Source of the DNA: Flavobacteriales bacterium | GTDB lineage: Bacteria > Bacteroidota > Bacteroidia > NS11-12g > UBA955 | Assembly: GCA_947487055.1 (NCBI GenBank) | Contig: CANKVN010000017.1 | Coordinates: 1 to 32,571, forward strand | Length of the DNA: 32,571 bases | Direction of reading: 5' to 3' | Shown: piece after piece, positions 1 to 32,571 of the stretch | Numbering within the stretch: position 1 is the first letter of the stretch | Layout: each line of letters begins with the position of its first letter | Program-made: the position numbers and the translations under genes | Notes under the pieces: generated by a model | What the model was told of the DNA's origin: nothing | The model's database searches: none | What the model saw: the letters and a program-made list of their open reading frames with translations, nothing else

Positions 1-833
1 AACCTTGCATTTTCATTCAATGGAAATGGGGTTTGTGTTACGGCAACGCTGATTTCCACACCATTGGTTTCCATCAGCTCCAGTGCCGATGGGGTTATTC
101 CGGTCATCAACACTTCATTAACAGCAACTGCAGCATCCGTTGCGCTGGAGAACGGCAGCAAAAGCAACAAATTGTGCTTTGGCAGGGCTATCAATTTCAA
201 AACCATGGCGGTAATCACACCCAGCATTCCCTCGCTGCCAACCATGAGTTGGGTAAGGTTGAACCCTGTTGAATTTTTTACGGTATTGGCACCGGTCCAG
301 ATTAGTTCACCATTGGGCAAAGCGACTTGCAGGTTCAGCACATAATCGCGGGTGGTGCCATATTTCACAGCCCTAGGTCCACCGCTGCCATGGGCAATAT
401 TTCCACCGAGGTAGCAACTGCCCCTGCTTGCCGGATCCGGTGGATAGTAAAGTCCCTTTTCTGCTACCGTATTGGCAAAAACTTCGTTGATTACACCCGG
501 CTGAACAGTGGCCTGAAAATTCTGTTCATCAATCTGCAGAATGGCATTTAGCCGTTTGGTGCTAAGCACAATCCCGGGTTCTACCGGCAAACAACCACCG
601 CTAAGTCCGGTTCCGGCGCCACGGGTAAACACAGGTATTTGGTTTAAATTACAATATTTCAGCACAGCAGCTACCTCCTCGGCAGTACCCGGCCAAACCA
701 CAGCCTCCGGCAAGTATTTCAGGTCTTCGGTATAATCACTGGCGTGGCTGTCCAGCAAACGTTCATCCTGTGAAACATTGTTTTGTCCCACAATCAGTTG
801 CAGGTTCTGAATATTGTCGGTGGTAATTTTCAT
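1..833 (-). CDS. FAD-linked oxidase, GlcD/D-lactate dehydrogenase type (5' part, runs off the window)
   Basis: The first 277 codons of a gene read leftwards from the ATG at 833 and cut by the window edge. The product resembles the FAD subunit of glycolate oxidase or D-lactate dehydrogenases, which oxidise 2-hydroxy acids. Visible PCMH-type FAD-binding motifs are RGAGTGLSGG (residues 71-80), PPDPAS (131-136), GGNIAHGSGGPRAVKYG (143-159) and the glycine-rich stretch around 190-205; the start of the C-terminal FAD-oxidase domain follows. Full-length relatives are about 460 aa or, when fused to Fe-S and other domains, near 1000 aa, so the final architecture cannot be told. No signal peptide is seen, so it is probably cytosolic or peripheral to the inner membrane. 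It diverges from the histidine kinase gene at 908. The substrate is not determinable here. Confidence 0.88.
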   Translation of the reverse strand, partial: MKITTDNIQNLQLIVGQNNVSQDERLLDSHASDYTEDLKYLPEAVVWPGTAEEVAAVLKYCNLNQIPVFTRGAGTGLSGGCLPVEPGIVLSTKRLNAILQIDEQNFQATVQPGVINEVFANTVAEKGLYYPPDPASRGSCYLGGNIAHGSGGPRAVKYGTTRDYVLNLQVALPNGELIWTGANTVKNSTGFNLTQLMVGSEGMLGVITAMVLKLIALPKHNLLLLLPFSSATDAAVAVNEVLMTGITPSALELMETNGVEISVAVTQTPFPLNENAR

Positions 834-868
834 TTTAAGGTAAAATCCGCTGCAAAGAAATTATTTTC

Positions 869-880
869 CTGATATATCAG
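869..880. promoter_or_regulatory. 12-bp perfect palindrome, candidate operator
   Basis: CTGATATATCAG is its own reverse complement over 12 bp. It lies 2 bp upstream of the TACTTTTG box that serves the kinase gene, inside the 74-bp gap between two divergent starts, where a repressor or the regulator encoded at 2083 could act. The palindrome is seen; operator function is inference. Confidence 0.4.
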
Positions 881-882
881 CG

Positions 883-890
883 TACTTTTG
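883..890 (+). promoter_or_regulatory. Bacteroidota -7 promoter box TACTTTTG for the two-component operon
   Basis: Perfect match to TAnnTTTG, 17 nt upstream of the kinase ATG at 908, pointing into that gene. No clear TTTG -33 element is seen, so assignment rests on the -7 box and its position. Confidence 0.6.
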
Positions 891-907
891 TTATTCACTT
901 TGTTTGT

Positions 908-2086
908 ATGCGGGCCCGACGTAAGCTATCCATTGCCATTATTCTTGTCATCATCTACATGTCTGCTGCGTTTTTTTGGTGGACATTGAGCCTGATGAAA
1001 TACAGCAAAACCGAACGTGATTTGCGTTTGCAGCTCTACCGGTCAGACAGTTTGCACCTTGCCGGAGAATTATCGCACGGCCTGTTTAGCGGCAAATTTA
1101 CCGGCCCGGACTCCATTGGTTTTTATTACAGGGGACAGTATATGCAGGCCGACACCAGCCGTTTAAAAGATTTCTTACTAAAAAAATATCCCCCTTACCA
1201 GGTCATTTTTTATCCTGGCAAGCCATTCGACAGTATTTTCTCCGTAAACATCAAAAAAGCTGTTATTGCAAAAGAAACCGACAAGTACCACCGCAAAAGG
1301 GATAGCTGGATTTATGAAGGCATTGTGATGTCTGTTATCATGCTGATTATTGCACTGGCGCTGTATTTATTTCTGGACCGTGTATTGCGATTGAATGCCC
1401 AGCAAAACAATTTCCTGCTGGCGGTTACCCATGAACTAAAAACACCCGTTGCGGGCACCAAACTGGCCGTTCAAACGGCGCAACGCCAGCACTTAGGACA
1501 AAATCCAGCATTGACAAAATTGCTGAGTATGGCCGACAACAACCTCACAAGGCTTTCACGCATTATCGACAATGTTTTGATGGCCACCAAAGTACAAAGC
1601 GCCAGTAAAATGAGCTTTATCATTCAGGATTTGGTGCTGGAGGAATTGGTTGAAGACACCATCAATGACATTAAAAGCACTTTGGCGGAATCGGTAAAAA
1701 TAACCACACAATACACACCGGAACTGGTTATTCGTGGTGACCGTGAATTGCTGCAAATGGCCTTAAGCAACCTCATTAGCAATGCCGTTAAATACAGCCG
1801 CGAGGGTGATGAAGCAATTTATATTCAGAGCTTTATACACAAAGGCAGGGTAGCCATGTCTATTTCAGACAATGGTGAAGGAATTCCCACGGCGGAAAGA
1901 AAAAATATATTTAAAATGTTTTACCGAATGGGTGATGAACGTACCCGAAGCAGCACGGGCACAGGGCTTGGACTGTTTTTAGTAGAAAAAATACTTCGTC
2001 AGCATTCTGCAATAATTTCAATTGCTGATAATCAACCTACGGGAACAACGTTCATTATTGTATTCAAAGAAAGGGCAAATGCATGA
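908..2086 (+). CDS. Membrane sensor histidine kinase
   Basis: A 392-aa class I histidine kinase of the inner membrane. Transmembrane helices at about residues 8-30 and 137-156 enclose a roughly 105-aa extracytoplasmic region that I cannot assign to a known sensor fold. The HisKA domain carries THELKTP with the phospho-acceptor His175; the ATPase domain shows the N box (NLISNAVKYS, 288-297), G1 (DNGEGI, 321-326), F box (IFKMFYR, 334-340) and G2 (GTGLGL, 351-356), all intact. No HAMP domain is evident: helix 2 runs almost directly into HisKA. The stop overlaps the regulator start by 4 bp (ATGA), so the two are co-translated partners. The ATG at 908 follows a clear -7 box. The signal is unknown. 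Confidence 0.95.
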   Translation: MRARRKLSIAIILVIIYMSAAFFWWTLSLMKYSKTERDLRLQLYRSDSLHLAGELSHGLFSGKFTGPDSIGFYYRGQYMQADTSRLKDFLLKKYPPYQVIFYPGKPFDSIFSVNIKKAVIAKETDKYHRKRDSWIYEGIVMSVIMLIIALALYLFLDRVLRLNAQQNNFLLAVTHELKTPVAGTKLAVQTAQRQHLGQNPALTKLLSMADNNLTRLSRIIDNVLMATKVQSASKMSFIIQDLVLEELVEDTINDIKSTLAESVKITTQYTPELVIRGDRELLQMALSNLISNAVKYSREGDEAIYIQSFIHKGRVAMSISDNGEGIPTAERKNIFKMFYRMGDERTRSSTGTGLGLFLVEKILRQHSAIISIADNQPTGTTFIIVFKERANA

Positions 2087-2781
2087 AAACCTACAGATTA
2101 CTACTGGTCGAAGACGAGGCTGATATAGCCGATTTGGTTAAATTAAACCTGGAAACCGAAGGATATAAAGTTATCGCGGTTAAAGATGGATTACAGGCAA
2201 TGCAAAAAGTCAAAGAAGAGAATTTTGACTTAATCATCATGGATGTGATGCTTCCCCATGTGGATGGCATTACCATTACCGAAAACATCAGGCTTACCAA
2301 CTCGGAAGTCCCCATTTTATTCCTGTCGGCCAGAAACAGCAGCCAGGACCGTATTCTGGGCCTCAAAAAGGGTGGCGATGATTACCTGACAAAACCATTC
2401 AACCTCGAAGAACTGTTGCTCCGGGTTCAAAAATTACTGGGACGCAGCAAGGTGGTTTCAGAAAATCCACTGTCCATCCATGAATTCACTTTTGGAAACA
2501 ACTATGTCAATTTCGACAGCTATGAGGCACGTGCCGGCGAGGGAACGTTCATTTTAACCAAAAAAGAAAGCCTACTTCTGAAATTATTGATTGAAAACCG
2601 TGGTCAGGTGGTTAGCCGTGAACGCATTTTGCAAACGGTTTGGGGTTACAATGTTTATCCCAGCACCCGCACCATAGACAACTTTATTCTCGCTTTCAGA
2701 AAGTATTTCGAGAAAGACGTAAAGAAACCGGTGTTTTTTCACAGCATGCGTGGCGTTGGCTACAAATTCACCGAAAAATAA
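2083..2781 (+). CDS. OmpR-family DNA-binding response regulator
   Basis: A 232-aa response regulator. The receiver domain (about 1-120) has the acidic pocket (E10, D11, E12), phospho-acceptor Asp54 in IIMDVMLP and Lys104 in LTKPFN. The C-terminal part (about 130-232) is a winged helix of the OmpR/PhoB type, with TRTIDNFILAFRKYF as the likely recognition helix and the usual RGVGYKF ending. The gene overlaps the kinase gene by 4 bp, so that kinase is its expected partner. It ends 7 bp before the stop of the converging DUF5686 gene, with no terminator between. Targets are unknown; the palindrome at 869-880 is a candidate for autoregulation. Confidence 0.95.
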   Translation: MKTYRLLLVEDEADIADLVKLNLETEGYKVIAVKDGLQAMQKVKEENFDLIIMDVMLPHVDGITITENIRLTNSEVPILFLSARNSSQDRILGLKKGGDDYLTKPFNLEELLLRVQKLLGRSKVVSENPLSIHEFTFGNNYVNFDSYEARAGEGTFILTKKESLLLKLLIENRGQVVSRERILQTVWGYNVYPSTRTIDNFILAFRKYFEKDVKKPVFFHSMRGVGYKFTEK

Positions 2782-2788
2782 TTGCTGT

Positions 2789-5287
2789 TTAGAAAGCAAT
2801 TCCTACACTCACTTTTATTCCAAAATTCCTCACCCTGGGGCCATCTCGGTAGGTTAAACGCCAAATGGCGTCTGCCCTGAGTATTTTAAATATATTTTCT
2901 ATACCCAGACTGCATTCCCAGTAAGGCTTATTGGTAAAGGTTTTAAACTGAGAAACGGCACCTTCTGCCGTGTATTTGGGAATAATACCAAAATTAGCGT
3001 CGGAGAGGGTTCCATAAATGGCTTTTGTTCCCAGCACCTCCCTCCATTTAAGTTTGTTTAGCAGCGGAATACGGTTAAATAAAAATCCATTCAGGTGGTG
3101 TTCCATAGAACCTGAAATGCTGCGGTCGGTGATGAACTCAAAAATGCGCATTTGGTTGTAGGCACCGGAGTTGTATACAAAACTCTGGTTACCGATATAA
3201 ACCGTTAGTAAAGGATAAGGCAGGGTTCCAAACACGCGGGAACTTTCCAGGTTGAACGCTGTTCTTCCCAAGGCACCCCATACTTTGTTGTAGTTAAATC
3301 CTGCAACAAGCCTTGTGTAGTTGAACTGGCCGGAAAAAACGCCCTTAAATCCCTGAATGATAGTGCCATAATACTCAGGACCAATTCCACTGAAAGTAAC
3401 CCGGCGGTTGTCGTTTTGCAGGTAATAGAACTTGGGTGAATAGCGAATAGATATGCTTGCCGTTGTATTGATAAAATCTTTGGCATACAAAGAAGTATCG
3501 GGGTAATTGGGAAACCAGGCAAAATTAAAACCACCTACTTTTTCGAAAAGATAGGCCCTGTTTCCAAATGTAGCAGACAGCCTAAGGCCATTGCGAATAT
3601 CCGTACCAAACATCATACGGGTATCCCTGTTCATGTTCAGGTTATTGCTGCCCAGCAGGTTGAATGCTGTAAACAAACCGGTGCTGTAGTTTTCATTGTC
3701 CGAAATACCAATCTGTTCCACATCCCGGCGATAAACCACACCCAGTTTGGTCCAGCGCTTTCGGTTTAGGATTCGCTCCATTTTTAAGGAATACTTCCAC
3801 CGCTGATCCCATAGGCCATAAGCTCCAAAACCTTCAATGATCCAGTTTTTACTGTACTCGGGGGTTGTTCTAAAGCCCAGCCTAAAACGCGGTCCCTCAA
3901 GTTGGTTAAAACTAACCAGACTGTAATAAGGTCCTAAATCTATTTTACCGAAACTCTTGTATCCATCGACCAAAAAATTAACAACATCCACGTAGGTGCT
4001 TATTCTGGGTAAATTCACCAGGGTGTCAATTTTTCGGGCAATCCTGTCATCGGTTGCGGTATTGGGCAAATGCCGGTGGTTTACCCAAAACGAATCTGGG
4101 CGGCTAAGTGCATCCGGATCGATGGTAACCCGTGTTTCGAAAAACTTGGGCGTATGGGCTATATCGGTTTGCACATTTTTCGCAGTAACCACACTGGTAG
4201 CAACCACCCCGGCTGCCTGTGTACTCACTTCTGCAGCATCGATTACTGCACGGGTATTGATGCAAAAGTAGGCTCCTGCAGGGGTTGGGCTATACTCCTG
4301 GCTCACCCTTAATTTCTCTATATAGTTGATGTTTGAGCCGCTGTTCAGTTCTAGAGAAAGCCTTACGAGAGCTCCGGTGGTGTCTTCAATCCAGATAAAA
4401 CCCTTGAAAGCCAGGTCTTTTTCCACTTTCGGAGAACAATAAACCTGAAATACCCTTCTTGGCCCTGATTTATCTACATACGTGAGTTTGTAATCGTAAA
4501 TATTCATGGCAGATTCTGCAATGGGCGATACAATGCCCTTGTCAATAACCACCAGGGTATTCATGTAAAAATTGTAGTTCACGAAGGTGCTACCAAGCAC
4601 CTGGGAAATAAAGGTGCCATCATCCACACCAATACCTTTAATCCTGGAGGCCTTGATATACTCCTTGGTTAAATAAGGGTTTTTATTGAAGTAATAATCA
4701 CTGATGACCTCAGAAATAAATACCGGCAGGATTGATTTTTCCTTGTTGCCATTCAGATAACTGATGGTATCGAACAAAGGACCTATCTCCTTCCAAAATT
4801 TGCCTTTCCGTAGCTTTTCGGAAATATTGTTTACCGCAATGGTGTTCTTGGTAAAGGTTTCGCACTGGTAATGGGCCAATTTATCGGGGTTGTTTTTATC
4901 CCTGTTTTGTTGCGCCAGTGCAACCCATTTAAGGGCCGGATTGGTTTTTAAGCGAATTACCACTTCACCAGTCTGAACCACATTGCGAAACAACTCCACT
5001 TCAATATTTTGGGAATTAATATCTGTCAGGGCAATTAAACGGGGTTTGTAGCCCATGTATTCTATTCGAAGGGTATCAGAGGGATAGCTGTTGCCAGTCC
5101 ACTTAAAATTCCCCTCAAAATCCGAATAAAAACCCGCTTCTGTGCCATGAAAAAACAAATTGGCAAAAGCGAGGGGCTCTCTTGTTTCCTCCGCATAAAC
5201 CTTCCCGCTAATGCGTTTTGACTGCGCCTCAAGTGCATTATAGCAAAGAAGCCACAGCAAAATGGTTATTAGTGGTTTTATTTTCAC
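2789..5287 (-). CDS. DUF5686 / carboxypeptidase-regulatory-like domain outer-membrane protein
   Basis: An 832-aa secreted protein. A signal peptide ending near LLCYNALEAQ is followed by a carboxypeptidase-regulatory-like beta-sandwich (about 25-100 residues from the start, RISGKVYAEETREPLAFANL) and a long region typical of DUF5686, whose C-terminal third alternates like outer-membrane strands and ends in a terminal aromatic (GIKVSVGIAF). Its function in Bacteroidota is not established; a surface role is likely. I chose the GTG at 5287 because it gives a normal 22-aa signal peptide and lies 8 nt after a perfect TATTTTTG box; an ATG at 5329 would add 14 residues and place that box inside the gene. 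It converges on the regulator gene at 2781. Confidence 0.85.
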   Translation of the reverse strand: MKIKPLITILLWLLCYNALEAQSKRISGKVYAEETREPLAFANLFFHGTEAGFYSDFEGNFKWTGNSYPSDTLRIEYMGYKPRLIALTDINSQNIEVELFRNVVQTGEVVIRLKTNPALKWVALAQQNRDKNNPDKLAHYQCETFTKNTIAVNNISEKLRKGKFWKEIGPLFDTISYLNGNKEKSILPVFISEVISDYYFNKNPYLTKEYIKASRIKGIGVDDGTFISQVLGSTFVNYNFYMNTLVVIDKGIVSPIAESAMNIYDYKLTYVDKSGPRRVFQVYCSPKVEKDLAFKGFIWIEDTTGALVRLSLELNSGSNINYIEKLRVSQEYSPTPAGAYFCINTRAVIDAAEVSTQAAGVVATSVVTAKNVQTDIAHTPKFFETRVTIDPDALSRPDSFWVNHRHLPNTATDDRIARKIDTLVNLPRISTYVDVVNFLVDGYKSFGKIDLGPYYSLVSFNQLEGPRFRLGFRTTPEYSKNWIIEGFGAYGLWDQRWKYSLKMERILNRKRWTKLGVVYRRDVEQIGISDNENYSTGLFTAFNLLGSNNLNMNRDTRMMFGTDIRNGLRLSATFGNRAYLFEKVGGFNFAWFPNYPDTSLYAKDFINTTASISIRYSPKFYYLQNDNRRVTFSGIGPEYYGTIIQGFKGVFSGQFNYTRLVAGFNYNKVWGALGRTAFNLESSRVFGTLPYPLLTVYIGNQSFVYNSGAYNQMRIFEFITDRSISGSMEHHLNGFLFNRIPLLNKLKWREVLGTKAIYGTLSDANFGIIPKYTAEGAVSQFKTFTNKPYWECSLGIENIFKILRADAIWRLTYRDGPRVRNFGIKVSVGIAF

Positions 5288-5295
5288 GGAAGTTT

Positions 5296-5303
5296 CAAAA
5301 ATA
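5296..5303 (-). promoter_or_regulatory. -7 promoter box TATTTTTG for the DUF5686 gene
   Basis: Perfect TAnnTTTG on the minus strand, ending 8 nt before the GTG at 5287. A TTTG lies 15 nt upstream of it, shorter than the usual spacing to a -33 element. If used, transcription starts downstream of the alternative ATG at 5329. Confidence 0.45.
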
Positions 5304-5354
5304 ACAGATTTTAGTTTGCAAAGTCGCATTCCTTAAAAGGTTTGGCCGTAATTT

Positions 5355-5370
5355 TAATTGTTGGCAATTA
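5355..5370. other. Inverted repeat TAATTG-N4-CAATTA in the divergent gap
   Basis: Six-bp arms with a TTGG spacer in the AT-rich gap between the DUF5686 and TraB genes. It could be a protein-binding site or chance in AT-rich sequence. No perfect TAnnTTTG pointing into the TraB gene is found in this gap. Confidence 0.25.
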
Positions 5371-5433
5371 TTTATAAGTATTGGTGCAATAATTTCATTT
5401 GATGTTTAGTTTTAATTAGAATTGAAGAAAATT

Positions 5434-8400
5434 ATGAAATTGGTGCGAACTGCATTGTTGCTAGGTCTTTCTTTTTGTGTGTATTCTACAACACTTGCTC
5501 AAAATGAAATTATTGCAGACACTACTGCTGCTGCTGAAACTTCGGAAGGTATTACTTTCAGCACACCCAAAAAATACCCATCACTTTTGTGGCAGGTTTC
5601 CGGCAATGGACTGAAAAAACCCAGTTACCTCTATGGCACCATGCACGTGAGCCGTAAAATGGTTTTTCGGTTAACCGATTCTTTCTTCAAAGCATTGTAC
5701 AGCGCGGATGTGGTAGCCTTGGAAAGCGATGCCAACAAATGGATTGATGAACTGGCACAGGATGGTTATGGCCGAAACCGTTACTCTCGTTACAACAGGG
5801 ACGGATTTTACAACAGCGCCTTCGTGATACAATATCCTAAAAAAAGCACCCTGGAGTATTTACTGCAGCGCGAAGAAGAGCTCGCAGATGCCATGATGTA
5901 TCGCAAAAGCGATAAAGCCAGAAACTTCTCTGAGGAACAATTCCTGGATATGTTCATCCATCAGGCGGGAATGAAATTGGGCAAAACCGTTACCGGACTG
6001 GAAGATTTTAAGGTAAGCCGTAAAATGGTGTCCAAAAGCAGAAAGAAAGACAGCAAGAAAGATAAAGACGAAAAGAATAAGAAGAAGAAACGCATTGATT
6101 ACTACGGTGAAGAAGGCGTATATGAACAGATAGAAAATGCTTACAGAAATGGCGATCTTGATTTGCTGGACTCGCTTGAAATACTGACTGCACCGAGTAA
6201 AAACTTCCTCAAATGGATGCTTTGGGAGCGCAACAAGGTTATGGTCAGGAGTTATGACAGCATAGTGAAATCGGGAAAGATTTTATTTGCCGGCGTAGGT
6301 GCGGCGCACGTTCCGGGCGACAGCGGTGTGGTTGAAATGCTTCGGCGCATGGGCTATACCGTAAGACCTGTAATTGGCAAAACCAATCGCTGGGCAGGTA
6401 AACAAAAAGACAACATCGACCAGTTGCAGTTCAAACACAACATGCAACCTTTTCAATCGCACCACGGCGATTTTTCTGCGCAGATGCCTGGTGTTCCAAT
6501 GGATTATTCCCAAGGAAATATCGCCGAATATTTTTATCCCGATATGGCCAACGGTGCGTATTATAAGGTCACCCGACTCCCCTACTATGGCTCATTTTCC
6601 AACCAAACCCCATCGCACGTTCTAAACAGAATAGACAGTTTGCTGTTTGAAAATATTCCCGGTAAAATACTGGTTAAAAAACAAGTAACCCGAAACGGCC
6701 ATGAAGGTATAGAAATTCAAAACAGAACAAGCCTCGGAGATTACCAGCGCTACCTGATTGTGGCAACCCCAATAAACCTGTGGGTGATAAAAATGGCAGG
6801 GCAAAAAGAATTTGCCAAAAGCAGACAGGCGGAGCAATTCTTCAACTCCATTCAAATTTTGGAAAAAAATGAAAGCAACTGGCAGAAATACAGCCCGCCA
6901 AATGGTGGTTATGAGGTAAACTGGCCAACCTTTGTCTCCAACAAAAAAAGTGTGCGGGATACATCCAAAACACTTGCAGACCATGAAAACATTGATGCAA
7001 TGGACAAAAATGGCAACTACTATTTTGTGCGCAATGCGGATTTAGACCTGGATTTCAATGCAGGTTTTGAGGAGGACAGCTTCGAATTAAATGAGCTGAT
7101 TCTGAGCCTGAGCAAAGGATTAAAAGCAAAAAACCTACAACAATCATTTAGCCCCATTGCCGGAATACCCTCATCCATCGGTCAATTTTATTCAACTACA
7201 GCCAATTGCAAGGTTTATGTAAAAACCGTAATGCTGAATAACCGCTTTTTCCTGGTTGGCTGCAAGCACCAAGATTCTGTAGCGGCTATGCAGTTTATTC
7301 AGTCGTTTAAACCTGTTCAATACCGCTATCATGTTCCCTTTGGAACTTATCAGGACAGTGCGCTACACTTTAAAACCACAACCCTGACTATCGACAACAA
7401 GAAAGATGACGATGATGATGATGATGATGATATGTATTCAGGTTGGGGTTATTCCAGCAACGAAGATGAAGATGATATCAACAGCAGCATAAAAGACAGC
7501 TTGGGTATTCTAAGCACCTACAAATCGAAAAACTACACGGCAACCACCGGCGAAAAAATCGAACTATTCAGGTTCATTTCCGGAATATTTGACACCGAAG
7601 AACCCGCTGATTCGCTTATTGCTCCGCTCAACAGGCACTTAAAAAGCATACAAGGCAAACTCCTGCGCACAGATAGCTGGCAAAAAGGCGGATGGAACTT
7701 TGTGAAAGTTCTGGTTTCAGACACCAACACCTGCAGGCAAGCGCTAAAAATTTGGGCCTACCGCCAAAGAGACTACTATGTAATGTCCACCCGCTTTGAT
7801 ACCGCAGTTGGGTTAAGCCCATTTCTGGCAGCATTTATCACCGGATTTGAACCCACAGACACATTGATGCGCTATCCAATTGCAGAAAACAATAAAGTAG
7901 ATAGCTTGCTTCGGGGTATCTTCCACTCAGATTCCATCGTGAGAAGGTTGCACAGAAAAGCCCTGGCGCAATCCAATGTCAATTTCAAAAAGGATCATGT
8001 TCCGGCATTAATTAATGCGCTGAAAAAACTGAACAAATACCAGGAAAAGAACCTGGAAAAATACACCTACGAATGGCTGCTGGAAAAAATCTCAACCTTC
8101 AAAACCAAAGAAGGGATTGCATTACTTTCAGAAACCTACAAACAAGCCGGCGACACTGCCGAAAAACAGATTGATGTACTTACCATGCTGGCCAACATGA
8201 AGTCGGAAGCGGCAACCAAGGAGTTTGTTAAATCCATTATTGATGAAACACCGCTTAGCAGCAACTCCTATAGCCTAAATGGCCTATTCACCCCTTATGC
8301 TGACAGTTTGCAATATGCCAAAAACCTATATCCGGACATTTTCAATCTTTTAAGGTATGATGAATACAAAGAGGATGTATTGAATATCGCCGCTAAATTG

Positions 8401-9270
8401 CTGGACAGCGGCTACATCAAACCCGCCCAATATGCAGCATTCAAAACCGATTTACTCATGGAATTCCGTGATGATTGGAAAAGAAATATGGCATCTGCTT
8501 CCCGCGGTTACAATTCCTGGGAATATGGAAGCAGTGAAGAGGACGACAAGGAAGACGAAGAACAGTATCACCGGATCGACAATGAAAAAATATCCAACAA
8601 ATTGTCCGGTAGTGATCGTTCAAGCAAAACTGAGGCTGACGACAAATTAACGTCCATGGGTAAATTGTTGTTGCCATACTACCGCGAAGAAGACGTAAAA
8701 AAACGCTTGGACAAAACCTGGCAAACCGGCAGCAGGCCCGATCGGTTTGAATGGGTATTGCTTATGCTGAACAATGGAATTCAGTTGCCGGACAGTGTTA
8801 TCCGCAAATTTGCAGGCCGGTGCGATTACCAGTGGGAACTTGCCTCGGCTAAACTGCCAAAATCGGCAGACAGCATCCGCAGGTTTCTGGATACACCAAC
8901 AAACCTTGCACGCGTTTTCTTGTCATCCAGGGTAATTGGACCAAAAGACAGTATGGTGTTCCTGGGAAACCGTAGCATTGACCATCCAAAACGCAAAGGC
9001 ACTGTATATTTCTTCAAACACACCTACAGAAAGGGCTATGAAGATGAATGGTACCTGGATTATGTGATGATTCCGGAAAATGGCAAGGTAATTCCCGGAA
9101 AAAAGGATCCTGATTACTGGGTAAAAAACAAGCCATACCCAAAGAACAAAGACACCAAGGAGGTGATTGATGCTCAAATGGAGTACCTGATGAAATATGA
9201 CCGAATCCGCTGGGAAGAAAAATCGGAAAATGGCCGCCGATACCGTTCCAGTTACAGCATTGATTATTGA
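5434..9270 (+). CDS. Very long secreted TraB/GumN (TIKI-like) family protein
   Basis: A 1278-aa exported protein. Signal peptide at residues 1-23 (ending STTLAQ). Residues 45-315 form a TraB/GumN domain with both GxxH motifs (GTMH 68-71, GAAH 289-292) and the conserved acidic VVALESD (Glu97); the family includes TIKI metalloproteases, but activity here is inference. A lysine-rich insert at 201-220 sits inside this domain. The remaining ~950 residues match nothing I recognise; they include a run of nine Asp (658-666), more acidic tracts, and a helical, repeat-like stretch around 830-1010. Most TraB/GumN proteins are near 300-400 aa, though long forms may occur in Bacteroidota. ATG 5434 is preferred over a TTG at 5422 that adds four residues. 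Its 3' end overlaps the thioesterase gene by 7 bp. Confidence 0.82.
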   Translation: MKLVRTALLLGLSFCVYSTTLAQNEIIADTTAAAETSEGITFSTPKKYPSLLWQVSGNGLKKPSYLYGTMHVSRKMVFRLTDSFFKALYSADVVALESDANKWIDELAQDGYGRNRYSRYNRDGFYNSAFVIQYPKKSTLEYLLQREEELADAMMYRKSDKARNFSEEQFLDMFIHQAGMKLGKTVTGLEDFKVSRKMVSKSRKKDSKKDKDEKNKKKKRIDYYGEEGVYEQIENAYRNGDLDLLDSLEILTAPSKNFLKWMLWERNKVMVRSYDSIVKSGKILFAGVGAAHVPGDSGVVEMLRRMGYTVRPVIGKTNRWAGKQKDNIDQLQFKHNMQPFQSHHGDFSAQMPGVPMDYSQGNIAEYFYPDMANGAYYKVTRLPYYGSFSNQTPSHVLNRIDSLLFENIPGKILVKKQVTRNGHEGIEIQNRTSLGDYQRYLIVATPINLWVIKMAGQKEFAKSRQAEQFFNSIQILEKNESNWQKYSPPNGGYEVNWPTFVSNKKSVRDTSKTLADHENIDAMDKNGNYYFVRNADLDLDFNAGFEEDSFELNELILSLSKGLKAKNLQQSFSPIAGIPSSIGQFYSTTANCKVYVKTVMLNNRFFLVGCKHQDSVAAMQFIQSFKPVQYRYHVPFGTYQDSALHFKTTTLTIDNKKDDDDDDDDDMYSGWGYSSNEDEDDINSSIKDSLGILSTYKSKNYTATTGEKIELFRFISGIFDTEEPADSLIAPLNRHLKSIQGKLLRTDSWQKGGWNFVKVLVSDTNTCRQALKIWAYRQRDYYVMSTRFDTAVGLSPFLAAFITGFEPTDTLMRYPIAENNKVDSLLRGIFHSDSIVRRLHRKALAQSNVNFKKDHVPALINALKKLNKYQEKNLEKYTYEWLLEKISTFKTKEGIALLSETYKQAGDTAEKQIDVLTMLANMKSEAATKEFVKSIIDETPLSSNSYSLNGLFTPYADSLQYAKNLYPDIFNLLRYDEYKEDVLNIAAKLLDSGYIKPAQYAAFKTDLLMEFRDDWKRNMASASRGYNSWEYGSSEEDDKEDEEQYHRIDNEKISNKLSGSDRSSKTEADDKLTSMGKLLLPYYREEDVKKRLDKTWQTGSRPDRFEWVLLMLNNGIQLPDSVIRKFAGRCDYQWELASAKLPKSADSIRRFLDTPTNLARVFLSSRVIGPKDSMVFLGNRSIDHPKRKGTVYFFKHTYRKGYEDEWYLDYVMIPENGKVIPGKKDPDYWVKNKPYPKNKDTKEVIDAQMEYLMKYDRIRWEEKSENGRRYRSSYSIDY
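7405..7431 (+). repeat. GAT trinucleotide repeat encoding nine aspartates
   Basis: GAT GAC followed by seven GAT codons inside the TraB-family gene, encoding residues 658-666. Slippage in units of three would change the tract length without breaking the frame. Confidence 0.85.
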
Positions 9271-9692
9271 ACCGGAATATCCACAGCAGCCATGATGCTG
9301 GTGCAGGTGGCTACAGGTTTTTCGGTACCATCATCAAAAATGTCGTAAACCATCCCTTCGCAAAAAACCAGGAAGTTTCCTGATTTCACCACCCTGCCTA
9401 CCGCTTTCACATTGTTACTGATGGATGGGTTCAGGTAACTTACTTTTAAATCCACGGTAACCACATTTTTACCTTCGGCGACAGCCGTGTATGCCGCAAT
9501 ACCTGTTGCCACATCACACAATGTGGCTGTAACCCCGCCGTGCGTAAATCCATTTTGTTGCAAGTGATGCTTCTCTATTGTTAGCCGGAGTGTGGCTTCG
9601 CCCTGCTGCAAATCATGCAGCAGTATGCCCATGTGCTGTATAAAATGGTTGTTTTTTAGGCGTTCCTGAATATATTTTTTCTTGTCTTCCAT
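9264..9692 (-). CDS. PaaI-type hotdog acyl-CoA thioesterase
   Basis: A 142-aa cytosolic hotdog-fold protein, the normal length for PaaI/YbgC-like thioesterases that hydrolyse acyl-CoA esters. The signature runs from NGFTHGGV (47-54) into TLCDVATG (57-64), with Asp60 in the position of the family's catalytic acid, followed by the expected strands (VVTVDLKVSYLNP, 77-89). Its ATG shares the last base of the upstream gldB-like stop (TAATG), pointing to translational coupling; reading in from an in-frame start at 9752 would overlap gldB and is less likely. In gliding flavobacteria gldB is instead followed by gldC. The 3' end overlaps the TraB gene by 7 bp. The substrate is unknown. Confidence 0.88.
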   Translation of the reverse strand: MEDKKKYIQERLKNNHFIQHMGILLHDLQQGEATLRLTIEKHHLQQNGFTHGGVTATLCDVATGIAAYTAVAEGKNVVTVDLKVSYLNPSISNNVKAVGRVVKSGNFLVFCEGMVYDIFDDGTEKPVATCTSIMAAVDIPVQ

Positions 9693-10726
9693 TACCTGAT
9701 TGGATTGTATCCTGATTGTTGTAAAATGTTGCCAGAATTGTTTTCTTCCCAAATTTGCTTCAACGACTTCCCTGTTTTCGCGGCATATGCCGCTATTACT
9801 TTATAGCCCGAAAAATTACCAATTCTCGGCGGGCATTCTTCCGGTAAACCTGCACCAGTCGTTTTTTCCCCCTGTATAAAAAACCTTTTGATAACATGGT
9901 TAAAATCTGTACTGAATAAGGTTTGCTGCTGCACATAATAATTCCAAACATTGGCTTCCTCCTGATTCAGGAATTTCCACTCCGGATCGGTATAACCAAA
10001 CAAATGCGCCTCGGAAATATCAGGACATAACTTTGTCATGCTATACCAAAGCTTGCCCTGGAAAACCATCTCATCGAGCATGGTTTTGCGGGGATGTGAT
10101 TCTGCATATCGTCCGTTCAAATAGGTAGCGGCAAGGTAAGGGGCTATTTGTTCGGTGCGCGCATATCGTTTAATCCATCCTGGCAATCCTTCAATCATTC
10201 CATACAAGGCAAACGTATCGTCTAAAAACATTTCTGCACTGTAGGCAAGCACCTGCCTGCCATTAACTGTATCCGTGAAGGTGTTGGTATTGCTGAACTG
10301 GCTGAAATACACCAAAATCTGCATCTCGCCTGCATCAGGGAATTCGGATTTAAGTTTGGCCATGGTTTTCGCAATATCCTGATCAAGATCAGGATATTTG
10401 GCATAATGCTTTTTGACGGATGTAAAAACTGGCTTATTTAATTGAACAAAAGCATTTAAGAACCCAGCCATAATAGAATCTTTGGCGTAGTATGCCGGCG
10501 CAACATCCATCACTTCCAAACACCAGCGATCGAACATTTTACCAAATTTCGCCTTCAAAGCATGGTATTCTTCTGCAGTCATTCCCCCATCGCCGGCCTG
10601 TTCGATGGCCTGCATCAGGTTGCTGCTTGGCAATGGTTTTTGTTGTTTGGACCCGCATTGGGAAAACAAAAGCAGTATTAACGCGAGAAATGCCCCGTAA
10701 TTGGCCGAAATTGTGTTTTTTTGCAT
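9692..10726 (-). CDS. gldB: GldB-like gliding motility lipoprotein
   Basis: A 344-aa lipoprotein. The signal peptide ends in LLLFSQC with the lipidated Cys24; FSQC is a slightly unusual lipobox. The C-terminal half matches GldB as I recall the family: TMLDEMVFQGK, then FGYTDPEWKFLNQEEANVW, then STDFNHVIKRFF, and a final PRIGNFSGYKVIAAYA block. GldB is required for gliding in Flavobacterium and belongs to the Gld set linked to type IX secretion; whether this organism glides is not shown. An NAD synthetase gene close to gldB is, from memory, common in the phylum and is also found here at 11513. The ATG at 10726 is 8 bp from the divergent barrel gene. No gldC follows; a thioesterase gene is coupled to the stop instead. 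Confidence 0.82.
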   Translation of the reverse strand: MQKNTISANYGAFLALILLLFSQCGSKQQKPLPSSNLMQAIEQAGDGGMTAEEYHALKAKFGKMFDRWCLEVMDVAPAYYAKDSIMAGFLNAFVQLNKPVFTSVKKHYAKYPDLDQDIAKTMAKLKSEFPDAGEMQILVYFSQFSNTNTFTDTVNGRQVLAYSAEMFLDDTFALYGMIEGLPGWIKRYARTEQIAPYLAATYLNGRYAESHPRKTMLDEMVFQGKLWYSMTKLCPDISEAHLFGYTDPEWKFLNQEEANVWNYYVQQQTLFSTDFNHVIKRFFIQGEKTTGAGLPEECPPRIGNFSGYKVIAAYAAKTGKSLKQIWEENNSGNILQQSGYNPIR

Positions 10727-10734
10727 ATAAGAAT

Positions 10735-11502
10735 ATGAAAACGCAAATAAACAGCAGATTGTTGTTGACTGCCATTTTTTTCGGCGTCTCTTTTTTTTCG
10801 GCCAAAACAGCAACAGCACAAGACAATAGAAATGTAGCCATCGGCTTTAAGGTTAGCCCCAATTTCACCTGGACCCGCATCATGGAAGGAGCCATGGAAA
10901 ACAATGGCATGGGACTGGGTTTCAGTTACGGGCTCATGGCGGATATCAACATTGCCAAAAACCCCAACTACTGGTTCAGTACCGAATTTATCGTAACCTC
11001 CGCTCCTACCAAAGTAAACGCGACCGATACACTGTTGTGGTCCAAACCGGCGGGCATTCCATACAAAGACGTTAATTTCAGTTACAACCTGCAATACATT
11101 CAAATTCCGCTGACATTGAAATTGAAAACCAATGAAATAGGCAACCTCAAGTACTGGGGCCAATTTGGTGTTGCACCTTCATTCCTGATCCAGCAAAAAG
11201 TAAAAACGGTTGCGCAACCCACTATTTACAGCGGTGGCTCCAAATCACACAATCCAAATTCAGGATCAAACGACAACTATGACTTTAAAGGTGATGCCAA
11301 TCAAAATGGTTCCTTTCAGGACAATGTTCGCGCCGCAAGGTTGCCATTGGTGCTGGGCGCCGGCATAGAATCCAAAATCAGCGGCCGCACCACGTTTGTT
11401 GCAGGTTTGCGTTTTGACAATGCCTTTTCCGATTTGTTTGTTGACGAAAAAGTTGATGGCAGAAACAATTATCTGGGCATACAGCTTGGCATCTTTTTTT
11501 GA
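10735..11502 (+). CDS. Outer-membrane beta-barrel protein, PorT-like
   Basis: A 255-aa protein with a clean signal peptide (MKTQINSRLL to AKTATAQ, about 1-28), then repeated amphipathic strands separated by glycine- and asparagine-rich turns, ending in LGIQLGIFF with a terminal aromatic as in outer-membrane barrels. The pattern GFKVSPNFTWTRI...YNLQYIQIPLTLKLK...PLVLGAGIESKI is that of the PorT-like family; PorT/SprT itself belongs to type IX secretion, but small barrels of unknown role share this pattern, so I do not name it. A linker near 170-195 is rich in Asn, Gly, Ser and Asp. It starts 8 bp from the gldB-like start on the other strand and ends 10 bp before nadE, so is probably co-transcribed with it. 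Confidence 0.8.
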   Translation: MKTQINSRLLLTAIFFGVSFFSAKTATAQDNRNVAIGFKVSPNFTWTRIMEGAMENNGMGLGFSYGLMADINIAKNPNYWFSTEFIVTSAPTKVNATDTLLWSKPAGIPYKDVNFSYNLQYIQIPLTLKLKTNEIGNLKYWGQFGVAPSFLIQQKVKTVAQPTIYSGGSKSHNPNSGSNDNYDFKGDANQNGSFQDNVRAARLPLVLGAGIESKISGRTTFVAGLRFDNAFSDLFVDEKVDGRNNYLGIQLGIFF

Positions 11503-11512
11503 TCAGTAACGG

Positions 11513-13144
11513 ATGAAAATCGCACTGGCGCAGCTCAATTACCGCATTGGTGATTTTGAGCTGAATACCGCCAAAATATATGAAGCCATTACAGAAGCCA
11601 AAGGCCATGGTGCCGATTTGGTTGTTTTCAGTGAATTAACCGTATGCGGTTATCCCCCGGAAGATTTGCTGGATTATGAATGGTTCGTGGAAAAATGCGA
11701 GCAAAGCCTTGAAGCCATTGCAGAAAGCTGTCAGGGAATTGCAGCGGTGGTTGGCGGCGTTATGCGCAACCGCGAAAAAGGCAAAGGATTGTTCAATGTA
11801 GCCTGCTTTATGCAACATGGCAAAATTGAACACATCGTTCGCAAAACCCTATTGCCCACCTACGATGTTTTCTCCGAAGCACGCTATTTTGAACCTGCCC
11901 ATGATGTAGGTGTTATAGACTTTAAAGGGGTAAAACTGGGCATAGCCATTTGTGAGGATTTGTGGGATATGTACAACGATTTCCGCTACGAGAAAAGTCC
12001 TTTGCAATCCCTCAAGCTCGCAGGCGCACAGCTCATTATCCATCCAAGTGCTTCTCCATTTAACATTGGGAAAATACACTTGCGCGACAAGGTTTTTTCA
12101 GGAAACATACAGCGATTCGGATTGCCCATTGTATATGTAAACCAGGTTGGCGCCAATACAGACTTGATTTTTGACGGCGATAGCCAGGTTATCAATGCTG
12201 CAGGCCAAACCGTAAAGCAATTGCCCTTATTTGAGGAGCAAATTGCCTATATCACCCTTGGCAATGCAGACTTTTTGGGTGTGCCCGTGCATTTCTCCGA
12301 ACCTGAAGAAACTGCCCTGATGCATGATGCCATTGTTTTTGGTATTCGCGATTATGTAAAGAAATCCGGTTTCAAAAAAATAATCCTGGGCGCTTCCGGC
12401 GGCATTGACAGTGCTTTGGTGCAGGCATTGGCCTGCGAAGCTGTGGGGCCGGAGAATGTGATGGCCTTGCTGATGCCCTCGCCATATAGCAGCCAGGGTT
12501 CCATAGACGACGCCATTGCATTGAGCAAAAACCTGGGTAATGAATACCAAATCATGCCCATCAACAGTATTTTCGAGGCCTATAACCAAAGCCTGAAGCC
12601 TGCTTTCGAAAAAATGCCGGCCGATTTAACCGAAGAAAATTTGCAAGCCAGAACCCGGGCCAATTTGCTTATGGCCATGAGCAATAAGTTTGGTTATTTG
12701 CTGCTCAACACCAGCAACAAAAGCGAGATGGCCGTTGGCTACAGCACCCTTTATGGCGACATGTGCGGTGGGCTAAGCCCCATTGGGGATGTTTTAAAAA
12801 CAAAGGTTTACGCCCTGGCGAATTTCATCAACCGGGAACAGGAAATCATACCGCGTGAAATATTAACAAAAGCGCCTTCTGCAGAGTTAAGGCCGGGCCA
12901 AAAAGACAGCGACAGCCTACCCGAATATGCCATACTGGATGAAATACTTCACCTGTACATCGAAGAGCGCAGAAGCCGCGATGAAATTAAGGCGCAAGGT
13001 TACGATTCCTCAATGGTTGATAAAATCATCAATCTGGTAAACAGGGCCGAGTATAAGCGTTTTCAGGCACCGCCTATTTTGAGGGTAACGACCAAGGCCT
13101 TTGGCCGAGGCAGGCAAATGCCACTTGTGGCTTTTCATGGGTAA
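11513..13144 (+). CDS. nadE: Glutamine-dependent NAD(+) synthetase
   Basis: A 543-aa cytosolic enzyme making NAD+ from nicotinate adenine dinucleotide, ATP and glutamine, the last step of NAD synthesis. The N-terminal nitrilase-type glutaminase domain has the catalytic triad Glu41 (VVFSELTVCGYPP), Lys111 (RKTLLPTYDVF) and Cys147 (GIAICEDLW). The synthetase domain starts near 270, with the ATP-pyrophosphatase loop SGGIDS at 295-300 and conserved LLNTSNKSEMAVGYSTLYGD. Length and both active sites are complete. It lies 10 bp after the barrel gene and overlaps the MFS gene by 8 bp, so the three probably form one transcript. Confidence 0.97.
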   Translation: MKIALAQLNYRIGDFELNTAKIYEAITEAKGHGADLVVFSELTVCGYPPEDLLDYEWFVEKCEQSLEAIAESCQGIAAVVGGVMRNREKGKGLFNVACFMQHGKIEHIVRKTLLPTYDVFSEARYFEPAHDVGVIDFKGVKLGIAICEDLWDMYNDFRYEKSPLQSLKLAGAQLIIHPSASPFNIGKIHLRDKVFSGNIQRFGLPIVYVNQVGANTDLIFDGDSQVINAAGQTVKQLPLFEEQIAYITLGNADFLGVPVHFSEPEETALMHDAIVFGIRDYVKKSGFKKIILGASGGIDSALVQALACEAVGPENVMALLMPSPYSSQGSIDDAIALSKNLGNEYQIMPINSIFEAYNQSLKPAFEKMPADLTEENLQARTRANLLMAMSNKFGYLLLNTSNKSEMAVGYSTLYGDMCGGLSPIGDVLKTKVYALANFINREQEIIPREILTKAPSAELRPGQKDSDSLPEYAILDEILHLYIEERRSRDEIKAQGYDSSMVDKIINLVNRAEYKRFQAPPILRVTTKAFGRGRQMPLVAFHG

Positions 13145-14291
13145 CTGGTTTCGTTCATTCCCCTTGAATTTTTGGCTGATGAGCCTTGGTTCATTGTTTT
13201 TCTTCCTGTCTTTCAACATGATATTACCCGAACTTCCTGATGCCCTTAGGGCAGCAGGTGGCGCAGCCTACATCGGTTATATTTTACCTGCATTTGCATT
13301 TAGCGCACTTATCGCAAGGCCCCTGAGCGGGTGGGTTACAGACCGATTGGGAAGAAAAGCCGCCATGATTGGAGGCGCCATGTTTTGTGTTGTTGCCGGT
13401 ATCTTTTATCCGCTTGCAAATACCATTACCTTGTTTTTCCTCATCCGATTCGTGCATGGCTTTTCAACCGGCTTCTCTCCCACCGGATTCACCGCTTTCA
13501 CCACCGATGTGGTTCCGGAGAAACGCAGGGCCGAAGCCTTGGGCTGGCAGGGAATATTCAGCAATTCAGGTACTGCACTTGGCTACGCCGTTGGCTCGCT
13601 TTTGGTGCTTTATATGGGTGAAAAAAGCCTTTATTGGGGAAGTTCGTTGCTGGCCTTGCTGGCGATTGTTATTTTCATGCAACTGCCAGAAACAAAACCT
13701 GAAGCCACAGAGCAACGCAGCGGCAGTATTTTTTACTGGAAATCCTGGCCACCCGCCCTGTTGATGTTGCTGGTTTGTATTCCTCTGGGCACACTTTTAA
13801 CCATTCTACCGGATTATACACTCCAAAAGGGATATCAAAACAAAGGCATTTTCCTGACCGTATATATTGGCAGCAGCTTATTGGTGCGGGTTTTTAGCGG
13901 CAAACTAAGCGATCGCATGGGCCGCTCCTTGAGCATTGCCATCGGCAGTGGTTTTCAAATCATCGCTTTGTTAATGTTATTGTTTGATTACGGATTTTTT
14001 CTTTCAGCCATTTTGTATGGCATCGGCCAGGGATTTAATGCACCATCACTGTTTGCATGGGCCGGAGACCTAAGCACCAAAGAAACCAGGGGACGATCCT
14101 TGTCCATGTTGTTTATGGCGCTGGAAACAGGAATTATCATTGGTGGCTGGGGTGCGGGACATCTTTTCACCCACTGCCAACTGGGTTACAACCAAATATT
14201 TGGATGTTGCGCAATCGCCTCAATCCTTTGTTGTGCATTTGCATTGGGTTTTGCCCATAAAAAAAGCCTGCACAGGCAGGCTTCTTCATAA
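13137..14291 (+). CDS. MFS transporter
   Basis: A 384-aa, 12-helix major facilitator of the inner membrane. Motif A is clear in the first half (GWVTDRLGR, 65-73) and repeated in the second (GKLSDRMGR, 255-263). The helix 4 region (RFVHGFSTGFSPTGFTAFTTDVVP) resembles drug/H+ antiporter-like exporters, but the substrate cannot be assigned. The ATG at 13137 overlaps the nadE stop by 8 bp and gives a short charged N-terminus before helix 1; an in-frame start at 13101 would overlap more and is less likely. The last codons contain a hairpin that acts as a terminator on the opposite strand (14257-14283). Confidence 0.9.
   Translation: MGNWFRSFPLNFWLMSLGSLFFFLSFNMILPELPDALRAAGGAAYIGYILPAFAFSALIARPLSGWVTDRLGRKAAMIGGAMFCVVAGIFYPLANTITLFFLIRFVHGFSTGFSPTGFTAFTTDVVPEKRRAEALGWQGIFSNSGTALGYAVGSLLVLYMGEKSLYWGSSLLALLAIVIFMQLPETKPEATEQRSGSIFYWKSWPPALLMLLVCIPLGTLLTILPDYTLQKGYQNKGIFLTVYIGSSLLVRVFSGKLSDRMGRSLSIAIGSGFQIIALLMLLFDYGFFLSAILYGIGQGFNAPSLFAWAGDLSTKETRGRSLSMLFMALETGIIIGGWGAGHLFTHCQLGYNQIFGCCAIASILCCAFALGFAHKKSLHRQASS
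14257..14283 (-). terminator. Intrinsic terminator of the glucosaminidase-like gene
   Basis: AAGCCTG (14264-14270) pairs with CAGGCTT (14277-14283) around a 6-nt loop; on the minus strand the hairpin is followed by seven T (complement of 14259-14265). It lies 21 bp past the stop of the minus-strand gene at 14305 and inside the last codons of the MFS gene. Confidence 0.75.
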
Positions 14292-14304
14292 ATTTAATAT
14301 CTTT

Positions 14305-14880
14305 TTATTTATAACGGAAGTTGTTTAAAAGCCAGGTAACATCATTCTTCCATTTGCCATGAATATTGAATGAACCAAACATGAAGTTGACCATTTCATA
14401 TTCATCTTTTGCCGCCCTACCATTTTTCTTTTGGAATAAATCTTCCATCACTTCCATGTAGTATCCAAAGTCTACCATGCAATCATGCCAGTGATTAAAA
14501 ACAGCATAATAATCATAGCCTGATTTTACTGCCGTTGTCTTTCTGCCTTTTCCGGGAAAACGCATGCCGGTGAGGTTGGCGTAGTTCTTTGCATAAAAAC
14601 TGTTTTGTCCGTCGGCACCACTTTCTTCTATCTTAATAACGATAAATAATTTAGCCCACTTTCCAACAGTTTTTTTGGCAACAGTATACAAATGCTGTGC
14701 TTTGGGAATGGTTTTTAGTGACAATTGCAGGGAATCGAATTTCAACTTATCGCCTACAATCATTACAGAATCTTTGTCCTGATCTTCGCTTTCAACCACC
14801 AGGGTACGCCTCTGATTGAGGGTAGCCGCCGTCGCCACAAACATTACCACAAAAACCAATGTCGTTAACAACTTTTTCAT
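14305..14880 (-). CDS. Secreted glucosaminidase-like protein, probably peptidoglycan-acting
   Basis: A 191-aa exported protein with a signal peptide at about 1-20 (MKKLLTTLVFVVMFVATAAT). The middle resembles the glucosaminidase (PF01832/FlgJ-type) core: IKIEESGADG (83-91) fits the catalytic ESG, NLTGMR (102-107) fits the NLFGIK block, and YDYYAVFNHWHDCMVDF (122-138) fits the downstream YxxYxSWxxS block. The match is by pattern and is divergent: the family's usual LESGWG tryptophan is absent. If active it would cleave the peptidoglycan glycan strand. The ATG at 14880 is chosen; a TTG nine bases upstream is less likely. It has its own terminator inside the MFS gene and an inverted repeat 20 bp upstream. 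Confidence 0.6.
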   Translation of the reverse strand: MKKLLTTLVFVVMFVATAATLNQRRTLVVESEDQDKDSVMIVGDKLKFDSLQLSLKTIPKAQHLYTVAKKTVGKWAKLFIVIKIEESGADGQNSFYAKNYANLTGMRFPGKGRKTTAVKSGYDYYAVFNHWHDCMVDFGYYMEVMEDLFQKKNGRAAKDEYEMVNFMFGSFNIHGKWKNDVTWLLNNFRYK

Positions 14881-14899
14881 TGCTAACAATTAAGCAAAT

Positions 14900-14916
14900 A
14901 ACGTGCCAAACACGTT
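14900..14916. promoter_or_regulatory. Inverted repeat AACGTG-N5-CACGTT, candidate operator or leader hairpin
   Basis: Perfect 6-bp arms with spacer CCAAA, 19 bp upstream of the ATG at 14880 in the 164-bp gap between dnaG and the glucosaminidase-like gene. It could be a 17-bp dyad binding site or a hairpin in the leader RNA. No perfect TAnnTTTG for the gene is visible, and the rest of the gap shows nothing I can assign. Confidence 0.35.
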
Positions 14917-15044
14917 TTTAAACCACAATATATTGATTAAAAGCTACTTACAAAAACATAACCAAGCTTCAATACCTTGAAAAAGCATATTAAAAGCGGC
15001 AAAAACGTTATTTCAAAGCCATTTCTTTGGTTAAATCCGCCTCA

Positions 15045-16958
15045 TTAAACGGAAAAAACAACCCCGCCAATATCTTTGGCTAAAACACTTTTCAGTTCAT
15101 TGAGGTAGTTTAAATATTCCAGCACTTCCTCCACATCCGCCTCAGGATGCTTGAGCAAATTGGTATAATGACGTATCAGGTTGTCCAGTTTTTTGCGTCT
15201 CAGGTACCGAAAAACAGCTATCAATTCATTTTTATAATTATCCCCGTCTGTTTTCACAAAGATAAAATTATCGGCAAATGCACTGCTCAGTTCGTAACCC
15301 GAAGACAATTCTCCTGCAGCCCATGAAGCAATACCGGAATCCTGGTGCTGAACAAAATACGTTGCCCCCGGCCACTTTTCCAGCGTTCCAAATTTTATCT
15401 GAGAAGCAAGCATAGCGCAGACTTCATCCGAAAACAACAGCTCCTCATCTTCCCTGATTTCTTTCATAATGAACTCACCAACGGTAACCATTTCGTCCCA
15501 CTGGGCATCACCATGCAACAACAACAGCCTAAAAAGGGCCCTTTCCACATAAACATCAGATAGCGGCTCCTTGGGCAATTGCACACCTGCCGCTGCTGTT
15601 GCTTTTTTTACCCCATTGATAACCTGCTGTTCATCCTTCAGGTTTTTATTTCTGAGCAATTTACCCAACTCCGCAGCCAGCAAGGATTCATCGGTTTCGC
15701 AAACCCTTGCAAGTTCGCGGTTCATGGCGTTTCTTTTTAGTGAATCGCCAATACAGGCAACACTTTGCAGGATATCCCGAACGGCCTCTGATTTTTTGAT
15801 TGGATCATCACCACATTCCTGAAGCAGCAATTTCGCCTTGAACAAAATAAAATTCTGCTCATTTTGCTCCAGATACGAAGCAAAGCCTTCAGCACCCAGC
15901 CTGGTGCAATACGAATCAGGATCTTCGCCATCCGGAAGTGGCACTACGCGCACATTGAGGTCATCGGAAAGCAGCAAATCTATTCCGCGTAATGAGGCTT
16001 TTATACCGGCTTTATCGCCATCATAAACCACCGTAACATTTTGGCTAAACCTACGGATCAGCTTGATTTGATTAGGCGTGAGGGCAGTACCGCTGCTGGC
16101 AACGGCATTTTCAATTCCCGCCTGGTGCAGGGTTATTACGTCGGTATAACCTTCCGTAAGGTAAACCTTATCCGTCTTTTTTATGGCATTCTTTGCCTGA
16201 AAAATACCATAAAGAAAATCACTCTTTTTGTATAGTTCGGTTTCCGGTGAATTGACATACTTAGGCGCTGGATCGGTACTGCTCATCTTGCGACCGGCGA
16301 ATCCAATCATCTTGCCACTTACCCCGATCAACGGAAAAATAACCCGGTTGCGGTACAAATCGTAATAGGAGCCATTGTCGCGCTTCTTAATCAGGCCGGC
16401 CTGTTCCAGGTATTCTGTTTTGTAGCCATCCAAATGCGCTTTTTGGGTAAAGGCTTCCCATGCCTCAGGACTGTATCCCAGCCTCCATTTGCGAATGGTT
16501 TCTGCAGTGTAGCCCCTTTCCTTGAAATAAGGCATGGCCTTGGTTTTACCCTCTTCGGTTTCCTGAAGTTGCTTTTCGAAATAGCCTGCCGCGTAATCCA
16601 GCGCTGCCTGAAGGCTTTCCCTTATCTTTTGCTTTTCCCTGAATTCACTGTCATCCTGGCCGCCTCCTGTTTCTATCAGTTCAATACCATAGCGCTTTGC
16701 CAGGGTGCGAGCCGCCTCAGGATAACTGAGGTTGTCAATATCCATGAGAAACTGAATGGAATTGCCACCTTTCTGGCAGCCAAAACATTTGTAAATCCCC
16801 ATTGTCGGCGAAACCACAAAACTGGGTGTTTTTTCATCGTGAAACGGACAAACCCCTTTGTATCGGGATCCGGAACGCTTTAGGTTCACATAATCGCCAA
16901 CAACATCCTCAACGACAACAGCATTCAACAACTGCTCTATGGAGTTCGGGCTGATCAT
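15045..16958 (-). CDS. dnaG: DNA primase
   Basis: A 637-aa replicative primase that makes RNA primers on the lagging strand. The CHC2 zinc-binding domain has Cys37, His40, Cys58 and Cys61 (CPFHDEKTPSF to CFGCQKGG). The core shows the basic motif RNRVIFPL (203-210), the TOPRIM glutamate Glu269 in YLTEGYTDV and the metal-binding VVYDGDKAG (Asp313, Asp315). The C-terminal ~180 residues are the variable helicase-interaction region. Length is normal. The start lies 13 bp after the stop of a lipoprotein gene with which it is probably co-transcribed. Confidence 0.97.
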   Translation of the reverse strand: MISPNSIEQLLNAVVVEDVVGDYVNLKRSGSRYKGVCPFHDEKTPSFVVSPTMGIYKCFGCQKGGNSIQFLMDIDNLSYPEAARTLAKRYGIELIETGGGQDDSEFREKQKIRESLQAALDYAAGYFEKQLQETEEGKTKAMPYFKERGYTAETIRKWRLGYSPEAWEAFTQKAHLDGYKTEYLEQAGLIKKRDNGSYYDLYRNRVIFPLIGVSGKMIGFAGRKMSSTDPAPKYVNSPETELYKKSDFLYGIFQAKNAIKKTDKVYLTEGYTDVITLHQAGIENAVASSGTALTPNQIKLIRRFSQNVTVVYDGDKAGIKASLRGIDLLLSDDLNVRVVPLPDGEDPDSYCTRLGAEGFASYLEQNEQNFILFKAKLLLQECGDDPIKKSEAVRDILQSVACIGDSLKRNAMNRELARVCETDESLLAAELGKLLRNKNLKDEQQVINGVKKATAAAGVQLPKEPLSDVYVERALFRLLLLHGDAQWDEMVTVGEFIMKEIREDEELLFSDEVCAMLASQIKFGTLEKWPGATYFVQHQDSGIASWAAGELSSGYELSSAFADNFIFVKTDGDNYKNELIAVFRYLRRKKLDNLIRHYTNLLKHPEADVEEVLEYLNYLNELKSVLAKDIGGVVFSV

Positions 16959-16971
16959 GCCCCGAAATTAA

Positions 16972-17556
16972 TCAATAACGAAATGATTTCAATAAAAATA
17001 CCTTGCCATTGGTATAATCTTTTCGCACAATGCCGGTATTCTCAGCAAAATAAAGGCGGTTGTAGATTTTCTTTCTGGCCGATTTCAATTCAACAACGTT
17101 GTAGTACATCACATCACCTACGCTCAAATTCTGCAAATAGGTAACTGTATCACCATTCCCCATTATTCCGCTAAATAAGGAGGAACTGTAGTACAACTCT
17201 GCCACCTGGCGGTAAAAGGAGTCTTTATATAGCAAAGACCACCGCGCAGTATTTTCTCCCGTGGCCATGCAACGAATCAGCTGAACACTATCCTTATCAG
17301 AATGAAGCTCGTAGGAAATAAATTCCTGCTCCAGATTATCAAACCGCATCTTGCCCTCCAGCTTATTTTTAATGGTTACATTTTCTTTCACACGGGTATC
17401 CGAAGAAAGGTAATAAACCCAGCTGGAAGTGGATGGAAAGCCAAATACACTTTTGAATCTTGCATCTAAAGAATACTGTTCACGGGTGGCCAGCTTCTGG
17501 CATCCCGAAAATAAAACAGAGACCGCTGCAATCAATATGTAAAATAGTTGCTTCAA
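16972..17556 (-). CDS. Predicted lipoprotein of unknown function, TTG start
   Basis: A 194-aa lipoprotein: MKQLFYILIAAVSVLFSGC gives a classic signal peptide with lipobox FSGC and lipidated Cys19. The mature part is beta-rich by pattern, with no motif I recognise. The start is TTG at 17556; no ATG occurs within the first hundred-odd codons and only this start gives the lipoprotein signal, so the rare codon seems real. The TAnnTTTG box at 17588-17595 lies 31 nt upstream. dnaG follows after 13 bp, so primase is probably expressed from this promoter. A functional link to replication is not implied. Confidence 0.72.
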   Translation of the reverse strand: MKQLFYILIAAVSVLFSGCQKLATREQYSLDARFKSVFGFPSTSSWVYYLSSDTRVKENVTIKNKLEGKMRFDNLEQEFISYELHSDKDSVQLIRCMATGENTARWSLLYKDSFYRQVAELYYSSSLFSGIMGNGDTVTYLQNLSVGDVMYYNVVELKSARKKIYNRLYFAENTGIVRKDYTNGKVFLLKSFRY

Positions 17557-17562
17557 CCTATT

Positions 17563-17570
17563 TAGTTTTG
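17563..17570 (+). promoter_or_regulatory. -7 promoter box TAGTTTTG for the M20 amidohydrolase gene
   Basis: Perfect TAnnTTTG, 32 nt upstream of the ATG at 17603, with a TTG at 17538-17540, 22 nt upstream, as a possible -33 element. It overlaps the divergent promoter region of the lipoprotein-dnaG pair. Confidence 0.55.
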
Positions 17571-17587
17571 CAAAGTAACTTCAAAAA

Positions 17588-17595
17588 CAAAGATA
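17588..17595 (-). promoter_or_regulatory. -7 promoter box TATCTTTG for the lipoprotein-dnaG pair
   Basis: Perfect TAnnTTTG on the minus strand, 31 nt upstream of the TTG start at 17556. Its transcript would start between the two boxes, so polymerases on both strands compete within about 35 bp. Confidence 0.55.
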
Positions 17596-17602
17596 CCGCA
17601 AT

Positions 17603-18823
17603 ATGCAACATCAGGAAAACAATCCGGAAGAATTGATAAACATCATAAAAACGCAGGCAAAATCGCTCAAACCCCAGCTGGTGGAGATGCGCAGACATTT
17701 GCACATGAATCCGGAATTGTCCTTTCATGAATACAACACTGCGGCCTGGGTGGAATCTTATTTACATGAAAAACTGGGCTTAAAAACCCAGCGAATGGCC
17801 AATACAGGCGTTGTTGCACTGATTGAAGGACAGAAGCCAGGCAATGCCAAAACAGTGGGTTTACGGGCAGATATGGATGCCTTACCTATTGTGGAAGTTA
17901 ACGACGGAAGGCCATACCGCAGCCAAAACGAGGGCGTAATGCATGCATGCGGACACGATGTGCACACCACCTCATTATTGGGTGCTGCCACCATCCTCAA
18001 TTCCCTGAAAGAACATTTTTCAGGTACCGTAAAACTGGTATTTCAGCCTGGCGAAGAAAAACTTCCCGGCGGCGCCAGCCTGATGATTAAGGATGGTGTA
18101 CTGGACAACCCAAAACCCGATGTGATGATAGGGCAACACGTGATGCCACAAATACAAAGCGGAAAAACAGGTTTCAGACCTGGCCTGTATATGGCCAGTA
18201 CCGACGAAATTTATATGACAGTTTCCGGAAAAGGCGGACATGGTGCCATGCCGCATTACAATATCGATCCGGTTTTAATTGCATCCCACATCATCGTTGC
18301 GCTGCAACAAGTGGTTTCCAGAATTGCAAATCCTGCAATTCCTTCGGTATTGTCTTTTGGAAAAGTAGTGGCCAACGGTGCTACCAATGTTATTCCCTCT
18401 GAAGTGAAGCTGGAAGGAACCTTCCGCACGCTGGACGAGGCATGGCGTTCCGAGGCACATGAGCGCATTAGTGCCATTGCCAATGGAATTGCAAACAGTA
18501 TGGGAGGCTCGGTAACTTTGGAAATTCGCCGCGGGTATCCTTTCCTGAAAAATGATATTTCACTCACCGAACGCTGCATCCATTCTGCTGAGGCCTACCT
18601 TGGTAAAAGCGAAGTTACACCACTGGACATTTGGATGGCTGCAGAAGATTTCGCCTATTATTCACAGGAAGTTCCAAGCTGTTTTTACCGCCTGGGGGTT
18701 CGAAACGAAGAAAGGGGCATTGTGAACAGTGTGCACCATCCATCCTTTGATGTGGATGAAGATTCTCTTGAAAACGGATGCGGATTAATGGCCTGGCTGG
18801 CCCTTACCGAACTGGGGATTTAA
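17603..18823 (+). CDS. M20-family amidohydrolase (N-acyl-amino-acid / IAA-amino acid hydrolase type)
   Basis: A 406-aa metal-dependent hydrolase of peptidase family M20D, which removes acyl groups from N-acyl amino acids. Motifs: GLRADMDALPI (86-96), MHACGHDVHTTSLLG (113-127) with metal ligands Cys116 and His118, VFQPGEEKLPGGA with catalytic Glu151 and metal ligand Glu152, GKGGHGAMPH in the lid domain, and AAEDFAYYSQ near the C-terminus. No signal peptide, so probably cytosolic. The natural substrate is unknown; hippurate and N-acetyl-diaminopimelate hydrolases share these motifs. The stop shares a TTAA with the stop of the converging START-like gene. Confidence 0.92.
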   Translation: MQHQENNPEELINIIKTQAKSLKPQLVEMRRHLHMNPELSFHEYNTAAWVESYLHEKLGLKTQRMANTGVVALIEGQKPGNAKTVGLRADMDALPIVEVNDGRPYRSQNEGVMHACGHDVHTTSLLGAATILNSLKEHFSGTVKLVFQPGEEKLPGGASLMIKDGVLDNPKPDVMIGQHVMPQIQSGKTGFRPGLYMASTDEIYMTVSGKGGHGAMPHYNIDPVLIASHIIVALQQVVSRIANPAIPSVLSFGKVVANGATNVIPSEVKLEGTFRTLDEAWRSEAHERISAIANGIANSMGGSVTLEIRRGYPFLKNDISLTERCIHSAEAYLGKSEVTPLDIWMAAEDFAYYSQEVPSCFYRLGVRNEERGIVNSVHHPSFDVDEDSLENGCGLMAWLALTELGI

Positions 18824-19221
18824 GCGCCGATTACATGGCGGAGGTTGTCTACTGCAGAATCCCAAATGGATGCAGCATTATCTTCTTCACCATCATTGAT
18901 AAATTCCGTAATTACCAGTTCAACATCGCCGGTAATGTCGTCCTGAACAATCCTAAACTCCATAAATTCATCGTTTCCCTGCGCATTTTCCATGCTAAAA
19001 CGGATAAATTTATTGGTCACGTTTTTTAGCACTACAGCATTTATCTCTGTTTGATCATCCCAGCGAAACCGATACCTGCTGCTGCCGATAACATCGACAT
19101 GGTCAGCAAACCAGCTTTGAAGGCCTGATGGTGTTGAAATATATTGAAACAATATACTGGTAGAGGAACGGAGGGGGTACTCCAGTTCCAGTTTCAGGCG
19201 TTTATTGGCTTTGGGGCTCAT
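18820..19221 (-). CDS. START-like (SRPBCC) domain protein
   Basis: A 133-aa soluble protein that fits the Bacteroidota START-like domain family (START_2/AHSA1-related helix-grip fold): N-terminal LELEYPLRSSTSILFQYIS, the turn TPSGLQSWFADHV, and a long C-terminal helix (SIWDSAVDNLRHVIGA). The family is expected to bind a hydrophobic ligand, but none is known. The stop codon overlaps that of the M20 gene at a palindromic TTAA. A TAATTTTG box 65 nt upstream of the ATG is its likely promoter. Confidence 0.8.
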   Translation of the reverse strand: MSPKANKRLKLELEYPLRSSTSILFQYISTPSGLQSWFADHVDVIGSSRYRFRWDDQTEINAVVLKNVTNKFIRFSMENAQGNDEFMEFRIVQDDITGDVELVITEFINDGEEDNAASIWDSAVDNLRHVIGA

Positions 19222-19286
19222 AGCGTTTTCAATTTAGGGGTAGTCGGGATTAATAACATGCAAAAAAATCATTTTAATTCATATTT

Positions 19287-19294
19287 CAAAATTA
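19287..19294 (-). promoter_or_regulatory. -7 promoter box TAATTTTG for the START-like gene
   Basis: Perfect TAnnTTTG on the minus strand, 65 nt upstream of the ATG at 19221; a longer leader than the other boxes in this window, so less certain. Confidence 0.4.
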
Positions 19295-19317
19295 AAATGT
19301 TGCTCAAAATCAGTTTG

Positions 19318-19325
19318 TATCTTTG
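19318..19325 (+). promoter_or_regulatory. -7 promoter box TATCTTTG for the PAP2-glycosyltransferase pair
   Basis: Perfect TAnnTTTG ending 9 nt before the ATG at 19335, which predicts a leader of only a few bases. A TTG occurs 15 nt upstream of the box, shorter than the usual -33 spacing. Confidence 0.55.
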
Positions 19326-19334
19326 TAAGCAAAT

Positions 19335-19934
19335 ATGAGAGGCCAATATTATTTCATTGCGACGGTAATATTACTGTTCTTTTGCATTGGTTCTCTGCTG
19401 TTAATAGACACCGCTACCCCTACCCTGACTGCCAATCAGTTGCACAATTTTCTGACCGATAAATTTTTTGCTTTTTATACCCAGCTGGCCGAGTGGCCAA
19501 TTATTGTTTTTTCTATACTTTTTGCCATTTACAAACAACCAAAAATTGGACTTTGGTTTGGCATTTGTTTTTTACTTGAATTTTTCATCGTTCAAGGCCT
19601 CAAATTCGGCCTCAACGAACCCCGACCTATACAAGAGCTTGGCAGCGCGCTCTTTGAAGTCCCTGGCAGCCCCATTGGCTCCTGGAAATCATTTCCAAGC
19701 GGACATACTGCTGCTGCTTTTACCGGATTTGCCATGCTCGCTTTTGTGAACCGCTTTCGCATTGTTGAAATATTGTATTTTATTTTAGCCGGATTGGTGG
19801 GATTTTCGCGTTTGTATTTGGGCCAGCATTACCTAAAGGATGTGGCCGCCGGAATCAGCATTGCCATGCTGGTTTGGCTGGTTTTCATCATTGGCAGCAA
19901 ACGAATCAAAGCACTTAAAGGATTAACATTGTGA
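19335..19934 (+). CDS. PAP2-family membrane phosphatase
   Basis: A 199-aa inner-membrane phosphatase with about six helices and all three signature motifs: KFGLNEPRP (Lys90, Arg97), PSGH (121-124) and SRLYLGQHYLKD (Ser158, Arg159, nucleophile-site His165, Asp169). Such enzymes dephosphorylate lipid pyrophosphates or phosphates (undecaprenyl pyrophosphate, phosphatidylglycerophosphate, lipid A). Its stop overlaps the start of an ArnT/PMT-like glycosyltransferase by 4 bp (GTGA), which favours a role in polyprenyl-phosphate recycling or lipid A modification, as inference. Confidence 0.92.
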   Translation: MRGQYYFIATVILLFFCIGSLLLIDTATPTLTANQLHNFLTDKFFAFYTQLAEWPIIVFSILFAIYKQPKIGLWFGICFLLEFFIVQGLKFGLNEPRPIQELGSALFEVPGSPIGSWKSFPSGHTAAAFTGFAMLAFVNRFRIVEILYFILAGLVGFSRLYLGQHYLKDVAAGISIAMLVWLVFIIGSKRIKALKGLTL

Positions 19935-21634
19935 GTCGTAAAACAATCATTCACCTGCTGATTACCCTAGCGGCAATATTGCTTTATGTGCCTTTTCTGG
20001 GCTCATTCCACCTGTTTGATTGGGACGAAATTAATTTTGCCGAAGGTGCCCGCGAAATGTTGACCACCGGCGATTGGGGCCGCGTGCAAATTGCTTTTGA
20101 GCCTTTTTGGGAAAAGCCACCTCTTTTCATTTGGATGCAGGCCATTTCCATGAAGCTATTTGGCATCAATGAGTTTGCCGCCCGATTTCCTAATGCTGTT
20201 GCGGGTATCATTTCCTTAAATGTTTTTTACCATATCGGCCGCAAGCATGTAGGGCATTTCTTTGGGTTGTTTTTTGCTTTGGCTTATGCCGGCAGCCTGG
20301 CTCCTGGTTTGTATTTCAAAACAGGAATTATCGATCCGGTTTTTAACCTTTTCATCTTTCTGGCCGTTTACCAGTGGTTTATGGCAGAGCTGGAAATCAT
20401 GAACAGCAACAATGCACGTATTCACTACCTGCTGTTTGGCATTTTTGCCGGCCTTGCTGTCCTCACCAAAGGGCCTGTTGCTCTTTTGATTGTGGGAATC
20501 CTGGCCGTTATCAGGCTCGTTCAGAATGGCAGAAATGCGTGGCCCGGGCAACTCAACCTGTTGGTGGCCTTTTTTGCCTTCACTTTCACCATAGGCCTGT
20601 GGCTTGGCATCGAAACATACCACCGTGGCACTTGGTTTCTGGCAGAATTTTTCCGATATCAAATCGTGTTGCTGCAAGGCCAGATCGAATGGCATAACCA
20701 GCCTTGGTACTACCATTTGGTGGTGTTGTTTTTCCTGTGCACCCCTGCGGTCATCTTTGCCTTTCCGTATTTATTCCGCAATCCTGAAAGGGCTACCGGC
20801 AACTCAGCATTGTTATTCAGCTACATGCGCGGGCTATTCTGGACCGTACTGATTATCTTTTCCATCGTTACCACCAAAATCATTCACTACAGCAGCCTTT
20901 GCTGGATACCACTGGCTTTTATGGCGGCATACGCCCTCTATGGAGCGTTCACCAACAGAATCAGCATCTCCCGATGGCTGAGCATCCCGCTGTTGCTTAG
21001 CCTTCTGCCTTTGGCTGTTTTCTTCGCTGTTGCTCCCTACCTGCTCACTGCAGAAAACAGGGATGTTTTGCTCGCACCTTTGCTGAAAAATGATCCATTC
21101 GCACTGCGTTTATTGACCAAGGGTGACCTCTGGAGTGGATTTGAAGGCATACCGGCATTGTTGTTTTTGATTTTTGCCGTCGTATGGATTTTTCGGTTTG
21201 CCATGGGCTGGACAAAGCAAGCGGCACCATTGTTTATTGCTGTGTTGATTTTTGCACAATGCATTTACATTTTCATCCTGCCAAAAGCAGAAAAGCAATT
21301 GCAAGGAGAAGTGATTGGAGCAATAGAACGGGAAAGTATCGAAAACCAACTGTTTGAGGCATGGCATTATAAAACCTACGCAATATTATTTTACGGAAAA
21401 GTGAGCCCGGAAACCATGAAAGGTCCATGGAGTGAAGGCGCAAAACAAGCATTTCCGAATGAAACCGCACCCAATTATACTGCGCGCAAACATTGGCTAA
21501 TGGCCAAACCCACTAACCTTCCGGTAAAAATCATTACCCGCTGTGATTATAAAGTAGATACTGATTTTTATCAGTCCTTCCGAAAAATAGCAGAACCGGG
21601 GCCTTACATTATCTGGGAAAGATTGAAACCCTAG
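19931..21634 (+). CDS. ArnT/PMT-type (GT39/GT83-like) membrane glycosyltransferase
   Basis: A 567-aa inner-membrane protein with an N-terminal helix, the catalytic-loop motif FDWDEINFAEGAREM (Asp30, Asp32, Glu33, Glu38), then about ten more helices and a C-terminal extracytoplasmic domain. This is the layout of ArnT and protein O-mannosyltransferases, which move a sugar from a polyprenyl phosphate to lipid A or protein on the outer face. The motif EPFWEKPPLFIWMQA (56-70) is typical of the family. It starts with GTG at 19931, sharing GTGA with the PAP2 stop, so the two are co-translated. Donor and acceptor cannot be told; ArnT itself would need L-Ara4N genes, which are not in this window. Confidence 0.88.
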   Translation: MSRKTIIHLLITLAAILLYVPFLGSFHLFDWDEINFAEGAREMLTTGDWGRVQIAFEPFWEKPPLFIWMQAISMKLFGINEFAARFPNAVAGIISLNVFYHIGRKHVGHFFGLFFALAYAGSLAPGLYFKTGIIDPVFNLFIFLAVYQWFMAELEIMNSNNARIHYLLFGIFAGLAVLTKGPVALLIVGILAVIRLVQNGRNAWPGQLNLLVAFFAFTFTIGLWLGIETYHRGTWFLAEFFRYQIVLLQGQIEWHNQPWYYHLVVLFFLCTPAVIFAFPYLFRNPERATGNSALLFSYMRGLFWTVLIIFSIVTTKIIHYSSLCWIPLAFMAAYALYGAFTNRISISRWLSIPLLLSLLPLAVFFAVAPYLLTAENRDVLLAPLLKNDPFALRLLTKGDLWSGFEGIPALLFLIFAVVWIFRFAMGWTKQAAPLFIAVLIFAQCIYIFILPKAEKQLQGEVIGAIERESIENQLFEAWHYKTYAILFYGKVSPETMKGPWSEGAKQAFPNETAPNYTARKHWLMAKPTNLPVKIITRCDYKVDTDFYQSFRKIAEPGPYIIWERLKP

Positions 21635-21694
21635 CAGGTTCGGGCAATTGGTATTTTTCTGCTATATTCGCCAAAACCGCATCAAAAACTGCCT

Positions 21695-22633
21695 ATGGAA
21701 AAGGAAAAAATCATCATTGAAGCCCCGTTTGAGAATGGTGCAGGAAAAAGAGGGGCAAGTTTAGGACCATCGGCGCTTTACCATGAGGCATGGAACCTTC
21801 AGGCCCATCAAATCACTGAAGCGGCATGGGAAACAGTTGAAGATTTTAATGACATTGCTATCAGGCCTGTTCATTATCCTTTTTCCAAGCATATTGAAGG
21901 CGTAATAAAAGCCACCAAAGCCACTGCCCTTTTGGTAGAAAAGACCATTGCAAACCACAAAAAGCCCATTATTCTGAGTGGGGATCACAGCAATGCCATT
22001 GGATCTGTTACCGGGGTTAAACAACATTTTCCAAATACCCGGCTGGGGGTTATCTGGATTGATGCACACCTGGATTTGCATTCGCCGTTTACCACGCCGT
22101 CCGGCAATATCCACGGAATGGCCATGAACGCGCTGATTGGTGATGATAATATCATTTGCCAAAAAAACCAACCCGATGCGGATGCCATAAAACAATGGCA
22201 TTTGTTAAAATCATGCGGTCCTTCACAAATCACTCCGAAAATACAGCCCAGAGACCTTGTATATATTGGCATCCGAGATTATGAATCCGAAGAAATTCAG
22301 TTGGCAGAGCACCACGGAATCAAATTGTTCAGGCCGGAAGTGGTTAAGAAACTGGGAATGAATGCCATTCTGCAGGAAGCGCTTAACTACCTATCCGATT
22401 GCGACCACCTCTATATCAGCTTTGATGTAGATTCTATGGATCCGAGTATTTCAAGGGGCACAGGCACACCTGTTGACGATGGTTTATCCCTGGAAGATGC
22501 CGCTCTGGTTTTTAAAACGTTGCTTAACAACCCAAAAACAGTGGCTTTCGAAATCACAGAAATCAATCCGCTGCTGGACAGCGAAAATGCAATGGCAAAA
22601 GCCGTTGTTCAGCTTTTGGACGCGGCCTGGTAA
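21695..22633 (+). CDS. Arginase (ureohydrolase family)
   Basis: A 312-aa Mn-dependent ureohydrolase. Metal ligands sit in GDHS (His98), DAHLDLH (Asp123, His125, Asp127) and SFDVDSMDP (Asp244, Asp246); the C-terminal FEITEINP (Glu287) is also conserved. SGNIHGMAMNALIG (136-149) corresponds to the arginase substrate loop, and the N-terminal APFENGAGKRGASLGP resembles arginase rather than agmatinase. Arginine hydrolysis to ornithine and urea is the best call; formiminoglutamase is the main alternative. No urease or rocD neighbours are present. It has a near match to a -7 box, TATATTCG, at 21663-21670. The last 25 bp overlap the acyl-CoA reductase gene on the other strand. Confidence 0.8.
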   Translation: MEKEKIIIEAPFENGAGKRGASLGPSALYHEAWNLQAHQITEAAWETVEDFNDIAIRPVHYPFSKHIEGVIKATKATALLVEKTIANHKKPIILSGDHSNAIGSVTGVKQHFPNTRLGVIWIDAHLDLHSPFTTPSGNIHGMAMNALIGDDNIICQKNQPDADAIKQWHLLKSCGPSQITPKIQPRDLVYIGIRDYESEEIQLAEHHGIKLFRPEVVKKLGMNAILQEALNYLSDCDHLYISFDVDSMDPSISRGTGTPVDDGLSLEDAALVFKTLLNNPKTVAFEITEINPLLDSENAMAKAVVQLLDAAW

Positions 22634-23622
22634 TGTTGCAACAGCCAGTTTAGGGTATCAAAATTATCTGCGTAATCCCACAATGCCGGGCTTTGGGCTT
22701 CACCAAAATTCACTTTTTGTCCAAATCCTACAGCAACCTGAATTTCTGTTTCATGGGCATTTAAATAATCCTGGATTTCTGATTCAGACTGGTAGAACTG
22801 ATAACCAACCATCCCAACCGGACTGTATAACGTTTCCGTTTCCTTCAATAGCACAAAACCATTGTCCAGGTGCTTGTCCAGGTTCATCAACAAAATTGCA
22901 CGGTGGTAATGATAATTATTTGCGTATTTGTTGTGGTTGATTATATCCGAATACGGCTCCCAGGCCTTGAAAATACGGATAACATCAAACCCTGAAGGCA
23001 GCAATAAATGGGTCACATTGCGGCAACCCAATCCAAAATAGGAAAAGATATCCTTTCCCAGTTCCTGAATTTCTTGGTCAGTTGTAGATTCACCAATAAC
23101 AGCAAGGCTGTTTCTATGCCCCCTAAGCACATGCGGTATATTCCTGAAATAGTATTCAAAATAACGGCCGCTGTTGTTGCTTCCTGTGGCAATAGCTGCA
23201 TCAAGGCCTTTAAAATCATCGGAAAAAACCACCTTATCTTTCCATTCCGGCAATTTATTGAACCATTGTTCCACCACAAACTTCATCAACACCGAATCGT
23301 CTGAACTGGCTTTTATCCGTATGTTGAAGCCGGTAATCACCCCGCATATAAGGTCGTGCAGCCCAACCAGCGGAATGTTTCCGGCCATGATAATCCCCAA
23401 GGTCTTTTGGCAAAAATCAGTGGGCAACAAATATCGGCCCAACCATTCATCAGCCTGCTTTTCAAGGACCTCAACCCAGGCATCCAAACTTTGGTTAATG
23501 GTATCCGGGGTAAACCAGCGGTTGTAAAGCACGGCCTCCTCCTTTTTTAATGCCCACTGCGAATCAGTGCGGTGTAGTTCCAATGTTTCTTTGAGTGCTT
23601 TTAGCGCTGTTGATTGCCACAT
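22609..23622 (-). CDS. Acyl-CoA reductase (LuxC-like)
   Basis: A 337-aa protein of the LuxC/acyl-CoA reductase family, which reduces acyl-CoA to aldehyde with NADPH. The probable catalytic Cys200 lies in FGLGCRNVTHLLLP (196-209), with GIIMAGNIPLVGLHD (76-90) and the conserved RGHRNSLAVI (167-176). Length is shorter than Vibrio LuxC (about 480 aa), as is usual for Bacteroidota members. None of the luciferase genes is near. The ATG at 23622 follows a perfect -7 box by only 4 nt, so the mRNA may lack a leader. The C-terminal codons overlap the arginase 3' end by 25 bp. Confidence 0.85.
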   Translation of the reverse strand: MWQSTALKALKETLELHRTDSQWALKKEEAVLYNRWFTPDTINQSLDAWVEVLEKQADEWLGRYLLPTDFCQKTLGIIMAGNIPLVGLHDLICGVITGFNIRIKASSDDSVLMKFVVEQWFNKLPEWKDKVVFSDDFKGLDAAIATGSNNSGRYFEYYFRNIPHVLRGHRNSLAVIGESTTDQEIQELGKDIFSYFGLGCRNVTHLLLPSGFDVIRIFKAWEPYSDIINHNKYANNYHYHRAILLMNLDKHLDNGFVLLKETETLYSPVGMVGYQFYQSESEIQDYLNAHETEIQVAVGFGQKVNFGEAQSPALWDYADNFDTLNWLLQHYQAASKS

Positions 23623-23626
23623 GCTA

Positions 23627-23634
23627 CAAAGTTA
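23627..23634 (-). promoter_or_regulatory. -7 promoter box TAACTTTG for the acyl-CoA reductase gene
   Basis: Perfect TAnnTTTG ending 4 nt before the ATG at 23622, which places the transcription start at or next to the start codon. No TTTG -33 element is evident. Confidence 0.5.
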
Positions 23635-23703
23635 TTCATTGTTAGGCGCTTATTGAATAAAATGCATCCACCGATATTCAATTGGAAAACTTGAATTCTA
23701 TCT

Positions 23704-23711
23704 TAATTTTG
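23704..23711 (+). promoter_or_regulatory. -7 promoter box TAATTTTG for the outer-membrane barrel gene
   Basis: Perfect TAnnTTTG ending 4 nt before the ATG at 23716, with a TTG 19 nt upstream of the box as a fitting -33 element. It predicts a leaderless or nearly leaderless mRNA. Confidence 0.6.
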
Positions 23712-23715
23712 TGCC

Positions 23716-24438
23716 ATGCAAAAAAAGGTATTGTTTCTTTTCATGCTGCTAGAAGCATGGTCACTTTCCGCACAGAATACTGAAAAGGAATCCCGGTTCA
23801 TGCTTGGATTCAATGCAGGCGCAAACTTCAGCAAAAGTGTAAACAGCGATACCTTTCCTCAAAATTTCAGCAAGCGCAACCGTTTGGGCGTGGCCGTTGG
23901 CCTTAGCGGTCTCTATGACCTGAGCAGCAATGCCAGCATTGCCTTTGGCGCCAATTTTATCCAAAAAGGCTATCGGCTATACAACGATACCTTGCCGCAA
24001 AATCCGGATATTGTAAGGAAATTCTGGAGCATGAACATTCCTTTGGGATTGAATTTTAAACAACAGTTCAATGCACAGAATTTCATCATGGAAAAGTTTG
24101 GGGTGGTTGGTAATTTTAATTTCAGGAAAGATTCAACCACGTTATCCAATTCCGATACCCGCACCAGTTTCAAAATTACCGAGCGGGCAGAACGCAACTT
24201 TTATCCCATGTTTTACCTGGGTTTTGCCATGGGTGGGGTTTCTGAAAACAACAACCGGTATGAGATTGGTGTAACCTATACCCAGTCACTTAGCAACGAT
24301 GCCACCATGACCGTTTCTCACGGCACCGACCTAAAACAAAAATTTCCCCTCAATTACCGGGGTGGTTTTTTACAAATTGGTTTCAGTTACTATTTCAACC
24401 TGAGCAACTTTAAGCGCTCAAAAGGTTATTTCTATTGA
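23716..24438 (+). CDS. Outer-membrane beta-barrel protein, PorT-like
   Basis: A 240-aa protein with signal peptide MQKKVLFLFMLLEAWSLSAQ (1-20), then amphipathic strands and turns (FMLGFNAGANFSKS, GVAVGLSGLYDL, SIAFGANFIQKGY, FLQIGFSYYFNL), typical of the 8-stranded PorT-like/outer-membrane barrel family in Bacteroidota. It shares the general pattern, not obvious close identity, with the barrel at 10735. After the last strand a short basic tail (SNFKRSKGYFY) follows. No function can be assigned. It is a single gene with its own promoter and ends 4 bp from the converging ZIP gene. Confidence 0.8.
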   Translation: MQKKVLFLFMLLEAWSLSAQNTEKESRFMLGFNAGANFSKSVNSDTFPQNFSKRNRLGVAVGLSGLYDLSSNASIAFGANFIQKGYRLYNDTLPQNPDIVRKFWSMNIPLGLNFKQQFNAQNFIMEKFGVVGNFNFRKDSTTLSNSDTRTSFKITERAERNFYPMFYLGFAMGGVSENNNRYEIGVTYTQSLSNDATMTVSHGTDLKQKFPLNYRGGFLQIGFSYYFNLSNFKRSKGYFY

Positions 24439-24442
24439 TGGA

Positions 24443-25273
24443 TTAACCCAGTCCTACATCCAGCGCCATCATTATCACAAAACCAAAGATCAGGCCAAGG
24501 GTTGCCTTATCGGTATGCCCATCGCGCTGGGTTTCCGGAATTACTTCTTCCACCACCACATAAATCATGGCTCCTGCAGCAAATGCAAGGGCGTAAGGCA
24601 AAATTGGCTGAGCCAGCATAACCAAAGCAACGCCAAGCACACCGGCAACCGGCTCAACAACACCGCTCAACTGGCCCCACAGAAATGATTTCCAGCGGCT
24701 CAATCCAAACCGGCGCAAGGGAATTGCAACAGCCAGGCCTTCAGGAAAATCCTGAATACCAATGCCGATGGTAAGCGCAATGGCGGCACCCATATCTGCA
24801 CCGGGAAGTCCTTCGGCTACGGCTCCAAAGGCTACACCTACAGCCAATCCTTCGGGAATGTTGTGCAAGGTGATGGCCAATACCAGCAACACGGTTCTGT
24901 TCCAATCTGTTTTCACCCCTTCCCGCTTTTCCATCGGTTCATTAATATGCAGGTGCGGTAAAAATTGATCCAGTCCAAAAATAAATAAGGCTCCGAGTAT
25001 AAATCCTATTGCAACAGGAACCCAGGCCCAATGAGGCGCCCAGGTTAATTCGGCCATTTCAATGGCCGGATTTAACAAACTCCAGAAACTGGCGGCAATC
25101 ATCACCCCTCCGGTAAAACCCAACATGGTATCCATAAATCCCCGCCGGATATCTTTCATGAAAAACACAAAAGAGGCGCCAAATGCGGTTACCAGCCAGG
25201 TAAATATGGTGGCCACCAAGCCCTGCATTATCGGGTGCAACTGGCTAAAAAAATGAATCAGGGTTTCCATCAT
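24443..25273 (-). CDS. ZIP-family metal transporter, GufA/ZIP11 type
   Basis: A 276-aa inner-membrane transporter for divalent metals such as zinc, with about eight helices. Helix 4 has HNIPEGLAVGVAFGA (137-151) with the metal-site His137, Asn138 and Glu141; helix 5 has QDFPEGLAVAIPLR (174-187), where Gln replaces the His of classical ZIPs, as in the GufA/ZIP11 subgroup. A histidine pair in LPHLHINEP (105-113) may bind metal on the loop side. It starts 9 bp after a 57-aa membrane protein gene and shares its promoter at 25462-25469. The metal and the regulation are not evident; no Zur- or Fur-like box was recognised. Confidence 0.9.
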   Translation of the reverse strand: MMETLIHFFSQLHPIMQGLVATIFTWLVTAFGASFVFFMKDIRRGFMDTMLGFTGGVMIAASFWSLLNPAIEMAELTWAPHWAWVPVAIGFILGALFIFGLDQFLPHLHINEPMEKREGVKTDWNRTVLLVLAITLHNIPEGLAVGVAFGAVAEGLPGADMGAAIALTIGIGIQDFPEGLAVAIPLRRFGLSRWKSFLWGQLSGVVEPVAGVLGVALVMLAQPILPYALAFAAGAMIYVVVEEVIPETQRDGHTDKATLGLIFGFVIMMALDVGLG

Positions 25274-25282
25274 GCAATCGGT

Positions 25283-25456
25283 TTAATCTTCAAAGCGCTC
25301 GTAATGCTGATTGTGTTTCTTGGATTCGGTTTCTTTTTGTTTAAACGCTTTCAAAAACAAATATATGGCAACAAATACGACTATCGTTATAATGACTTCC
25401 CAAATAAAGAACTGATTTTTAAATCCCTGGATGGTTATGGAGGTTGTATCACGCAT
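25283..25456 (-). CDS. Small single-helix membrane protein upstream of the ZIP transporter
   Basis: A 57-aa open frame from ATG 25456 to TAA 25283. It begins MRDTTSITIQGFKNQFF, has one hydrophobic helix at about 18-36 (IWEVIITIVVFVAIYLFL) and a charged tail ending KKHNQHYERFED. Support: it fills what would otherwise be a 255-bp gap, it starts 5 nt after a perfect -7 box (TACATTTG), and it ends 9 bp before the ZIP gene on the same strand. It resembles no family I know. A role as an accessory subunit or regulator of the transporter is inference; it may also act alone. The histidines and acidic residues in the tail could bind metal. Confidence 0.65.
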   Translation of the reverse strand: MRDTTSITIQGFKNQFFIWEVIITIVVFVAIYLFLKAFKQKETESKKHNQHYERFED

Positions 25457-25461
25457 TGATA

Positions 25462-25469
25462 CAAATGTA
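25462..25469 (-). promoter_or_regulatory. -7 promoter box TACATTTG for the small membrane protein-ZIP pair
   Basis: Perfect TAnnTTTG on the minus strand ending 5 nt before the ATG at 25456. It points away from the dipeptidase gene and supports the 57-aa frame as a real first gene. Confidence 0.55.
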
Positions 25470-25528
25470 TAAAAGTTATGTCATTTCTATTACTGAAAAT
25501 GTGATACCTGCTGTAAATTGCGGCCACT

Positions 25529-26899
25529 ATGAGCCAAACGACATATATAGAACAACATAAAGACCGTTTCCTCCACGAACTATTTGATTTGCTGAGAATC
25601 CCCAGCATCAGTGCTGACAGCGCTTTTACCGGTGATGTACGCAAATGTGCGGAAGCCGTTGCAGACCACCTCAGCAAAGCTGGTGCCGACAATGTTTCTA
25701 TCGAAGAAACTGCCGGACATCCCATCGTTTATGGTGAGAAAATTGTAAATCCATCATGGCCAACCGTATTAATCTACGGCCATTATGACGTGCAGCCTAG
25801 CGCTCCGGATAATTTGTGGATTACACCGGCATTTGAACCAACAGTTCGTGATGGAAAAATCTATGCACGTGGCGCGGCGGATGACAAAGGTCAGTTTTTC
25901 ATGCATGTTAAAGCTTTTGAAACCATGGTTCAAACCGGCACATTGACCTGCAATGTTAAATTCATGATCGAAGGAGAAGAAGAAGTAGGCAGCGGAAACC
26001 TGGGCCCCTACTGCGTTTCCAACCGGGATAAACTGAAAGCGGATGTAATTCTGATAAGCGATACTTCCATGGTTGCAAACGATGTGCCTTCCATTGATAT
26101 TGGCTTACGTGGCCTTTCTTATGTAGAAGTTGAAGTTACCGGCCCCAACCGCGATTTACACAGCGGAGTTTATGGTGGCGCAGTAGCCAATCCCATCAAT
26201 GCTCTTTGCAGCATGATTGCCAGCTTGCACGATGAAAACAGACACATCACCATCCCCGGTTTCTATGAAGATGTGCTGGAAACATCTGCGGCAGACAGAG
26301 AAGCCATGTCCGGCATTCCGTTTGATCTGGAAGCCTACAAAAAAGACCTGGCTGTTAATGATGTATACGGAGAAAAAGGTTTTAGCACCATAGAGCGCAC
26401 CGGCATTCGTCCAACATTGGATGTAAATGGTATTTGGGGTGGATACACCGGCGAAGGCAGCAAAACCGTTTTGCCCAGCAAAGCATTTGCAAAAATCAGC
26501 ATGCGACTTGTGCCAAACCAAAGCAGTGAGGCCATTACCGAGATATTTAAGAATCATTTTGAAAAAATAGCGCCTCCCGGCATCCGTGTTGAGGTAAGGC
26601 CTCACCACGGTGGCGAACCTGTACTAACGCCAACAACAAGCATTGCCTACAAAGCCGCTGCTGCTGCCATGAATGACACCTTTGGAAAACAACCCATTCC
26701 AACCCGTGGAGGTGGCAGTATTCCAATCGTAGCCTTGTTTGAAAAAGAACTTCAAACCAAAGTGGTTTTAATGGGATTTGGCCTGGACAGCGACGCCCTG
26801 CATTCTCCCAATGAACATTACGGCATTTTCAACTATTTAAAAGGCATTGAAACCATCCCGCGCTTCTTCCATCATTTTGCTGAAATGAACAAAGCCTGA
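25529..26899 (+). CDS. M20-family dipeptidase
   Basis: A 456-aa zinc dipeptidase of the CNDP/PepV-like M20 group. Metal and catalytic motifs: LIYGHYDVQP (81-90; His85, catalytic Asp87), YARGAADDKGQ (112-122), FMIEGEEEVGS (145-155, catalytic and metal-binding glutamates), the dimerisation-domain DLHSGVYGG, TRGGGSIPIV, and the C-terminal metal His in HSPNEHYGI. No signal peptide, so cytosolic peptide degradation is likely. The Rel/SpoT gene follows after 9 bp on the same strand, so they may share a transcript. No perfect -7 box is seen in the 72 bp upstream. Confidence 0.93.
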   Translation: MSQTTYIEQHKDRFLHELFDLLRIPSISADSAFTGDVRKCAEAVADHLSKAGADNVSIEETAGHPIVYGEKIVNPSWPTVLIYGHYDVQPSAPDNLWITPAFEPTVRDGKIYARGAADDKGQFFMHVKAFETMVQTGTLTCNVKFMIEGEEEVGSGNLGPYCVSNRDKLKADVILISDTSMVANDVPSIDIGLRGLSYVEVEVTGPNRDLHSGVYGGAVANPINALCSMIASLHDENRHITIPGFYEDVLETSAADREAMSGIPFDLEAYKKDLAVNDVYGEKGFSTIERTGIRPTLDVNGIWGGYTGEGSKTVLPSKAFAKISMRLVPNQSSEAITEIFKNHFEKIAPPGIRVEVRPHHGGEPVLTPTTSIAYKAAAAAMNDTFGKQPIPTRGGGSIPIVALFEKELQTKVVLMGFGLDSDALHSPNEHYGIFNYLKGIETIPRFFHHFAEMNKA

Positions 26900-26908
26900 T
26901 TTTAAGTC

Positions 26909-29131
26909 ATGCCATTACTGGAGGGAGAAACCTACGAAATTTACCGTACCGAATTGCTAAAGCGGTACAAGCACTTGTTGCGTTCGCTTGGCAAAGATGT
27001 ACCCAGGGAAAAACTCAACCAGTTAAGGGAAGCTTTTGACCTGGCAGCCCGCTCTCACGAAGGGATGGTTAGGAAAAGTGGTGAACCTTATATTTTTCAT
27101 CCGCTGGCGGTAGCCCAAATTGCGGTTGGCGAGTTAGGCCTTGGCCCAACTAGTGCCATCTGCGCGCTGCTGCATGACGTGGTGGAAGACACCGAAATCA
27201 CACTTGAAGATATTGAGCACCGCTTTGGTGCCAAAGTAGCTTCTATTATTGATGGACTAACCAAAATTAGTACCGTATTCGATAATGTAGACAAGGAACA
27301 CAGCATACAGGCAGAGAACTTCAAAAAAATGCTCCTTACGCTGGGAGAAGATTTGAGGGTAATCTTGATAAAATTGTGCGATCGACTGCACAACATGCGT
27401 ACATTGGGCTCGGTAAGTGAAAACACCAAACTAAAAATAGCATCGGAAACTACGTATATATACGCTCCACTTGCCCACCGTTTGGGTTTAAACGCCATCA
27501 AATCCGAAATGGAAGACCTGGCATTGAAATTTACAGAGCCTGAACTGTACCGTGAAATCTCCAGAAAACTTGCAGAAACCAAAATAGCAAGACAACGGTA
27601 TATCCGGGAGTTTATAGAACCACTGAAATCAGAACTGGAAAAAACCGACCTGAAAATTGTAGAAATTAAGGGCAGACCCAAAAGCATTTTTGGCATTGCC
27701 CGAAAAATGAAGGTTCAGGAAATACCTTTTGAAGAGGTGTATGATGTTTTCGCTATACGCGTAATCATTGATTCTCCCCTGTTTCTGGAAAAAGCCGATT
27801 GTTGGAAAGTTTACTCGATCATAACTGACCAATACCGAAGTCATGGAAACCGCCTGCGCGATTGGCTGAGCCAGCCAAAAAGCAATGGTTATGAAGCGTT
27901 GCACGCAACGGTTTTAGGGCCCAAAGGCAGATGGGTTGAGGTTCAAATTCGCAGCAAACGGATGAATGACGTTGCCGAACGCGGTTTGGCCGCACATTGG
28001 CGTTATAAAGAAGGCGACAGCAGCACAACACCGCAGGATCAGGCTTTTGAAAACTGGCTGGCAAATGTGAAAGACACCCTGGAAAACCATGACCTGAGTG
28101 CCCTTGAATTGGTTAGCGAATTTAGGTTTAGCTTACTTGGCGAAGAGATATACCTGTTTACGCCGAAAGGTGACGTAAAGAACCTACCCTTGGGAGGAAC
28201 TGCACTGGATTTCGCGTTTGCCGTTCACAGCCAGGTGGGCCTCCATACCATTGGTGCCAAGGTAAACAACAAACTGGTTTCCATTAACCATGTGTTAAAA
28301 AACGGCGATATAGTAGAAATCCTAACCACCCAAAAACCACGGGCCAACGCCGGCTGGCTGGATCAGGTTAAAACAGGCAAGGCCAGAAGCAAAATCAGGG
28401 AATACCTGAAACTGGAAAAAACACGCATGGCTGGGCTTGGAAAAGAAATGATGGAGCGTAAGTTTAAGAGCCAAAATGAGGTACTAAACGATAAAAACAT
28501 ACAACGCCTCATTAAGCATTTTCAAACCGCTACTGTTGCAGAATTTTACCATAAAATTGCCAATGGCGATATCAAAAGTGATAAAATTCACCTGAAAGAA
28601 ATCCTGCAAAAACCTGCAGTAGCCAAAAAAGAAACCACCAAAGCGCCTGTTAAAAAACAAGTGGCAAAAAGCAAAGGCTTAATTGTTATTGGTGATGATT
28701 ATGAAATGTCCTACAACCTTGCCAAATGCTGTAATCCATTACCCGGCGACCCGATTTTTGGTTTTATCACTGTCGGAGAAGGCGTTAAAATACACCGAAC
28801 CAATTGCCCAAACGCACAACGATTAATGAGTCAGTATGGCTACCGTATCATTGCCGCATCCTGGAGAACAGATGGTTATGAAAAGCCTTTCGAAGCAATC
28901 CTTTCGGTTAGCGGTATTGATGATGTAGGTATCGTAAGTAAAATCACTGACATCATTTCCAAGGATATGGAAGTAAACATGCGCAGTATCAATATACAGG
29001 CGAAAGAAATTGAAGGTACATTTGAAGGTCGTTTGGAAGTGTTGCTGCACAGCAAAGCCCACCTGGATTTATTGATGGAAAAAATACAAGCCACACACCA
29101 GTATATTCAGGTAAAGCGCTTAGATGCCTGA
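26909..29131 (+). CDS. Bifunctional (p)ppGpp synthetase/hydrolase, Rel/SpoT
   Basis: A 740-aa stringent-response enzyme that makes and degrades (p)ppGpp. Hydrolase domain: HD-type residues His50, His64 (HPLAVAQ), His89-Asp90 (LLHDVVEDT) and Asp158 (KLCDRLHNMR), all intact. Synthetase domain: GRPKSIFGIARKM (255-267), the RLRDWL motif (315-320) at the position of RxKD of bifunctional enzymes rather than ExDD of RelA, NGYEALHATV (326-335) and EVQIRSKRMNDVAERGLAAHW. A TGS domain (about 412-472) and a C-terminal ACT domain (about 660-740) regulate it. Both activities should be present. It lies 9 bp after a dipeptidase gene. Confidence 0.95.
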   Translation: MPLLEGETYEIYRTELLKRYKHLLRSLGKDVPREKLNQLREAFDLAARSHEGMVRKSGEPYIFHPLAVAQIAVGELGLGPTSAICALLHDVVEDTEITLEDIEHRFGAKVASIIDGLTKISTVFDNVDKEHSIQAENFKKMLLTLGEDLRVILIKLCDRLHNMRTLGSVSENTKLKIASETTYIYAPLAHRLGLNAIKSEMEDLALKFTEPELYREISRKLAETKIARQRYIREFIEPLKSELEKTDLKIVEIKGRPKSIFGIARKMKVQEIPFEEVYDVFAIRVIIDSPLFLEKADCWKVYSIITDQYRSHGNRLRDWLSQPKSNGYEALHATVLGPKGRWVEVQIRSKRMNDVAERGLAAHWRYKEGDSSTTPQDQAFENWLANVKDTLENHDLSALELVSEFRFSLLGEEIYLFTPKGDVKNLPLGGTALDFAFAVHSQVGLHTIGAKVNNKLVSINHVLKNGDIVEILTTQKPRANAGWLDQVKTGKARSKIREYLKLEKTRMAGLGKEMMERKFKSQNEVLNDKNIQRLIKHFQTATVAEFYHKIANGDIKSDKIHLKEILQKPAVAKKETTKAPVKKQVAKSKGLIVIGDDYEMSYNLAKCCNPLPGDPIFGFITVGEGVKIHRTNCPNAQRLMSQYGYRIIAASWRTDGYEKPFEAILSVSGIDDVGIVSKITDIISKDMEVNMRSINIQAKEIEGTFEGRLEVLLHSKAHLDLLMEKIQATHQYIQVKRLDA

Positions 29132-29188
29132 TGCTACAAGCGATCTACATCAAAATCGTTCATTACAACTAACCAAAAATCAATAACC

Positions 29189-29680
29189 ATGAACCAAACC
29201 CATTTACACCTGCTCACCAATCACCTGCCCATACTGGGATTTTTCTTTTCAGTAATCCTGCTGTTGTGGGGTATACTGGCGAAATCAAAAACCACCATCA
29301 TGGCAACCGCAGTTGTTGTTTTTCTGAGTGCAGCCGGCGGTATGGTGGCCAACAACACCGGTGAAGCTGCAGAAGAGCAACTGGAACAAATTAATGGCAT
29401 TTCCCATGCGGCTATTCATGAACATGAAGAGGCTGCTGAAGCAGCGGTTCCATTCATTATTGCTTCAGGCATATTGTCGCTGGCAATGTTGTTTTTCAGC
29501 CTTAAAAACCACCGTTTCAGCAATATCACCCAGTGGTTGTTGCTGGCCAGTGTTGCAATTGGCTCTGTATTATCGGCACGTGCAGGGTTTATGGGAGGAA
29601 AAATAAGGCATTCACAGGAAATTGGAGACACCTTCCCGGCCCAACAAGAGAAAGAGCATCAGGACGAAGAGAAAGATTAA
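29189..29680 (+). CDS. Four-helix membrane protein with conserved-looking histidines, function unknown
   Basis: A 163-aa inner-membrane protein with helices at about 13-31, 36-55, 86-104 and 113-131. The layout resembles DUF2231-like four-helix proteins: HLHLLTNHLPI at the N-terminus (His5, His7, His12) and SHAAIHEHEEAAE (His73, His77, His79) between helices 2 and 3, with TGEAAEEQ after helix 2. Histidines at helix ends suggest haem or metal binding, as inference. The tail (140-163) is highly charged. It has its own 57-bp gap after the Rel/SpoT gene, no clear -7 box, and ends before a strong bidirectional terminator. Confidence 0.75.
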   Translation: MNQTHLHLLTNHLPILGFFFSVILLLWGILAKSKTTIMATAVVVFLSAAGGMVANNTGEAAEEQLEQINGISHAAIHEHEEAAEAAVPFIIASGILSLAMLFFSLKNHRFSNITQWLLLASVAIGSVLSARAGFMGGKIRHSQEIGDTFPAQQEKEHQDEEKD

Positions 29681-29697
29681 TACGGTTTATCAACCAT

Positions 29698-29729
29698 AAA
29701 AAAAGCGCCACTTTTGCGGCGCTTTTTTT
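29698..29729. terminator. Bidirectional intrinsic terminator
   Basis: A 12-bp stem (29698-29709 with 29718-29729) with core GCGCC/GGCGC, an 8-nt loop and A/T tracts on both sides, so it terminates the four-helix protein gene on the plus strand and the ATP synthase operon on the minus strand, 21 bp past atpG. Confidence 0.9.
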
Positions 29730-29749
29730 TATTAAATGTTTTTGGTTGA

Positions 29750-30637
29750 TTAGCCTTCCAATGCTGCTACACCGCCCACAATCTCGCTGATTTCGCGGGT
29801 AATGGCTGCCTGACGAGCCTGGTTGTAGGCCAGTTTAAGGCCAAACAACAACTCTCCGGCATTTTCCGTGGCTTTATCCATGGATACCATCCTTGCTCCA
29901 TGTTCAGAAGCCAGTGAATCCAACATGGCGCGGTAAATCTGGGTTTTAACACTTCTTGGTATCAACTCCTCCAGAATCTGCACCTTGTTTGGTTCAAAAA
30001 GGTATTCATTTAGCTGTGCTGACTTTGCTTCTTGCGAAACTTTTTGTGTCATTACAGGCAGTATCACCTCATTGGTCAGTATTTGTGTTGCCGCATTCTT
30101 AAACTGGTTGAAAACAAGTTCTACCTGATCATAAACACCACTGCGGAATTCCTGCAAAACATGGTCACCAATTTCGAAAGCCTTGTTGGCATCCAAAACC
30201 GGCAGAACCTGCATATAATCGGTGTTTACATCATATTTCAATTTGCGCAAAAACTCTGCCCCTTTCTTACCAATGCACAACAAGGTAACATTCCCGGCTT
30301 TATGCTGTTCAGCATATTTTTCAGCAATCAATAAACGTGTACGCTTGATAACATTGGCATTGAAAGCTCCACACAATCCCCTGTCGCTGGTAATTACCAC
30401 CAACAATACCTTTTTAACATCGCGGGATTGAAAATATACGGCAAGCTTATCATCTTCAATGCTATCCTGAAGGTTAGCCATAATGCCACGAAGCTTTTCA
30501 GCATAGGGCCTCATGCGCACAATGGCATCACTGGCTTTTCTAAGCTTTGTCGCACTCACCAGTTTCATAGCCTTGGTGATCTGCTGTGTGCTTATGGTGG
30601 ATGAAATCCTGCTGCGTATTTCTTTCTGACTTGGCAT
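29750..30637 (-). CDS. atpG: F1 ATP synthase gamma subunit
   Basis: A 295-aa central-stalk subunit that couples proton flow through F0 to catalysis in F1. The N-terminal coiled-coil helix (EIRSRISSTISTQQITKAMK to SATKLRKA) and the C-terminal helix (AYNQARQAAITREISEIVGG) are typical, as is the middle ITSDRGLCGAFNANV. It is the last gene of a delta-alpha-gamma run, 19 bp after atpA, and is closed by a strong terminator, so beta and epsilon must be encoded elsewhere, which is usual in Bacteroidota. Confidence 0.97.
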   Translation of the reverse strand: MPSQKEIRSRISSTISTQQITKAMKLVSATKLRKASDAIVRMRPYAEKLRGIMANLQDSIEDDKLAVYFQSRDVKKVLLVVITSDRGLCGAFNANVIKRTRLLIAEKYAEQHKAGNVTLLCIGKKGAEFLRKLKYDVNTDYMQVLPVLDANKAFEIGDHVLQEFRSGVYDQVELVFNQFKNAATQILTNEVILPVMTQKVSQEAKSAQLNEYLFEPNKVQILEELIPRSVKTQIYRAMLDSLASEHGARMVSMDKATENAGELLFGLKLAYNQARQAAITREISEIVGGVAALEG

Positions 30638-30656
30638 GTTATCCGGTTATCAGGAA

Positions 30657-32237
30657 TTAGGCGCGATAGGCTTTTGCAACTTCTTTACCTGCAGCTCCGA
30701 GAACAGCGGTAACACTGTCATCAATTTTGCCGGAACGCAATTGGTCGAGGACATCCTTGTGTTTGTTTTCCAGGTAATCCAGGTATGCGGTTTCAAATTC
30801 GCGCACTTTGTTTACCGGAATTTCGCGCAACTGATTGCTGGTTCCCAAGTAAATAATGGCAATTTGTTTTTCCACGCTTACCGGAGAAAACTGGTGTTGT
30901 TTCAGCAATTCTACGTTGCGTGAACCTTTATCCAAAACTGCTTTTGTGGCAGCATCCAGATCAGAACCAAACTTGGCAAATGCTTCCAGTTCGCGGGACT
31001 GAGCCTGGTCAAGTTTCAAGGTACCTGCTACCTTTTTCATGGACTTGATTTGTGCATTACCACCCACACGGCTTACAGAGATACCCACGTTAATCGCTGG
31101 ACGAACACCTGAGTTAAACAGGTTTGATTCCAGGAATATCTGACCATCGGTAATGGAAATCACGTTGGTAGGAATATACGCAGATACATCACCCGCCTGT
31201 GTTTCAATAATAGGCAATGCAGTCAATGAACCTCCACCCTTTACTTTGCCTTGCAGGCTTGGCGGAAGGTCATTCATTTTTTCGGTAATTTCGGTGTTGG
31301 CATTCAACTTACATGCACGCTCTAGCAAGCGGCTGTGCAGGTAAAATACATCACCGGGATATGCTTCACGTCCTGGTGGGCGACGCAGCAAAAGTGATAC
31401 TTCGCGGTAGGCTACAGCTTGCTTTGACAAATCGTCATATACAACCAATGCTGGCAGACCCAAATCGCGGAAATATTCACCAATAGCAGCACCCGCCATA
31501 GGGGCAAAAAACTGCAATGGCGCTGGCGCTGAAGCAGGGGCTGAAACCACTACGGTGTAGGGCATAGCTCCATTTTCTTCCAAAGACTTCACAACCTGTT
31601 TTACGGTAGATTCTTTCTGACCGCAAGCCACATAAATGCAGAATACAGGCTGGCCTTTTTCGTAAAATTCTTTTTGGTTGATGATGGTATCCAACGCAAT
31701 GGTGGTTTTACCGGTTTGGCGGTCACCGATAATCAATTCGCGCTGTCCACGACCAATAGGAATCATTGCATCAATCGCTTTGATACCGGTTTGGAGTGGT
31801 TCTTTTACCGGCTCGCGGAATAAAACACCAGGAGCTTTTCGCTCCAAAGGCATTTCAAACAATTCGCCAGAGATAGGACCTTTACCATCGATGGTTTCTC
31901 CCAAGGTATTCACAACGCGGCCAAGCATGCCATGACCAACATTGATACTGGCAATTTTACCGGTGCGTTTTACCTTGTCACCTTCTTTAATATCGGTGCT
32001 GTTTCCCATTAATACCGCACCTACGTTATCTTCTTCAAGGTTAAGTGCTACAGCACGAATGCCGTTGCTAAATTCTACGAGTTCACCACTCTGAACGCCA
32101 TACAACCCGAAAATACGGGCAATACCGTCCCCTACTTGGAGTACGGTTCCTACTTCTTCAAGATTGGCAGCACCGCTAAATCCGGAAATTTGTTCCTTGA
32201 GGATGCTGGATACTTCATCAGGCCTTATTTGTGACAT
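30657..32237 (-). CDS. atpA: F1 ATP synthase alpha subunit
   Basis: A 526-aa subunit of the F1 hexamer, with non-catalytic nucleotide sites. The P-loop GDRQTGKT is at 171-178, followed by [22 protein letters not shown]-type residues around 265-290 that include the arginine-finger region family segment, and [20 protein letters not shown]. Length is normal with no break. It lies 12 bp after atpH and 19 bp before atpG in the same operon. Confidence 0.98.
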
Positions 32238-32249
32238 TATGCTGTTATT

Positions 32250-32571
32250 TTATGCTAAGTTGAGTTCTTTTTTCATTTTGTTGATTTGACCGGCAATAGA
32301 GCTATCGTAGATCATGCCGTCAAACATGATGGTCAAACCGCCTACTAGGGCAGTATCAATTTTCTGTTCAATTTTCACCTCTTTGCAACCGGAATGTTTC
32401 TTAACAAACTTATCGATTTCGGTGAGGGTATCATTGTCCAATGCAATGGCACTGGTTACCTCCGCCAGGGTTATGGCATTGGCTTTATTATAAATGGTCA
32501 TGTAAGACTGTCCCATTTCACCCAGCAAATTCTCACGTGATTTATCGGTCATGAGATCAAATACAGACAGG
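32250..32571 (-). CDS. atpH: F1 ATP synthase delta subunit (C-terminal part, gene enters from the right edge)
   Basis: The last 106 codons of atpH; the frame is open to the window edge, and the internal ATG at 32552 is not the start. The segment FDLMTDKSRENLLGEMGQSY matches the family's (L/F)xxLLxxKGRxxLLPEI block that precedes the C-terminal domain, and the end (LVGGLTIMFDGMIYDSSIAG) is the conserved GGxxxxxxDxxIDxSvrg motif. Delta links F1 to the peripheral stalk. F0 genes are expected further right. Confidence 0.93.
   Translation of the reverse strand, partial: LSVFDLMTDKSRENLLGEMGQSYMTIYNKANAITLAEVTSAIALDNDTLTEIDKFVKKHSGCKEVKIEQKIDTALVGGLTIMFDGMIYDSSIAGQINKMKKELNLA

Follow-up and report, generated by a model that had tools for sequence, protein, structure and literature searches.

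Transporters do get modulated by small proteins (review, PMC10710835), and the examples treated there, AcrZ, MgtS, MntS and MgtU, are about 30–60 aa long with a single transmembrane helix through which a polytopic partner may be bound. Another described case is the MetS-like small single-helix subunit of NSS symporters, captured by the NCBIfam model NF033493. For gene expression in this part of the bacterial tree the reference is F. johnsoniae, in which the -7 promoter element TAnnTTTG spans T-12 to G-5, transcription starts approximately 5 nt past the G and most transcripts do have leaders (PMC6847099). Here we analyse a small gene on a contig of a Flavobacteriales bacterium (CANKVN010000017.1, positions 1 to 32,571; this whole stretch of 32,571 nucleotides is the window), which encodes a 57-aa single-span membrane protein directly ahead of a gene for a ZIP-family metal transporter. 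Bacterial ZIP transporters are not known to have a small accessory subunit. An earlier note on this DNA had read the small gene as the leader of a ZIP operon and its product as a protein that acts on the transporter. We find that the gene represents a genuine family of small membrane proteins and that its ZIP operon is specific to one genus.

Results

The small gene occupies 25283..25456 on the minus strand, stop codon included, and translates without a break in frame into the 57-aa product MRDTTSITIQGFKNQFFIWEVIITIVVFVAIYLFLKAFKQKETESKKHNQHYERFED. A Kyte-Doolittle scan gives one hydrophobic segment, residues 17–35 (mean 2.67), as the predicted transmembrane helix (25352..25408, minus strand), and AlphaFold2 on the single sequence returns one continuous helix with a mean pLDDT of 81, which for a lone helix adds little beyond that. 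Both the intact frame and the single helix described in the earlier note are therefore borne out. Its one helix and its length of less than about 60 aa give the protein the build of the AcrZ/MgtS kind of modulator, and its N-terminus probably faces outwards and its basic tail inwards. The Glu at the helix start (residue 20) is invariant in alignments A1 and A2, and the Phe-Lys pair preceding it is invariant in alignment A1. Searches of Pfam, NCBIfam, PHROGs and PDB placed the protein in no family, the matches all being below threshold and of the sort that single helices give; TRAP_alpha, COX2_TM and DUF4083 were rejected as identities, being look-alikes of this kind.

A single-sequence search with a loose cut-off matched the small gene in 66 of 70 genomes of its family. 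With a profile built from 37 diverse members, convincing matches (E <= 1.3e-8) came from 96 of the order's 108 genomes, a count that leaves out two further listed genomes with marginal matches only. The same profile recovered it from 62 of the 64 good-quality genomes of the order, nearly always as a single copy; one of the two exceptions, G016, has a contig that stops where the gene is expected (L230). Among 395 genomes sampled across the class, all 15 strong matches fell inside the order, the other 10 matches (E 1e-5 to 1e-3) lay in longer frames, and the approximately 380 genomes of the class outside the order held no convincing match. Judged from these searches, the small protein is lineage-specific and nearly universal in the order. 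The copies in family f2 are weakly similar, and a c6-c5-c2 gene block that lies near the small gene in both f1 and f2 supports their common descent.

The substitution pattern is that of a protein. Across six genus members pS was 0.3–0.9 versus a pN of 0.07–0.19, and the differences by codon position (150:69:389) show an excess at third positions; Ka/Ks within the genus was approximately 0.05–0.16 where Ks could be computed. On this pattern the small gene is under purifying selection and represents a real protein-coding family. A lack of homologues with a conserved amino-acid sequence, which would have refuted the earlier note, is clearly not the case, and the synonymous bias for which that note had asked was found. 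The small size and the close spacing to the ZIP gene might suggest a chance ORF, or a peptide leader mattering only to ZIP expression, but the order-wide amino-acid conservation, the low Ka/Ks and the presence of the gene without a downstream partner leave this reading a negligible probability. The chance ORF is refuted by the conservation, and the recurring promoter spacing points the same way as the homologues and the purifying selection.

That promoter, TACATTTG at 25462..25469 on the minus strand, was noticed earlier as a perfect box 5 nt before the ATG, and it is found exactly there. Given 5 nt from the G of the box to the ATG, the predicted leader is 0–1 nt, with transcription starting at the ATG or 1 nt before it. 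The box recurs with its G about 4–5 nt before the chosen start codon in many f1 relatives that have no tight upstream operon partner, so the mRNA of the small gene is probably leaderless. Some f1 members have the box 12–16 nt away or in a variant that escapes the exact pattern, and no such box was seen where the small gene comes after NSS or AGCS. By its recurrence TACATTTG is a genuine -7 element, from which the small gene is probably transcribed as its own leaderless promoter; no clear -33 element was established for the gene. In the same loci approximately 7% of ORFs carry a box 3–7 nt ahead of an ATG, the distances peaking at 4 nt, so this layout is a trait of the lineage rather than special to the small gene. 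This peak in the loci of the order, together with such boxes ahead of ZIP genes in other genera, also suggests that leaderless mRNAs are common there, in contrast to F. johnsoniae.

Further features were seen around the promoter. The divergent M20 dipeptidase gene (25529..26899, plus strand; assigned by NCBIfam PRK08201 dipeptidase and synteny) is separated by 72 bp from the start of the small gene. A block, TTGATATATGTTATC, is perfectly conserved directly upstream of the -7 box in five genus genomes (L002–L006), and the window's own 25457–25530 has diverged at its position; the exact 13-nt core of the block occurs at this locus only in the five genomes. A zinc regulon marked by GATATATGTTATC was considered and rejected, because the exact block occurs once per genome, ahead of the small gene, in each of the five related carriers. 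Lastly, a second TAnnTTTG match, TATATTTG, lies inside the small gene (25358..25365, minus strand); it is not conserved in relatives and could be a candidate minor promoter for the ZIP gene in this species.

The second cistron, at 24443..25273 on the minus strand according to the ORF list, encodes a 276-aa ZIP-family metal transporter (Pfam Zip PF02535, E=2.4e-27) that is ZupT-like and scores below the NCBIfam ZupT cut-off. Its start follows the stop of the small gene after 9 nt (25274..25282, minus strand), in agreement with the earlier note, and the gap of 5–9 nt across the genus is too short for ZIP to have a promoter of its own between the two genes. ZIP lies directly behind the small gene in all six gene-holding genomes of the genus. 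The small gene does then lead a ZIP operon, a two-gene unit with its own predicted promoter, in this genus. The adjacency is absent from every other genus examined, and none of the ZIP loci fetched from outside the genus has the small gene nearby; in five genomes of other genera (G059, G060, G030, G058 and G042) the two genes share a contig at a distance of approximately 32–50 kb. Of 26 ZIP genes outside the genus, 10 have a TAnnTTTG of their own that precedes the ATG by 4–5 nt; for one of these 10 the ATG used lies a codon within the match.

One reading of the operon, which goes back to the earlier note, is that the small protein is a dedicated ZIP modulator. It would bind the transporter via its helix, in the way known for MgtS and AcrZ with their partners, and its His-containing tail hinted at metal binding. 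The tight linkage in six of six genomes speaks for it, as do the modulation of other transporters by small proteins and the CDF metal-efflux gene that follows the homologue in genus g6 after 5 nt. We nevertheless consider it unlikely: the small gene is retained order-wide without a linked ZIP and next to unrelated genes, ZIP genes up to 82% identical occur elsewhere without an adjoining small gene, and the small protein has identical core residues whether or not its gene is linked to ZIP. An accessory protein specific to ZIP should show linkage beyond the genus and a conserved metal-binding His tail, and neither was found; the tail His residues vary, the family does not conserve their position and the small protein of L006, a ZIP-linked relative, lacks His altogether. 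Adjoining ZIP only in this genus, the small protein is probably not the dedicated regulator of ZIP, and probably not a ZIP subunit either. The tight spacing in all six gene-holding members would also fit a functional pairing born in the genus, and direct action on ZIP is possible, if poorly supported.

The neighbours of the small gene change from genus to genus. In the f1 genera g7, g8, g10 and g13 and in most g14 genomes it is solitary, with a divergent gene on one side and a convergent gene on the other; these neighbours are the M20 dipeptidase gene and, as a rule, a CoA-transferase gene. In g14 it is also found inverted on its own between these two flanking genes (L155, L156 and L159 versus L154 and L160), whose order and direction stay the same. 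The M20 dipeptidase gene borders the small gene in the majority of the family's other genera, and a link to it was rejected on account of the missing adjacency in g3, g4, g9, g11, g12 and f2.

Another set of loci has the small gene directly behind an NSS operon or AGCS, namely most f2 genera outside g16, g3 and most g4 genomes. From the f2 and g4 loci a role as a small, MetS-like subunit of a Na+-coupled amino-acid symporter looked strong, but NSS and AGCS are both absent from seven of seven genus genomes, so the small protein is not an obligate subunit of either. In addition, many NSS genes already have a separate gene of 44–55 aa directly behind them, often between NSS and the 57-aa homologue, and the NSS locus L228 (g12) holds this separate gene without the homologue. 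The MetS model is not among the matches of the small protein, nor among those listed for the members of A1. With these results the subunit reading was dropped as very improbable.

The separate gene of approximately 44–55 aa was seen behind NSS in L162–L169, L186, L187, L190, L193, L196 and L228–L231; its product has a start like MxxSALIxM, followed by KVLRTPP and DSYSEN, and is at best sub-threshold to the MetS model. The same site ahead of the small gene is occupied by AGCS in L184, L192 and L194 and by NSS in L187, L193 and L196, a pattern suggesting that one symporter has displaced the other in f2.

A broader reading is that the small protein is a promiscuous partner or assembly factor of many polytopic proteins and was repeatedly and independently recruited to their operons. 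Besides ZIP, NSS (with its own small gene), AGCS and the CDF gene of g6, the tight codirectional neighbours include a MarC gene 1 nt behind the small gene in one g2 genome, a gene for a UPF0093/DUF2269-like 4-TM protein close behind it in several g16 genomes and a PEMT/ICMT-like membrane protein gene directly behind it in one g9 genome. Counted by gene family, approximately six of ten tight neighbours have at least three predicted TM helices compared with 12–14% of the genes in the same fetched loci, from which the baselines were taken (P approximately 0.0003–0.001, or 0.02 at a 25% baseline, in a post hoc test of events that are not fully independent). However, three of the tight neighbours, TrmH (g11), a nucleotidase-like protein (g12) and a secreted protein (g16), are not polytopic, and in approximately half of the family's genomes the small gene has no operon partner. 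We regard promiscuity as rather unlikely; it is less likely than the reading that we prefer, though the more interesting of the two.

Discussion

The reading that we prefer, and hold to be probable, is that the small protein is an order-specific, single-copy, single-span protein with a core role, and that ZIP came under the control of its promoter, by promoter capture, in this genus. The protein would be an inner-membrane helix with a membrane partner, and would most plausibly act as an accessory helix bound to a ubiquitous membrane complex; such a role is backed by no family or fold match in the four libraries searched. In the ancestor of the genus, a rearrangement would have set a formerly autonomous ZIP gene 5–9 nt behind the small gene. 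With no space left for a promoter of its own, ZIP would now be co-transcribed from that of the small gene. A rearrangement followed by dependence of ZIP on the small-gene promoter is the simplest history that we can infer for the operon.

The small gene defines an undescribed, order-wide family of small membrane proteins that is missing from the curated libraries searched. It also illustrates that operon adjacency alone can mislead: a gene that heads a ZIP operon in one genus is elsewhere solitary or next to other genes. Were the protein indeed a promiscuous partner, several transporter families would share a single small helix, an unusual and testable situation.

Among known systems, the ZIP transporters of Pfam PF02535 include the downstream gene as a clear member, and linkage of the small gene to such a transporter is limited to one genus. 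The MetS-like NSS subunit of NF033493 resembles the small protein in being a small single-helix protein and in the NSS operon found in part of the order. Unlike that subunit, the small protein is kept in genomes without NSS, and many NSS operons hold a separate small gene at the MetS position. AcrZ, MgtS, MntS and MgtU are alike in size, in their single transmembrane helix and in the possible binding of a polytopic partner, and no sequence relation between them and the small protein was found. In contrast to these four, the small protein is not tied to one transporter and is kept throughout the order as its neighbours change.
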